Source: an uncultured Alphaproteobacteria bacterium (GTDB taxonomy: Bacteria > Pseudomonadota > Alphaproteobacteria > UBA7985 > CAJQQZ01). Taken from it: 53,794 nt of DNA. This document shows positions 1 to 53,794 of this stretch, in pieces. The position numbers and the translations under genes were made by a program. The notes under the pieces were generated by a model that did no database searches, was not told where the DNA came from, and saw only the letters and a program-made list of their open reading frames with translations. Position 1 is the stretch's first letter; every line of letters starts with the position of its first letter. The stretch spans positions 1-53,794 of the forward strand of contig CAJQQZ010000044.1 in assembly GCA_905480575.1 (NCBI GenBank), read 5' to 3'.

Positions 1-88
1 GTTTAGTTGCAAGTTCCTTGCGAATTTCATTTGTTTCAGAGAGATGGATGACCGACATAGTCTCGATGATGCCGTCAGTCTTAGACAT
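1..88 (-). CDS. possible partial small ORF, cut by window edge
   Basis: An ATG at 88 (minus strand) opens a reading frame of 29 codons that runs off the left edge. It begins MSKTDGIIETMSVIHLSET and lies 11 bases downstream of the LysR stop codon on the same strand, so it could be the next gene of that transcript. No clear ribosome binding site is seen and the fragment is too short to assign a family. It may equally be a chance frame. Confidence 0.3.
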   Translation of the reverse strand, partial: MSKTDGIIETMSVIHLSETNEIRKELATK

Positions 89-99
89 GAGTTTACTAA

Positions 100-1002
100 T
101 CAAATTGATGAGGCCGTAAAGCTTGCTGAAAACTCTTCAAACAACCAATTCTCAAAAAGTTGGACCTCCGGCCGTTTGGAACGTTTTGACTGTGGCCGCA
201 TCAGATAGTATGCATTCGAAATTGGAACTTCAGCACCGGCAATCGCAACTCTTACATTTGTCGAATTCGCCATATCGATCAGTTGCTTCATGATCACTGC
301 ATAGCCAGCGCCAGTTGCCGCCAATTCGATGGCCGCCATCATCGTATCCACAAAATACTCTGATACTTTTTCTGGCGCAGCAATCTTTTGGGCTGCGAAG
401 TATCGACCCCAATCCGCTTCTTGCCCCAACACATGAATAAGCGGTCCTTTGAGAATGTCACTCGGTTTAGGGGTAGCTCCATTCAAACCGAAACCGCATA
501 TCGGAACGATAGTTTCATCCGACAATTTTTCGCAAGGCGTGTCGTTCCAATCCCCCCGACCCACCCGCAGTTCAATATCAACATCGTCAAAACCTGTGCC
601 TTCTGTCCAAATGTTGGACACCAAACGTAACTCTATATCAGGATTTGCTTCTCTGAATTTCGGAAGTCTCGGTGCCAACCAAAGGGCAGATGTCGAAACA
701 GGTGCCATAAGTGTAATCATCCGGCTTGTTGTTGAGCCAAACAGGCTGGCAGTCACGATGCTGATGTCAGACAAGGATTGTCGCACCGTCGGTACGTAGG
801 CCTGTCCAATTTCTGTTAAGGAAAGATGACGTGCCTTTCTTTGAAACAAACGACTGCCAAGGCGGTCCTCCAGTGAGCGTATGTGCAGGCTGACGGCTGT
901 TTGGGTCAGCCCAAGCTCTGCTGCAGCTTCAGTGAAATTCAAGTGACGGGCAGCAACATCGAACGTGCGGAGCCATGTGAGATTGATTTGTTTTTCGAAC
1001 AT
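100..1002 (-). CDS. LysR-family transcriptional regulator
   Basis: A 300-residue protein of typical LysR length. The N-terminal winged helix-turn-helix spans about residues 8-67, with FTEAAAELGLTQTAVSLHI as the recognition region and the usual LEDRLGSRLFQR follow-on. The remainder matches the periplasmic-binding-protein-like effector domain; the GcvA-like flavour is a recollection, not a search result. It is transcribed divergently from the cupin-mttB pair with about 115 bases between the start codons, the classic arrangement for a LysR protein controlling its neighbour. The likely role is therefore activation of cupin-mttB in response to their substrate or product; the ligand cannot be read from the sequence. 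Confidence 0.93.
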   Translation of the reverse strand: MFEKQINLTWLRTFDVAARHLNFTEAAAELGLTQTAVSLHIRSLEDRLGSRLFQRKARHLSLTEIGQAYVPTVRQSLSDISIVTASLFGSTTSRMITLMAPVSTSALWLAPRLPKFREANPDIELRLVSNIWTEGTGFDDVDIELRVGRGDWNDTPCEKLSDETIVPICGFGLNGATPKPSDILKGPLIHVLGQEADWGRYFAAQKIAAPEKVSEYFVDTMMAAIELAATGAGYAVIMKQLIDMANSTNVRVAIAGAEVPISNAYYLMRPQSKRSKRPEVQLFENWLFEEFSASFTASSI

Positions 1003-1118
1003 GCCTTACCACAAAAAATATTTGCCTATAGAGTGCATTATTCTTCGTTTCTCTTTACGATTCAAGTGTTGGATTTAGTGAAGTACCAAATTAATCTCAA
1101 TCGCTAGTGAAGACCTTT
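1003..1118. promoter_or_regulatory. divergent promoter region, LysR / cupin-mttB
   Basis: This 116-base AT-rich spacer separates two divergent start codons and must hold both promoters and the expected LysR binding sites (T-N11-A type). Several TA-rich stretches fit, but no single site can be singled out by eye. Confidence 0.45.
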
Positions 1119-1574
1119 ATGGCCACTTCCACATTGACTGAAATCACTGCCAATACCTATTATATGCCAGAAGCTGCAAACGATAACCCAACCGGTTTCG
1201 TCACTGTCCTGGATGCTCAACCGATTGAGGGAGGTTTCGACCCTGTTTTTGGCGACGTGACATGGCAAACATTAACCTCTGGCGACAAGACAACCTCTAA
1301 CGGGCTGGAGTTAGGAATCGCGACATTTCCCGCAAATGGCGTATTACACCTGGATCGTCATGCACCACCCGAGTTTTACTTTTGTCTCGAGGGATCAGGA
1401 GTTGTAACAATGGATGGGCAAACTTATCCTGTTGCACCCGATTCAGTAATCTTTATCCCAGCTTACGCAAAACATGGTGTTCGCGCCGATGTCGGCGGCA
1501 ATAAGTTTGCCTATGGCTTTGGTGAAGACTCGTTTTCTGCGATTGACTATCAGTTTTCAGCTAATTCTAAATAA
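1119..1574 (+). CDS. small cupin protein (DddW-like in size and ligand spacing)
   Basis: A 151-residue single-domain cupin. An in-frame GTG lies four codons upstream, but the ATG at 1119 is preceded by GAAGA and is preferred. Cupin motif 1 is LHLDRHAPPEFYFCLEG (about residues 76-92) and motif 2 is DSVIFIPAYAKHG (about 108-120). Candidate metal ligands are H81, E85 and H119. At the position of the usual first His of HxH there is D79, with another His at 77. From memory, the DMSP lyase DddW (about 152 residues) uses two His, one Glu and one His at the same spacing and also sits beside a LysR gene, so a lyase or dioxygenase-like role on a methylated sulfonium or amine is conceivable. The Asp argues for caution. 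The gene lies 14 bases upstream of mttB and is probably co-transcribed with it. Confidence 0.85.
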   Translation: MATSTLTEITANTYYMPEAANDNPTGFVTVLDAQPIEGGFDPVFGDVTWQTLTSGDKTTSNGLELGIATFPANGVLHLDRHAPPEFYFCLEGSGVVTMDGQTYPVAPDSVIFIPAYAKHGVRADVGGNKFAYGFGEDSFSAIDYQFSANSK

Positions 1575-1588
1575 GGGTGATCATTTAA

Positions 1589-3139
1589 ATGTCGGCAAAA
1601 AACTCTGAACGCTCCGGTGGCCGCTCTGGTGGTCGTGCCGCTCGTCAAGCTCTTCGCAATGCCCCTCTCAAGGAAGATGTGCGCCCTATACGTGCAGGTA
1701 TGAACGGTGGCGCTTACAAACCACTTTCAGATATAGATGTTCAGAAAATCCACACCGCTGCACTTGATGCACTTGAAAAAATCGGCCTTGCGGATGCTCC
1801 TCCGTCTGGTGTTGAAATCCTGACAGGCGTAGGTGCAATTCTGGGTGATGATGGTCGCATTCGTTTCCCGCGCTCGCTCGTCGAAGACATGTTGGCCAAA
1901 GCGCGTCGTGAAGTCACCCTTTACAGTCGTGACGGAAAAAATGATCTTCTGCTCTCTGATCACCGTGTTCACTACGGAACAGCTGGGGCGGCGGTTCATA
2001 TTGTTGATGTGCATGGCAATAATTACCGCGAGTGCACGGTCCAGGATTTACACGACGCAGCTTGCATTGCCGATAAACTCGATAACATACACTTTTTACA
2101 ACGTCCCATGATTTGTCGCGATATTGCAGATAACTATGAAATGGATCTCAACTCGATTTACGCCTGTACGTCAGGCACAACCAAGCACGTTGGTGTATCC
2201 TTCACTGAGCCCGGTTTTGTAGCTGGCGCGTTTGAAATGCTTTATGAAATTGCGGGCGGAGAAGCAAATTACCGTGAGCGTCCGTTCGTATCAAATTCTA
2301 ATTGCTTCGTTGTACCACCGATGAAATTCGCAACAGAAAGCTGCGAAGTCATGGAAGCTTGCGTCCGTGGCGGCATGCCAGTGCTACTACTGTCAGCAGG
2401 CATGGCGGGTGCTACTGCACCATCGACCATTGCCGGTGCAATCACACAAGCGACGGCTGAATGCCTTGCGGGCCTCGTCTATGTCAATGCCATTGTACCA
2501 GGACATCCTGCCATTTTTGGAACTTGGCCATTTGGTCTTGATTTACGAACAGGGGCGATGTCGGTTGGGTCGGGAGAACAGGCACTTCTTACTGCTGGAT
2601 GTGCCCAAATGCATAAATTCTACGGCGTTCCCGGCGGCGCGGCGGCGGGCGCATCAGATTCCAAAATGCCCGACATGCAGGCTGGTTGGGAACAAATGTG
2701 TTCAAACGTTATGGCAGGGCTATCCGGCTTGAACATGGTATATGAATCTGCAGGTATGCATGCGTCTCTATTAGGGTTTTGTCACGAAAGTCTTATCCTC
2801 GGCGACGACATCATTGGTCAAGCACTTCGCTGTGTCCGAGGAATTGAAGTCAACGATGAAACCCTTGCTTTGGATCAGATGGAGCAAGTTTGTATGGGCG
2901 GACCAGGCCATTACCTTGGAACAGACCAAACCCTGAGCCGGATGCAGTCAGACTTTGTTTATCCAACACTGGGCGACCGAACTTCACCTAAAGAGTGGGC
3001 TGAATTGGATAAACCAAATTTGTTGGTTAACGCAACGAAGCGTAAAGAGGCCATCCTGAGTGAACGCTCAAATGCACGTTTTGAACCTGAGCTCGACGAG
3101 AAGCTACGTCAAGTGCATAAGATCCATCTTCCGGCCTAA
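1589..3139 (+). CDS. MttB-family (non-pyrrolysine) corrinoid-dependent methyltransferase
   Basis: A 516-residue protein matching the trimethylamine methyltransferase family (MttB superfamily, TIM-barrel) along its whole length, for example EVMEACVRGGMPVLLLSAGMAGATAP and GVPGGAAAGASDSKMPDMQ in pieces. There is no in-frame TAG, so it belongs to the non-pyrrolysine branch, whose characterised members demethylate glycine betaine, proline betaine, carnitine or related quaternary amines by passing the methyl group to a corrinoid protein. The N-terminus (first 25 residues) is basic and Ser/Gly/Arg-rich. The start at 1589 has an upstream AAGGGTGA. No corrinoid protein (MttC) or reductive activator (RamA) lies in the window, so its partner must be encoded elsewhere. 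Substrate is unknown; LysR and cupin neighbours suggest an inducible catabolic unit. Confidence 0.9.
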   Translation: MSAKNSERSGGRSGGRAARQALRNAPLKEDVRPIRAGMNGGAYKPLSDIDVQKIHTAALDALEKIGLADAPPSGVEILTGVGAILGDDGRIRFPRSLVEDMLAKARREVTLYSRDGKNDLLLSDHRVHYGTAGAAVHIVDVHGNNYRECTVQDLHDAACIADKLDNIHFLQRPMICRDIADNYEMDLNSIYACTSGTTKHVGVSFTEPGFVAGAFEMLYEIAGGEANYRERPFVSNSNCFVVPPMKFATESCEVMEACVRGGMPVLLLSAGMAGATAPSTIAGAITQATAECLAGLVYVNAIVPGHPAIFGTWPFGLDLRTGAMSVGSGEQALLTAGCAQMHKFYGVPGGAAAGASDSKMPDMQAGWEQMCSNVMAGLSGLNMVYESAGMHASLLGFCHESLILGDDIIGQALRCVRGIEVNDETLALDQMEQVCMGGPGHYLGTDQTLSRMQSDFVYPTLGDRTSPKEWAELDKPNLLVNATKRKEAILSERSNARFEPELDEKLRQVHKIHLPA

Positions 3140-3201
3140 GTCCTCAGTCAGCAACCGAAGTCGTTTCAGCGTAAACATAAACCGGATGCATAATTGATGT
3201 C

Positions 3202-3236
3202 TCATATATCGAATTCCACTGGCGCGCGTTAGGCCG
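3202..3236 (+). repeat. short intergenic repeat, copy 1
   Basis: Bases 3202-3236, downstream of mttB, share the core ATATATCGAATT plus a following GCGCG...GTTAGGCCGG-like segment with 15921-15957. The two copies align over about 35 bases with a 2-base gap. Function unknown; the rest of the 3140-3254 gap shows nothing recognisable. Confidence 0.4.
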
Positions 3237-3254
3237 GAATCTACCCAATTTTCG

Positions 3255-3488
3255 CTAATGGGAGTCTATTGGGGGAGAGGGCAAAGTAGTAGGTAAGTCA
3301 TCAAATTCCGTAATTTCTCTAGGTGCTTTACCTTTCGTTTTTGCGGTCCTTGCTTTGGTGATCTGGTTGTACATCAAGGCTAACCTAACAACGGTTTGTT
3401 TTGGCAGAGTTATCCTCTGAGTAGAAATAGCAGCGATTTCAACACTCTTTGTGAACATTTTTCCTTCAGTCTGCAAAGGCTGTTGCAT
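3255..3488 (-). CDS. hypothetical 77-residue protein, coupled to the CsaA-like gene
   Basis: The ATG at 3488 overlaps the TAA of the upstream tRNA-binding protein gene as TAATG, a common translational-coupling arrangement, and this is the main reason to list it. The product is Thr/Pro-rich with a basic middle (KARTAKTKGKAPRE) and a Pro-rich tail. No family is recognised, no membrane segment is visible and no good Shine-Dalgarno is seen. It may be a chance frame. Confidence 0.3.
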   Translation of the reverse strand: MQQPLQTEGKMFTKSVEIAAISTQRITLPKQTVVRLALMYNQITKARTAKTKGKAPREITEFDDLPTTLPSPPIDSH

Positions 3489-3826
3489 TAAAAGACTTCG
3501 CTACCTAACACAGCCTCTGCCGAGGGTTGCAGCAGAATTGTTTCGCCTGCTTCATTCGGGACGCCCATGACAAGAATTTCGGATTTGAAGCCTGCGATGT
3601 TGCGCGCTGGCATGTTGACGACACAAATGACCGCACGACCAACTAGCTCGTCCACCGAATAGTTCGTGATTTGGACGCTGGACCACCGGTTGCCCAAGTC
3701 ACCAAAATCGACACAAACTTTGTAGGACGGATTGCGGGCGCGGGGAAAATCCTTAACCTCAACGATTTTACCCATGCGCATTTCTACTTTGGCAAAGTCG
3801 TCATAGACGATTTCTTCTTTTTTCAT
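3488..3826 (-). CDS. csaA: CsaA-like tRNA-binding protein
   Basis: A 112-residue protein consisting of one EMAP/tRNA-binding OB-fold domain. It matches CsaA of Bacillus closely in length and pattern: VEMRMGKIVEVKDFPRAR near the start, then QITNYSVDELVGRAVICVVN, NIAGFKSEILVMGVPNEAG and a C-terminal LLQPSAEAVLGS. CsaA proteins are dimeric, bind structured RNA/tRNA and have been described as having export-chaperone-like activity. The start ATG at 3826 is preceded by a purine-rich stretch (AGGAAAAAAG on the coding strand). It appears to be transcribed alone or with the short ORF that follows it. Confidence 0.9.
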   Translation of the reverse strand: MKKEEIVYDDFAKVEMRMGKIVEVKDFPRARNPSYKVCVDFGDLGNRWSSVQITNYSVDELVGRAVICVVNMPARNIAGFKSEILVMGVPNEAGETILLQPSAEAVLGSEVF

Positions 3827-3914
3827 TACTTTTTTCCTTACATTAATGCGTTCTGAATGGAGGCTTGTGATCCGGTGACATTGCCCTGATCTTGCAGAAT
3901 AGAAGGAATAGCCA

Positions 3915-3938
3915 CGCCCAGCCTATCAAGCTTGGGCG
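3915..3938 (-). terminator. hairpin downstream of HAD dehalogenase gene
   Basis: CGCCC / GGGCG arms extended by AGC/GCT with one bulged A form a stable hairpin 28 bases downstream of the dehalogenase stop codon. There is no run of U, so it could be a transcript-stabilising 3-prime structure rather than an intrinsic terminator. Confidence 0.45.
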
Positions 3939-3965
3939 ATCCTGTCATATTCTTCCACCAGTTGA

Positions 3966-4688
3966 TTATGTGGCTAGTTCTGCTTGATGCGCCTTTGCCA
4001 TATCGATCATGCTGTTGAACCTGAAATCATACTTCGGCATTTCACCGGGATTCATGGTGGCTCCAAAGCCTTCTTTGTCGTGGCGACGGTAAATCCAGCA
4101 ATTGGATAGCCCGTGTTTGTTGGCTGGTGCATGATCATGGAACATGCTTTCGGCAGTGTGCAGAATATCGCTCTTTTCGATCCCTTGGCGCTTCAGCATT
4201 TCAAGCATGTAGTCGAAATTACGGTCGAAAGGTTTGTAACTGCCAATGTCTTCTGCTGTGTAAACGCCGTCAAAAAAGACGCCTAAACGCGCGTTGGCAC
4301 CAGAGAAGGTGAGATTATCCGTGTTAGTGAGAACCACTAATCTGAAGTGTTTCTTGAGGTAAGTGAGCGCCTCGATTGTGTCGTCAAAAGCTGGCCAATG
4401 GCGCGCGGATTTTCCATAGGCGTCACACTCTTCCCAGCTCACCTCAACGCCCCATTCTTCAGCCAAGCGACGGTATACGACGGGCAGCAACTCATAATAC
4501 TTCTTTGCTGGAGTGTACTTCTGTGTGGTGCTTTCATAATAGGCATGCGCTTCAAGTATGTCACCGCGGGTTAGGCTAGTGCTGACGCGGTCGGTCAGTG
4601 GTTTAAGACCAGTGACCATGCCAGTTTCCCAATCGATTAATGTTCCATAAACATCGAATGTAAGTGCTTTAAAGTCAGACAGTTTCAT
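3966..4688 (-). CDS. haloacid dehalogenase type II-like hydrolase
   Basis: A 240-residue HAD-superfamily hydrolase of the 2-haloacid dehalogenase/phosphatase type. The N-terminal motif FDVYGTLIDWETG carries the nucleophilic Asp (D12); motif II is VVLTNTD, and the later SYKPF Lys and ILHTAESMFHDHAPA segment complete the active site. The ATG at 4688 is chosen over a TTG five codons upstream because GAAGGA lies seven bases ahead of it and it starts only 4 bases after the aminotransferase stop. It is co-transcribed with that aminotransferase. Substrate cannot be assigned: L-2-haloacids and small phosphoesters are both known for the family. Confidence 0.88.
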   Translation of the reverse strand: MKLSDFKALTFDVYGTLIDWETGMVTGLKPLTDRVSTSLTRGDILEAHAYYESTTQKYTPAKKYYELLPVVYRRLAEEWGVEVSWEECDAYGKSARHWPAFDDTIEALTYLKKHFRLVVLTNTDNLTFSGANARLGVFFDGVYTAEDIGSYKPFDRNFDYMLEMLKRQGIEKSDILHTAESMFHDHAPANKHGLSNCWIYRRHDKEGFGATMNPGEMPKYDFRFNSMIDMAKAHQAELAT

Positions 4689-4692
4689 GAGT

Positions 4693-6048
4693 TTATCCTT
4701 CAATGTCTAGAATTGTGTCCAGGGTTGTGCGGAGGCGGCTGATCAGTAAGTCCACCTCGGCTTCAGTGATACAGATAGGTGGCGCGAGCCCTATAACATC
4801 ATCGGCAAAAGCACGGAAGATCAGACCGTTCTTATAGCCTGCAGCCGCCAGACGCCCAGCGACGTTTTTATCCTTAGCGGGCTTGGCCTTAGTTTCTTTA
4901 TTGGTAACGATCTCGATAGCCGCGAGGAGCCCTTTGGCGCGAACATCGCCAACAACAGGGTGCTCAGCTAAGGTTTTGAGTTGGGCTTCGAAATAAGGAC
5001 CAACCTTTTTTGAATTTTCGATCAGTCCGCCTTCGTAAAGCTTGATGACCGCCAGCGCGACGGCGGCGCTGACTGGATGACCTGAATAGGTGAAGCCGTG
5101 ACCGAATGGCACATCGGCGGGAACTGCATCGGCCATTTCCTGATAAATGCGATCTGAAACAAAGACGGCCCCCATAGGCGCATAGCCTGAGGTCAGACCC
5201 TTGGCCGTTGTCATAAAGTCAGGGGTGAGACCTTCGTGTTCACAAGCAAACATAGGGCCGGTGCGGCCAAATCCTGTGATGACCTCGTCGACGATGAACA
5301 GAATGCCCAGCTCTCGGCAGGTATCTTGCATTGCCTTCGCATAGCCCACAGGCGGTATTATGACGCCACCTGAGCCTTGTACCAATTCCATAACAAAGGC
5401 AGCAACGTTCTCAGCGCCAAGTTCGGCCACCTTAGCCTTCAGGTTAGCAACACCTTGCGCGATGATCTCGGCATCAGTTGTTGCTTCGTTTCGGTACGGA
5501 TTGGGTGAGGCTATGTGGTGTTGCCACGGCATCGGCAGGTCGAACTTGTCGTGAAAAACCGACAAAGCTGTCAGTCCCGCACCATTTGAGCTGGACCCAT
5601 GATATCCCTTCTCCAGAGCGATGAAATGCTTTTTTGAGGTCTCGCCGCGTGCGTTGAAAAAATAGCGCACCATGCGGATGACGGTGTCTACAGCATCTGA
5701 GCCTCCGAGCGTGAAAAACAGATGATCTAGATCACCAGGAGATAGCTCGGCCAGTTTCGCCGCCAATTCGATTGCGGGTTCACTACCAAAGTGGAAATAG
5801 CCAGTGGCGTAAGGCAGCCTGCGCATTTGTTCCGTTGCGGCTTCGACAACAGACTCGTGACCATAGCCTGCATTGACGCACCATAGACCAGCAAAGGCAT
5901 CGAGCAACTCGTTGCCTTCGACGTCGGTTAAGAAAATACCCTGACCCGACTGGAGGACGGTCACGCCCCGTTGCTCGTGAGCGCGGATCGGTACCATGGG
6001 ATGAAAATAATGCGAGCGATCTTTCTCAATGAGCGAATTGGAGAGCAT
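4693..6048 (-). CDS. class III (omega-amino acid) aminotransferase
   Basis: A 451-residue PLP-dependent class III aminotransferase. The signature FIVDEVITGFGRTGPMFA gives the cofactor-binding Asp (D254) and TTAKGLTSGYAPMGAVFV the Schiff-base Lys (K283). The N-terminal HYFHPMVPIRAHEQ and GLWCVNAGYGH segments resemble omega-aminotransferases acting on beta-alanine, putrescine, taurine or other terminal amines with pyruvate as acceptor. It is the first gene of a pair with the HAD hydrolase and is divergent from the enoyl-CoA hydratase/HOT/flavoprotein cluster. The actual amine is not determinable here. Confidence 0.92.
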   Translation of the reverse strand: MLSNSLIEKDRSHYFHPMVPIRAHEQRGVTVLQSGQGIFLTDVEGNELLDAFAGLWCVNAGYGHESVVEAATEQMRRLPYATGYFHFGSEPAIELAAKLAELSPGDLDHLFFTLGGSDAVDTVIRMVRYFFNARGETSKKHFIALEKGYHGSSSNGAGLTALSVFHDKFDLPMPWQHHIASPNPYRNEATTDAEIIAQGVANLKAKVAELGAENVAAFVMELVQGSGGVIIPPVGYAKAMQDTCRELGILFIVDEVITGFGRTGPMFACEHEGLTPDFMTTAKGLTSGYAPMGAVFVSDRIYQEMADAVPADVPFGHGFTYSGHPVSAAVALAVIKLYEGGLIENSKKVGPYFEAQLKTLAEHPVVGDVRAKGLLAAIEIVTNKETKAKPAKDKNVAGRLAAAGYKNGLIFRAFADDVIGLAPPICITEAEVDLLISRLRTTLDTILDIEG

Positions 6049-6262
6049 GGGCTTCTTCCTGTGTTGACGTTGGCTTCAGATTACTATGTTAGGCCAATAG
6101 AAAAGAGCGAAGTGCTGACCCCAGCAGCCTATTGTATTGAAAATACCCCTTATTCAGCATTTTATGCTGTCGCATCTACAATGGTCTGGTCGGTCCAATT
6201 CGCTTTGCCGTAGCCTGAGCTTTTCGCTATGGTTTGGGGAAAGCAAATTTACAGAAACTCTC
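6049..6262. promoter_or_regulatory. divergent intergenic region
   Basis: A 214-base spacer between the aminotransferase and the enoyl-CoA hydratase start codons, AT-rich in its middle (6125-6180). It presumably contains both promoters. No operator or regulator gene is adjacent, and no specific site was recognised. Confidence 0.4.
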
Positions 6263-6910
6263 ATGACTGACAAAATCAAAACTCACCGTGATGGCGCGAG
6301 CCTTGCGATCACCATTGACCGTGCAGACAAAGCCAATGCCATCTCCAAGGCGATGGTACTAAAGTTGAAAGCGATCTTTCTCTCTTGCGCCAATGACGAA
6401 GAATTGCGCGTGGTCACGCTGACTGGCGCGGGCAAGCGGACTTTTTGTGGTGGTGCGGATCTATCTCAATTGACTGAAATGACAGGGAACCCTGAGGAGG
6501 CGGTGTGGGAAGAGATAGCCGATGCTCTCTCTCAAGTACCGGCTCTGACCATCGCAAAGATCAATGGCGCCTGCATTGGTGGCGGGCTCTCGTTGGCGTT
6601 GGGTTGTGATATCCGTGTCGCCGTGTCTGATGCGGTTTTTGGTTACCCCGCTTTACGCAACGGTATTTTCCCGAGCACTCAAGACTGTCTGCGACTGCGG
6701 GAATTAATTGGTCCGGGGCGGATGAGTTCGATCCTGATGGGTGCGAGCCGACTCAGTGCAAAACAGGCCGCTGAATGGGGTCTGGTTGAACATGTGGTTG
6801 ATCGAAACGGGCTTGAACCGACGGTGTCCACACTAAGTGAAGCCGCGCTATCTGCGCCTCGGCACAACCTTACAACAATGAAAAACCTTACACGAGGTCG
6901 CAGGAACTGA
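6263..6910 (+). CDS. enoyl-CoA hydratase/isomerase family protein (short)
   Basis: A crotonase-fold protein of 215 residues from the ATG at 6263 (MTDKIKTHRDGASLAITIDR). The frame is open upstream to 6137, but the family homology begins at 6263. Oxyanion-hole segments are visible: NGACIGGGLSLALGCDIRVA and GKRTFCGGADL. After KQAAEWGLVEHVV the protein stops about 40 residues earlier than the usual 255-260, losing most of the C-terminal trimerisation helices, so it may be a shortened member or slightly degraded. It starts a plus-strand run with the HOT-like dehydrogenase and the flavoprotein, suggesting acyl-CoA processing in the same pathway. Confidence 0.85.
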   Translation: MTDKIKTHRDGASLAITIDRADKANAISKAMVLKLKAIFLSCANDEELRVVTLTGAGKRTFCGGADLSQLTEMTGNPEEAVWEEIADALSQVPALTIAKINGACIGGGLSLALGCDIRVAVSDAVFGYPALRNGIFPSTQDCLRLRELIGPGRMSSILMGASRLSAKQAAEWGLVEHVVDRNGLEPTVSTLSEAALSAPRHNLTTMKNLTRGRRN

Positions 6911-6988
6911 TCGCTTTGCGTGGAAGTCTTGACAGAGCTTGGTTATAGTCCAAGTCAAGTAATCACATAGCGAGCAAAAGAGGATTTC

Positions 6989-8293
6989 ATGGGCTGTCAA
7001 TTTTATGATCACTGCGAAGGTGGTGCCGGAACCTTCACCGTTGCCATGCCGAAATATACCTTCGGGCGCGGATGTTTGGCTGAAGCCGGTCCAAGAGCTG
7101 CATCGCATGGGATGACAAAGGTCGCCTTATTCACGGACCCACATCTCGTCGATGGACCCTATGTAGCGACTGTGAAGGAATCGTTGAAGACGGCAGGCCT
7201 TTCAGTTGATGTCTTCTCAACTGTTCGCATTGAACCCGATGATGATACGGTTATTTTAGCATCCAAGTTTTTAGCTGAAGGTTCCTTCGACGGTGTTGTT
7301 TCTGTTGGCGGTGGATCGGTCATAGACACAGCCAAAGCTGCAATGGTTTATGCGCTTTATCCAGCTGAATTCTCGGACTATTTCGGCGCACCTGTGGGCG
7401 CTGGAAAACCGGTCCCTGGGCCGGTGTTGCCGCACTTGGCTTGTCCGACGACATCGGGTACCGGCAGTGAGTGCACGTCTGTTTCGGTGATACGAGTAAA
7501 TTCCTTCAATACTAAATTTGTCATGGGCAGCCCCTATTTGCTACCGCAAGAAGCGTTGGTTGATCCAATGGTTTGTGATTCCCTGCCAAGCACGGCTGTG
7601 GCGTCCACTGGTTTTGACCTGCTCTGCCATGCGTTGGAATGTTACACTGCCCGGGCTTACACAACCTGGGGCAAAGTTGACAATCCTGTGGGGCGGACCC
7701 TCTTGCAAGGTGCCAATCCCTGGAGTGACATGTCGGCGCGACGAGCGTTAGAGATTGTTGGCACTTACCTGGAACGAGGAGTGGCGGATGCTTCCGACAA
7801 TGAAGCGCGCGATAATCTCATGTGGGGAGCCTCATTAGCTGGGATGGCGTTCGGCAATTCCGGCACGCATTTGGCGCATGCTATGTCTTACGGCGTCACA
7901 CACTTGATGTCAGACATCACGACAGAGGGTTATCCCGTTGCTTCTCCGTTCATCCCCCATGGCATATCCGTTGCTGTCTCCGCACCAGCGATCTTTAGGT
8001 ATCTGGCCTCTGCTCAACCGGATCGCCACTTGGATGCAGCAGGCTTTATGGGTGCGCAACACTTGGATGCCGGCGGAGATGAAGTCGGCGAAGTTGTGGC
8101 CAACAGAATTGTTGAATTGATGCGCGCAACTTCTGTCCCCAATGGCATTTCTGCTGTTGGATTTGGAGCCTCAGATGTTAAAGCCATGGCGGCTTCTTCG
8201 ATTCGTCAAAAAAGAGCAATCGAGAACGCACCCCGCATCGCAAACCTTACTGATATGGAATCAATCTACACTGATGCTTTGAGCTATTGGTGA
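6989..8293 (+). CDS. hydroxyacid-oxoacid transhydrogenase-like iron-containing alcohol dehydrogenase
   Basis: A 434-residue group III alcohol dehydrogenase. Compared with the mammalian HOT/ADHFE1 enzyme it shares FDGVVSVGGGSVIDTAKAA, CPTTSGTGSECT, ASTGFDLLCHALECYT, the long PVGRTLLQGANPWSD stretch and AGMAFGNSGTHLAHAMSY, so HOT is a better match than a generic Fe-ADH. HOT oxidises 4-hydroxybutyrate (or similar hydroxyacids) to the semialdehyde while reducing 2-oxoglutarate to D-2-hydroxyglutarate, with NAD(H) bound throughout. The N-terminus GCQFYDHCEG is Cys-rich. Its stop overlaps the next gene start (GTGA at 8290), indicating tight coupling to the flavoprotein. Bound metal ligands include the His residues of HAMSY and IPHGISVAV. 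Confidence 0.9.
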   Translation: MGCQFYDHCEGGAGTFTVAMPKYTFGRGCLAEAGPRAASHGMTKVALFTDPHLVDGPYVATVKESLKTAGLSVDVFSTVRIEPDDDTVILASKFLAEGSFDGVVSVGGGSVIDTAKAAMVYALYPAEFSDYFGAPVGAGKPVPGPVLPHLACPTTSGTGSECTSVSVIRVNSFNTKFVMGSPYLLPQEALVDPMVCDSLPSTAVASTGFDLLCHALECYTARAYTTWGKVDNPVGRTLLQGANPWSDMSARRALEIVGTYLERGVADASDNEARDNLMWGASLAGMAFGNSGTHLAHAMSYGVTHLMSDITTEGYPVASPFIPHGISVAVSAPAIFRYLASAQPDRHLDAAGFMGAQHLDAGGDEVGEVVANRIVELMRATSVPNGISAVGFGASDVKAMAASSIRQKRAIENAPRIANLTDMESIYTDALSYW

Positions 8294-10275
8294 GGTCAGA
8301 GGTGGCCTCTAACCCTAAATTCCCCCATCTTTTGACACCGCTTAAAGTCGGTTTGCAAACCGTTCGCAACAGAGTCTTAGTCACCGGGCATATTCCGGGT
8401 TTGGAGGAAAAGGGTCTCTTGACGGAGGCCTTCATTGCCTATCATGCAAGGCGGGCCAAAGGTGGTGCCGGGCTTCAGATGTCTGGGACAAGCAAAGTTC
8501 ACCGGTCTGGTCATGCCCACGGTGGTCGGGGAATTGATTTAACCAATCCAGAAGTTGGCGTCGGCCTTGCCGAGTTAGCTGAAGCCATTCACGCTGAGGG
8601 CGGCAAGTTCCTCATTCAGCTCGGCCATTCCGCAGGCACTATTAATAATGGTGACATTGAAGAGCCTTTGCTTGCGCCTTCTGCCGTCGCCTCCGATCAC
8701 ATTAAAGTCACACCCAAAGCTTTGTCCCAGACAGAGATCGACGAATTGATCGGCGCTTATGCAAAGGGCGCTGAAGTCGTGGCGAATTCGGGGCTCGATG
8801 GTGTTGAGATCCTGGCGGCTTTTGGCTTCCTGCCGGGATCTTTCTTCTCGCCATTGACGAACGAACGCAGCGATTCTTATGGCGGGGGTTTGTACAATCG
8901 TTGCCGTTTTGCGCTGGAAGTAGCGGCGGCGATCCGTAAAGCCGTAGGCCCCGATTTGATCGTCGGCATGCGCATCCCAGGTGATGAGATGACAAAGGGT
9001 GGCCTTGATAATGCCGGCATGATTGAAATCGCCGAGGTTTTGGCTGGGGCAGGTCTGTTGGATTATTTGAATGTCAGTGCAGGAACCAACAACGACCGCA
9101 TCATGAGGTTTGAGCACTGGCCGGCAAGCCCAGCACCCCACGGCATTTTCGTGCCTCTTGCAGCCCAGATCAAAAAAGCTGTCGATTTACCAGTTTTTGT
9201 TACTGGCCGGATCACGGATCCAGAGCTGGCGGAAACGATACTGGAACGCGGTGATGTCGATATGGTTGGCATGACCAGAGCGCACATCGCGGACCCCGAT
9301 ATTGTGAGTAAAGTGCAAACTGGCATGCCTGAATCTATCCGCCCTTGCGTGGGTGCGGGGTTTTGTGTGCACAGAGCGGTCAGCGGCAAAACAATCCGCT
9401 GTTTCCACAATCCAGAAGCGGCGCGAGAACTCAGCTTTCAAAGCGATCAGCCCGTTAAGAAACCCAAGCGTGTTGCGGTCATCGGCGGTGGACCCGCAGG
9501 TTTGGAAGCCGCTAGAAAAGCAGCTGAACTCGGGCATCAAGTCTCTCTATATGAGGCCGGTACACAACTGGGAGGCCAACTGGAACTTTGGAGTCGCTCT
9601 CCCTTTGCGAAAGAATATGGTGCCTCGATTGCATGGTATGAGCGAGAGCTGGAACGAAACCAGGTTCATGTCAACTTGAACAAAAGCCTCTCACCGCATG
9701 AGTTAACGGAACTAGAGGCCGATGCTGTTATCATTGCAACCGGTTCAAAACCGAAGGCCCCTTTCACCTATCCCGGCAACGAAAACTGTGGCTTTCCCCT
9801 AGTCACTCCGACAAATATTCTAATGGGCGCCGTTAGCCCCGACGTAAAACATGCCGTTGTCGTCGACGAAGGCGGTGGTCGTAATGCCTTGGCAGCTGCG
9901 GAAATTTTGGCGGAACATGCCAGCCAAGTGACTCTAGTGACCGCTGGAGCTGCAGTGGCAGAATTGATTGATGGCACTGTCCGCACACAACTCTATCGCT
10001 TCCTTTTGCACAAGGAGGTAAAGTTTGTCGCCATGGAGGATGTCACCGCCTTGTCGCCCAGAACAATCGAAACACGCAACATCTACACAGGTAAAGCATC
10101 CAAGATTAATGACGTCGATCTGATGGTTGATTGGCGCGGGAATCAGGTTGTTGAAGACTTGATAGAGGCGGCCAGGGAAAGCTTTTCTGAAGTTCACATC
10201 GTGGGCGATTCATTAGCCCCACGCACCGTTCAGCTTGCTGTTGCCGAAGGCGCCGAAGCCGCAAGGAGACTATAG
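8290..10275 (+). CDS. trimethylamine dehydrogenase/2,4-dienoyl-CoA reductase-type flavoprotein
   Basis: A protein of about 661 residues with the two-part architecture of this family: an N-terminal FMN TIM-barrel (old-yellow-enzyme fold; RNRVLVTGH, FGFLPGSFFSPLTNERSD, VTGRITDPELAE) and a C-terminal FAD/NAD(P)-binding half (VAVIGGGPAGLEAARKAAEL). Between them the 4Fe-4S binding region reads CVGAGFCVHRAVSGKTIRC: the second of the four usual Cys is Ala, checked in the codons (TGC GTG GGT GCG GGG TTT TGT). Family members reduce dienoyl-CoA or oxidatively demethylate amines. The start is taken as GTG 8290, overlapping the preceding TGA; TTG 8287 and GTG 8302 are alternatives. Substrate not assignable. 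Confidence 0.9.
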   Translation: MRSEVASNPKFPHLLTPLKVGLQTVRNRVLVTGHIPGLEEKGLLTEAFIAYHARRAKGGAGLQMSGTSKVHRSGHAHGGRGIDLTNPEVGVGLAELAEAIHAEGGKFLIQLGHSAGTINNGDIEEPLLAPSAVASDHIKVTPKALSQTEIDELIGAYAKGAEVVANSGLDGVEILAAFGFLPGSFFSPLTNERSDSYGGGLYNRCRFALEVAAAIRKAVGPDLIVGMRIPGDEMTKGGLDNAGMIEIAEVLAGAGLLDYLNVSAGTNNDRIMRFEHWPASPAPHGIFVPLAAQIKKAVDLPVFVTGRITDPELAETILERGDVDMVGMTRAHIADPDIVSKVQTGMPESIRPCVGAGFCVHRAVSGKTIRCFHNPEAARELSFQSDQPVKKPKRVAVIGGGPAGLEAARKAAELGHQVSLYEAGTQLGGQLELWSRSPFAKEYGASIAWYERELERNQVHVNLNKSLSPHELTELEADAVIIATGSKPKAPFTYPGNENCGFPLVTPTNILMGAVSPDVKHAVVVDEGGGRNALAAAEILAEHASQVTLVTAGAAVAELIDGTVRTQLYRFLLHKEVKFVAMEDVTALSPRTIETRNIYTGKASKINDVDLMVDWRGNQVVEDLIEAARESFSEVHIVGDSLAPRTVQLAVAEGAEAARRL

Positions 10276-10276
10276 A

Positions 10277-10993
10277 ATGGGCAAGCTGTTCGAAGAGCTG
10301 GACTATCGCCATACACCGATTGGATTGGTGTCTCTCCGCCGCCGTCGAGAACTTCGGCTTGGTGTGGATGTCGTTGAGATTTTGCTGGGTGATGAGCATC
10401 TCATGTCGGACCTCTTTACAGTCTCTGAGATTGCCTTGGCGGACCTGGGGCTGGCGGAAGCCAGCGGTGACAAGCTGGACGTCGTGGTTGGCGGGCTGGG
10501 TCTTGGTTACACCGCGCAAGCGGTGCTGAAAGATCCGCGTGTTAAGTCGCTGATTGTTGTCGATGCATTGGAAGCAGTGATTGATTGGCATAAAGAAGGC
10601 CTGCTGCCCATGGGGACAGAGCTTTGTGATGATAGCCGATGTCAGTTCGTACTCGGCGATTTTTTCAAACTGGCGGCGTCTAAAGAAGGCCTTGATCCGG
10701 TACAGGCGGAGCGAAAGTTCGATGCCATATTGGTTGATATCGATCACGCGCCAGACTTTTGGCTCAACTCCGCCAACGCGCCTTTCTATGAAGTCGAAGG
10801 TTTGACTGAGCTAGCCAAGCATCTTAAACTAGGCGGTGTCTTTGGGCTTTGGTCCAACGACCGACCTGATGATACTTTTACTGAGCGGCTTAGTGCAGTA
10901 TTCTCTTCAGTGCGTGCAGAAGAGGTGAGTTTCTATAATCCTTTGCAGGATAACACCTTTGTCCAAACAGTCTATCTTGGTCAAAAGAGCTAA
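10277..10993 (+). CDS. spermidine-synthase-like SAM-binding protein
   Basis: A 238-residue protein with a Rossmann-type methyltransferase/polyamine-synthase fold: VVVGGLGLGYTAQAVL is the glycine-rich loop, VVDALEAVIDWH the acidic loop after strand 2, and FDAILVDIDHAP the motif near the active site. Related proteins are usually annotated as spermidine synthase or generic methyltransferases; true polyamine synthase activity is not implied. The ATG at 10277 is chosen because AAGGAGA lies seven bases ahead; the frame extends upstream inside the flavoprotein gene. It directly follows that gene (one base after its stop), so it is part of the same operon. The stop overlaps the convergent desaturase stop by 4 bases. 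Confidence 0.8.
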   Translation: MGKLFEELDYRHTPIGLVSLRRRRELRLGVDVVEILLGDEHLMSDLFTVSEIALADLGLAEASGDKLDVVVGGLGLGYTAQAVLKDPRVKSLIVVDALEAVIDWHKEGLLPMGTELCDDSRCQFVLGDFFKLAASKEGLDPVQAERKFDAILVDIDHAPDFWLNSANAPFYEVEGLTELAKHLKLGGVFGLWSNDRPDDTFTERLSAVFSSVRAEEVSFYNPLQDNTFVQTVYLGQKS

Positions 10994-11790
10994 GGCTTTT
11001 TGAACGGCAACAGTAGGTTCCAACCGAGCTTCTCGGGCCCTTCTTCGCGCCACCACAAACCCAGCTCCATTTTCTCGTCGCTAACATTGGCTTTGGCGAT
11101 GTAGGTCTTGAACAGACGATCCCAAATTGAGAGCGTGTTGCCGTAATTCGAGTCGTGTTCACGGCGGTGAACGGAATGATGTATGCGATGCATGTCCGGT
11201 GTAACGATGATCCATCGTAGCCAAGACTCAATTGCCTTTGGTATCCGAAGGTTCGCGTGGTTGAACAAGGCCATACCATTCAACAAGATTTCATAGAACA
11301 CAACAGCAATCACCAAAGGCCCCAGCAGATAAATCATTCCAATTTTCAGCAGCATTGAAAGGGCAATCTCGATGGGGTGGAAGCGGATGCCTGTTGTAAC
11401 GTCCATTTCCTGATCGGCGTGATGAACCTGGTGCAGTCGCCAAAGAATGGGAATTTTATGGCTGATAAGGTGTTGCGCCCAGATGATGAAGTCTAGAATG
11501 GCAACGGCCAACAAGGCTTCTAACCACCAGGGCCAGTCAAGCCAGTTGAACAAACCCCATGACTTATCAGCAGCATCCACGGCGGCTCCAATAGCGAGCA
11601 ACGGTAGCACGATAGCGAGTAGTCTAAGGCTGATAACATCGAGCGCTAGAATGAGCAGATTGGTGATCTTACGATTGCTCGCTTTTGTTCCTCTAGTGGC
11701 CCTTTTGGGCAGCCAAAGCTCCAACAAGCTCAATAGGACAAAGAGACCAAAAAAAACGCCTAACCTAATGAGAGAATGATTTTCAAACAT
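10990..11790 (-). CDS. sterol desaturase/fatty acid hydroxylase family membrane protein
   Basis: A 266-residue integral membrane di-iron enzyme. Histidine clusters characteristic of the superfamily are present: HLISH, HQVHH, HRIHH and HRREHDSNYG. Hydrophobic helices occur at about residues 8-25, 45-70, 88-105 and 150-175. Members hydroxylate or desaturate lipids (sterols, carotenoids, ornithine lipids, fatty acids); no specific subgroup is evident. It is monocistronic, convergent with the spermidine-synthase-like gene with shared stop bases, and upstream lies the hairpin at 11813-11845 that separates it from the RNA helicase gene. Confidence 0.9.
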   Translation of the reverse strand: MFENHSLIRLGVFFGLFVLLSLLELWLPKRATRGTKASNRKITNLLILALDVISLRLLAIVLPLLAIGAAVDAADKSWGLFNWLDWPWWLEALLAVAILDFIIWAQHLISHKIPILWRLHQVHHADQEMDVTTGIRFHPIEIALSMLLKIGMIYLLGPLVIAVVFYEILLNGMALFNHANLRIPKAIESWLRWIIVTPDMHRIHHSVHRREHDSNYGNTLSIWDRLFKTYIAKANVSDEKMELGLWWREEGPEKLGWNLLLPFKKP

Positions 11791-11812
11791 AGGTTAGACG
11801 TTAATTCATAAA

Positions 11813-11845
11813 CTTGAATTGTCAAAGTCTCCTTTGACGCTCAAG
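11813..11845. terminator. hairpin between desaturase and RNA helicase genes
   Basis: CTTGA-GTCAAAG / CTTTGAC-TCAAG arms with a TCTC loop form a long interrupted stem (12 bp with 2-3-base internal loop). It sits just past the helicase stop and ahead of the desaturase, both on the minus strand. It lacks a strong U-tail and may be a weak terminator or an RNA-stability element. Confidence 0.45.
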
Positions 11846-11864
11846 TCTTCACATAGATGGGAGA

Positions 11865-13922
11865 TTAGGATTCCCAGTTGATCTTTGTTTTTGCCTTCTT
11901 GGGTTTCTTAGGCTTCTTGTCTTTAGGTTTCTTCTTGGCGAACTCTTCTGCATTTACGGAAGCGCTTTTGCCTTGGTCGGCTTTAGGACTGGGCTTTCGG
12001 TCTTCAGATTTTGCCCAAGTCTTTTCGCCTTTGCTTTTGTCGCGCTTGAAATCGCCTTCACCCTCTTTGGACTTATTTTTCCAATCAGGTTTCTTGTCGC
12101 CAAATTTCTTATCGCCGCCTTTTTTATCAGCAAACTTTTTATCGCCGAATTTCTTGTCGCCGAATTTCTTGTCACCAAACTTTTTATCGCCGCGACCTTC
12201 ACTTCGTCTGTCCCCACCACGGCCGCGATCCTTACCGCCACGGTCGCCTTTTGGCCCATCTTTGAAGCGTCCAGGCTTGTCTCTTGAAACAACAGTGACG
12301 ACAGGTGCTTCTGCCAGCTGGGTGAGAATAATACCGCGCTCTAAGCGCATTTCTTCGCCAACCGACTTAACAAAACCCTCGACGGCATCTGGTTTGATTT
12401 CGACGTAGGTTTCTTCGGCTGTGATTTTGATCGCACCAATTTGTGGTTTGGAAAGATTACCAGCCGTGCAAAGCATCGGCAGCAACCAACGTGGCTCTGC
12501 GCGCTCATTACGGCCAACAGAAAGCGAGAACCAAACACCGCCTTCGAAGTCTTCACGCAAGGTTTGCTGAACTTCTTTCCCCTTTTCGCGAGGAGCCGGT
12601 TTGTAGGTCGCCAGATCCACGAGTTCTTCGGGGGCCGACTTGCCTTTTTGGTGCAAGCGAATGAAGGCGGCAGCAATGTGCTCTGCACTATGTTGTTCAA
12701 GTAACTGAGCCGCGAATGTGATTTCATTCTCGCTTGGCGTCTCAATCAAATTTGGATCGGAAAGAAGACGCTCGTTGTCTTTAGCTTTGACCTGTTCCGC
12801 TGAAGGTGGATTTGCCCAGGTTGCTTCGATCTTAGCGTTGTTGAGCAGGCGGTCAGTCCGCTTTCGCCACGCTGGTGGAATGATAAGCGCAGAAACACCC
12901 TTGCGACCAGCACGGCCCGTTCGGCCTGATCTATGCAGCAGAGATTCAGGATTGCGTGGAATGTCTGCGTGGATAACCAATTCGAGATTAGGCAGGTCGA
13001 TACCGCGTGCCGCGACATCGGTTGCGATACAAACCCGGGCACGGCCATCGCGCATGGCTTGCAGAGCGTGGGTGCGCTCATTCTGACTAAGCTCGCCGGA
13101 CAGCGCCACGACAGAAAACCCGCGATTGTTGAACCGGCTCGTCATGCGGTTAACTGCAGCTCGGGTTCCACAGAACACCAAAGCGTTCTTGGCTTCATAA
13201 TAACGAAGCACATTGATGATCGCGTTTTCTTCATCGTCTGGCGCACAAGTATAGGCGTTGTATTCGATGTCGACGTGTTGCTTTTGCTCAGCTGTTGTTT
13301 TGATACGAACCGCATCGTTTTGGTAGCGCTTCGCCAGCGTGGCGATTGCCTTGGGCACTGTTGCAGAGAACATCAGCGTGCGACGATCTTCCGGTGCCGC
13401 GTCCAAGATTAATTCCAGTTCTTCTCTGAAACCAAGGTCGAGCATCTCGTCAGCTTCGTCGAGCACTACAGCGCGCAACAAGGTCATGTCTAACGACCCG
13501 CGTTTGATGTGGTCACAAAGACGACCAGGTGTGCCGACGACAATGTGTGCACCTCTAGAAAGGGCCCGTCTTTCGTCACGGCTGTCCATACCACCAACGC
13601 AAGACACGATCTTGCCTCCGGCAGGTGCGTACAGCCAAGTCAACTCACGCGTGACCTGCATGGCCAGTTCTCTGGTCGGCGCAACCACAACGGCCATCGG
13701 CAGATCTGTAAATTCGAATTTGTCGTTGTCGTCTAATAAGTTGGGTGCAAGTGCAATGCCAAAGGCAACGGTCTTACCGGAGCCGGTTTGCGCAGAGACA
13801 AGTAAGTCTGATTCAATGATTTCTGGTGCCAGCATTTGGTGCTGGACTTGGGTCAGTTGTTCATAGCCGCGTTTCGTCAACGCTTCGCCGAGCGCTGGAA
13901 CAACACCTTCAAAATTCGTCAT
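11865..13922 (-). CDS. deaD: DEAD-box ATP-dependent RNA helicase, DeaD/CsdA-like
   Basis: A 685-residue helicase. Motif Q lies at about residues 20-28, motif I is SAQTGSGKT (43-51), then PTRELA, VVLDEADEMLDLGF, MFSATVP, and the C-terminal motifs VCIATDVAARGIDLP and HRSGRTGRAG. After the helicase core a DbpA/CsdA-type RNA-binding domain is visible (WFSLSVGRNERAEPRWLLPMLC, roughly 475-545). The last ~130 residues are highly basic and low-complexity with tandem KFGDKK pentamers, typical of RNA-annealing tails. Expected roles are cold adaptation, ribosome assembly and RNA decay. It is monocistronic with a 329-base upstream gap, possibly containing a long 5-prime UTR as for cold-shock helicases. 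Confidence 0.95.
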   Translation of the reverse strand: MTNFEGVVPALGEALTKRGYEQLTQVQHQMLAPEIIESDLLVSAQTGSGKTVAFGIALAPNLLDDNDKFEFTDLPMAVVVAPTRELAMQVTRELTWLYAPAGGKIVSCVGGMDSRDERRALSRGAHIVVGTPGRLCDHIKRGSLDMTLLRAVVLDEADEMLDLGFREELELILDAAPEDRRTLMFSATVPKAIATLAKRYQNDAVRIKTTAEQKQHVDIEYNAYTCAPDDEENAIINVLRYYEAKNALVFCGTRAAVNRMTSRFNNRGFSVVALSGELSQNERTHALQAMRDGRARVCIATDVAARGIDLPNLELVIHADIPRNPESLLHRSGRTGRAGRKGVSALIIPPAWRKRTDRLLNNAKIEATWANPPSAEQVKAKDNERLLSDPNLIETPSENEITFAAQLLEQHSAEHIAAAFIRLHQKGKSAPEELVDLATYKPAPREKGKEVQQTLREDFEGGVWFSLSVGRNERAEPRWLLPMLCTAGNLSKPQIGAIKITAEETYVEIKPDAVEGFVKSVGEEMRLERGIILTQLAEAPVVTVVSRDKPGRFKDGPKGDRGGKDRGRGGDRRSEGRGDKKFGDKKFGDKKFGDKKFADKKGGDKKFGDKKPDWKNKSKEGEGDFKRDKSKGEKTWAKSEDRKPSPKADQGKSASVNAEEFAKKKPKDKKPKKPKKAKTKINWES
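12090..12195 (-). repeat. 15-base tandem repeats in helicase tail
   Basis: About six near-identical 15-base units (sense strand AAATTCGGCGACAAG-like) encode consecutive KFGDK pentapeptides. Synonymous differences between units and one FADKK and one GGDKK variant are present. Such in-frame units can expand or contract by slippage without breaking the gene. Confidence 0.8.
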
Positions 13923-14110
13923 GTTATGTCTTTCGGAGCATCTATGCCTGCTTAAATCTATCCAGCAATATCACCGAAACCATAGCAGAGCCATTCAGCG
14001 AAGGCTTGTAGTGGGTTGCTGTGGAAAAGTACAGGAAGACTTGAGCCTTGATTTTCAGCCCTGTGTTGGATGCATGGCTGGATCTGCTTGAGCCTAAGTT
14101 ATCACTGCTT

Positions 14111-14129
14111 CCCCGCATTTGTTGCGGGG
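14111..14129. repeat. palindrome CCCCGCA-N5-TGCGGGG
   Basis: A perfect 7-bp stem with 5-base loop, G+C-rich against an AT-richer background. It resembles the short palindromic intergenic elements common in alphaproteobacterial genomes. No U-tail on either strand. Confidence 0.5.
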
Positions 14130-14209
14130 GCCACTTGTCATCAAAGAAAATGGCTAGTCATTGAAGCCTTGGCCTCCAGGTGGCGAAATCGCTTAAACTG
14201 ATAAGTGGA

Positions 14210-14227
14210 TCCCGTCCTTCGACGGGA
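14210..14227 (-). terminator. hairpin TCCCGTC-CTTC-GACGGGA
   Basis: A perfect 7-bp stem closed by a CTTC/GAAG tetraloop, 25 bases after the RNA methyltransferase stop. It could stabilise or end that transcript, or be a member of the same palindromic repeat class as 14111-14129. Confidence 0.45.
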
Positions 14228-14251
14228 AAGTGGTAGAAGTGATTTGGAAGC

Positions 14252-14794
14252 TTATTTCTTCTTCCAGCCTTCGCGGCGCAGAATGGGTTGGCCGTGGATG
14301 TGTTCTGGTTTGGCGTCAACCTTGCCATAGGGGCTGATCGGTGGGGCAGGGAAAGCACCGAGCTGTTTTACCCGGTCATACATGACAATCGCGCCAGCAA
14401 CAGCGACATTGACACAGAATTTGGTTGGGATCTTTACGATGAGATCGCAGCGTTCGACCATGGCGCTGGAAAGGGAATCGCGTTCGGGTCCCAGGACATA
14501 GGCGGCACAGCGGGGATGGCGGAAGGACGGGAGCTCAATGGCATCGTCGGTCAGTTCAATGCCGACTAAAGCACAACCCTTGGGCAGGATCATCTGCTCG
14601 AGATTGTCAAAGGCGTAGAGGGGAATTGACCCGGCGCTGCCAGATGTATCCGCCTGACGCAGTTGCTTTTCTTCATGAGCCGCATCAACAGTGAATGCCC
14701 AAGAGGCCCCAAAGGCATGAGCCGATCTCATCAAGTTGCCAAGATTGCGGGACTTGGAAATACCCTCTGCCCCCATTGCAAAATAACCGCGCAT
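14252..14794 (-). CDS. TrmH/SpoU-family RNA 2-prime-O-methyltransferase
   Basis: A 180-residue SPOUT methyltransferase. It starts MRGYFAMGAEGISKSRNLG; the frame is open further upstream to 15001 but that part overlaps the divergent asparaginase gene and lacks homology. SPOUT motifs: KSRNLGNLMRSAHAFGAS (motif 1 region), ALVGIELTDDAIEL, CAAYVLGPERDSLS (motif 2) and KIPTKFCVNVAVAGAIVMYD (motif 3, the cofactor knot). The C-terminal KPEHIHGQPILRR tail is basic. The target RNA is not evident. It is divergent from the asparaginase gene with 63 bases between starts. Confidence 0.88.
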   Translation of the reverse strand: MRGYFAMGAEGISKSRNLGNLMRSAHAFGASWAFTVDAAHEEKQLRQADTSGSAGSIPLYAFDNLEQMILPKGCALVGIELTDDAIELPSFRHPRCAAYVLGPERDSLSSAMVERCDLIVKIPTKFCVNVAVAGAIVMYDRVKQLGAFPAPPISPYGKVDAKPEHIHGQPILRREGWKKK

Positions 14795-14857
14795 AACTGA
14801 TAACTCGTCCAATTGAAAATTCGCGCCAGCGATTAGCACAAAGAAAAAGGCAAAGCC

Positions 14858-15889
14858 ATGCTTGATGCAGCCCCTCGCAAAGAAGCCCCTGTCCTGGTGG
14901 AAGTTCACCGTGGTGATATGGTTGAAAGCAAACACCGTGTTTCGATCGCGGTCTCGAACGTCAAAGGGGAAATGCTGGTCGCAGAGGGCGATATTTTTCA
15001 ACCCGTTTACCCACGTTCAGCGATCAAACCTTTGCAGGCATTGGCGTTAATGGAGTCTGGCGCCGATGAAAAGTTTGGACTTACCCAAAAAGAAATCTCG
15101 CTTTCTTGTGCCAGTCATAATGCTGAACCAGATCACATCGCGACAGTCGAAGCCTGGTTGGCGAAAATCGGATGCACGAGAGATGACTTTGAATGCGGTC
15201 CGCATTTCCCATTTCGTGAGCAGCAACTGATTGAATTCGTTCAGGCTGGAATTACGCCAGAACGCATTCACAACAATTGTTCCGGTAAACACACGGGCTT
15301 TTTGTCCGCAGCCAAAGCCATGGGCCATGACACAAAGGGTTACATCAAGTTTGCTCACCCGGTTCAGCAATCAATATTGGGTATCCTGGAGCAAATGACT
15401 GGACTGGACCTCATACAATCCCCAAGAGGGACCGATGGTTGTGGTATCCCAACGATTGCAGTGCCACTCAGTAATATGGCTCTGGCTTTTGCACGTATGG
15501 CCGATCCGTCTGATCAGCCGGACCGACGCCAGGAAGCCTGTGCTGCCATCATGAAAGCTATGGCGGCTGAGCCCTTCATGGTCGCTGGTACCGGCAGGTT
15601 CTGTACCGACGTTATGAAGGTGGTTGGTGATCGAGCCATCATGAAAACCGGTGCAGAAGGGGTCTATTGCGCGACTTTGATAGAGCAAGAGTTAGGCATT
15701 GCCATCAAGGCTGAAGACGGCAACGGCCGCGCCGCTGAAGTGGCCTTGGGTCAGGTCCTGAAGTACTTCGGTATCTTGACGAAAGAGGAAGAAGCCCTTC
15801 TGGCACAATCACTGACGCCGATCATTTTTAACGCCGACGGAGCACAAACCGGGCAAATACGTTTCGTCGAGGGCCACCGGCTTTCCTGA
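14858..15889 (+). CDS. asparaginase, Rhizobium-type (class 3)
   Basis: A 343-residue protein of the asparaginase II family typified by Rhizobium etli ReAV, unrelated to E. coli AnsA/AnsB. Characteristic stretches: RSAIKPLQALALMESG, LSCASHNAEPDHI, HNNCSGKHTGFL, SPRGTDGCGIPTIAVPL and KTGAEGVYCA. The Ser-Lys pairs in RSAIKP and the CSGKH motif are the family active-site elements, and the family Zn-site Cys is in GTDGCG. It hydrolyses L-asparagine to aspartate and ammonia in the cytoplasm. Start at 14858 has AAAAAGG about eight bases ahead. It is probably monocistronic. Confidence 0.93.
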   Translation: MLDAAPRKEAPVLVEVHRGDMVESKHRVSIAVSNVKGEMLVAEGDIFQPVYPRSAIKPLQALALMESGADEKFGLTQKEISLSCASHNAEPDHIATVEAWLAKIGCTRDDFECGPHFPFREQQLIEFVQAGITPERIHNNCSGKHTGFLSAAKAMGHDTKGYIKFAHPVQQSILGILEQMTGLDLIQSPRGTDGCGIPTIAVPLSNMALAFARMADPSDQPDRRQEACAAIMKAMAAEPFMVAGTGRFCTDVMKVVGDRAIMKTGAEGVYCATLIEQELGIAIKAEDGNGRAAEVALGQVLKYFGILTKEEEALLAQSLTPIIFNADGAQTGQIRFVEGHRLS

Positions 15890-15920
15890 AACAGGTAAGT
15901 AGCGAGAATCCAGGAAATGC

Positions 15921-15957
15921 TAATATATCGAATTGACTAGCCAGCGCGGTAAAGTCG
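15921..15957 (+). repeat. short intergenic repeat, copy 2
   Basis: Second copy of the ATATATCGAATT-containing sequence found at 3202-3236, here in the 104-base gap between asparaginase and the CFA-like gene. The copies diverge in the central eight bases and converge again at GCGCG and the terminal CGG. Confidence 0.4.
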
Positions 15958-15993
15958 GTTAAGGTGCTCTTATAGCTTTTGAGGAGAAGCTCT

Positions 15994-17220
15994 ATGAAAC
16001 TGTTAACCAGCCTACTCAGGAAGTTTATTCACAATGTTGAGCTTAAGCTTTTTGATTCTAAAGGCAATTTGCATACTTTTGGAACTGGCCAAAATGGCCC
16101 TTTGGTGACCATCAGACTACACAGTGCGGTGTTGGAAAGTAAGCTTGGCAGAAATCCAGAACTCTATGCCGCAGAAGCCTACATGGATGGCACACTGACG
16201 TTTGAAGACGGTAGCACCTGTTACGACTTCCTTTATTTGTTTTCAGTCAATCGTGGCGGGCTTGCGGCTCACTCTAGCCAAAAAATGTTGCGGGCGATCT
16301 GGCGCAAGATGCGACGCTTTCAACAATCTAACCCCTTGGGCAAAGCGGCCAAAAACGTTCAGCATCATTACAATCTTTCGACCGAGCTTTACCGCCTCTT
16401 TCTGGATGAGGATATGCATTACTCTTGTGCTTACTTCCTTGATCCAGAAAACGAGACCTTGGAGCAAGCGCAAGCAAACAAAATTCGCCATGCCGCGTCC
16501 AAACTAAAGCTCGAGCCTGGAATGACGGTCGCTGAAATTGGGGGTGGCTGGGGCGCATTTGCCATCTATCTGGCGAAGCTTGGTGCGCACGTGACATCCA
16601 TCAATGTCTCGGATGAACAGGTCAAGATCGCCATTCAAAAGGCTGAAGAAGCCGGGGTGGCTGACAAAATCGATTTCGTTATCCAGGATTACCGCGAATT
16701 CGAAGGCAAATTCGACCGCGTGGTTTCAGTTGGTATGATGGAGCATGTTGGTGTCGCTTACTTCGAGGAATACTTCAACAAAATATCCAGCCTTCTCAAA
16801 GATGACGGTATCGCTTTTATTCATGCCATCGGACGGATGACGCCGCCGGGCACAACGGGGCCTTTTATCCGCAAGTACATCTTCCCTGGCGGCTACGTTC
16901 CGGCCCTGTCAGAAACTTTTGCGGCCATAGAGCAAACAGGGCTTTGGGTCGCTGACATGGAAGTATTGCGCCTCCACTACTACTACACCATCAAGCACTG
17001 GCGGGAGCGGTTTGAGGCCAATCGAGCCGAAGTCGCGGCGCTCTATGATGAGCGCTTCTGTCGGATGTGGGAGTTCTATCTTTGTGCAGTGGAAATGGGT
17101 TTCCTCCATGGGTCTAACATGGTGTTCCAATTCCTGATGGCAAAGGAAAGGGATGCGGTTCCCATTCAACGAAACTATATGTTTGAGCGCGAACGTGAAC
17201 TCATCAAGAAGGGTCTTTGA
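15994..17220 (+). CDS. cfa: cyclopropane-fatty-acyl-phospholipid synthase-like methyltransferase
   Basis: A 408-residue SAM-dependent methyltransferase of the CFA/mycolic acid cyclopropanation family. The ATG at 15994 follows a strong GAGGAG. Family hallmarks: HHYNLSTELYRLFLDEDMHY followed by SCAYF for the lipid-binding/active site, AEIGGGWGAFAIYLAKLGA for the SAM loop, VSVGMMEHVG, and FIRKYIFPGG. The SAM loop reads GGGWG where most homologues have GCGWG. It adds methylene (or methyl) groups across phospholipid acyl double bonds at the inner membrane. It overlaps the next gene as TGATG. Other lipid methyltransferases of the family cannot be ruled out. Confidence 0.9.
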   Translation: MKLLTSLLRKFIHNVELKLFDSKGNLHTFGTGQNGPLVTIRLHSAVLESKLGRNPELYAAEAYMDGTLTFEDGSTCYDFLYLFSVNRGGLAAHSSQKMLRAIWRKMRRFQQSNPLGKAAKNVQHHYNLSTELYRLFLDEDMHYSCAYFLDPENETLEQAQANKIRHAASKLKLEPGMTVAEIGGGWGAFAIYLAKLGAHVTSINVSDEQVKIAIQKAEEAGVADKIDFVIQDYREFEGKFDRVVSVGMMEHVGVAYFEEYFNKISSLLKDDGIAFIHAIGRMTPPGTTGPFIRKYIFPGGYVPALSETFAAIEQTGLWVADMEVLRLHYYYTIKHWRERFEANRAEVAALYDERFCRMWEFYLCAVEMGFLHGSNMVFQFLMAKERDAVPIQRNYMFERERELIKKGL

Positions 17221-17816
17221 TGTCTGGACTATGGTTGATTGCATATGATCTCATTCCTGAAAAAGAGGCAGACTATCTAGATTGGTTTCATGGCATCCAC
17301 ATCCCTGAAAAGCTGGCCAGGCCTGGCTATACTTGGGCCGCGCATTATTGTGCCGAAGGGACCGGGGAAAATGGACGCAATCGTTACATAGCGTTGTTCG
17401 GGGGTGAAGACTCAAGTGTTTTCTATGACCCTTCGCCCCAGCAAATAAAACCTAACCAGCCACCGGAAACCAAAGCCATGATGGGCTGCCGTGCAAACCC
17501 CGACATGTATATTGCTTCGATGGAATGGGTGAGGGATCGAGACGGTAAAGTCTCAAATGGAGATCCAGTGATAACAGCCGATTGCCTGAGTCTTCAGGTT
17601 TTTGCGAGCGATCTATCTGACCAAGCTATACCATCGTGGCTGGTTCAAGAATTTTGGCCGTCGCTTCAAAGCCAAGAAGAATTTGGGATTATACATAAAT
17701 ATCTGACGTCGACAGGAAATCATCGCCACGTGACATTGATCGAGTCGACTTCTCCAATCGAAGCAAAAGACCAAGCTGTTGTCCGATTGGCAACGAGACG
17801 AATTTGGCCAGTTTAA
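17220..17816 (+). CDS. DUF4286/EthD-like dimeric alpha/beta barrel protein
   Basis: A 198-residue cytoplasmic protein starting at the ATG that overlaps the CFA stop (TGATG), so translation is coupled. The N-terminal half, with EKEADYLDWFHGIHIPEKLA and the following PGYTWAAHYCAE, has the pattern of ferredoxin-like dimeric alpha/beta barrel proteins (EthD, DUF4286). The second half, from about residue 115, appears to repeat that fold (SLQVFASDLS, EFWPSLQSQEEFG, HRHVTLIES). Function unknown; coupling to a lipid methyltransferase suggests a helper or hydrophobic-substrate handler, which is inference only. Confidence 0.7.
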   Translation: MSGLWLIAYDLIPEKEADYLDWFHGIHIPEKLARPGYTWAAHYCAEGTGENGRNRYIALFGGEDSSVFYDPSPQQIKPNQPPETKAMMGCRANPDMYIASMEWVRDRDGKVSNGDPVITADCLSLQVFASDLSDQAIPSWLVQEFWPSLQSQEEFGIIHKYLTSTGNHRHVTLIESTSPIEAKDQAVVRLATRRIWPV

Positions 17817-17822
17817 TTTCTG

Positions 17823-18608
17823 TTATTGCTTTTTGAACGTTAGAAACGTTGACTTGTCGATCATCAAACCCAGTGTGCCTGGCTTGCCCACAAGAAAAAC
17901 ACTGGCATAACCAAGGTCACCAGCGCCACATCGCACCTCGAGCGCTAGGGAGCGCGCACCGGATCGATTTGACCAACCGAAGAGACCGGGGTCTTTGATG
18001 CCAAAATTGTTTTTGAAAAAGAAATAGTTCTCAACGCCATAAGGTTGGATCGAAGGGGAGAGGCAGAGCTTATCGCCCAAAACAATGCGGTCAGAATCAA
18101 AGGTCAAGTTAGCAGTAACCTGTGATTTGGTGCCGTGTTGAGCCGTGAGGTGGTAACTGCCAAAGGGCAACAGCTTTGTTGCTTTTCTAAGGTTCGCTGA
18201 TTTACTGACCCTGCTACTTCCGAGCGTTTTAAGCCGACCTTCCAAGGTTAGCAAACGTGCCTCAAAATGCCGGGTTAAACAAAGCCGTTTAGGCCTCTTC
18301 TGTGGCCCCTTGAAGGGTTTGTTAAAGGCGGTATCACAATCGCTGTCTCTAAAAACTGTCCAAGCCTTTTGTTCCAGGTCTAAAGCTGGTTTCGCTTGAT
18401 CAATCAGTCTTTGTCTCAATCCTGAAAAAGACTTCGCCATTCGTACTGCCAGGGATTTGAGGTGAGGATCGTTGCAAATTAGTTTGTAGGCTTGGGTCGT
18501 TGGTTTCTTGCAATTGATCCGCTCTAATGAACCTTCTGCAAGGGCGGTAGTCGGCAAAATGAGCAGTGTCCAAAGCAACGTAAAAATAGATAGCCGCGTT
18601 TTTATCAT
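17823..18608 (-). CDS. secreted LprI-like (DUF1311) protein
   Basis: A 261-residue protein with a clear Sec signal peptide (LSIFTLLWTLLILPTTALA, cleavage about residue 24). Residues 32-110 show the LprI pattern: four spaced Cys (INCKKPTTQAYKLIC, DSDCD, RLCLTRHFEARL), which in characterised relatives inhibits lysozyme. The C-terminal 120 residues form a separate domain with beta-rich character and two further Cys, which is not recognised. It is expected in the periplasm. It is convergent with the preceding gene (six bases between stops). Confidence 0.75.
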   Translation of the reverse strand: MIKTRLSIFTLLWTLLILPTTALAEGSLERINCKKPTTQAYKLICNDPHLKSLAVRMAKSFSGLRQRLIDQAKPALDLEQKAWTVFRDSDCDTAFNKPFKGPQKRPKRLCLTRHFEARLLTLEGRLKTLGSSRVSKSANLRKATKLLPFGSYHLTAQHGTKSQVTANLTFDSDRIVLGDKLCLSPSIQPYGVENYFFFKNNFGIKDPGLFGWSNRSGARSLALEVRCGAGDLGYASVFLVGKPGTLGLMIDKSTFLTFKKQ

Positions 18609-18735
18609 GAAATTCCATCTGTCTTCTGAAGTCAGAGTGGTTTATTGGCCAAATAGGTCTATCTTATGGCCGAGACGTTGCAAAGTTAAGGATTGACCAA
18701 TTTTTCTTTCTAGGTGGCTGAAGATCAGCCCGGTT

Positions 18736-19608
18736 GTGCGAGCAGCCATTCTAATGACGACCTCAGGGGCAATCTTTGCAATCATGAATGTCTTAATACG
18801 GGATATCGGCCAAGGCACGCATCCTGCCCAGGCGGTTTTCTTTCGCAACTTTTTTGGCTGGCTGGTGATTTGCTCTTTTATCGTCGTTGATGGCAAGAAG
18901 CTGTTTCAAACTGACCGTTTGGGCAGACATTTTCTGAGATCCTTAACAGGCGTAGTAGCCATGTACCTTTGGTTCTATTCGGTGACGTACCTGCCTCAGG
19001 CAAAGGCAACCGCGCTGTCATTCACCATGCCGTTCTTTGCTTTGATTGGTGCCGCTATTTTCTTGAAAGAAAAAATCCGCCTGCGCCGTTGGTCGGCGAC
19101 CGCCGTCGGTTTTATTGGAGCATTGATCATTTTGCGCCCCGGCCAAGTCACATTGAGCGCATTGGATTTCTTACCAATTTTGGCAGCATTCTTCATCGCT
19201 GCTTCTTTGCTTTTTGTGAAAAATCTAAGCGGCACAGAACGGCCCAACACTATGCTGTTTATCATGGGAGCCTTTATGTCCGTTTATTCGCTGGGGCCGG
19301 CTTTGTATTTTTGGCAGCCGGTTTCAAACGAGCTGCTGATAAAGGCAGCAATCCTTGGCTTCATCGCCTTCCTGGCCCATCAGTGTATGGTGCGGGCTTT
19401 TCGCTTGGCAGAGGCATCGGTGATTACTCCAATCGACTATCTGCGATTGCCCTTTGCAGCGCTGGCCGCTTTTGTTTTCTTTGGCGAAGTCCCGGAAATT
19501 TGGGTTTGGTTAGGGGCAGCAATTATCGCTTGCTCCAGCTGTTACATTGCCTGGCGAGAAAGTAAGCTTGCGAAGCCAACCGTGCCAGACGAGGCTAGAG
19601 AAGTTTAG
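18736..19608 (+). CDS. EamA/DMT-family transporter
   Basis: A 290-residue protein with about ten predicted transmembrane helices arranged as two EamA repeats (first about residues 5-135, second about 145-280). It resembles the alphaproteobacterial branch annotated as S-adenosylmethionine uptake or general metabolite export, with FRNFFGWLVI and ITPIDYLRLPFAALAAFVFF as typical stretches. The start is uncertain: GTG 18736 is used, with ATG 18754 as alternative. Substrate unknown. The stop shares bases (TTAG) with the convergent phoX stop. Confidence 0.88.
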   Translation: MRAAILMTTSGAIFAIMNVLIRDIGQGTHPAQAVFFRNFFGWLVICSFIVVDGKKLFQTDRLGRHFLRSLTGVVAMYLWFYSVTYLPQAKATALSFTMPFFALIGAAIFLKEKIRLRRWSATAVGFIGALIILRPGQVTLSALDFLPILAAFFIAASLLFVKNLSGTERPNTMLFIMGAFMSVYSLGPALYFWQPVSNELLIKAAILGFIAFLAHQCMVRAFRLAEASVITPIDYLRLPFAALAAFVFFGEVPEIWVWLGAAIIACSSCYIAWRESKLAKPTVPDEAREV

Positions 19609-21488
19609 CCAACAAGGCCGCCGTCTTCTCTCGTAACCGCAATGATCCCTGACCTTGGCACGCCTGTACCATCCTGAGGAAAGGTGCTCGCGCTTTTTTC
19701 TCCAGGGTGCTGAATGCCCACAAAAAGTGTCCTTTGGTCGGGTGACCAACAAAGACCTGTAATCTCCGCCCCATTGGGGCCAACCATAAAACGACGTATT
19801 TCTCCGGTTTGTGGATCACCTACTAACATTTGATTGTTACCCATGCCTTCGAACCGACCTTCATTGGATGTCTTGCCATCGGTTTGGATCCACAGTCTGC
19901 CAGACCTATCGAAAGCCAAGCCATCAGGAGAATTGAACATATTGTCAGAGGTGATATTGTCTGAACCAGCATAAAGACCCTCTTGATTGGTTGGGTTACC
20001 AGCCATAGCAAAAAGGTCCCAATCAAAGCGATCTGAGCCGTGATCATTGTTGTGCGGAACCCAGCGTACGATCTGGCCATAGAGGTTTTTCCTCCTAGGG
20101 TTTGGACCACCAACGGGAGTATCGTCTCCTCCCCTATTTGGTTTACGCCCTCTGTTTTTGTTGTTGGTCAGGGCACAGTAGGCTTCTGTTTTGTTGGGGT
20201 TCACTGCCACCCATTCTGGTCGATCCATCGTGGTCGCTTTGACTTTGGAGGCTGCAAGGCGGGTATGAATGGAAATCTCAGCGCGCGTCATGCCAGTTGT
20301 TTCGGGCGTTAGGGCAAGCCATTCGCCAATTTGGTGTTTAATGAATCGTGCTGCGTAGAGTGTCCCTTTGTTCAAAAGATCACTGTGATCATCTCCTTGA
20401 ATGTAAGTTTTATCAGAAACATAGCGATAGAGAAATTCTCCGCGTTCATCGTCACCCATATAGACAATAATCCGCCCGCTTTTAGACAGAACTACTTCAG
20501 CGTTTTCATGTTTGAAGCGCCCGAGAGCGGTGCGTTTCTTAGGCGTTGAGTTTGGGTCTTTGGGGTCGATTTCGACAACATAGCCGGAGCGATTGGCTTC
20601 ATTTGGGTGTTTGGAAATATCGAAGCGTTCGTCAACTTTCGCCCAACCGTAACCCCAGTCAACGAACGAAATGCCGTAGCGAGTCAATTCAGGCGCGATT
20701 TCCACATCGGGGTCAGACGAAGAGTAGTAGCCATTGAAGTTTTCTTCGCAAGTGAGGTAAGTACCCCAGGGGGTCTCGCCTTGCCCGCAATTGTTCCAAG
20801 TGCCAAGGCTCTTAGTACCCGTTGGATCGTCGGCAGTTTTCAGCAGATCGTGTCCCGCCGCTGGGCCGGTTAAATCCATTTCACTGTCTGATGTGATACG
20901 ACGATTGAAGGGACTGTCTTTGACAACTTGCCAGCCGTTATCGTTTTGCTGAATTTCAAAAACACTAACACCGTGAGCCGCTTTGGCTTTAGCGATGTCA
21001 TCGGTTGTCTCTGCTCTGCCGCTTGCTCGATTGCCGTACAGCTGGTTCAGGTTGCTGTATTCATTGTTGGCAACCAGGATGGTTCGGCCTTCATGAGTGA
21101 AGATTGCCATGCCGTCGTTGTTGTCGCCAAAAGCGCGTGCCTGACTATCGGCCGTGCCTCGCGTCATTGGGTCGAATTCTGGACCATCAGACCACAGCGG
21201 ATCGCCCCAATGAACAAGGCTTTGCCACTGATAGCCCGGCGGCAAGGTAACGCTATCCAGGCTATTGGCTTCCACTGGATCAAACCCAAATGGATCTTCG
21301 GCTGCCTGGGCGATTGAGGAAAGGCCGCTAGTACTCGTCAAAAAAGCTCCGGCGCCTAGTGTGATCGTTCCTTTCAGGAAACCACGACGAGATAGGGCCT
21401 GCTCCAGAACTTCATCGAAATCACAATCTTCCGGGCGAACACTGTGGATTTCATCAAAGTCATCAAAGCTTGGTTGTTCTTCGTTCAT
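19605..21488 (-). CDS. phoX: PhoX-family (DUF839) secreted phosphatase
   Basis: A 627-residue protein with an internal twin-arginine signal (LSRRGFLKGTITLGAGAFL, about residues 32-50, then AQAAEDP) after an acidic N-terminal leader of 30 residues. The body is a PhoX beta-propeller: NNEYSNLNQLYGNR, TPWGTYLTCEENFNGYY, FKHENAEVVLSKSGRIIVYM, DGLAFDRSGRLWIQTDG. PhoX enzymes are Ca/Fe-dependent alkaline phosphatases releasing phosphate from many organophosphates in the periplasm under phosphate starvation. Only a doubtful half Pho box was found upstream. It is divergent from the hyu operon and convergent with the DMT transporter. Confidence 0.9.
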   Translation of the reverse strand: MNEEQPSFDDFDEIHSVRPEDCDFDEVLEQALSRRGFLKGTITLGAGAFLTSTSGLSSIAQAAEDPFGFDPVEANSLDSVTLPPGYQWQSLVHWGDPLWSDGPEFDPMTRGTADSQARAFGDNNDGMAIFTHEGRTILVANNEYSNLNQLYGNRASGRAETTDDIAKAKAAHGVSVFEIQQNDNGWQVVKDSPFNRRITSDSEMDLTGPAAGHDLLKTADDPTGTKSLGTWNNCGQGETPWGTYLTCEENFNGYYSSSDPDVEIAPELTRYGISFVDWGYGWAKVDERFDISKHPNEANRSGYVVEIDPKDPNSTPKKRTALGRFKHENAEVVLSKSGRIIVYMGDDERGEFLYRYVSDKTYIQGDDHSDLLNKGTLYAARFIKHQIGEWLALTPETTGMTRAEISIHTRLAASKVKATTMDRPEWVAVNPNKTEAYCALTNNKNRGRKPNRGGDDTPVGGPNPRRKNLYGQIVRWVPHNNDHGSDRFDWDLFAMAGNPTNQEGLYAGSDNITSDNMFNSPDGLAFDRSGRLWIQTDGKTSNEGRFEGMGNNQMLVGDPQTGEIRRFMVGPNGAEITGLCWSPDQRTLFVGIQHPGEKSASTFPQDGTGVPRSGIIAVTREDGGLVG

Positions 21489-21746
21489 ATTACAGCCTCA
21501 TGCTCATTGTGTCCCGAAGCATTAAACGAGAGAAACCAAAAGGAAGGCAAGAGCGAAAACTGGATTGACAGATTTCGCAAATCGACCAATAGTCGAATCA
21601 GGAAAACAAAAGGAACAGTCAACCATGACTGATCAAGTAAACGACAGGCGCATCGGCCGCCGTCATACGAAGTGCGATTTGGTAGCAAGCTAGAGCGACC
21701 CTTTGCGCTGCTTGTACTTCCCAATCACTTTTTTCGACTTTTCCTC
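21489..21746. promoter_or_regulatory. divergent intergenic region, phoX / hyu operon
   Basis: A 258-base spacer between the two start codons. It must carry both promoters. A GTCAATCC/CTGTCA half-site (21564-21571) is reminiscent of half a Pho box on the phoX strand, but the second half is absent. No regulator gene is adjacent. Confidence 0.35.
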
Positions 21747-23864
21747 ATGAATTCACAAAATGATTTGAACGCAGATTTGCGCCTAGCCGTTGATATTGGC
21801 GGCACCTTCACTGACGTTGTTTTGGTTGACGGCAACAACCGTTCACTAGCGACAACCAAGACTGCGACAACACCTGACAATCCCACTCGAGGGGCTTTGG
21901 TCGGCGTTCGACAAGTCATAGACCAAGCTGGTGTTTCGTTGAATCAAGTGGTTGGTTTTATCCATGGGACAACATTGGCAACGAACGCACTGATTGAACG
22001 TCGTGGTGCCGTTGTTTCTACGATCACCACGCATGGCTTTCGCGATATATTGGAAATCGCGTACGAGCGTCGATACAGCCAGTATGACATCAACATAGAG
22101 AAGCCCGATTTTATCGTGCCGCGCTCGCGTTCTTTCACTATCCCGGAACGTCTGTCGGTTAATGGAGATGTGCTGACACCGCTGAATGAAGGCGCAGTTG
22201 ATGCTTTGGTGGAACAGCTAGAGAGTGTTCGTACAGAGGCCGTCGCTATCTGTCTGCTTCATGCTTACGCTAATCCTGATCACGAGCAACGGCTGAAAAC
22301 GCTATTGCTGGAACGGCGGCCTGATCTCGTCATCTCCCTTTCGTCAGATGTCAGTCCAGAGGCGCGGGAGTTCGAGCGGCTCAGCACAACCATTGCCAAT
22401 GCCTACATCCAACCTCTGATGTCGCGCTATCTTGATGCATTTGCAAAAGACTTCGCCAAGGAAGGCTTGACCTGCCCAGTCCTGATGATGACCGCAGGCG
22501 GCGGTATGACCACGCTGGAAACAGCAGCACGGTTTCCGATCCGGTTGGTGGAATCAGGACCAGCCGGTGGTGCGATTTTGTCGGCTGATGTTTCGGCGCA
22601 GGCTGGTTATGACCGTGTGCTGTCTTTCGACATGGGTGGGACAACGGCCAAGCTCTGTTTGATTGACGATCACCAACCGCAAACCACCAGGCAGTTTGAG
22701 ATCTCACGGGCCGCGCGGTTCATCAAGGGCAGCGGTATGCCGGTTCGCATTCCGGTGGTTGACATGATTGAGATTGGCGCGGGCGGAGGCTCGATTGCTT
22801 CTGTTGATCGTCTGGGGCGTTTGACCGTGGGGCCAAGGTCTGCAGGGTCAGAGCCCGGACCAGCGGCTTTTGATAAGGGCGGCGTTGAAGCGACCGTTAC
22901 TGATTCAGACGTTGCCCTGGGTTACATCGACCCCAATGCCTTTGCGGAAGGCAGGCTGACCATCGATGTAGCAAAAGCCAATGGAGCTTTGGAAGCTTCC
23001 GTTGGCAGAGATTTGTCGCTCTCTGCACTCCGAGCCGCGGAAGGTGTTAGCCAGATCGTTGACGAAGCTATGGCTTCTGCCGGAAGGATGCATGCCGTTG
23101 AATCTGGCAAAGATCTCGGTGAACGTGTGATGATTGCGTTCGGCGGCAACGGCCCCCTCCATGCCACCAGGGTTGCAAGAAGAGCGGGTGTGAAGAAAAT
23201 TTTGATACCACTTGATCCAGGTGTTGGATCAGCAGTGGGGTTCCTTTCCGCGCCGGTTTCATTTGAGATTGTCCGCTCGCGCTACACACTGCTGGACCAG
23301 TTGGACCCTCATGCCCTTAACCAGTTGTTTGACGACATGATTTGCGAGGCCGAAGCCGTCGTGAGAGCAGGAGCACCCAATGAGGAACTGCGCTATGAAC
23401 GTACGGCCTTCATGCGATATCATGGTCAAGGCCACGAGATCGAAGCTCATTTGGAGGATCGCGCCTTTGAAGGAGACGATATCGACGCTTTGCGTTTGGC
23501 CTTTGAAGAGGAATACAAGCGTCAGTTTACTAGGGTGGTTCCTGGGATGACGATTGAGATCCTAAATTGGGCTGTTCGCGTATCGACGGTTGAGAAGGAG
23601 CGTAATGTTGGCTCTACTTCCATTGCTCCCACCCAGATTACAGCGAAGGGTCGTCGGTCGATCCAGTGTGATGTCACAGGTGGGAAAGTCGAGGCGGCAG
23701 TGTTTGAACGCAAAGAACTGTCTCCAGGTAATGCCTTTTCTGGCCCCGCCTTGGTGGTAGAGCCTCAGACAACCACTCTGGTTTCCGCTGACTTCACGGC
23801 TTTGGTGGACAATCAAGGTAACCTGTTACTCAAGCGCATGATTAACAAGGGAGACCTCGCATGA
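21747..23864 (+). CDS. hyuA: hydantoinase/oxoprolinase subunit A
   Basis: A 705-residue ATP-dependent amidohydrolase subunit. The ATG at 21747 is chosen because homology begins at LRLAVDIGGTFTDVVLVDG; the frame is open 25 codons further upstream. ASKHA-type nucleotide-binding motifs: DIGGTFTDVV, FIHGTTLATNALIERRGA, LSFDMGGTTAKLCLID and IAFGGNGPLHATRVARRAG. With HyuB it forms complexes that open hydantoins, 5-oxoproline or related lactams with ATP, or carboxylate ketones (acetone/acetophenone carboxylases). It leads a five-gene operon, all gaps 2 bases or overlapping. Confidence 0.92.
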   Translation: MNSQNDLNADLRLAVDIGGTFTDVVLVDGNNRSLATTKTATTPDNPTRGALVGVRQVIDQAGVSLNQVVGFIHGTTLATNALIERRGAVVSTITTHGFRDILEIAYERRYSQYDINIEKPDFIVPRSRSFTIPERLSVNGDVLTPLNEGAVDALVEQLESVRTEAVAICLLHAYANPDHEQRLKTLLLERRPDLVISLSSDVSPEAREFERLSTTIANAYIQPLMSRYLDAFAKDFAKEGLTCPVLMMTAGGGMTTLETAARFPIRLVESGPAGGAILSADVSAQAGYDRVLSFDMGGTTAKLCLIDDHQPQTTRQFEISRAARFIKGSGMPVRIPVVDMIEIGAGGGSIASVDRLGRLTVGPRSAGSEPGPAAFDKGGVEATVTDSDVALGYIDPNAFAEGRLTIDVAKANGALEASVGRDLSLSALRAAEGVSQIVDEAMASAGRMHAVESGKDLGERVMIAFGGNGPLHATRVARRAGVKKILIPLDPGVGSAVGFLSAPVSFEIVRSRYTLLDQLDPHALNQLFDDMICEAEAVVRAGAPNEELRYERTAFMRYHGQGHEIEAHLEDRAFEGDDIDALRLAFEEEYKRQFTRVVPGMTIEILNWAVRVSTVEKERNVGSTSIAPTQITAKGRRSIQCDVTGGKVEAAVFERKELSPGNAFSGPALVVEPQTTTLVSADFTALVDNQGNLLLKRMINKGDLA

Positions 23865-25513
23865 CGGAGAAGAACGCAACTGCCTACCAAGTGATGTGGA
23901 ACCGTTTGCTGGCGGTGGTCGAGGAACAAGGCCAAGCTCTTATCAGAGCCGCATTCTCGCCGATCGTGCGCGATTGTGGTGATATTTCTGCTGGTATATT
24001 CGATATCAAGGCGCGGATGCTGGCACAAGCAGTCACAGGCACACCTGGCCACATCAACACGATGGCTGAAGCGGTGAAGTATCTCCATGAATACTTCCCG
24101 ACCCAAGCGATGAAACCAGGTGACATCTACATGACCAACGATCCTTGGATCGCGTCAGGTCACTTGAATGACTTCCTCTTGATGATGCCGGTCTTTCGCA
24201 AGGGGCACGTGGTTGGGTTTACGTCTTGTACTTCGCACTTGGTTGATCTCGGCGGATTGGGCATGGGACCGGAAGGGGCGGATGTCTATGACGAAGGTCT
24301 GCTGGTGCCGCCGTGCAAATTGGTGGATGGAGGAGAGATCAATGCTTTCCTGCTGGAAATTGTCAAAGCGAACTCCAGAGAACCGATTGCCAATGAAGGC
24401 GATATCTACGCGTTGATTGCTTGCTGTGAAATCGGGGCAACACGCTTGGTAGAAATGATGGACGAGTTTGGCGTTGATGACTTGATGCCCTTGGCCGATC
24501 ACATCATCGATACGTCACGACGGGGCACGATTGAGGCCATCGCTGAGGTGCCACCCGGTGTCTACAAGAATGCGATGCTCATCGACGGTTACGAGAAGCA
24601 AATCGAGCTTTGCGGGACACTAACCGTTAAGGCCGATGAAATGATCCTCGATTTCGCTGGAACCGCTGGTTGTTCCGCCAAGGGCATCAACGTGCCTTTG
24701 AACTATGCGACTGCCTATTCTGTCTTTGCCATGCGTTGTATCATAGGGTCGGACATTCCCAACAATGCAGGCTCGTTGGAGTCTTTCAAAGTGACGGGTC
24801 CGCCGGGGTGCATCCTCAACGCTCAACACCCGTCACCGGTAGCGCAGCGTCACACGTTGGGACAGATGACACCCGACCTGGTCTACGGTTGCCTCCACCA
24901 AGCCATTCCGGACCGGATACCAGCAGAAGGGGCCTCCTCGATGTATGATTTGCCGATGCGTCATGCGCCAGAAGTCGCCCGCGATGGGGGACGGCAATTC
25001 GCTGTAGAGCTGACCCATAACGGAGGAACGGGTGCGCGACCCACGAAAGATGGTTTGTCGGTCACCGCTTTTCCTTCTGGTGTCTGGGGCTCTCAGGTCG
25101 AAATCACGGAAGCCGTCGCACCTGTTTTGGTAAGACGCAGAGAAGTGAGGCCCGGGTCTGGTGGTGCTGGCAAATGGCGCGGTGGCCTTGGTCAATCGAT
25201 CGAAGTAACCTCAGCCAATGATGCGCCTTTCCTTGTGTTTCTTTCAGTCGAGCGGATATCGTTTCCAGCAGAAGGCCGCGCCGGTGGCATGGCCGGTGCC
25301 CCTGGCCGTATGCGGCTGGATAACAAGCCCGATCTACCTTCAAAATGTGAATTACGCATTGAGCCTGGCGAAACACTCTATTTCGATACTCCCGGCGGTG
25401 GCGGTTATGGAGATCCAGAACAGCGAGAGCGAGACTTGGTGGCCAAAGATCTTGAAGAAGGGCTGATCACCGTAGAGACGGCTCGAGATATCTACGGATT
25501 AAAGGAGGAGTAG
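23861..25513 (+). CDS. hyuB: hydantoinase/oxoprolinase subunit B
   Basis: A 550-residue HyuB subunit overlapping hyuA as ATGA. Typical features: AFSPIVRDCGDISAGIF, GDIYMTNDPWIASGHLNDF, VPLNYATAYSVFAMRCIIG, the C-terminal GSGGAGKWRGGLGQSIEVTS and the family-ending FDTPGGGGYGDPEQR. Length and motifs are complete. Together with HyuA it should constitute the ATP-dependent ring-opening (or carboxylating) enzyme of the operon. Confidence 0.93.
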   Translation: MTEKNATAYQVMWNRLLAVVEEQGQALIRAAFSPIVRDCGDISAGIFDIKARMLAQAVTGTPGHINTMAEAVKYLHEYFPTQAMKPGDIYMTNDPWIASGHLNDFLLMMPVFRKGHVVGFTSCTSHLVDLGGLGMGPEGADVYDEGLLVPPCKLVDGGEINAFLLEIVKANSREPIANEGDIYALIACCEIGATRLVEMMDEFGVDDLMPLADHIIDTSRRGTIEAIAEVPPGVYKNAMLIDGYEKQIELCGTLTVKADEMILDFAGTAGCSAKGINVPLNYATAYSVFAMRCIIGSDIPNNAGSLESFKVTGPPGCILNAQHPSPVAQRHTLGQMTPDLVYGCLHQAIPDRIPAEGASSMYDLPMRHAPEVARDGGRQFAVELTHNGGTGARPTKDGLSVTAFPSGVWGSQVEITEAVAPVLVRRREVRPGSGGAGKWRGGLGQSIEVTSANDAPFLVFLSVERISFPAEGRAGGMAGAPGRMRLDNKPDLPSKCELRIEPGETLYFDTPGGGGYGDPEQRERDLVAKDLEEGLITVETARDIYGLKEE

Positions 25514-25515
25514 TT

Positions 25516-26592
25516 ATGATCAAAGCCAACAAACACATCGCTGCGATGGACACCTATGCCTTGCCCGTTTTTGATGTGGCACCCGGTAAGCCTATTGTTG
25601 CTTTGGCTCAAAACGAGTCCTTTCGACCACCCAGTACAAAGGTGTTGCTAGCAGGTCAGGCGGCTGTTCAGGAAATGGTGCTCTATCCGGATTCAGGATA
25701 CAAAGCGCTCAATCACACCATCGCGAAAACCCACAATCTGGACATTGACGGTGTACTCGTTTCCGCAGGTTCAATGGAGATGATTGCGGCCTTGGCGCAG
25801 GCGTACCTATCAAAAAACCGGTCCGCTCTCTCGACACAATATTCCTACGCTTTCTTTCGTACCGCAGCTGCGCTGGTTGATGCGGATTTCGTCACCGTGC
25901 CAGAAAGAGATCACCAGGTGTCGGTTGACCACTTTCTTCTGGCTGTTAGTGATAAAACTTCAATTGTTTTTGTGGCTAATCCAGGCAATCCGACGGGAAC
26001 GCATATTCCAAAAGAAGACCTCATTCGCTTGAGAGAAGGGCTTCGCGATGACATCTTGTTGGTGATTGATGAGGCCTATGGCGAGTTCGCGGATCATGAG
26101 GGCGAGCCAACCTTCGATATGGTCGAGGCAGGGAATACAGTGGTTCTGCGTACCTTCTCCAAGGCTTACGGATTGGCCGGTGCCAGGGTTGGGTGGGGTT
26201 ACTTCCCGCCAGCGATCAAAGCTGAACTGCAGAAAGTTATCAATCCGGGGTCGATTTCAGCTGTTTCGCAGGCCATGGCGACAGCGGCGATGGAGGACCA
26301 ACAATCGATGAAATCACTTTGTGAGGCTACAGGGTCAATACGCGATGAGTTCATTGAACAGGTTCGCGCTTTGGGTCTGACTGTACCACAGAGCTTGACG
26401 AACTTTGCCCTCATTCTCTTTGAAACAACAGTGGCTGCACAACAGGCGGACAAGGCGTTGAGAGATGAAGCTATCGTTCTGCGCGGCATGGGTGGTTACG
26501 GCCTACCACAGGCCTTGCGCGCTACCATTGGCACACAAGAACAAATGGATTTTGTTATTCGAGTGTTGAAACAACACAGAGGAGCAGCCTGA
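25516..26592 (+). CDS. HisC-like class I/II PLP aminotransferase
   Basis: A 358-residue fold-type I PLP enzyme resembling histidinol-phosphate aminotransferase. Hallmarks: VANPGNPTGTHI, LLVIDEAYGEFA, and TFSKAYGLAGARVGW with Schiff-base Lys K216. It starts two bases after hyuB behind GGAGGAGTAGTTATG, an excellent ribosome binding site. Being in the hyu operon rather than with his genes argues for a catabolic role, for example transamination (or decarboxylation/racemisation) of an amino acid released by HyuAB. The exact substrate is unknown. Confidence 0.88.
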   Translation: MIKANKHIAAMDTYALPVFDVAPGKPIVALAQNESFRPPSTKVLLAGQAAVQEMVLYPDSGYKALNHTIAKTHNLDIDGVLVSAGSMEMIAALAQAYLSKNRSALSTQYSYAFFRTAAALVDADFVTVPERDHQVSVDHFLLAVSDKTSIVFVANPGNPTGTHIPKEDLIRLREGLRDDILLVIDEAYGEFADHEGEPTFDMVEAGNTVVLRTFSKAYGLAGARVGWGYFPPAIKAELQKVINPGSISAVSQAMATAAMEDQQSMKSLCEATGSIRDEFIEQVRALGLTVPQSLTNFALILFETTVAAQQADKALRDEAIVLRGMGGYGLPQALRATIGTQEQMDFVIRVLKQHRGAA

Positions 26593-27335
26593 TGAACAGC
26601 CAATCACTCTCTCGCGGCAAAGCCAGGATCGGTATTTTGGTGCCGTTCACAAATGTAAACTTAGAACCAGACATGGCGTTGCTTCGACCGCCCGGCGTGT
26701 CATTTCATTTTCAGCGCTTGGGTGGTTACGACCGGGACGCAGTGCCTGATTCTTCCCAGATGGCAGGGCTGGGTGCGGCCCCAATTGATGAAGACCTACG
26801 CTTATTGGAAGGAGTAAAACCGGACGCCATACTCTATGGCTGCACTTCCGCTACCTTATCCCATGGGGTGCAATTCGATCAGGAACTGGCAGCGAAAATT
26901 AAAACCAGTTCTGGGGCGGTTTCCGTGACAGCAGCAGGAGCACTTGTCCATGCGTTGAAGACACTAGATGCTAAGAAAATTGCTTTCACCTCTCCCTACG
27001 TCGAGTCGCTCAATGATGATGCCATCGCTTTCTTGGCCGGGGCCGGTTTCGAAACTGTATCCCGTGCCGACTATCCTCGTGATCTCGGAAACTATGGACA
27101 GGGTGAGCTGTCGCCGGATCAAGTGATTGAGCATGCTTTGGGTGCCGATAGCAGCAATGCTGAGGCCTTAGTTCTCTCCTGTACTGATATGCGCAGCGTC
27201 GAATGCATTAGCCGCCTGGAAGACAAAGTTGGCAAGCCAGTGGTTTGTTCAAACCAGGCCATGTTGTTCCAAACCATGCAAGCTTTGGATCTACACCTTT
27301 CAGCGGTCGACTGTGGCCAGCTGTTTCGCCAATGA
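26592..27335 (+). CDS. Asp/Glu racemase-superfamily protein, maleate isomerase/arylmalonate decarboxylase-like
   Basis: A 247-residue member of the Asp/Glu racemase superfamily with the two expected catalytic Cys: C84 in LYGCTSATLS and C197 in VLSCTDMRSV. The opening RIGILVPFTNVNLEPDMALL places it nearer maleate cis-trans isomerase and arylmalonate decarboxylase than hydantoin racemase. Its ATG overlaps the aminotransferase stop (TGATG). In this operon it may isomerise or racemise an intermediate produced by HyuAB or the aminotransferase. Confidence 0.88.
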   Translation: MNSQSLSRGKARIGILVPFTNVNLEPDMALLRPPGVSFHFQRLGGYDRDAVPDSSQMAGLGAAPIDEDLRLLEGVKPDAILYGCTSATLSHGVQFDQELAAKIKTSSGAVSVTAAGALVHALKTLDAKKIAFTSPYVESLNDDAIAFLAGAGFETVSRADYPRDLGNYGQGELSPDQVIEHALGADSSNAEALVLSCTDMRSVECISRLEDKVGKPVVCSNQAMLFQTMQALDLHLSAVDCGQLFRQ

Positions 27336-27943
27336 GGACCTTAGCAACGCTGATCTTCCCAGGCTTTGAGTTGTTGGACGCTTGCGGGCCGCTTCAGATG
27401 TTTGGTTTGCTGAAGGACGATTTCCATCTGGTGACAGTTGCTGAGGAAAAGGGGCCGGTTGCTTCCAACCAACGCGTTTCGTTGTTCGCAGACATGAGCC
27501 TGGATAATGAGCTCACCCCTGATCTGATCTTAGTGCCAGGCGGAATGGGAACGCGGGCCGAGATCTCCAACCAGCGGCTTTTGGATTGGATCAAAGGTAT
27601 CAGTGAAAAAGCTGAGCTTGTGACCTCAGTTTGTACAGGATCCGCCCTTTTGGCGAAAGCGGGCGCCTTAGACGGTAAGAGAGCCACCACCAACAAAGCG
27701 GCTTTCCATTGGGTGACAGAGCAGTCTGCGAAAGTCGAGTGGGTCAGGCAAGCACGTTGGGTCGAAGACGGGCGTTTCTTTTCCTCTTCTGGCGTATCAG
27801 CAGGAATGGATATGAGCCTGGCTGTGATCGCGCGATTGTTGGGCCAAGAACGAGCAGAAGAAGTGGCAACCTGGGCTGAATATGATTGGCACCAAAATGC
27901 CAATTGGGATCCCTTCGCGAAGATCCATAGCCTCGTTGATTAA
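27332..27943 (+). CDS. DJ-1/PfpI-family protein, isonitrile hydratase-like
   Basis: A 203-residue class I glutamine-amidotransferase-like protein. The start at 27332 overlaps the racemase stop (ATGA). It carries the nucleophile-elbow Cys C101 in SVCTGSALLAKAG and a family acidic residue early (FPGFELLDACGP, residues 9-20). The length and the GVSAGMDMSLAVIARLLG ending fit the isonitrile-hydratase/cyclohexyl-isocyanide-hydratase group or an AraC-less DJ-1 protein. Last gene of the operon; four bases separate its stop from the convergent dinB stop. Confidence 0.88.
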   Translation: MRTLATLIFPGFELLDACGPLQMFGLLKDDFHLVTVAEEKGPVASNQRVSLFADMSLDNELTPDLILVPGGMGTRAEISNQRLLDWIKGISEKAELVTSVCTGSALLAKAGALDGKRATTNKAAFHWVTEQSAKVEWVRQARWVEDGRFFSSSGVSAGMDMSLAVIARLLGQERAEEVATWAEYDWHQNANWDPFAKIHSLVD

Positions 27944-27947
27944 GACC

Positions 27948-28451
27948 TTACTCAGGCAGAAAGAACAGATCCGTGTCGCCTGGCTTAGCGCCAGCGGCGG
28001 TCAACATGGCATGAACTTGGCCACGGTGATGAGTCTGGTGGTTGAAGATATGACAAATCAGAAAAGCCTTGGGCTTAGAGACCTCGCGGTTTGCAGCCCC
28101 GGAAAACCAAGTTAGATCGCCTTGTATATCTTCGGTTGTTATGGTCACCGACCAATCCAAGAAGATTTGATCCATGGCTTCGCGCGCTGAACACAACTCT
28201 TCCCAAGATGCTGTTTCTTTGCAGCTTGTCTGAATTGAGGGTTGAATTGGGGCTTCGCATTGGTCAAAGCGGCTCAGCCAAATCCGATCACCCCATAGTA
28301 AATGGTTGAGCGTGGAAAATATCGACCCGAAAAACGATCCCCTATCTTCAAGCCTTTGACTGTCGCTCAAAGAACCTGCTGCCCTAAATAGAGATTGGTT
28401 TTGCCACTGGTTATAGCGGGCAAAGGTCTTTACGTGCTCCGGTGTGATCAT
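27948..28451 (-). CDS. DinB-family protein
   Basis: A 167-residue four-helix-bundle protein of the DinB/YfiT type. The metal-binding His triad is visible: H50 in FSTLNHLLWGD and the HIFNHQTHHRGQ motif (H138, H142). Members are metal-dependent hydrolases or bacillithiol/mycothiol/glutathione S-transferase-like enzymes and are often stress-induced; this one cannot be assigned further. A gap of 11 bases separates it from the L,D-transpeptidase gene on the same strand (transpeptidase ends at 28463), with which it may be co-transcribed. Confidence 0.88.
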   Translation of the reverse strand: MITPEHVKTFARYNQWQNQSLFRAAGSLSDSQRLEDRGSFFGSIFSTLNHLLWGDRIWLSRFDQCEAPIQPSIQTSCKETASWEELCSAREAMDQIFLDWSVTITTEDIQGDLTWFSGAANREVSKPKAFLICHIFNHQTHHRGQVHAMLTAAGAKPGDTDLFFLPE

Positions 28452-28462
28452 TTGTTCGGAAA

Positions 28463-29140
28463 CTAAACGACTAGAATTTGAGCTCCTTTAGGCACACGAT
28501 CATACAAATCAATAATATCTTGGTTGATCATACGAACGCAGCCGCTGGACGCGCGCCGACCTATTGACCAGTAGGCAGGCGTACCATGAATCCGGTAAAG
28601 CGTATCTTTACCGTCCTTCATAATGTAGAGCGCTCTTGCACCCAGTGGATTTTCAGAGCCACCTGGCATACCTTTGGAAAACTCCGCAAATTCAGGTTTG
28701 CGTTCCAACATTTCCGGGGGTGGCGTCCACGTTGGCCATTTCTTCTTCCAACCAACTTTTGCGCGACCAGACCAAGCAAAACCTTCTTTACCAAGAGACA
28801 CGCCGTAACGCATTGCTGTACCGCCCTCTTCGACAAGATAAAGATAGAACCGATCCGTATCGACGATGATCGAACCTACGGGTTCGTCTGTCTGATACTT
28901 GATTCTCCGGCGATAAAGCCTCTTGTTAACTTGATGAAGGTTTATGGGTTTAACCGCATGAGGTTCACTATCCATCGGGCCGTAGATTTCTTTGTAGTCC
29001 AAGGTTTTGTCCATGGACCCCGGTAAAGACAAATCACCACTGGAAGGAGCGCAACCAGCCAACAATAGAGTAGCTAGGCTTGCGGACGTTGCAAGAAACT
29101 GGCGGCGCGATGGCCCATTTTGGAGTGGCATAAGATTCAT
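28463..29140 (-). CDS. L,D-transpeptidase (YkuD) lipoprotein
   Basis: A 225-residue protein with a signal reading SRRQFLATSASLATLLLAGC: a lipobox-like LLAGC follows a twin-arginine-like RR, so it may be a Tat-exported lipoprotein. The YkuD catalytic motif is complete: HGTPAYWSIGRRASSGCVRM, with the His of HGT and the Cys of SSGC. It should cross-link or attach proteins to peptidoglycan in the periplasm. It resembles the common alphaproteobacterial ErfK/YbiS-type enzymes. It precedes dinB on the same strand. Confidence 0.92.
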   Translation of the reverse strand: MNLMPLQNGPSRRQFLATSASLATLLLAGCAPSSGDLSLPGSMDKTLDYKEIYGPMDSEPHAVKPINLHQVNKRLYRRRIKYQTDEPVGSIIVDTDRFYLYLVEEGGTAMRYGVSLGKEGFAWSGRAKVGWKKKWPTWTPPPEMLERKPEFAEFSKGMPGGSENPLGARALYIMKDGKDTLYRIHGTPAYWSIGRRASSGCVRMINQDIIDLYDRVPKGAQILVV

Positions 29141-29264
29141 TTACGCTCTTTGTAAAAAGTGTATCTTGCTTAACCGTCGCGAAGGTTAAAATCCAGCGCT
29201 GTTTCACAAAAGCGCGTGAGGAAAATCCAATCGTTGAATTAGGGCAACGAGTCGCTGGAGTCGT

Positions 29265-29477
29265 TTACCCTCTATTGCTGGTTTGTTCATATAGCCGCCG
29301 AATGATTGAACTGGCGGTTTTTTCACATAGGCCAGGGATAAAGGCATGAACGAGAGCGGCCCAGCCAGCGACAGCGAGCCAGAACGCAAAACGGAACGCA
29401 AAGAACAAGTGTTCGATATAGCTTTCCTCGACAGAGGCCGGGTGGTCAGTAAACAGGCGTCGTAGCAAGGTTGTCAT
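29265..29477 (-). CDS. small DUF6356 membrane protein
   Basis: A 70-residue protein with one hydrophobic stretch (FRFAFWLAVAGWAALVHAFIPGL, in two parts) between a basic N-terminus (TTLLRRLFTDHPASVEESYIEH) and a C-terminal KTASSIIRRLYEQ. This is the pattern of the alphaproteobacterial DUF6356 family. The ATG has a good GGAGAT seven bases upstream. Function unknown; monocistronic. Confidence 0.8.
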   Translation of the reverse strand: MTTLLRRLFTDHPASVEESYIEHLFFAFRFAFWLAVAGWAALVHAFIPGLCEKTASSIIRRLYEQTSNRG

Positions 29478-29561
29478 GTGAGATCTCCGGTTTGGATGAA
29501 TTTCGTGAACTCTACATCTTCTTCAGTGAGAAAAGGTCTCAAATATCCATTGAATTAGAAG

Positions 29562-30047
29562 ATGTATTATGATTTTATCCCAATAATGATTGAAAAACTC
29601 GACAAAATAGACCGTGCTATTCTCAATTGCTTGCAGAATGATGCTTCACTAGCCATTGATCAGCTTGCTGAGCAAGTCCATCTTTCCCGTAATGCCTGTT
29701 GGCGTAGAGTTAAGTTGTTGGAACAGGCCGAAGTGATCACAAAACGCGTGGCGTTGGTTGATCCCAAGAAAGTTGGATTGGGCCTATCGGTCATGGTTTT
29801 GATTCGCACGTCGAATCACGATCCAAATTGGTTGAAAGACTTTGAAAAAGCCGTACAGGACATGTCCGAAATCCAAGCAGCACATCGCATGACCGGGGAT
29901 TTGGACTACCTGTTGAAAGTAAGGGTCGCAGATGTAAATGCCTACGACCAGTTTTATCAAAAATTGATTTCTAAAATTGATTTGACCGATGTTTCGGCCA
30001 GCTTTGTGATGCAGGACCTCAAAGACACCACAGCTCTGAAAATTTAG
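29562..30047 (+). CDS. Lrp/AsnC-family transcriptional regulator
   Basis: A 161-residue feast/famine regulator: HTH in the first 60 residues (DRAILNCLQNDASLAIDQLA, then VHLSRNACWRRVKLLE), followed by the RAM ligand-binding domain (MVLIRTSNHDPNWLK, then AAHRMTGDLDYLLKVRV). ATG 29562 gives 161 residues; the internal ATG 29586 (MIEKLDKID) matches the usual family start equally well. No adjacent divergent metabolic gene; the downstream convergent neighbour is the chaperone gene, so its target is unclear (possibly itself). Confidence 0.9.
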   Translation: MYYDFIPIMIEKLDKIDRAILNCLQNDASLAIDQLAEQVHLSRNACWRRVKLLEQAEVITKRVALVDPKKVGLGLSVMVLIRTSNHDPNWLKDFEKAVQDMSEIQAAHRMTGDLDYLLKVRVADVNAYDQFYQKLISKIDLTDVSASFVMQDLKDTTALKI

Positions 30048-30078
30048 TTAGATTATGGGGCTTAACAAGCGATTCTGA

Positions 30079-30522
30079 TTAGTTTTGCACGACCAAAGGC
30101 ATGTTCAATACGCGGCGCATCGCGACGTTCATCTGTCCTTTTACAGGAGTCGGTACTTCCCGGACGATGACGCGAAATGCCTTGTTTATCATTGGGTCGT
30201 TGCGATTGACCTTCGAAACGCGGACAATTTGTGTTTCACCAGGACGAAGACGAAAGACCGGAGGGAAGGCTGCGACAGCATTGGTTCCGATAACGTTGCG
30301 ACCGTTGGGTGGATTGGTCCACTCGCCGACGCCGACCTGATAGATGCCAGGACCGTTTCCGCTAATGTCTTCATGGGTAACGCGAAGACTGATGGCGGAC
30401 TCACCAGGTTTAAACGCTAAACGAACTGGCACGACTGTGAAATCCGCGAGAGCGACGCTCATTGGTGCTAGGAGTGTAAAAAGGGCTAAACTAAATTTAC
30501 AGAAAGAAGGTAGAAATTTCAT
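30079..30522 (-). CDS. half-length fimbrial chaperone (single Ig-like domain)
   Basis: A 147-residue exported protein (signal ending SVALA, then DFTVVPVRLAF) that matches the N-terminal domain of periplasmic pilus chaperones of the Csu/SCPU type: RVTHEDISGNGPGIYQVGVGEW, FPPVFRLRPGETQIVRV and KAFRVIVREVP in pieces. It ends at NMPLVVQN, precisely where the second Ig domain should begin, and a TAA follows; standard chaperones have about 230-250 residues. No C-terminal domain is found in the next bases in any frame. It is downstream of the SCPU pilin gene with a hairpin-rich 64-base spacer. Start ATG 30522 has AAGGA ahead, part of a palindrome. Confidence 0.78.
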   Translation of the reverse strand: MKFLPSFCKFSLALFTLLAPMSVALADFTVVPVRLAFKPGESAISLRVTHEDISGNGPGIYQVGVGEWTNPPNGRNVIGTNAVAAFPPVFRLRPGETQIVRVSKVNRNDPMINKAFRVIVREVPTPVKGQMNVAMRRVLNMPLVVQN

Positions 30523-30531
30523 GGCTTCAAT

Positions 30532-30545
30532 TCCTTTATAAAGGA
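30532..30545 (-). promoter_or_regulatory. palindrome sequestering chaperone ribosome binding site
   Basis: The perfect 14-base palindrome TCCTTTATAAAGGA contains the AAGGA that serves as Shine-Dalgarno for the chaperone start at 30522. On the mRNA it could pair with itself and limit chaperone translation. Confidence 0.4.
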
Positions 30546-30548
30546 GGA

Positions 30549-30579
30549 GCTGTGAAGATCCTTTCGGAACCTTCACAGC
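30549..30579 (-). terminator. intercistronic hairpin between pilin and chaperone
   Basis: GCTGTGAAG (30549-30557) and CTTCACAGC (30571-30579) form a perfect 9-bp stem, with a further inner TCC/GGA pairing. It follows the pilin stop by 8 bases and precedes the chaperone by 26. Such intercistronic stems in fimbrial operons stabilise the pilin message or partially terminate transcription. Confidence 0.6.
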
Positions 30580-30586
30580 ACAACCG

Positions 30587-31075
30587 TTAGATAAACACTT
30601 CAACGTTCACGACGTTCGTGTACGTACCAGGTGTTGCACCGTTGATGGCATCTTGTGACACTGCGATATCGACAGGAATGTCGATGAATGTGCCGATACC
30701 GTCGCCTGTGCCTGTCATGACTTCCACAGCAGTTGCACTAGGTATGCTAACAGAGTTTACGTTGATGGCGTAAGCTACTGACGCTGACCCAGCAGTGTTA
30801 ACCAGCTGAACAGAACCACCAGCGCCAGCGACGCGGTTGGCTCGAACAGTATAAGTAACACTTCTTGAACAAGCGAAAGTGAGATTACCACTGTCCGTCC
30901 AGTTTGAAGTAACTGAGTTAGAAACAGTGTTCGTAAAGGTTAAGGCGTCGGTTCCCATCGTACAGCCGCCCTCAATCGTGAGCGTGGTTGTGACAGTGCC
31001 CGATGCCGCCTGTGCATTTGCTTGAGCGACCCAGCCAAGCGTCAATGCAACCGCGAGGAGCATTGCTTTTTTCAT
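30587..31075 (-). CDS. spore coat U (SCPU) domain pilin-like protein
   Basis: A 162-residue secreted protein with a signal peptide (KKAMLLAVALTLGWVAQANAQ) and a single SCPU domain: LTIEGGCTMGTDALTF at its start, LTFACSRSVTYTVRAN with the second Cys, and the terminal GTYTNVVNVEVFI beta strand. The two Cys likely form the usual disulfide. It resembles major subunits of Csu-type archaic chaperone-usher pili. It has a good ribosome binding site (GGAGAA). Only a half-length chaperone accompanies it; no usher or tip adhesin is in the window. Confidence 0.85.
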   Translation of the reverse strand: MKKAMLLAVALTLGWVAQANAQAASGTVTTTLTIEGGCTMGTDALTFTNTVSNSVTSNWTDSGNLTFACSRSVTYTVRANRVAGAGGSVQLVNTAGSASVAYAINVNSVSIPSATAVEVMTGTGDGIGTFIDIPVDIAVSQDAINGATPGTYTNVVNVEVFI

Positions 31076-31665
31076 TTGTTATTCTCCATTAGTTGAACAA
31101 CTTATTTTTATTTACTGGATTCCCCGATTGAATGAGCCATCCAAACAGTCAAACCCAGAGCCTTGAGGACATCTCCAACAAAGAACAACAATACGGAGAG
31201 TCGTTTGGTCAGCCAAAAACTGACACAGCGGATTCAAACCGTGAATGGAGATTGTTTTTCTTTGTAAATGTCAACATCCACCCATACAGACAGCAATCTC
31301 CGTGCCAAAGATTGTAAGTGGAATCCGCTCTTTCGATTTTGCTTTTCAAGTGGTGGGCAACGTAGCGATAAGGACTGGCTAATAATTGGATTCGTTTGAA
31401 AACGAGTCCAGTTTTCCGTTTGCAATTCAGGAATTACTTAAAAAGGATACTTACTGCTTTTTTGGAGTCCATCTTGGGCCGCTCAAATTTGATCAACCGA
31501 TAAGAGATTGTGTATCGGTCTGAGTCGAGGATTCTCTGCACCTTGATTTGCCGAATGCAAAACCGGCTGGCAAAAGGCCACTTCTATGCTCGGTCCGGAC
31601 TCAGTACCAATTGGGTATGACCAACGAACGCCGTAAGCAATAAGGAACAGCGGATAACAAATGCT
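31076..31665. other. 590-base noncoding region upstream of SCPU pilin
   Basis: No credible ORF on either strand (the longest, about 60 codons, looks random). The pilin promoter should lie near 31080-31140 on the minus strand; TAAATAAAAATAAG-rich sequence is present. It holds the nested inverted repeat at 31227-31329 and a 9-bp hairpin at 31388-31409 (GGATTCGTT / AACGAGTCC, one G-T pair). The rest shows nothing recognisable. Confidence 0.5.
31227..31329. ncRNA. nested inverted-repeat structure, candidate structured RNA
   Basis: Outer arms AGCGGATTC (31227-31235) and GAATCCGCT (31321-31329) are perfect complements, and between them inner arms GGAGATTG (31247-31254) and CAATCTCC (31294-31301) are also perfect. 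The arms are symmetric and nested, so a transcript of about 103 bases would fold into a two-tier stem with a 39-base apical loop. No family recognised; function is inference. Confidence 0.35.
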
Positions 31666-32537
31666 CTAGCGCAGTTTACCAATCAGAGTTTGGTAGAAAA
31701 TGATGGCTTGCTTTACAGCATCGATTGAAATCCGTTCATTTGTCCCTTGCAGGCGTGGAATATCTTCCGAATTGAAAACAATTGGCAGAATACGATAAGA
31801 ATTTTCTGCTGATTTCTCGTATTCCCGGCTGTAAGTTGCGGCAATCGTCAACCCTGGGACGGAGACGATATCTCCAAACACTTGTCCGAAGGTTTCGTCC
31901 AAAAGCCGGTACCCATCGCTTTGGGAAGTAGAGATTTTGCTAGGATCATTAGCGCCTGGGCGAGCGACAACTTTGACGCGGTCATCGGTGATCACTTTGT
32001 TCACGTGATCGATTATGTCATCGATTCGGCCCCGCGGATGCGATCTGAAATTCACGGTTACTTTCGCTTCCTGGGGCAACACGTTTTGCTGAATGGATGC
32101 TGACAACATGGTTGGCGCCGTTGTTGTTCGCAGCAGAGCATTCGTTGTGTTGGCCTTCGACAGTTCTGCTTCAATGAGTGGGCCAAAAAGCCAACGGTTG
32201 GCGAAAAGAACACGTTGAACAAAGGGGAAATGCGGCGCCACGGCATATCGCACCGCAGGTTTTGATGGACTCTAGGATAGTTTGTTTCGAGCTACGCTAG
32301 AAACCGAGAAAATTCTGCAGTATCGACTTGGGAAAAATCCTGGTTAGAGACGGCTTTGATTTGTACCGCTTCAGACAAGCGCTTGGCGGCTTGATTTCCG
32401 TCAACCTGTGGCAGCTCTATCGTCTTTACGGGTTTTTGCGTGGGTTTATACTGCAAAGTATTGAAAAGAATCACCGCCACAAGCAGGAAAAACATAAAGC
32501 CAAGGGTGAACGGAACAGGTTTGAGAAGTTTTGTCAT
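31666..32537 (-). pseudogene. M20-family (PM20D1/CPS1-like) peptidase pseudogene
   Basis: Two fragments of one gene. The upstream piece (32537-32292) encodes 81 residues: a membrane anchor (FTLGFMFFLLVAVILF) and the start of the family (AAKRLSEAVQIKAVSNQDFS), ending at FSRFLA then TAG. The downstream piece (from about 32274 to 31666, different frame) encodes the family C-terminus: FPFVQRVLFANRWLFGPLIE, NALLRTTTAPTMLSASIQ and NVLPQEAKVTVNFRSHP. About 200 central residues, including the metal-binding catalytic core, are missing. A deletion plus frame change is the simplest explanation; no mobile element sits at the junction. Not functional as a peptidase. Confidence 0.85.
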
Positions 32538-32711
32538 CGCGCTGTTTTTCTTTGTTTCCGTCGTCGAGGCCTAATCGAAACCATTCCGAGGGTCAATTGC
32601 ATCAGTCATGTTTCAGTTTTCAAGAAGTTCTCGATGCCCAGAACTTGACATCTTTCAGTCCAGCAGGAATAGACAGGGCAATCCATTCATATTAATACAA
32701 AGGAAAGAATT

Positions 32712-33476
32712 ATGGAACTCAAAGGTCACACCGCCATGATCACCGGCGGAGGTTCAGGGCTCGGCGCAGAAACAGCTCGTCACTTGGCAGCAGCGGGAAT
32801 GAAGGTCGCTCTGTTGGACATCAACATGGAAGGCGCAGAAAAGGTAGCGGCAGAGATCGGTGGGATAGCGATTGAATGTGATGTTACCTCGGCAGAAAGC
32901 GGCGAAGCGGCGACAGCCAAGATGGTTGCGGAATTGGGTGCGCCAAGAGTTTTGATTAACGCTGCTGGTATTGCGCCGGCTAAGCGTATTGTTGGACGTG
33001 ATGGTGCACAGCCGTTGGCAGAATTTGAGCGCGGTATCAAAATCAACTTGATCGGTTCCTTTAATATGCTGCGTTTGGCAGCTGCGGAAATGGTAAAAAC
33101 CGACCCTGTCAATGATGACGGCGAACGTGGCGTTATTATCTCCACTGGTTCTATTGCTGCGGGTGAAGGCCAAATTGGTCAAGCAGCTTACGCCGCCTCA
33201 AAGTCAGGTGTGATTGGCATGATGTTGCCAGCGGCCCGTGAGTTCTCGCGCTACGGTATCCGAGTGAATACAATCAACCCTGGCCTCTTCGCGACGCCGA
33301 TGTTGCTTGGTATGCCGCAGGAAGTTCAGGACAGCCTGGCCAATCAAGTCCCATTCCCTAAGCGTTTTGGTCGCCCTGATGAATATGCAAAGCTTTGTAT
33401 AATGATCTGTGAAAACGCTATGCTCAACGGCGAAGTCTTCCGTCTTGATGGCGCGATGCGCATGGAGGCGAGTTAG
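32712..33476 (+). CDS. SDR-family 3-hydroxyacyl-CoA dehydrogenase type 2-like
   Basis: A 254-residue short-chain dehydrogenase. NAD-binding GGGSGLG follows the first strand, DINMEGAEKV carries the NAD-selecting Asp, INAAGIAPAKR is the NAG-type motif, and the catalytic set is Ser in ISTGSIAAGEGQIGQ plus YAASK. The NDDGERGVIISTGS and QVPFPKRFGRPDEYA stretches match the HSD17B10/type II 3-hydroxyacyl-CoA dehydrogenase group, which oxidises 3-hydroxyacyl-CoAs. It has AAAGGAAAGAATT ahead of the ATG. It is a monocistronic unit ended by a strong terminator. Confidence 0.92.
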   Translation: MELKGHTAMITGGGSGLGAETARHLAAAGMKVALLDINMEGAEKVAAEIGGIAIECDVTSAESGEAATAKMVAELGAPRVLINAAGIAPAKRIVGRDGAQPLAEFERGIKINLIGSFNMLRLAAAEMVKTDPVNDDGERGVIISTGSIAAGEGQIGQAAYAASKSGVIGMMLPAAREFSRYGIRVNTINPGLFATPMLLGMPQEVQDSLANQVPFPKRFGRPDEYAKLCIMICENAMLNGEVFRLDGAMRMEAS

Positions 33477-33497
33477 AATTCTGTCTTCAGAGTTTTT

Positions 33498-33529
33498 AAA
33501 AACCCTGGTCATCGCGCCGGGGTTTTTTT
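33498..33529 (+). terminator. intrinsic terminator after SDR gene
   Basis: AAAAACCC and GGGGTTTTTTT arms enclose a GC-rich loop region; the stem is followed by seven T. It lies 22 bases after the SDR stop and is A-rich on the other side, so it may also work in reverse. Confidence 0.85.
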
Positions 33530-33620
33530 GTCCCTTTTTTGCTGGTTTTGATCAGCAATAGGTTAAATTGGGCAAGGTTACGGAGGTGGTTTGGCTGAAA
33601 AGGACAGTTTTGACCGCAGT

Positions 33621-33920
33621 CTATTCGCTAATCCGACGGTCGATGAAGCGCGCCATTTTTGCATCTAGTTCTGAAAGTCCGTTGCAGGAATGGGTGGTCA
33701 AAACGATATCTAATTGGTTGTAGACATTGGACCATTCGGGGTGATGATTAATCTTCTCTGCGTAAAGCGCCACGCGAGACATAAAGGCCCAAGCTTCGGA
33801 GAAGGATTTGAATTTTAGGTTCCGCCTGATGGCATCACGGCCTTCGACCAAGCCCCAGTTTGAGTGCTCGGCGAGTAGTTGTTGCCGTGCTTCCGCATTT
33901 AGTAACTCAACTTTTGACAT
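33621..33920 (-). CDS. phhB: 4a-hydroxytetrahydrobiopterin dehydratase
   Basis: A 99-residue pterin-4a-carbinolamine dehydratase. The hallmark EKINHHPEWSNVYNQLDIVL with its active-site His pair and the following THSCNGLSELDAKMARFID are complete. It recycles the tetrahydrobiopterin cofactor of phenylalanine hydroxylase. ATG 33920 is preferred to the TTG one codon earlier. It overlaps the end of the upstream uracil-DNA glycosylase gene by 14 bases, implying co-translation. No phenylalanine hydroxylase gene is in the window. Confidence 0.92.
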   Translation of the reverse strand: MSKVELLNAEARQQLLAEHSNWGLVEGRDAIRRNLKFKSFSEAWAFMSRVALYAEKINHHPEWSNVYNQLDIVLTTHSCNGLSELDAKMARFIDRRISE

Positions 33921-34503
33921 CAACTAAGGCTCCTACTTTTGCCCTGAGTACAGGGAGTAAATCTGTTTCAAACCAAGGATTTTTTTTGAGCCAGAAAGTA
34001 TTGCGCCAACTCGGGTGCGGCAGAGGAACGTAGTTTGGAGCGTAATTTGCCCAGTTGGCCACGGTCGCTGTCATACTTTTCTCACGATCCTTGCCGAGGT
34101 AGCGTTTCTGGGCGTAGGCGCCAATGAGCAACGTCAGCTCGATGTTGGGCAAACAAGCCAGCAGTGCCTCGTGCCAAAGCGGCGCGCATTCGGGTCGCGG
34201 AGGTTTATCGCCGCCGTTTTTGTCAACACCGGGGTAACAAAACCCCATAGGCATGATGGCAATTTGACCTTCATCGTAGAAGGTATCTTTGGGTAGATTT
34301 AGCCACTCCCGTAAGCGATCACCGCTTTTGTCATCCCAGGGAACACCGGATTCGTGTACTTTGGTTCCCGGTGCTTGACCGATGATCAGAACCTTCGATG
34401 TTGGGGCCATTTTAACGATGGGCCTCGGGCCAAGTGGCAAGTCAGCGGTGCAAACTTCGCAAGCTGGAACTTTGGTTAGCAGTTGGCTAAATTCTTGATT
34501 CAC
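33907..34503 (-). CDS. uracil-DNA glycosylase family protein
   Basis: A 198-residue protein of the uracil-DNA-glycosylase superfamily. The first catalytic region is LIIGQAPGTKVHESGVPWDD, followed by SGDRLREWL; the second is PLPHPSWRNTFWLKKNPWF. The PxCxxC-like ACEVC near residue 14 is short of the four Cys of the 4Fe-4S family 4 enzymes, so it is the short, non-cluster subgroup. It should remove uracil or other damaged bases. It overlaps phhB downstream. Confidence 0.88.
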   Translation of the reverse strand: MNQEFSQLLTKVPACEVCTADLPLGPRPIVKMAPTSKVLIIGQAPGTKVHESGVPWDDKSGDRLREWLNLPKDTFYDEGQIAIMPMGFCYPGVDKNGGDKPPRPECAPLWHEALLACLPNIELTLLIGAYAQKRYLGKDREKSMTATVANWANYAPNYVPLPHPSWRNTFWLKKNPWFETDLLPVLRAKVGALVDVKS

Positions 34504-34535
34504 GCCAAGGATTCCTTACGTGGCTTGGTTGACCG

Positions 34536-35084
34536 TCAGTTAGCAATAACGAGCGATAGCGGCACCGACAATTCTTTTCGGTAATAGGCACCAGATGCGC
34601 TGAGGTGGCTGGAATACAGATGAAATTCCGTCACATCAAAGAAGTCGCTCGTGAAGCTAGCGTTGGCACCTAAAAACCCCGCTACTTGCTGTTCTTTTGC
34701 GGAGCAGTGTCGAGATAGAGATACGTGCGGCTTAAAGCTCCTGGAATCGAGAGTTCGGACGACTAAAGAAAGCTTGAAGCGGAGCGTAGAAGCCATTGCT
34801 TCCAGGCAGGGGTTAGGCTCTACACCGGCCCAGAGAACGCGGGTCTTCTTCCCACTACCAAATCGGTCAACACCTTGGAGCCGCAGGTGTAAAGCAGGGA
34901 AATCAGATGAGGTTAAAAGTTCAGCAACCTCTTCCATTTCTATCCCGTCCAGCTCTCCAAGAAAAGCCAGTGTTAGGTGGAACCCTTCTGGATCAACCCA
35001 ACGGGTTTGAGTCAGGCCAGACTGTAGTGTGGACAGCCTGATCTTGAGGTTATTTGGAATGTCCAACCCTACAAAGCAGCGCAT
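34536..35084 (-). CDS. thpR: RNA 2-prime,3-prime-cyclic phosphodiesterase ThpR
   Basis: A 182-residue 2H phosphoesterase (formerly 2-prime-5-prime RNA ligase). It begins MRCFVGLDIPNNL; the two catalytic HxTx-type motifs are FHLTLAFLG and KPHVSLSRH (second is HVSL, a permitted variant). ATG 35084 is chosen over a TTG six codons earlier. It is separated from the aldo/keto reductase gene by 27 bases on the same strand. Role: hydrolysis of RNA 2-prime,3-prime-cyclic phosphates. Confidence 0.9.
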   Translation of the reverse strand: MRCFVGLDIPNNLKIRLSTLQSGLTQTRWVDPEGFHLTLAFLGELDGIEMEEVAELLTSSDFPALHLRLQGVDRFGSGKKTRVLWAGVEPNPCLEAMASTLRFKLSLVVRTLDSRSFKPHVSLSRHCSAKEQQVAGFLGANASFTSDFFDVTEFHLYSSHLSASGAYYRKELSVPLSLVIAN

Positions 35085-35111
35085 CTTTTTTCTCTTCTCC
35101 AAGTCCGCGAA

Positions 35112-36158
35112 TTAGGGACAAGGATAAGTGTAAATTTGATGGATATTCTGAAGATCCTCCAGAATCTCTCCATCCAAAGAAAGGGTAATAGATTCAAGGG
35201 CATTCAGCAGTTGCGACTGTGTGGTTGCACCGATGATTGTGCTTGTCACAAAAGGTTGCTGATTAACGAAAGCGAGGGCCATTTGGCTTGGGTCCAGATT
35301 GTGTTTCTTTGCCAGATCAACATAGGACTGAACTGCTGCATCAGAATTGGCAGTCATATAGCGCGTTTGCCCGGTAAACTCTGTGCGACGGGCACCAGCT
35401 GGCTTTGCGCCATTCAAATACTTGCCGCTGAGCGTTCCCGCAGCAAGCGGTGCATAGGCCAGCAAACCACAGTCTTCACGGATCGCTATTTCTGCCAATC
35501 CGACTTCGAAGCTACGGTTCAACAGGGAATAGGCATTCTGGATTGAGGCCATACGTGGCCCTTTGCCTTGATCCGCTAATGTGAGGAACTTTTGCGTGCC
35601 CCAGGGTGTTTCGTTCGACAAACCCACGGCGCGGATCTTGCCTTCTTTCACTAGCTCACCCAAAGCTGAAAGGGTTTCTTCAAGGGGGATCGCATCGTCG
35701 TTTTCATTGTGTACATAGCCTACACCTGACTTACCAAAAAGACCCACTTCTCGATCTGGCCAATGTAGCTGGTAAAGGTCGATGTAATCGGTTTGCAGAC
35801 GTTTAAGGCTGCCATCGATCGCCGCGCGAATGTTGGCTCGATTGAGGCGGGATTGACCTTCACGGATCCAAGAAATTCGGCTGCCCCTTCCGATGACTTT
35901 CGATGCCAGCACCACCTTGTCGCGGTTGCCTGAGTTCTTAAACCAGTTGCCAATATACTCTTCTGTTTTGCCACAACTCTCGGCACTTGGCGGCGCGGAA
36001 TACATTTCTGCTGTATCGAAGAAGTTCACGCCATAATCCAACGCTGTGTCCATCTGAAGGTGGGCTTCTTTTTCAGTATTTTGCCGACCGTAAGTCATGG
36101 TTCCCAAGCAAATTTTACTAACGTCAATGTCTGTGCGTCCAAGCTTAGATTGTTGCAT
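35112..36158 (-). CDS. aldo/keto reductase, Tas-like
   Basis: A 348-residue NADP-dependent aldo/keto reductase matching E. coli Tas in length and opening (LGRTDIDVSKICLGTMTYG). The catalytic tetrad is visible: Asp in FFDTAEMY, Tyr of that motif, Lys in VVLASKVIG and His in LYQLHWPD. The NADP-binding C-terminal region is TSTIIGATTQSQLLNAL. Substrate unknown. Possibly co-transcribed with thpR. Confidence 0.92.
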   Translation of the reverse strand: MQQSKLGRTDIDVSKICLGTMTYGRQNTEKEAHLQMDTALDYGVNFFDTAEMYSAPPSAESCGKTEEYIGNWFKNSGNRDKVVLASKVIGRGSRISWIREGQSRLNRANIRAAIDGSLKRLQTDYIDLYQLHWPDREVGLFGKSGVGYVHNENDDAIPLEETLSALGELVKEGKIRAVGLSNETPWGTQKFLTLADQGKGPRMASIQNAYSLLNRSFEVGLAEIAIREDCGLLAYAPLAAGTLSGKYLNGAKPAGARRTEFTGQTRYMTANSDAAVQSYVDLAKKHNLDPSQMALAFVNQQPFVTSTIIGATTQSQLLNALESITLSLDGEILEDLQNIHQIYTYPCP

Positions 36159-36212
36159 CTTTGATCCTAATTGATTTGTTTGGGAAAGCAGTTATTACGG
36201 AATACCCTGAAT

Positions 36213-36848
36213 TCAAGGCTTGGTCGCCAGCCCCTCAAGCATTTCCTCGACGTAGGGCAAAATATTGGCGACGATAATGTCTATACCCTCAGCCGTGGGA
36301 TGGATTCCATCTTCCTGATTCAAAGCCATGTCGCCCGCGACGCCGTCAAGGAAAAAGGGATAAAGCATCAGTTCCTTTTCAGCGGCTAACTCCGGGAAAA
36401 CAGCATCAAATTCAGCCTTGTACTCGCGGCCATATGTTTCGCTGGCGAGCATTCCGGCCATTAATATAGGCAGTGATTCCGCTTGAAAGAGATCAACGAT
36501 TTTTGAAAGGTGTTCCCTTGCTTTTGCCACCGGAAGGCCGCGCAACATGTCGTTAGCGCCAAGCTCCAAAATGACAGCATTGGGTTGATCGAAAAGCGCC
36601 CAATCAACGCGGTTTAATCCTGCCCCAGTTGTATCACCCGACTGACCTGAATTGATAACCACTATATCGTGGCCTTTAGCGATAAGCGCCTGCTCCAACT
36701 TCACCGGAAATGCTTCGTTGTCTTTAAGCCCATAGCCCGCTGTCAGGCTGTCCCCAAAGGCTAATATCTTGACCGGATCCGCCACAGCTATACCGCTGGC
36801 GGATACAAACATTAGTGAAATCAAAAGTCGAAGCAGAACTTTAGTCAT
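36213..36848 (-). CDS. tesA: periplasmic arylesterase/thioesterase (TesA-type GDSL)
   Basis: A 211-residue SGNH hydrolase with a signal peptide (LLRLLISLMFVSASGIAVA). Block I is FGDSLTAGYG with nucleophile S34, block III is LELGANDMLRG and block V is DGIHPTAEG with the catalytic Asp and His. The ATG at 36848 replaces an upstream frame extension. It is divergent from the ybbA-ybbP pair with 86 bases between starts, exactly the E. coli tesA/ybbAP arrangement. Acts on thioesters, aryl esters and lysophospholipids in the periplasm. Confidence 0.93.
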   Translation of the reverse strand: MTKVLLRLLISLMFVSASGIAVADPVKILAFGDSLTAGYGLKDNEAFPVKLEQALIAKGHDIVVINSGQSGDTTGAGLNRVDWALFDQPNAVILELGANDMLRGLPVAKAREHLSKIVDLFQAESLPILMAGMLASETYGREYKAEFDAVFPELAAEKELMLYPFFLDGVAGDMALNQEDGIHPTAEGIDIIVANILPYVEEMLEGLATKP

Positions 36849-36934
36849 TAAAACCCCTTTTTGTGTTGATTTGGGATGTTTGAATCCCATATGCAACGGA
36901 ATTGTTCACTCTATAGGCGGAAATCGGAAATTTC

Positions 36935-37600
36935 ATGACCAAGTTGATTTCAACCAAAGACCTCCGCCTTCAATTCAATGTTGGCGGCAAAACCATTGAA
37001 GTATTGAACGGCATCACCTTCGCAGCTGAACCTGGCGAAATCGTCTCCGTGGTAGGCCCATCGGGATCTGGGAAAACCAGCCTAATGATGATCCTAGCAG
37101 GTCTCGAGAAAGCGACCAGTGGCGAGGTTTCTGTCAACAGCCAAAACCTGCTGACGATGACAGAAGATCAGCTGGCGGTTTTCCGCCGTCATTCCGTGGG
37201 TGTGATCTTCCAAAACTTTCACTTGGTTCCTACAATGACAGCGCTTGAGAACGTCGCTCTGCCGCTGGAGTTTTCAGGCCATAGCGATGCCCTGGATCAA
37301 GCGGCAGATATCCTTTCGAAAGTAGGACTTGAAGACCGGCTAACCTCATATCCGGGACAGTTGTCCGGTGGTGAACAACAGCGGGTTGGTATTGCAAGGG
37401 CGATGGTTGCCAAACCCAAAATACTGTTCGCTGACGAGCCAACAGGAAACCTTGACCAAGACACCGGTCAGCGCGTGACAGACTTGCTCTTTTCGCTTTG
37501 TCGCGATCAGGGTTCGGCTATGATGTTGATCACCCATGATCCCCAACTGGCCAAATTGGCCGACCGCCAGATACATATGAAAAACGGGCAGTTGAGCTAA
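36935..37600 (+). CDS. ybbA: ABC transporter ATP-binding protein, YbbA-like
   Basis: A 221-residue ABC ATPase of the LolD/MacB group. Walker A GPSGSGKT (41-48), Q-loop in IFQNFHLVPT, signature LSGGEQQR (143-150) and Walker B ILFADEPT are complete, with the H-loop in LITHD. It starts divergent from tesA and sits four bases upstream of the FtsX-like permease gene, with which it forms an exporter or lipoprotein/lipid-handling machine of undefined substrate. Confidence 0.93.
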   Translation: MTKLISTKDLRLQFNVGGKTIEVLNGITFAAEPGEIVSVVGPSGSGKTSLMMILAGLEKATSGEVSVNSQNLLTMTEDQLAVFRRHSVGVIFQNFHLVPTMTALENVALPLEFSGHSDALDQAADILSKVGLEDRLTSYPGQLSGGEQQRVGIARAMVAKPKILFADEPTGNLDQDTGQRVTDLLFSLCRDQGSAMMLITHDPQLAKLADRQIHMKNGQLS

Positions 37601-37604
37601 GGCG

Positions 37605-40121
37605 ATGGTAGGATCATTTTCTTTGCTGGTACGGCTGACCGCCCGCGATATGCGCGGCAGCTGGCGTCATTTCCGCCTTTTTGTTTTGGCTATTTTTCTG
37701 GGTGTTTTGGCCATTGCGTCCGTTGGTTTTCTTTCCGATTTGTTGTTGGGTGGTTTGGCCAATGATGCAAAACGTTTGCTGGGTGGTGACGTTGCAATCA
37801 CGCTGAATCAGCGACAACTTTCGGATGATGAATCCAAATGGATCGCGCAATCTGGTCAAGTCTCCAGGAGTGCTGGGTTTCGTTCAATGGCACGGTTCGA
37901 GGGCAAACAGAGGCTTGTGCAGGTTAAAGCGGTTGATGAGGTCTACCCTCTTGTGGGAACGTTGGATCTGGAAAATGGTGTAGCGGACGTCGACACACTG
38001 GGCAGAGCCGAAAATCTATGGGGCGCGTTTGCTGATTCGGCTTTACAGACACAGCTCACCGTCGGTTTGGGCGGCATAATCCAAGTTGGCGATGCGCGTT
38101 TCCAATTGAGAGGTTGGATAGAGCGGGAACCCGACCGCAGTTTAGTGGGGTTTGAATTGGGGCCACGCGTGATGATATCCACAGCGGCTTTAGCAGACTC
38201 CGGGTTTGAAAAGCCCGGTAGTCTCATCAAAAACACCTACAAAGTTCTGCTTTCAGGCACCACTTCAGCTTCCAATTGGCTTAGTGAACTAAACCAGCAA
38301 TTTCCAGAAGCAGGGTGGCGCATAAGATCGTTGACCGATGCTACGCCTGGCGTCAGTGAAACCATTGAGCGCCTGACACAGTTTTTGACGCTTATAGGAT
38401 TAACTACCCTGCTAGTCTGCGCGGTTGGGAGCGGCAATGCAGTACAAGCCTATCTGGCCCGAAAAGTTGAAACCCAAGCCATTTTCAAAACACTGGGTGC
38501 TGGTCAAAAACTACTCTTTTTGTGCTTCTTTTTGCAAGTTTTGGTGATGTCTATTTTCGCTTCTTTGTTGGCGCTAATTGTTGGCTATTTCGGTTCGATG
38601 CTTGCAGCACCTTACCTGACAAATTTCCTCAACATCGACCCAGCGCCACAACAGCCATTTCTCATCGCTTTGTTGAGTTTGGCGTTCGGAACTCTAGTTG
38701 CATTGACGTTCTCCTTTCTGGCATTGGCACGCGTCCCAGGGGTCCCTGTTGCAAGGTTGTTTAGAGGCAGCGGAGAGAACGATGCTTCCCCAGGGTTGTT
38801 CGGCTATCTGGGCACGTTGATCCTCGGTTCCGGTCTTATTGCTTTGGCGGTGTTTTCCGCCTTTGATCCCATGCTGGCGGCTTGGTTCTTAGTCGCTGCC
38901 GCCGCGGTTTTGTTATCTTTGTGGCTTCTGGCAAAGGCCCTGTTGTTGGTCACTAAGCGGATAGCGAGACCCAAAAAACTATCGCTGAAAATGGCGTTGT
39001 CGAACTTAGTGCGACCTGGATCTCCAACGACAGCCACCATTGTAACTCTAGGTCTCGGTTTAACCCTGTTGGTCGCTATCGCACAGACTGATTCCAACCT
39101 CCGTCGCCAAGTCAGTCAAGATCTGCCGCAAACAACACCGGCCTTCTTCATGATTGATATTCAAAAGGCAGAAGCAGATCAGTTTCGCGAGTTTGTGTCA
39201 GAACTGAAAGGCGCGAGCGATTTGGCGATGGTCCCCTTGTTGAGAGGAGCGATCACAAGGTTGAAATCTGTTCCAGTAGAAGACCTGGATATACCCGACT
39301 CTATTGACTGGGTCTTTGAAGGAGATCGTGGTTTGACCTGGGCCAGGGAACCAACAGAAACCATGGATGTCGTTGAAGGGGATTGGTGGCCCACGGACTA
39401 TTCCGGGAAACCACTTATTTCCCTTGATCGGGAAGTGGCGGAGCTCATGAATCTGAAGATTGGCGACGCCATGACCGTTAACATTCTGGGCAGGGACATT
39501 GAAGTTGAGATTGCCAACTTCCGCAAGATTGAGTGGCGTTCTTTTGGGATTAACTTCGTCGTGGTTTTCTCACCGGGTCTCCTTGAGAAAGCGCCGCAAA
39601 CCTATTTGGCAACGCTGGTCAGTTCAAAAGAAGATGAAGACCGGGTAGAAAGTGCAATCATTGACGCCTTTCCCACGGTTTCTTCTATTCGGGTACGCCG
39701 TACTCTGGGTGAAGTGTCGCGTATTCTTGGTACCGTCGCTAACTTATTGGGCATCGCGAGCTTTCTCACACTCATTGCCGCAATCATTGTTATATCAGGT
39801 GCAATCATGACATCACGGCAAAAGCGTTCCGAAGAGATGGTGATCTTCAAAGTGTTAGGTGCAACGAAGGCGCAGGTGCTAAGGGCCTTTATCGTTGAAT
39901 ATGGATTGATGGGTTTCTTGAGCGCGGGATTGGCAGCCGTGTTAGGCTTAACCGGTTCCTATTTGATTGTCACGAAAGTGATGGATGGTGATTTCCAGGC
40001 AAATGTCTGGTCATTATTAGGCATTTTGTTGCTCGGAACTTTGCTAACGGTCGCCCTTGGGTTCATTGGAACTTTTTACAATCTCTCAATGAAAGCCAGT
40101 ACTTTCCTTAGGAATGACTAA
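37605..40121 (+). CDS. ybbP: FtsX-like permease, YbbP-like
   Basis: An 838-residue inner-membrane permease with two FtsX/MacB-type domains: a first TM helix at about 20-45, a periplasmic part, a TM cluster at about 260-400 with LARVPGVPVARLFRG, a second TM group at about 405-480, another periplasmic part (HtrA-like MacB_PCD) and a final TM cluster from about 700 (IIVISGAIMTSRQKRSEEMV). This doubled layout is characteristic of E. coli YbbP. It partners YbbA. Substrate unknown. Confidence 0.92.
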   Translation: MVGSFSLLVRLTARDMRGSWRHFRLFVLAIFLGVLAIASVGFLSDLLLGGLANDAKRLLGGDVAITLNQRQLSDDESKWIAQSGQVSRSAGFRSMARFEGKQRLVQVKAVDEVYPLVGTLDLENGVADVDTLGRAENLWGAFADSALQTQLTVGLGGIIQVGDARFQLRGWIEREPDRSLVGFELGPRVMISTAALADSGFEKPGSLIKNTYKVLLSGTTSASNWLSELNQQFPEAGWRIRSLTDATPGVSETIERLTQFLTLIGLTTLLVCAVGSGNAVQAYLARKVETQAIFKTLGAGQKLLFLCFFLQVLVMSIFASLLALIVGYFGSMLAAPYLTNFLNIDPAPQQPFLIALLSLAFGTLVALTFSFLALARVPGVPVARLFRGSGENDASPGLFGYLGTLILGSGLIALAVFSAFDPMLAAWFLVAAAAVLLSLWLLAKALLLVTKRIARPKKLSLKMALSNLVRPGSPTTATIVTLGLGLTLLVAIAQTDSNLRRQVSQDLPQTTPAFFMIDIQKAEADQFREFVSELKGASDLAMVPLLRGAITRLKSVPVEDLDIPDSIDWVFEGDRGLTWAREPTETMDVVEGDWWPTDYSGKPLISLDREVAELMNLKIGDAMTVNILGRDIEVEIANFRKIEWRSFGINFVVVFSPGLLEKAPQTYLATLVSSKEDEDRVESAIIDAFPTVSSIRVRRTLGEVSRILGTVANLLGIASFLTLIAAIIVISGAIMTSRQKRSEEMVIFKVLGATKAQVLRAFIVEYGLMGFLSAGLAAVLGLTGSYLIVTKVMDGDFQANVWSLLGILLLGTLLTVALGFIGTFYNLSMKASTFLRND

Positions 40122-40209
40122 CTAAATCAGACTCTTCTTGAAATTTGGCTGAATTCAAACGATATTAGGGTCAGTTTGAAATTTTAACTTCATCAATCGG
40201 AGATAGGAA

Positions 40210-40944
40210 GTGAATCAATACGATCCCCGCTCAGTCGGATACGGCCAAGCAAGCCGTGCTGAAATCGACGAGGGCCTGCGCTCTTATATGCTGCGTGTTT
40301 ACAACTACATGGCGCTTGGAATTGCGTTCACCGCAATGGTTTCCATGTTTATGATGTCTCAGATGCAGATAATGTACGCTATTATGGGTACGCCCATCAA
40401 ATGGGTATTGTTCGCAGCAATTTTGGGCTTTGGTTTCTTTTCCAAAAAGCTCTTTTTCTCGAACAATCAACTGGTCGGCCAAGTAGCTTTCTTCAGTTAC
40501 GCTGGCCTATGGGGTATTTGGATCGCGCCAATGCTCCTTATGTACCTATCCATTGATCCAGCGATGGTTTACCGAGCCTTCTTTATCACGGCGGCTATGT
40601 TCGCCGGTATGAGCCTCTTTGGCTACACGACGAAGAAGCAATTGCAGGGTATGGGACAGTTCTTGGCCTTGGCTTCAATCGGCCTATTCATCGCCATTAT
40701 CATCAATGTCTTCTTCTTGCAGTCTGGCATGTTCCAGCTCATTTTGTCGGCTGGCATGGTTTTGGTTTTTGCTGGCATGACAGCTTGGGAAACCCAAGAA
40801 GTTAAGAACATGTACACAACCGCTCACTCTGTGCAAGCGAACAACCAGAAGGGTGTTTTCGGGGCTTATTTGCTCTATGGCAGCTTCATGATCATGTTTA
40901 TTTACATTCTTCAAATTTTTGGAATCATGGGCGGCGACGACTAA
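40210..40944 (+). CDS. Bax inhibitor-1/YccA family membrane protein
   Basis: A 244-residue protein with seven predicted transmembrane helices, beginning with a GTG at 40210 behind GGAGATAGGAAG. The family signature appears as SLFGYTTKKQLQGMGQFLALA, GMTAWETQEVKNMY and the C-terminal FGAYLLYGSFMIMFIYILQIFG. Members are pH-sensitive calcium leak channels or regulators of membrane proteolysis (YccA inhibits FtsH). Monocistronic with a strong terminator. Confidence 0.93.
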   Translation: MNQYDPRSVGYGQASRAEIDEGLRSYMLRVYNYMALGIAFTAMVSMFMMSQMQIMYAIMGTPIKWVLFAAILGFGFFSKKLFFSNNQLVGQVAFFSYAGLWGIWIAPMLLMYLSIDPAMVYRAFFITAAMFAGMSLFGYTTKKQLQGMGQFLALASIGLFIAIIINVFFLQSGMFQLILSAGMVLVFAGMTAWETQEVKNMYTTAHSVQANNQKGVFGAYLLYGSFMIMFIYILQIFGIMGGDD

Positions 40945-40972
40945 GCCTGTTATCCAAATTGAATCAAGAAGA

Positions 40973-40998
40973 GGGCTCGGTTTTCCGGGCCCTTTTTT
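40973..40998 (+). terminator. intrinsic terminator after Bax inhibitor gene
   Basis: GGGCTCGG and CCGGGCCC arms (8 bp, one G-T) around a TTTT loop, followed by six T, 28 bases after the stop codon. Near-ideal intrinsic terminator. Confidence 0.9.
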
Positions 40999-41014
40999 GT
41001 TCAAGTGATTTTGT

Positions 41015-42205
41015 TCAGTCGACCGAGCTTGCCATGGCGTTCAATCGCTCTGCTAAAGGCTCCAACTCGGCTGGTTCTGTGTTCGCGAAAGAGAAGCGGA
41101 TAAAGCGTTCTTGGCCACGACCGAAAAATTCACCAGGAACAGACAGAATGCCAAATTCCTTGGCGAGGCGTTCCGTGACTTCCAAAGCACCCAAATTCTG
41201 CATCGGATGCCTAACATAGGCGAAATAGGCACCACTGGCGGCGATTTCCCAGCCATTAGCAGAAATGATAGCGGTTTTAAAAGCTTCTGCTCTCTGCGCC
41301 ATTATTCCGGCGTTCTTCGCACGCCAGTCCCCGAGCTCGGCCAAACCCATGGCGACGGCATACTGGGCTGCTCTGGGGGCACAAATTTGAAGATTGTCGA
41401 CTGTCTTTTCTATTTCTTCACAAATCGTTCTGTTAGCCGTTACAGCGCCAATTCTATGCCCAGGAATCGCATAAGCCTTGGAGAAGCTATAAAGTTGCAC
41501 GAGCGTGTCTCGCCAATTGTCTTTTTGAAACAGGGAGTGGGGTCTCGTTTGGCCCGCTGGTAGGAAATCGCGGTAAGTCTCGTCCATGACCAACCATATG
41601 CCTTTCGCCCGGCAAAGGTCGAATATCTTGGCGAGGTCTTCGGCTGGGTATACAGCCCCTGTCGGGTTGTTTGGCGAAATCACGACAAGTGCTTTGGTCT
41701 TGTGATCAATAGCAGCCTCGATGTCTTCCAACTGAGGAACGAAACAGTATTCCTGCTTGCAGTCAACGAAGCCAGGTTCCAAGCCTAAGAGTCGGAGGCT
41801 GTATTCGTGGTTGAAAAAACACGGATTGGTCAAAAGGACTTTCTCTCCGGGTGCCGCTAGGGTCAAAAGTGCCGCATAAAAAGCCTGATTGCAGCCAGAG
41901 GTAATTTGCGTTTCTTCGAAGTCGACATGCGCGCCGAAAAGTGACGTTAAGTGTGTGGCCAGATTGGCCCGCAAAAGGTCGTCGCCTTTTACCGCACCAT
42001 AGGAGGAGAAGTCAGATGAAGCAGCGGCTTCACTGAGCCATTTGTACAGCTTAGGATGCGACGGATATCCGGGTACGGCCTGGGATACATTCAGCATGGG
42101 ACCGTAGTCGCCTTTGTATTCTTTAGCCCAATCCAAGACTAACGGAATCGGCGGCGGTGTCAAAGAGGTTACGGCTTTGTTGAGGCGGTCACTGATTCCT
42201 GGCAC
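41015..42205 (-). CDS. class I/II pyridoxal-phosphate aminotransferase
   Basis: A 396-residue fold-type I aminotransferase. ITSGCNQAFYAALLTLA, VISPNNPTGAVYP, LVMDETYRDF and YSFSKAYAIPGHRIGA (Schiff-base Lys K243) are the PLP motifs; the FIRFSFANT ending carries the substrate-binding Arg. The substrate is not assignable. It overlaps the upstream DMT transporter gene by 17 bases and is probably co-transcribed with it, suggesting an amino acid or keto acid is both made and exported. Confidence 0.9.
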   Translation of the reverse strand: MPGISDRLNKAVTSLTPPPIPLVLDWAKEYKGDYGPMLNVSQAVPGYPSHPKLYKWLSEAAASSDFSSYGAVKGDDLLRANLATHLTSLFGAHVDFEETQITSGCNQAFYAALLTLAAPGEKVLLTNPCFFNHEYSLRLLGLEPGFVDCKQEYCFVPQLEDIEAAIDHKTKALVVISPNNPTGAVYPAEDLAKIFDLCRAKGIWLVMDETYRDFLPAGQTRPHSLFQKDNWRDTLVQLYSFSKAYAIPGHRIGAVTANRTICEEIEKTVDNLQICAPRAAQYAVAMGLAELGDWRAKNAGIMAQRAEAFKTAIISANGWEIAASGAYFAYVRHPMQNLGALEVTERLAKEFGILSVPGEFFGRGQERFIRFSFANTEPAELEPLAERLNAMASSVD

Positions 42206-43121
42206 CGAATAATTTCCTAAAGCTCTTGTTCCAAATACCTTTGGGGCTTTCTAAAGCGATCAACGAGAAGAAAACAATGAAAAATCCGAGCCATTGGATG
42301 GGGGCAAACCATTCGTTGAACCAAAGATAAGCCAAAACCGCCGTGAAAATAAGGTCGGCGACAGAAATCATGGAGGCCCTGGTTGTGCCAATGATGTTGG
42401 CGCCTAAGAAAAACATCAGCCAGGTAAAACAGTAAATCGACGAATTACCAAGGAGGCCGACCCAACCCGACGTGCTCTGTGGTAGCGACAAATCTCCAAA
42501 AAGCAGAAAACCAGCTGTGAAGAGTAAAGTTCCCCATAGCGTCAGGAAGAAATTGGAGCTAAGTGCTCCCATTTCTTTTGAAGGTTTGTCGTTAGCGATT
42601 GTCACGATGACCGTAAACACCATCGCCAAAAGTGCCCAACCAACACCGATCATTGATTGAGTGTTGAAAGAAGTTGCAAGTGAAAGTCCGATGCCGACTA
42701 GGGCGAACAGACTCCACCCCAATCGAAAGATGGTGAGGGAGCTGACGCCCAAGTAATGGTTATAAACAGCAACGCAAATTGGGTAGAGATACAGCAGCAA
42801 AAGCGCCAAGCTGATTTCAATCGATTGAATTGCTAGATAAAGCCCGATGATGAAAAATCCGGCTGACAACCCAGCGATAATGGATTGAAATCGCAGATGT
42901 TTTGGAAGGGATGGTCTATTCTTAGTCACAAGCAAAAGCAGTGACAGAACGATCAGACCGACAAAGCCACGGAACAACAGCAGTGTGGATGTATTTACAC
43001 CATCATTGAGCGCGAGTTTGGCGGTGTTCGGAAGCAAAGCAACGGTCAAAGATGCCACTAAGACATAGCCAATACCGAGCAGGTTTCTTGAGTGTAAAAA
43101 CGGATTGGGAACCCAATTCAT
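42189..43121 (-). CDS. EamA/DMT-family transporter
   Basis: A 310-residue protein with ten predicted transmembrane segments in two EamA repeats, for example LGIGYVLVASLTVALLPN, LLLFRGFVGLIVLSLLLLV and WLGFFIVFFSLIAL. The two-repeat pattern is complete. It overlaps the downstream aminotransferase gene and so probably exports a related amino acid or metabolite. Start at ATG 43121, 23 bases after the end of the FAD oxidoreductase gene on the same strand. Confidence 0.9.
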   Translation of the reverse strand: MNWVPNPFLHSRNLLGIGYVLVASLTVALLPNTAKLALNDGVNTSTLLLFRGFVGLIVLSLLLLVTKNRPSLPKHLRFQSIIAGLSAGFFIIGLYLAIQSIEISLALLLLYLYPICVAVYNHYLGVSSLTIFRLGWSLFALVGIGLSLATSFNTQSMIGVGWALLAMVFTVIVTIANDKPSKEMGALSSNFFLTLWGTLLFTAGFLLFGDLSLPQSTSGWVGLLGNSSIYCFTWLMFFLGANIIGTTRASMISVADLIFTAVLAYLWFNEWFAPIQWLGFFIVFFSLIALESPKGIWNKSFRKLFGARNQ

Positions 43122-43144
43122 CTAGTGGGCTCCCATTGTTTCAT

Positions 43145-45568
43145 CTACCCGCGCAGTCTTTCGCCCTTGGGATCAAAAGCCGGTTCATCGAGCAACTTAG
43201 CGGGATGTGGAATGCCAAGCACTGCTACATCGAATTCAGCACCAGATTTCACATAGTCAGTTTTGATGAAACAGAGGGCTAGGGACTTCTCAACAGTGTA
43301 TCCGTAAGAGGCAGAACTCACGCGTCCGACCGGTGTGCCGTCTTTGGCAAACACAGGCTCGCCACCGGTGGCGTCTGCGTTGTGGCTGACTTCAAGTTCG
43401 AGCGAAACAAGCAGCTCACGAGGTGCTTTGTCCTTAAGCGCAATGTAGGCTTCTCTACCCAAGAACTCTGGCTTATCGAGTTTGATCAACCGATCCAAAC
43501 CAACCTCTTGCGGCCAGTATTCTGGTGAATACTCGCGACCCCAGGAACCATACCCCTTTTCGATACGTAGACTGCCTAAAGCGCGACCACCCACGGGGCG
43601 AATGCCTAGATCAGCGCCAGCTTCAAAGAGGGCATCGTAGAGCTCCAGTTGTTTTTCTGTTGGAACGTAGATTTCCCAACCGAGATCGCCGGTAAAAGAT
43701 ACGCGAATGGCGATGGCATCAATGCCCGCAATCGTGATCTTTTTGGACCGCATAAATTTGAAAGTATCGTTACCCAGATCGGCATTGGTCATGCGCTGTA
43801 GAAGCTCACGAGATTTAGGCCCTGCAACGTTGAAACCACACCATTCTGCCGTACGTGAAACCAGCTCGACGCCTTCAGGCTTCGGCACTGATTCCCAGAA
43901 GCGAACGTGATAGCGTTCCGCCATGCCGGATCCAACCATCCAATAGTGATCATCAGCCAATTTGGTGATCGTGAAATCACCAGCGATACCGCCACGAACA
44001 CCTAGTAGAGGTGTTAGGCAAGAACGTCCGTCAATGGTGGGCACTTTGTTAGCGACGATCTTGTCCAACCATTCGCGACAGCCAGGTCCTGTAATCTCAT
44101 ACTTACCGAAATTGGATACATCGATAACGCCCACGTCCTTGCGTAGCGCACGGCATTCGTCGCCAACTGGCTCAAACCAGTTCTGGCGCTCGTAGCCATA
44201 TTCATCAACCTTTTCAACACCCTCAGCGGCGTACCAGAGTGGATGTTCCCAACCGTAGTTGAGGCCATGCATAGCACCCTTTTCCTTCTGACGCTCATAA
44301 ACAGGGCGTGTGAGAACTGGGCGACCGGCTTCGCGCTCTTCAAAAGGGAAATGAATCTTGAAACGGTTCGCATAACAATCCAAAGCGCGGGCTTTGGCAA
44401 ATGCCTTGGTTGGCCAGTTACCGAAGCGTGCTAGATCCCAAGGGAAGAGATCAAGCTCCGGCTCGCCTTCTACGATCCACTGTGCGAGCAGCAATCCGAG
44501 GCCACCGGATTGAGAGAAACCAGGGATGATACCGTTACAGCAATAGTAGTTTTTGAGCTCTGGCACCGGACCGAACAAAGCAGCACTATCAGGTGACCAA
44601 ATCATTGGGCCGTTGATGACGCGCTTGATACCGGCATTTTCCAGAACAGGTACGCGTGTGAAGGCACGCATGATGTTTTCAGAAATGCGCTCTAGATCAT
44701 CGTCGAAAAGTTCGTGGCCAAAATCGAGTGGTGTGCCGTCTTCGGCCCAAAAACGGCCGTCTTTTTCGTAAGCACCAACTAGCAAACCCATGCCCTCCTG
44801 ACGAAGGTAGTATTCACCATCGCGGTCAGCAACAGAGGGGAGGCGACGTCCCATCGCTTCGATCTCAGGAATCGACTCTGTTACGAAATATTGATGCTCC
44901 ATCGGCATCAGTGGCAAGTCAACACCAGCCATACGACCAACTTCACGCGCCCAAAGGCCTGCAGCGTTGATAACAACATCGGCGTGAATGTTGCCTTTTG
45001 GCGTGATGACATCCCAGGTACCGTCGTCGCGCTGGTTTGTTTCCACAACCGGCGTGAAACGATGAATTTCAGCACCCATTTGGCGGGCACCCTTAGCATA
45101 GGCGTGTGTTACGCCCGACGGATCGACGTTACCGCCATCTGGTTCGTACATGGCGCAGCGAATGCCTTCCATGTTTACTAAGGGGTTCAGCTCTTTAACG
45201 TCAGCCACCGAAATTTCGTGGAAATCGATACCAAAGTAGCGGCCTTTAGCGGCCTGAATTTTTAGCTGATGCTCGCGGTCTTTGGTTTGGGCGAGGTAGA
45301 TTGAACCGGGCTGATAGACACCACAGCTTTGCTCGGTTTCTTCTTCCAGCTCTTTGTAGAGCTTCATCGTGTAGTATTGAAGCTTGGAGATATTGTTGTG
45401 ATCGTGCAGTCCATGAAGGTTGGCGGCCGCGTGCCAAGTTGAACCAGAGGTCAGTTCATCTCTCTCCAAGAGCATAACATCTTTCCAGCCAAGCTTGGCC
45501 AGGTGGTAAAGAATTGAACAACCAACCAGTCCACCGCCAATGACGACGGCTTGTGCTTTTGTCTTCAT
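43145..45568 (-). CDS. FAD-dependent dimethylglycine/sarcosine dehydrogenase-like oxidoreductase
   Basis: An 807-residue protein with DAO-type FAD domain (VVIGGGLVGCSILYHLAKLG, residues 8-27; SGSTWHAAANLHG with His46, the position of covalent flavin attachment in dimethylglycine and sarcosine dehydrogenases), an FAO_M linker (about 370-425), and GcvT plus GcvT_C folate-binding domains (about 430-805; VIDVSNFGKYEITGPG, GDLGWEIYVP). It should N-demethylate a methylated amine, passing electrons to ETF and one-carbon units to tetrahydrofolate. Substrate could be dimethylglycine, sarcosine or another. It is upstream of the DMT transporter and near the aldehyde dehydrogenase, all on the minus strand. 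Confidence 0.92.
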   Translation of the reverse strand: MKTKAQAVVIGGGLVGCSILYHLAKLGWKDVMLLERDELTSGSTWHAAANLHGLHDHNNISKLQYYTMKLYKELEEETEQSCGVYQPGSIYLAQTKDREHQLKIQAAKGRYFGIDFHEISVADVKELNPLVNMEGIRCAMYEPDGGNVDPSGVTHAYAKGARQMGAEIHRFTPVVETNQRDDGTWDVITPKGNIHADVVINAAGLWAREVGRMAGVDLPLMPMEHQYFVTESIPEIEAMGRRLPSVADRDGEYYLRQEGMGLLVGAYEKDGRFWAEDGTPLDFGHELFDDDLERISENIMRAFTRVPVLENAGIKRVINGPMIWSPDSAALFGPVPELKNYYCCNGIIPGFSQSGGLGLLLAQWIVEGEPELDLFPWDLARFGNWPTKAFAKARALDCYANRFKIHFPFEEREAGRPVLTRPVYERQKEKGAMHGLNYGWEHPLWYAAEGVEKVDEYGYERQNWFEPVGDECRALRKDVGVIDVSNFGKYEITGPGCREWLDKIVANKVPTIDGRSCLTPLLGVRGGIAGDFTITKLADDHYWMVGSGMAERYHVRFWESVPKPEGVELVSRTAEWCGFNVAGPKSRELLQRMTNADLGNDTFKFMRSKKITIAGIDAIAIRVSFTGDLGWEIYVPTEKQLELYDALFEAGADLGIRPVGGRALGSLRIEKGYGSWGREYSPEYWPQEVGLDRLIKLDKPEFLGREAYIALKDKAPRELLVSLELEVSHNADATGGEPVFAKDGTPVGRVSSASYGYTVEKSLALCFIKTDYVKSGAEFDVAVLGIPHPAKLLDEPAFDPKGERLRG

Positions 45569-45705
45569 GAAATAAGCCTCAATGTTTAATTTTTGCCCTT
45601 ACAGAGCCAATTTATTGCGTGAAAACTAAGTGATAGGGCCCACTACCGTCCCCATAAAACGGACAATCACGTGGTTTATTCCGACCAGCACCGATTCAGA
45701 GGCGG

Positions 45706-47133
45706 CTAAATAGAAAAACCACCCAATTTTGTCTCAAGATACTCAGAAATGCCCTCGCGCGCGCCTTCTCGACCAATCCCACTGTTCTTCATGCCGCCAA
45801 ATGGCGCAGAAGCTCCTGATGGGTTGATGTCATTGATGCCGATGATGCCGAAGTTTAGACCTTCGTAAAGCCGCATGGCCCGCGATAGATTCTGAGTATA
45901 GACGTAGGCTGCTAGGCCGTAGTTGGTGTCGTTGGCCATGGCGAGAACATCATCGTCATCGCCATAAGGAACAATGGCAGCAACCGGTCCAAAGGTTTCT
46001 TCGCGATAAATGGTCATGGCTGGTTTGATGGCATTCAACACTGTTGGTGCGTAGAAATGACCTCTGTCTAATCCATTGGCCGTCAACCGTTCGCCGCCAC
46101 AGACGATTTCTGCTCCTTTGGCGATGGCGTCTTGGACTTGCGCATCGACCTTAGCAACGGCGGCATCATTAACAAGGGGACCAATCGAAACGCCTTGCTC
46201 GAGACCATTCCCCGCCTTCATCTTCGAGACCCGCTCCACCAATGTGTTTTTAAAGGCCTCTACCATCGACTCGTGAACAAAAATGCGGTTAGGGCTGATA
46301 CAGGCTTGCCCGGTATTCAAGAACTTGACGAGTTGCAGTCCTTTGGCAGCATGAACCGGGTCAGCATCCTGGCACACGATGAAAGGTGCGTGGCCGCCCA
46401 GCTCGCAAGATACGCGTTTCATATTGCCTGCGGCTTTACCCGCGAGCATTTTTCCAACGGGTGTTGAACCTGTAAAAGTTAGCTTGCGCACGAGAGGGTT
46501 TGTGACAAATTCTTCGCCGATTGGTTTTGGGTCGGAACCAGTCACCAAGTTGACAACGCCGGCTGGCAGGCCAACTTCCTCAAAAATTTTGACCATTTCA
46601 ATAGCACAAAGTGGCGTGGCCTCGGCTGGCTTTAAAACCACCGTACAACCAGCGGCTAGCGCGGGTCCCAGCTTACGGGTCACCATAGAAATTGGATAAT
46701 TCCAGGGGGTGACTGCTGCAACCACACCTACCGGTTCGTGTCTCACTAGAAAACGTTGGTCAGGTCGGGCAGAGGGTATGGTTTCGCCATAAATGCGTTT
46801 GGCTTCTTCAGCAAACCACAGCAAAAAATCGGCGGCATATTGAACTTCGGTCGTTGCCGCTCTCAGGGGTTTTCCTTGCTCAAGTGTTAAGAGCTCTGCA
46901 AGCTGGTCTTTGCGAGAAATGAGAACTTGATAGGCCTGGTAAAGTAAGGCTGATCGTTTATGAGCCGTTTGAGCGGCCCAGTCGGGGAAAGCTTTCGCTG
47001 CCGCAGCGATTGCCGCGTTAGCCTCTTCACGGCCGCCGTCGGCAACCTTTCTTACCACCGTTCCATTTGAAGGATTGGTAACCGGAAAAGTCCCTCGGCT
47101 TCCTTCTTGTATCCAAACACCATTAATGAACAT
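45706..47133 (-). CDS. NAD(P)-dependent succinate-semialdehyde-type aldehyde dehydrogenase
   Basis: A 475-residue aldehyde dehydrogenase of the GabD/SSADH group. Catalytic Cys278 is in FLNTGQACISPNR, general-base Glu244 in CELGG, Asn145 in TPWNYP, Lys168 in VVLKPAEATPL. Several residues around Cys differ from E. coli GabD (QACIS rather than QTCVC), so the substrate may be another semialdehyde or omega-aldehyde such as that from the aminotransferase/HOT cluster. It is separated from the FAD oxidoreductase by 137 bases and may be a separate unit. Confidence 0.9.
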   Translation of the reverse strand: MFINGVWIQEGSRGTFPVTNPSNGTVVRKVADGGREEANAAIAAAAKAFPDWAAQTAHKRSALLYQAYQVLISRKDQLAELLTLEQGKPLRAATTEVQYAADFLLWFAEEAKRIYGETIPSARPDQRFLVRHEPVGVVAAVTPWNYPISMVTRKLGPALAAGCTVVLKPAEATPLCAIEMVKIFEEVGLPAGVVNLVTGSDPKPIGEEFVTNPLVRKLTFTGSTPVGKMLAGKAAGNMKRVSCELGGHAPFIVCQDADPVHAAKGLQLVKFLNTGQACISPNRIFVHESMVEAFKNTLVERVSKMKAGNGLEQGVSIGPLVNDAAVAKVDAQVQDAIAKGAEIVCGGERLTANGLDRGHFYAPTVLNAIKPAMTIYREETFGPVAAIVPYGDDDDVLAMANDTNYGLAAYVYTQNLSRAMRLYEGLNFGIIGINDINPSGASAPFGGMKNSGIGREGAREGISEYLETKLGGFSI

Positions 47134-47274
47134 GGACTCGCTCTTTTTAATTCTTTGCTAAAAAGGCAGTTTTTACAGTTAACAGAGTTAAAAAGACAGG
47201 CAGAAATTAAAAACTACCAAGCCGTTTGGTGGATTGATTAAGTAAAAAGAAGGCATTTTTCCTCTGAATACTTC

Positions 47275-47292
47275 ATTCGTAAAGTAACGAAT
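47275..47292. promoter_or_regulatory. palindrome ATTCGT-N6-ACGAAT
   Basis: A perfect 6-6-6 inverted repeat immediately upstream (8 bases) of the -24 box, with ATTCGTAA recurring at 47362. It has the size of a dimeric regulator operator. Confidence 0.45.
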
Positions 47293-47300
47293 CGCTTTTC

Positions 47301-47316
47301 TGGCACTAATTTTGCG
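47301..47316 (+). promoter_or_regulatory. sigma-54 (-24/-12) promoter candidate
   Basis: TGGCAC-TAATT-TTGCG matches the RpoN consensus TGGCAC-N5-TTGCW except the final base, with the invariant GG (47302-47303) and GC (47314-47315) exactly 10 bases apart. It points toward the giant gene, and the predicted start site is near 47327. It would require an enhancer-binding activator, none of which is in the window. Confidence 0.65.
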
Positions 47317-47509
47317 CTGTTTGTTCCTAGGTACTTACCGCCAAAGTGAAAGAAGGACTCTATTCGTAAGACAATATCAAGTTTTAAATAAATAATAAGA
47401 TAACAAAATCATAAACTTGAACAGCTTAATTAAAACAAGACATTAACTAAATTGCTGTGCTTTCGAATTTCGGTCTTTTCGCAACTTTGTTACTAATTTG
47501 GGGACAAAT

Positions 47510-50500
47510 ATGCTTTTTGCGACTCGCGTCAGGATCAAGAAAGGCTTTCTAACTGCGAATCGGGATAGAAATTCCGATAAAATTTTAGAAAGTTCGACTG
47601 ACATTAGTTTTTCGGATCAGACAACTGGTTCTAACACTCTTGGATTAAAACCAAGAATACCTTCGACTGTTGATTCGTGGATCGAAAGCGATCCGGCGAA
47701 CCCGCGCTCAAAATCTGATCACATTACAAATGAAGATGAGTTTTCAGCCCCTCAGGTTGAAAAAAACCGCCGGAAGATGACCCACTGTCCCCAGGGTTCA
47801 TCTCCGGCGGCCTTTTTACGAGATGAAAATATGAAAGCAGAGCGACTCTTTTCCCGTCAAGATGCTTGGCGAGTCCTGACTTCCTTTTGGATGGTTCTTA
47901 TCGCCCAAATGATAGGGTTAAGTCGGAAGACAAGAGACAGGAGCGACGAAGTCAGGACAGGGTTCAAGGGATTAGTGCGCCTCGATTTCGCAAGAAGAGC
48001 TCTTCGCCCGCTCTCCGTGGCGATTATGGTCGTCGCCTTTTCATCGATGACTTTTGAGCAAGCTGATGCGCAAAGCTGTCCCAGTGGGCGAACCTGGACC
48101 AATGTTTCGCATTTGGCGACGGTTACGAACTCGCCAACGACGCATGAGTGGGTGCCACCCTTCTTAAATGGGACGACTTGGGAAATCGCAATGGATTGGG
48201 ATTCGAACAATGATCCCGGGACATCAATCCTTTTTGATTTTGGAAGCCTTCAACTCTACGAACCATCCATTCACGTCGATGACATAGATGCTGATCCCGC
48301 GGCCTGGACAGACGTGGTTACCACTCCTTGGCCGATCACGGTACCGGGTGGAACGCTCGCCTATACAGTGTCAGGTCAGACTGCGACGGGTGTAGATGAT
48401 GTTAATATTAAATACCTTGATGCTTCTGACACCAGCACCACCAATACCTCCTTTATTGTGAACTATGATCCCGGTGCCTCTCCCGGGAACCCTACGAGTC
48501 AGCATATTTTCGTAGATGTCTGGCATTGTCATCCTGAAGAAGCTGATTTGAGGACCTATTTCACTATTGGTACTCTAATTTCAGCTCCCAATCAGTCCTT
48601 TACAGTAAAAATTGTCAATGACGGTCCAGACACTGCTCATAACGTTGGCAATGTAATTAATCTACCTAGCTGTGTTACAAACGTCACCGCGAGTGGCCCG
48701 GGAGCTCAAACAGTTTCTGGCACCACCGTAACAACGACCGGCATAGGTTCGATCAACAACGGCTCAACGACGACGATCAGTTTATCGGCCGACTTTTCCG
48801 GTTGTTCCGTTGGATCATCTCAAACCTTTAATACAGAGGTCACAGCTTCAGATGAGTATGACCCTGATTCCACCGTTAACAATGGCGTTATCGGTGAAGA
48901 TGATGATGATACCGAAGTTGAGACTATCAACAACCCCGCACCTGATATCGACATTTTCAAATTTGTCGATAATCCAGCACCGGACCAGAATTCCGCAATC
49001 TACTTTCAGATTTTTGCGACCAACAACGGAACCGCTGACACCACAGCATTGGAAGTCGCCGAAGTCCTGCCACCTGGTTTTACCTATACCTCTCACAGCA
49101 TCAGTGGGCCCGGGACCTTTAACTCCACCACGGAAATTTGGGACATTGGGGTTCTGACGGTCGGCTCAAATTCAGTTTTGACTATTAATGGTATCGCATC
49201 CGGAGCAGTCGGCAGCACGGAATGTAACAATGTGACTGTTTCGACAGTGTCTCCTGCTGACAGCAATCCAAATAACAACTCCGACAGCGATTGTTTTACG
49301 ATCCAAACACCAACAACGCCGGCGATTTCCAAGTCTGTCGTTGGTGGGCCAGTCGCCCATGGCGATACGCTGACCTACACGATTACTATTACTGATCCGT
49401 TGAACGATGAGCCTCTGGATGTCGACGACGTTTTACCAACCGGCTTGACCTACGTGGCTGGTAGTGCTGGTGGCACTTGTGGTGGTGCGGCTTCACCGAC
49501 TGTTTCTGGACAAACGTTAAGCTGGACTTTCACCGGTGTTTCCGCCTCCGGTTGTACGGTAATTTATGAAGCAGAAACGGATGCAAACTTTACGCATGCT
49601 CCAGGGACTACTGTTGTAGACGGACTTTGTAACAATGCGACCGTGAGCTGGAACTCTGGCTCGAACTCAACCTCAACGTCTAACTGTGTCGATGTTGATG
49701 TGCCGGATGTTGGTCTGGCTAAGTCTGCCTCTCCGCCACCTTTTACAACGATCAATACTGGTTCGACCGTGAACTATACAGTTACAGTTACTAACCCAAA
49801 TGGATCGGGTGTTTCTAACTTCACAGTTACGGACACTCTTGGTAACTACATCTCTTTTGTGAACGGTTCGACAGGCGGCACGTGCGGAGCAGGTGCTCCA
49901 ACGGTCACAGGGCAAGTCGTGGAATGGACTGTAACTTCAACAGCCGCGAGCTGTACAATCACCTACCAGGGCCTCTTTACCCATCCAGGTGCCCCTGGCT
50001 CAACAGCCTTTTGTCAGACATCGACTAGCAACTCTGTGGCAATGACCTACACTGGTGGTTCACAAAGTCCCGTTAGCCTCTGTCACAATTTGCACGTGCC
50101 GACTGCAACTATCACCAAAACCGGTCCTAGCCTAATCGTGGAAGGTGCAACCGGCTCTTACACCTTGTTCCTCAACAATGAAGCCGGGCATTCCATAACA
50201 AGTTTCAACATTCAAGATTTGCTCTCAGAAGACCTGCAGTTTGTTCCAGGTTCAGCCGGCGGTACTTGTGGCGCGGGCCAACCAACGGTAACTGGTTTTC
50301 CTGAAGTTCTTGATTGGACTGGTGTTACAGTTGCTGCCGGTTCGAACTGTACAATAACTTATCAGATCACGGCGCCAGCATCCGGAGGTCAGCCGGGCAG
50401 TGAAACTACCTGTCCTCAATTCTCGCTGACAGCAGGTCGTAACTTGGCTTCTATCACTTGGGTTAATGGGTCAACTTATACCAACTCAGATGATCACTGT

Positions 50501-53410
50501 GCCGTTTTGCGCGTACCTGGAATGGGGTTAACGAAAGCTTCCAACTTTGCTTTGGTTTCTAACGATTCCACTGTAACATTCACAATCACCGCCACTAGCG
50601 ACGCTGGTTCTGGGATCACATCGTTTGATCTAGAAGACATTCTTCCGGCAGGGTGGGGTTACGTTGCGGGGTCTGAGCAGGGAACTTGTGGAGCCGGAGA
50701 ACCGACCACATCAGGTGGCGGCAGCGGTCCTACGGACCTGGACTGGACTGGAATCTCCATTACAGAAGGCAGTTCTTGCACAATCCAATACAAAGTTCAT
50801 ATCAACATGACGGGAACACCCGGATCAACGCTTTTCTGCCCGAATGCATCCGTCACAAATGATGCCACAGCCACCTTTACCGGAGGGGTGGCCACCGCAG
50901 AACGCTGTGTCATTGTCACCTTCCCATCGCCGGATATACAAAAGACAGCAACCGCAGGAAACATTACAGTTGGAGACACTGCTACCTACACGATTACGAT
51001 TTCTAATCCACAAGGCACAGGCTTTACGTCATTTACTGTAGACGACGTGTTACCTGGGCAGTTCAGTTATTTGCCGTTCTCGACTTCTGGAACATGTGCG
51101 TCAGGTGAGCCAACAGTTTCAGGCTCCACACTGACTTTCGGTCCTTTCTCTCTACCTGCAGCTGCAGGTAGTTCCTGTGAAATAATCTTTTTGGCAGAAG
51201 AAGTTCAGGGCACAGGTTATTCGTTCTGCAATACAAGTAATCCTGCTAACTCTGTTACTTTGAACTATGGCTCCTATACGGACTCCGATACCCATTGTGT
51301 AACTGTTTCGGTTCCGTCAGCATCGGCTTGGGTAGAGAAAAACGTTACCCCAGCAACTGCGGTGCCCGGACAGACTGTGACTTATGAAATTGAAATTCAC
51401 AACAATTCCTACGGCACCTTCTTTACCGATCCGGGTACTTACTCTCTGTTAGAGATCGAAGATATTCTGGACCCGTTGTTTTTAAACGTGAATGCTTTTA
51501 ACAACGGCTGTCCTGATCCTTTCGGTGCCGGACCTTCGGTTGTTGGCAACACAGTAACTTTTGCGACGGACTTGGGAACTGGTCAAAGTTGTACTATTCA
51601 AATCACAGCTCAATTGTCCAACTCAGCACCGATTACAAACTGTGCTGGTGGCGGAGGTATCGACAACACCGTGACACTCAATAGCCATGCCGCTTGGCCT
51701 GTTGAACAACACTCATACGGTTTCCTTTGGGATGACATAGAATGTCTAAACACCGATGGCTTAGGTGATCCGCAACTAATAAAGGCAGTGTCTCCTGGAG
51801 CTATATCCGTTGGCGACACTTTGACCTATACTTTGCTTCTAGATAACTCTCAAAACGCTTCTAGTGAAAACATTACGGTTACAGACAACTTGCCATCTGG
51901 GTACAATTTTGTGGCAGGTTCATCTGCTGGCTCCTGTTCGGCTGGTCAGCCTGGTGTTAGTGGTACGCCTGAAGTACTGACTTGGGGTCCAATCACTGTC
52001 AATTCCAGCAGTAGCTGTACTATTTCATATCAAGTTGTCGCCAATCCTGCAGTACCAGCTAACGCGACTTGGAGCTGTCCTGATGCGAATATTACTAACA
52101 GTGCAACAATCACTTGGACAGGTGGCAGCGACACAGATGCGCGTTGTGTACCGGTTTCTGCACCACCTGACCCACCAACCATAACCAAAACAGCTTCGAC
52201 TTCCTCTGTAACAGACGGTGATACCTGGACTTACACATTGACGATCACGAATCCAGCCGCAGGCGACTCAGGCAACATGACAATTGTGGATGATCTCCCA
52301 GCTAACCTAAACGTAGTTGGAAACTATAGTGGTACTTGTGGTGCGGGATCTCCTGCGCTTTCGGGATCCCCTTCTTCGACTGGTTGGAACTTGACATGGA
52401 ATAACGTCACAGTCACCCCGGGAACCAGCTGTACGATTATCTACGACGTAACAACACTTAACTGGCCTGCGGGTTCAAACATCACTTGTCCTAATGCATC
52501 AGGAACAAACACTGCGACGGTAACCAATTCTATAGGTGCCAGTGACCAGGATGATGCTTGTGTGTCCGTAACAGGGCCGCCAATTATCGATATCAATAAG
52601 ATCGCGGACATGAATGAATACGACGTTGGCGATACGGTTACTTATACTCTGACAATTGATGCTACCGGAGTGAGCTGCGGCCAAGGTGGCGGCGGCGGCC
52701 TCGGCGGCCTCGAAGGTCAGCTTGATCAAGGCGGTGGTGGCCTCGGCGGTACTGGTTGTACCTTCGACGTCAACGCATGTACGGCAGCCGGGAACAATGT
52801 ATTGCAGTGTAACCAAGCCGGCTCCGCCGGAAGTTACACTGCTTGTATGACTGCGCTCAACAACCATGATATTTGCAAATGGTGGTTGCCTCAGATCGCC
52901 GTATCAGTGTCTGATACACTCCCTAACGGTTTCACTTATGTTAACCCATCAACCAGTGGCACCTGTGGTTTCCCCGAACCGACTGTTGCGGGTCAAAGTC
53001 TCTTCTGGACCAGCCAAACGATCTTCGGTGGCCTCTCTTGCACGCTAATTTATGAAGCTGTTGCTAACCCACCAAGCCCAGGTTGGACCTGTCCTGACTC
53101 TCAAGGTACGAATAGCGCCAGTATCTCGTGGACATACAACGGCGTTCCGGGGTCAGACCAGGCAGATGTTTGTGTTCATGTAAATCCAAACAATCCCGTT
53201 CCAACGATCACAAAGTCGGTCACTCCTGCGACTATTAATGACAATGGGACCGCGACTTATACCGTTGTAATAGAAAACCCAGTTGGTACCGGTATTACGT
53301 CATTTGAGGTTCAGGACACCATAGCACCTTGGGCAACCTATGTTGGTGGTTCGACTTCTTTGACTTGTACAGGATTAGCAGAACCCACCGGAACCACGTT
53401 GCTCACTTAG
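47510..53410 (+). CDS. giant secreted DUF11-repeat protein, broken by an in-frame TAG
   Basis: A reading frame of 1966 codons from ATG 47510 (good GGGGA ahead). Alternative starts are ATG 47831 and GTG 47975; the latter would place a canonical signal peptide (RRALRPLSVAIMVVAFSSM, cleavage after EQADAQ) at the N-terminus. An N-terminal domain of ~270 residues follows, then about eleven to twelve DUF11/TIGR01451-type beta-sandwich repeats of ~130-140 residues, beginning with ITKT/LAKS-like strands near nucleotides 49325, 49714, 50110, 50527, 50936, 51332, 51776, 52182, 52592 and 53207. Most have a four-Cys pattern (GTCGAG..P, SSCTI.Y, C-P/N, C-V). It resembles bacterial surface or adhesin proteins with disulfide-linked domains. 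TAG at 53408-53410 replaces a conserved Trp codon; the frame then continues in register. Confidence 0.85.
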   Translation: MLFATRVRIKKGFLTANRDRNSDKILESSTDISFSDQTTGSNTLGLKPRIPSTVDSWIESDPANPRSKSDHITNEDEFSAPQVEKNRRKMTHCPQGSSPAAFLRDENMKAERLFSRQDAWRVLTSFWMVLIAQMIGLSRKTRDRSDEVRTGFKGLVRLDFARRALRPLSVAIMVVAFSSMTFEQADAQSCPSGRTWTNVSHLATVTNSPTTHEWVPPFLNGTTWEIAMDWDSNNDPGTSILFDFGSLQLYEPSIHVDDIDADPAAWTDVVTTPWPITVPGGTLAYTVSGQTATGVDDVNIKYLDASDTSTTNTSFIVNYDPGASPGNPTSQHIFVDVWHCHPEEADLRTYFTIGTLISAPNQSFTVKIVNDGPDTAHNVGNVINLPSCVTNVTASGPGAQTVSGTTVTTTGIGSINNGSTTTISLSADFSGCSVGSSQTFNTEVTASDEYDPDSTVNNGVIGEDDDDTEVETINNPAPDIDIFKFVDNPAPDQNSAIYFQIFATNNGTADTTALEVAEVLPPGFTYTSHSISGPGTFNSTTEIWDIGVLTVGSNSVLTINGIASGAVGSTECNNVTVSTVSPADSNPNNNSDSDCFTIQTPTTPAISKSVVGGPVAHGDTLTYTITITDPLNDEPLDVDDVLPTGLTYVAGSAGGTCGGAASPTVSGQTLSWTFTGVSASGCTVIYEAETDANFTHAPGTTVVDGLCNNATVSWNSGSNSTSTSNCVDVDVPDVGLAKSASPPPFTTINTGSTVNYTVTVTNPNGSGVSNFTVTDTLGNYISFVNGSTGGTCGAGAPTVTGQVVEWTVTSTAASCTITYQGLFTHPGAPGSTAFCQTSTSNSVAMTYTGGSQSPVSLCHNLHVPTATITKTGPSLIVEGATGSYTLFLNNEAGHSITSFNIQDLLSEDLQFVPGSAGGTCGAGQPTVTGFPEVLDWTGVTVAAGSNCTITYQITAPASGGQPGSETTCPQFSLTAGRNLASITWVNGSTYTNSDDHCAVLRVPGMGLTKASNFALVSNDSTVTFTITATSDAGSGITSFDLEDILPAGWGYVAGSEQGTCGAGEPTTSGGGSGPTDLDWTGISITEGSSCTIQYKVHINMTGTPGSTLFCPNASVTNDATATFTGGVATAERCVIVTFPSPDIQKTATAGNITVGDTATYTITISNPQGTGFTSFTVDDVLPGQFSYLPFSTSGTCASGEPTVSGSTLTFGPFSLPAAAGSSCEIIFLAEEVQGTGYSFCNTSNPANSVTLNYGSYTDSDTHCVTVSVPSASAWVEKNVTPATAVPGQTVTYEIEIHNNSYGTFFTDPGTYSLLEIEDILDPLFLNVNAFNNGCPDPFGAGPSVVGNTVTFATDLGTGQSCTIQITAQLSNSAPITNCAGGGGIDNTVTLNSHAAWPVEQHSYGFLWDDIECLNTDGLGDPQLIKAVSPGAISVGDTLTYTLLLDNSQNASSENITVTDNLPSGYNFVAGSSAGSCSAGQPGVSGTPEVLTWGPITVNSSSSCTISYQVVANPAVPANATWSCPDANITNSATITWTGGSDTDARCVPVSAPPDPPTITKTASTSSVTDGDTWTYTLTITNPAAGDSGNMTIVDDLPANLNVVGNYSGTCGAGSPALSGSPSSTGWNLTWNNVTVTPGTSCTIIYDVTTLNWPAGSNITCPNASGTNTATVTNSIGASDQDDACVSVTGPPIIDINKIADMNEYDVGDTVTYTLTIDATGVSCGQGGGGGLGGLEGQLDQGGGGLGGTGCTFDVNACTAAGNNVLQCNQAGSAGSYTACMTALNNHDICKWWLPQIAVSVSDTLPNGFTYVNPSTSGTCGFPEPTVAGQSLFWTSQTIFGGLSCTLIYEAVANPPSPGWTCPDSQGTNSASISWTYNGVPGSDQADVCVHVNPNNPVPTITKSVTPATINDNGTATYTVVIENPVGTGITSFEVQDTIAPWATYVGGSTSLTCTGLAEPTGTTLLT
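47761..47817 (+). terminator. intrinsic terminator/attenuator inside the giant-gene 5-prime region
   Basis: CCGCCGG-A-AGATGA-CCC pairs with GGG-T-TCATCT-CCGGCGG (16 bp with two single-base bulges), preceded by AAAAAA and followed by CC-TTTTT. The stem lies downstream of the sigma-54 candidate and just before ATG 47831, in frame with the long ORF. Confidence 0.75.
52664..52890 (+). other. Gly/Cys-rich insert within one DUF11 repeat
   Basis: Within repeat 9 an extra ~70 codons separate TYTLTIDATG from VSVSDTLPNG. They encode GQGGGGGLGGLEGQ- and GGGGLGGTGC-like sequence, followed by four or five Cys (NACTAAGNNVLQC, YTACMTALNNHDIC). The repeat spacing here is about 615 bases against about 410 elsewhere. 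Confidence 0.7.
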
Positions 53411-53665
53411 GCCGGTATTACGGTGGCGGAAGGATCGACTTGTACCTTTACCTATGAGACAACACTGACCTCAGTTGGTGGTAAAGCCGGGGATACAGTT
53501 ACCTGTCCAAACGACGATATGACCAATACAGTCCAGTTGTTTGAGAATGGACAAACAACAGTTCTGGGCAGTGACGACGCTTGTGTGAACATCACAATTC
53601 CCGCTGTTGGCGATCCGACATTCTCTAAGTCAGTCTCGCCAAGTTCGATAAATAGTCGGGCCTGA
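53411..53665 (+). pseudogene. in-frame continuation of the giant protein past the TAG
   Basis: The same frame continues for 84 codons (AGITVAEGSTCTFTYETTL, then a further four-Cys set, then FSKSVSPSSIN, the start of the next repeat). It stops at TGA 53663 where sequence changes character. It has no start signal of its own, so it is the remnant of the giant gene downstream of the nonsense codon. Confidence 0.8.
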
Positions 53666-53719
53666 AGAAGTTGATAAGCCATTGAATTAATGGGATTCCC
53701 TTATTGTTTTAGATATGGG

Positions 53720-53765
53720 AAAACACCAGGAATGAATTTTGATAGTAACAAAATCTGGTGTTTTT
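53720..53765 (+). terminator. hairpin with U-tail before putative transposase
   Basis: AAAACACCAG (53720-53729) and CTGGTGTTTT (53755-53764) form a 10-bp stem ending in TTTTT, directly upstream of the ATG at 53767. It is consistent with an IS element blocking readthrough transcription or hiding its ribosome binding site. Confidence 0.6.
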
Positions 53766-53766
53766 G

Positions 53767-53794
53767 ATGCGACCTTCCAAGCAATCACGGCGCA
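53767..53794 (+). CDS. start of a putative transposase ORF, cut by window edge
   Basis: ATG 53767 opens a frame beginning MRPSKQSRR that runs off the right edge. Only nine codons are visible. The location just inside a presumed IS end, behind a protective hairpin, suggests the transposase; the fragment itself is too short to prove it. Confidence 0.35.

Follow-up and report, generated by a model that had tools for sequence, protein, structure and literature searches.

The analysed window, 53 794 nucleotides long, is an entire contig (C44) of a draft genome of 4.03 Mb in 189 contigs. Near its right end the plus-strand frame is open from 47498 to 53407 (1970 codons), meets a TAG at 53408-53410 and is open again from 53411 to 53662, with a second stop near 53663. 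The nearly 2000 residues in one long open frame announced by the initial annotation are thus present, 1970 of them ahead of the TAG. The gene end that it placed at 53665 has to be moved, since an insertion sequence starts at 53655 and the last 140 bases of the window lie outside the gene. From the ATG at 47831, the product has by inspection a secretory-looking N-terminus and, behind it, a tandem stalk of twelve domains: two DUF11-like domains (D1, amino acids 234-370; D2, amino acids 371-495) and ten consecutive four-cysteine domains (D3-D12, amino acids 496-1924, 49316-53602). The features are listed in Table 1.

Table 1. Features of the giant repeat gene and its surroundings (window coordinates)
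Feature	Position	Strand	Basis
Open in-frame leader, ATG 47510, GGGGA upstream	47510..47830	+	Sequence; the G001 ortholog (second species) is open here too
Terminator-like element: very stable hairpin with a U run behind it	47767..47817	+	-35.1 kcal/mol, z -5.8
Secretory-looking N-terminus from ATG 47831, with a hydrophobic stretch towards its end, ...FEQADAQ before SC	47831..48073	+	Sequence inspection
N-terminal domain of ~150 residues, candidate tip	48074..48529	+	No Pfam match; 69% identity in G001
D1 and D2, DUF11-like, without the four-Cys signature; D2 has C3 and C4 only	48530..49315	+	
D3, four-Cys CLIPPER-type	49316..49705	+	Alignment
D4, four-Cys CLIPPER-type	49706..50101	+	Alignment
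D5, four-Cys CLIPPER-type	50102..50518	+	Alignment
D6, four-Cys CLIPPER-type	50519..50926	+	Alignment
D7, four-Cys CLIPPER-type	50927..51316	+	Alignment
D8, four-Cys CLIPPER-type, most divergent	51317..51766	+	Alignment
D9, four-Cys CLIPPER-type	51767..52168	+	Alignment, AlphaFold model
D10, four-Cys CLIPPER-type	52169..52582	+	Alignment, AlphaFold model
D11, four-Cys CLIPPER-type, with Gly-rich insertion holding six extra Cys (~52676-52878)	52583..53194	+	
D12, four-Cys, in-frame TAG 53408-53410	53195..53602	+	Profile 88.9 bits across one TAG
Beginning of a further repeat, cut by the insertion sequence	53603..53654	+	Sequence
Left end of insertion sequence (DUF772/DDE transposase)	53655..53794	+	100% identity to C36:9855-9994

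The region upstream of ATG 47831 was compared with that of the ortholog in G001, a metagenome-assembled uncultured alphaproteobacterium which is the second species of the genus (contig CAJQQJ010000055.1). An 86-nt block (47761-47846) that contains the hairpin just ahead of ATG 47831 is identical in the two species, and the coding sequence right after it diverges widely. The genome has a single copy of the block, besides an 18-base match at chance level, and neither leader nor hairpin has a match in Rfam. Neither species has a stop codon in the frame through the block. Differences ahead of ATG 47831 number 8, 12 and 20 at codon positions 1, 2 and 3, respectively, a bias which hints at coding in this stretch. 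The leader that starts at ATG 47510 may possibly be a long N-terminal extension or a leader peptide; it is also possible that the signal region is very long and has an attenuator. The upstream region of a second giant gene (of the type on contig C74; L012, L037) is conserved too, and its N-terminus is unusually long, with more than 100 residues preceding the hydrophobic signal stretch. The G001 ortholog has an N-terminus comparable to that of the window gene and ending in ARAQ. For the N-terminal domain that follows, the fold predicted by AlphaFold from two sequences was not usable (pLDDT 38.8), and no homology is claimed to the N-domains of the giant proteins of contigs C74 and C123 (hhalign probability 4%).

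The repeats proposed by the initial annotation are real. Over the whole protein, the Pfam family DUF11 (PF01345) matches 11 stretches (E = 8.7e-90; 297 bits against a cut-off of 24.6), and each of the nine uninterrupted repeats (D3-D11) matches it at E up to 0.01. DUF7933 and DUF7927 are likewise above their cut-offs for the whole protein; DUF7933 (PF25564) reaches 55.6 bits (cut-off 26.5) and matches six of the nine repeats at E up to 0.01, DUF11 being the better family. NCBIfam TIGR04226, an isopeptide-forming domain of the RrgB type, scores 151 bits. A 2025 survey renamed DUF11 'CLIPPER' and described it as an isopeptide domain of fibrillar-adhesin stalks that is present in Pseudomonadota, often with disulfides; a Lys/Asp/Asn isopeptide triad is reported there for DUF11 and its relatives, and a crystal structure from Acinetobacter (9IFR) shows a Lys-Asn isopeptide bond together with a disulfide (PMC12617251). 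In the alignment of D3-D11, where mean column identity is 34%, ten columns are invariant; they include K6, D40 and N111 (numbering of the repeat at 51767). Judged from the alignment, these three residues correspond to the CLIPPER triad, kept in all nine repeats and overlooked by the initial annotation; in an alignment with 9IFR, the Lys and the Asp fall on their counterparts.

A profile of the repeats gave a single significant match among solved structures, again 9IFR (E = 3.1e-5). The structure of two consecutive repeats, as the initial annotation had suggested, was predicted with AlphaFold for D9-D10 (input: seven sequences of tandem pairs from the window genome and a related genome), and the CnaA-like beta-sandwich fold of CLIPPER was recovered (pLDDT 87.4). 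In VIA-align, the model superposes on 9IFR with Z = 13.2 (2.2 Å over 115 residues) and on the pilins EbpB, PilA and BcpA with Z = 12-14. Integrin rows ranked above these were not taken as relatives (rmsd near 9 Å, common Ig-like fold), and a search of viral structures returned generic beta-sandwich matches.

In D3-D12, cysteines occupy four aligned columns (C1-C4) in 10/10, 10/10, 9/10 and 9/10 domains, whereas in 2000 residue shuffles the best cysteine column was filled in at most 5/10 domains. The claim that each repeat carries Cys at nearly the same four places is therefore well founded; the count of about twelve four-cysteine repeats has to be corrected to ten, because D1 and D2 lack C1 and C2. 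Pairwise identity among repeats is only 21-44% and Tandem Repeats Finder (TRF) detected no tandem repeat at the DNA level, so the pattern is a conserved one, not the product of fresh duplication, and has outlasted strong divergence of the repeats. The glycine-rich insertion of D11 has no equivalent in any other repeat.

The pairing of the cysteines was approached by counting their presence in 71 DUF11-type domains from the studied loci, which are not independent of each other. Of these, 24 have both C1 and C2, 43 have neither and 4 have one of the two; for C3 and C4 the corresponding numbers were 17, 5 and 0. Discordance between C2 and C3 was found in 16 of 58 domains. The first pair occurs alone in the DUF7933-like repeats of L049, and the second pair alone in D2 and in the repeats of the C74 gene. 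Since C1/C2 and C3/C4 come and go as separate pairs, two intradomain disulfides (C1-C2 and C3-C4) are likely and constitute the simplest reading; a C3-C4 bond would also fit the secondary structure of the D9-D10 model, where these two residues flank the last beta-hairpin. Taken with the secretory-looking N-terminus and the CLIPPER fold of the model, this co-occurrence agrees with the initial proposal of an extracellular rod with two disulfides per repeat, and we infer such a rod here. Neither the regular four-cysteine signature nor the present member was found in the literature searched.

When 11 genomes of the order were scanned with the four-cysteine profile, strong or four-cysteine matches were found in this genus only: in the window gene, in one domain on contig C123 and in the second giant gene of G001. 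The DUF11 domains of the other members of the order are ordinary ones and mostly lack these cysteines, and evenly drawn samples, covering 385 genomes from the class and 398 from the phylum, yielded weaker, generic matches only. A scan with a single protein as query found no relative; one plasmid match came from Pelagibacterium (25% identity). The G001 ortholog has the same two neighbour genes and is 58% identical over 493 aa. It follows that the gene is not confined to one strain; such confinement would have spoken against the reading by the initial annotation's own criterion. Immediately behind D2 the ortholog stops matching, and foreign sequence resembling an IS21-type element's end leads to the end of its contig.

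Other giant repeat genes of the genome meet mobile elements as well. A giant gene of DUF7507 (CLIPPER_2) repeats is split by an IS66-like element between contigs C123 (L173 1-141) and C80 (L174 6780-6948): C123 ends in ...AGGAAACG followed by the element, and C80 resumes after the element with AGGAAACG..., which corresponds to an 8-base target duplication and makes the two look like neighbouring contigs. Another giant DUF11 gene, on C74 (L012 444-4226; 1260 aa open), also stops at this IS66-like end. The corresponding gene of G001 (L037) stays open for 1902 aa, as far as the end of the contig, and has four-cysteine repeats in its second half.

The window gene itself is interrupted twice, by the TAG within D12, which may be real or a sequencing error, and by the insertion sequence, inside which the contig ends. 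A complete copy of the latter on C36 encodes the DUF772/DDE transposase. No further piece of the gene was found in the assembly of the window's genome, and no adhesive domain, anchor or sorting domain or secretion partner was identified for it; head, anchor and secretion system were not found because the 3′ end is missing. We looked for this end beyond the other flanks of the insertion sequence and rejected them, as they carry no DUF11 and no target duplication matching the window side. One belongs to an oxidoreductase gene, the other to a region that has a 5-aminolevulinate synthase-like gene and encodes a small, secreted-looking protein; no copy of this protein was found in the second species. 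The oxidoreductase gene (FAD-dependent) is split by the same insertion sequence (L011 9820-11345 and L035 15540-15695; contigs C36 and C18), and the 7 bases TATCCTG seem to be duplicated there. The C36 copy has a right flank that fits neither, which suggests recombination between insertion-sequence copies or misassembly. C36 also has a weak match, below cut-off, to PapC_C, the C-terminal domain of fimbrial ushers (L011 13318-13854), possibly a chaperone-usher gene cut by the contig end.

We take the locus, with a probability of about 0.78, to be the 5′ portion of a fibrillar-adhesin gene. The secreted product would have a CLIPPER stalk cross-linked by Lys-Asn bonds and by two disulfides per domain, and would have lost its anchor. 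After export, each domain would close its Lys-Asn isopeptide bond with Asp as the catalyst, and oxidation outside the cytoplasm would add the disulfides C1-C2 and C3-C4; together, these cross-links would let the rod withstand pulling, heat and proteases. A candidate for the tip is the N-terminal domain, and a C-terminal anchor would once have been encoded in the missing part. With the TAG and then the insertion sequence, the present gene would give at most an unanchored fragment.

Two alternatives concern the chemistry of the stalk. It could be held by disulfides only, with Lys, Asp and Asn kept for folding and forming no isopeptide bond. The 2025 survey does note DUF11 domains that lack the bond (PMC12617251), but the triad does not vary across nine repeats that have diverged elsewhere, and TIGR04226 matches strongly, so that we consider this version unlikely. 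Even less probable is that the cysteines join neighbouring fibres or bind metal instead of forming two intradomain disulfides: although the six extra cysteines in the D11 insertion could be read in this way, C1/C2 and C3/C4 vary as separate pairs, as intradomain disulfides would, and such disulfides are common in Pseudomonadota, being found in 58.2% of isopeptide domains (PMC12617251).

A more serious contender, if still improbable on balance, is that we see a pseudogene in decay, without any function in the lineage today. It draws on the TAG and the insertion sequence in the window gene, on the insertion-sequence-like end of its G001 ortholog and on the IS66-like interruptions of the two other giant CLIPPER-type genes of the genome. 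Against it, the 1970 codons are otherwise open and the Cys and triad positions are intact, which would make any loss recent; moreover, ends of this kind are more readily seen because insertion sequences break draft assemblies. A further idea, which we regard as a speculation with little weight, is that triply cross-linked stalk domains, with one isopeptide bond and two disulfides in each of ten successive units, form a genus-specific class, and that insertion sequences repeatedly switch off the genes of these giant fibres; the rods would then be a surface trait that the lineage can dispense with or turn on and off, for instance as a target of phages or grazers.

If the locus does encode a cross-linked adhesin stalk, it extends CLIPPER stalks to an alphaproteobacterial lineage in an unusually regular form with three possible covalent locks per domain. 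The fibre is not of an undescribed kind, as had been proposed, because DUF11 is CLIPPER, already known from the stalks of fibrillar adhesins (PMC12617251); what was seen here in one genus only is the regular two-disulfide form. The general picture, published in 2025, is unchanged. Because related domains carry only the first or only the second cysteine pair, they offer a natural test series for the sharing of load between disulfides and isopeptide bonds in a stalk.

Among known systems, the adhesin of Acinetobacter silvestris from which 9IFR was solved (B9T28_05395; PMC12617251) resembles the window gene in profile match, fold, Lys/Asp/Asn triad, tandem stalk in a Gram-negative bacterium and presence of a disulfide. 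It differs in having one tetrapeptide disulfide in the last strand, whereas the window repeats (~19% identity to it) would have two, at other positions, in ten units. DUF7933 (PF25564), too, is a family of the isopeptide type with prevalent disulfides (PMC12617251), and in the DUF7933-like repeats of L049 the positions of C1 and C2 are the same; yet these repeats lack C3 and C4, and DUF11 scores higher for the window repeat that is shown in full. The Gram-positive isopeptide pilins (EbpB, PilA and BcpA) share the beta-sandwich fold and are likewise isopeptide-stabilised rods, but they are assembled from subunits by sortase, in contrast to one long Gram-negative polypeptide, and their identity to the repeats is 14-22%.
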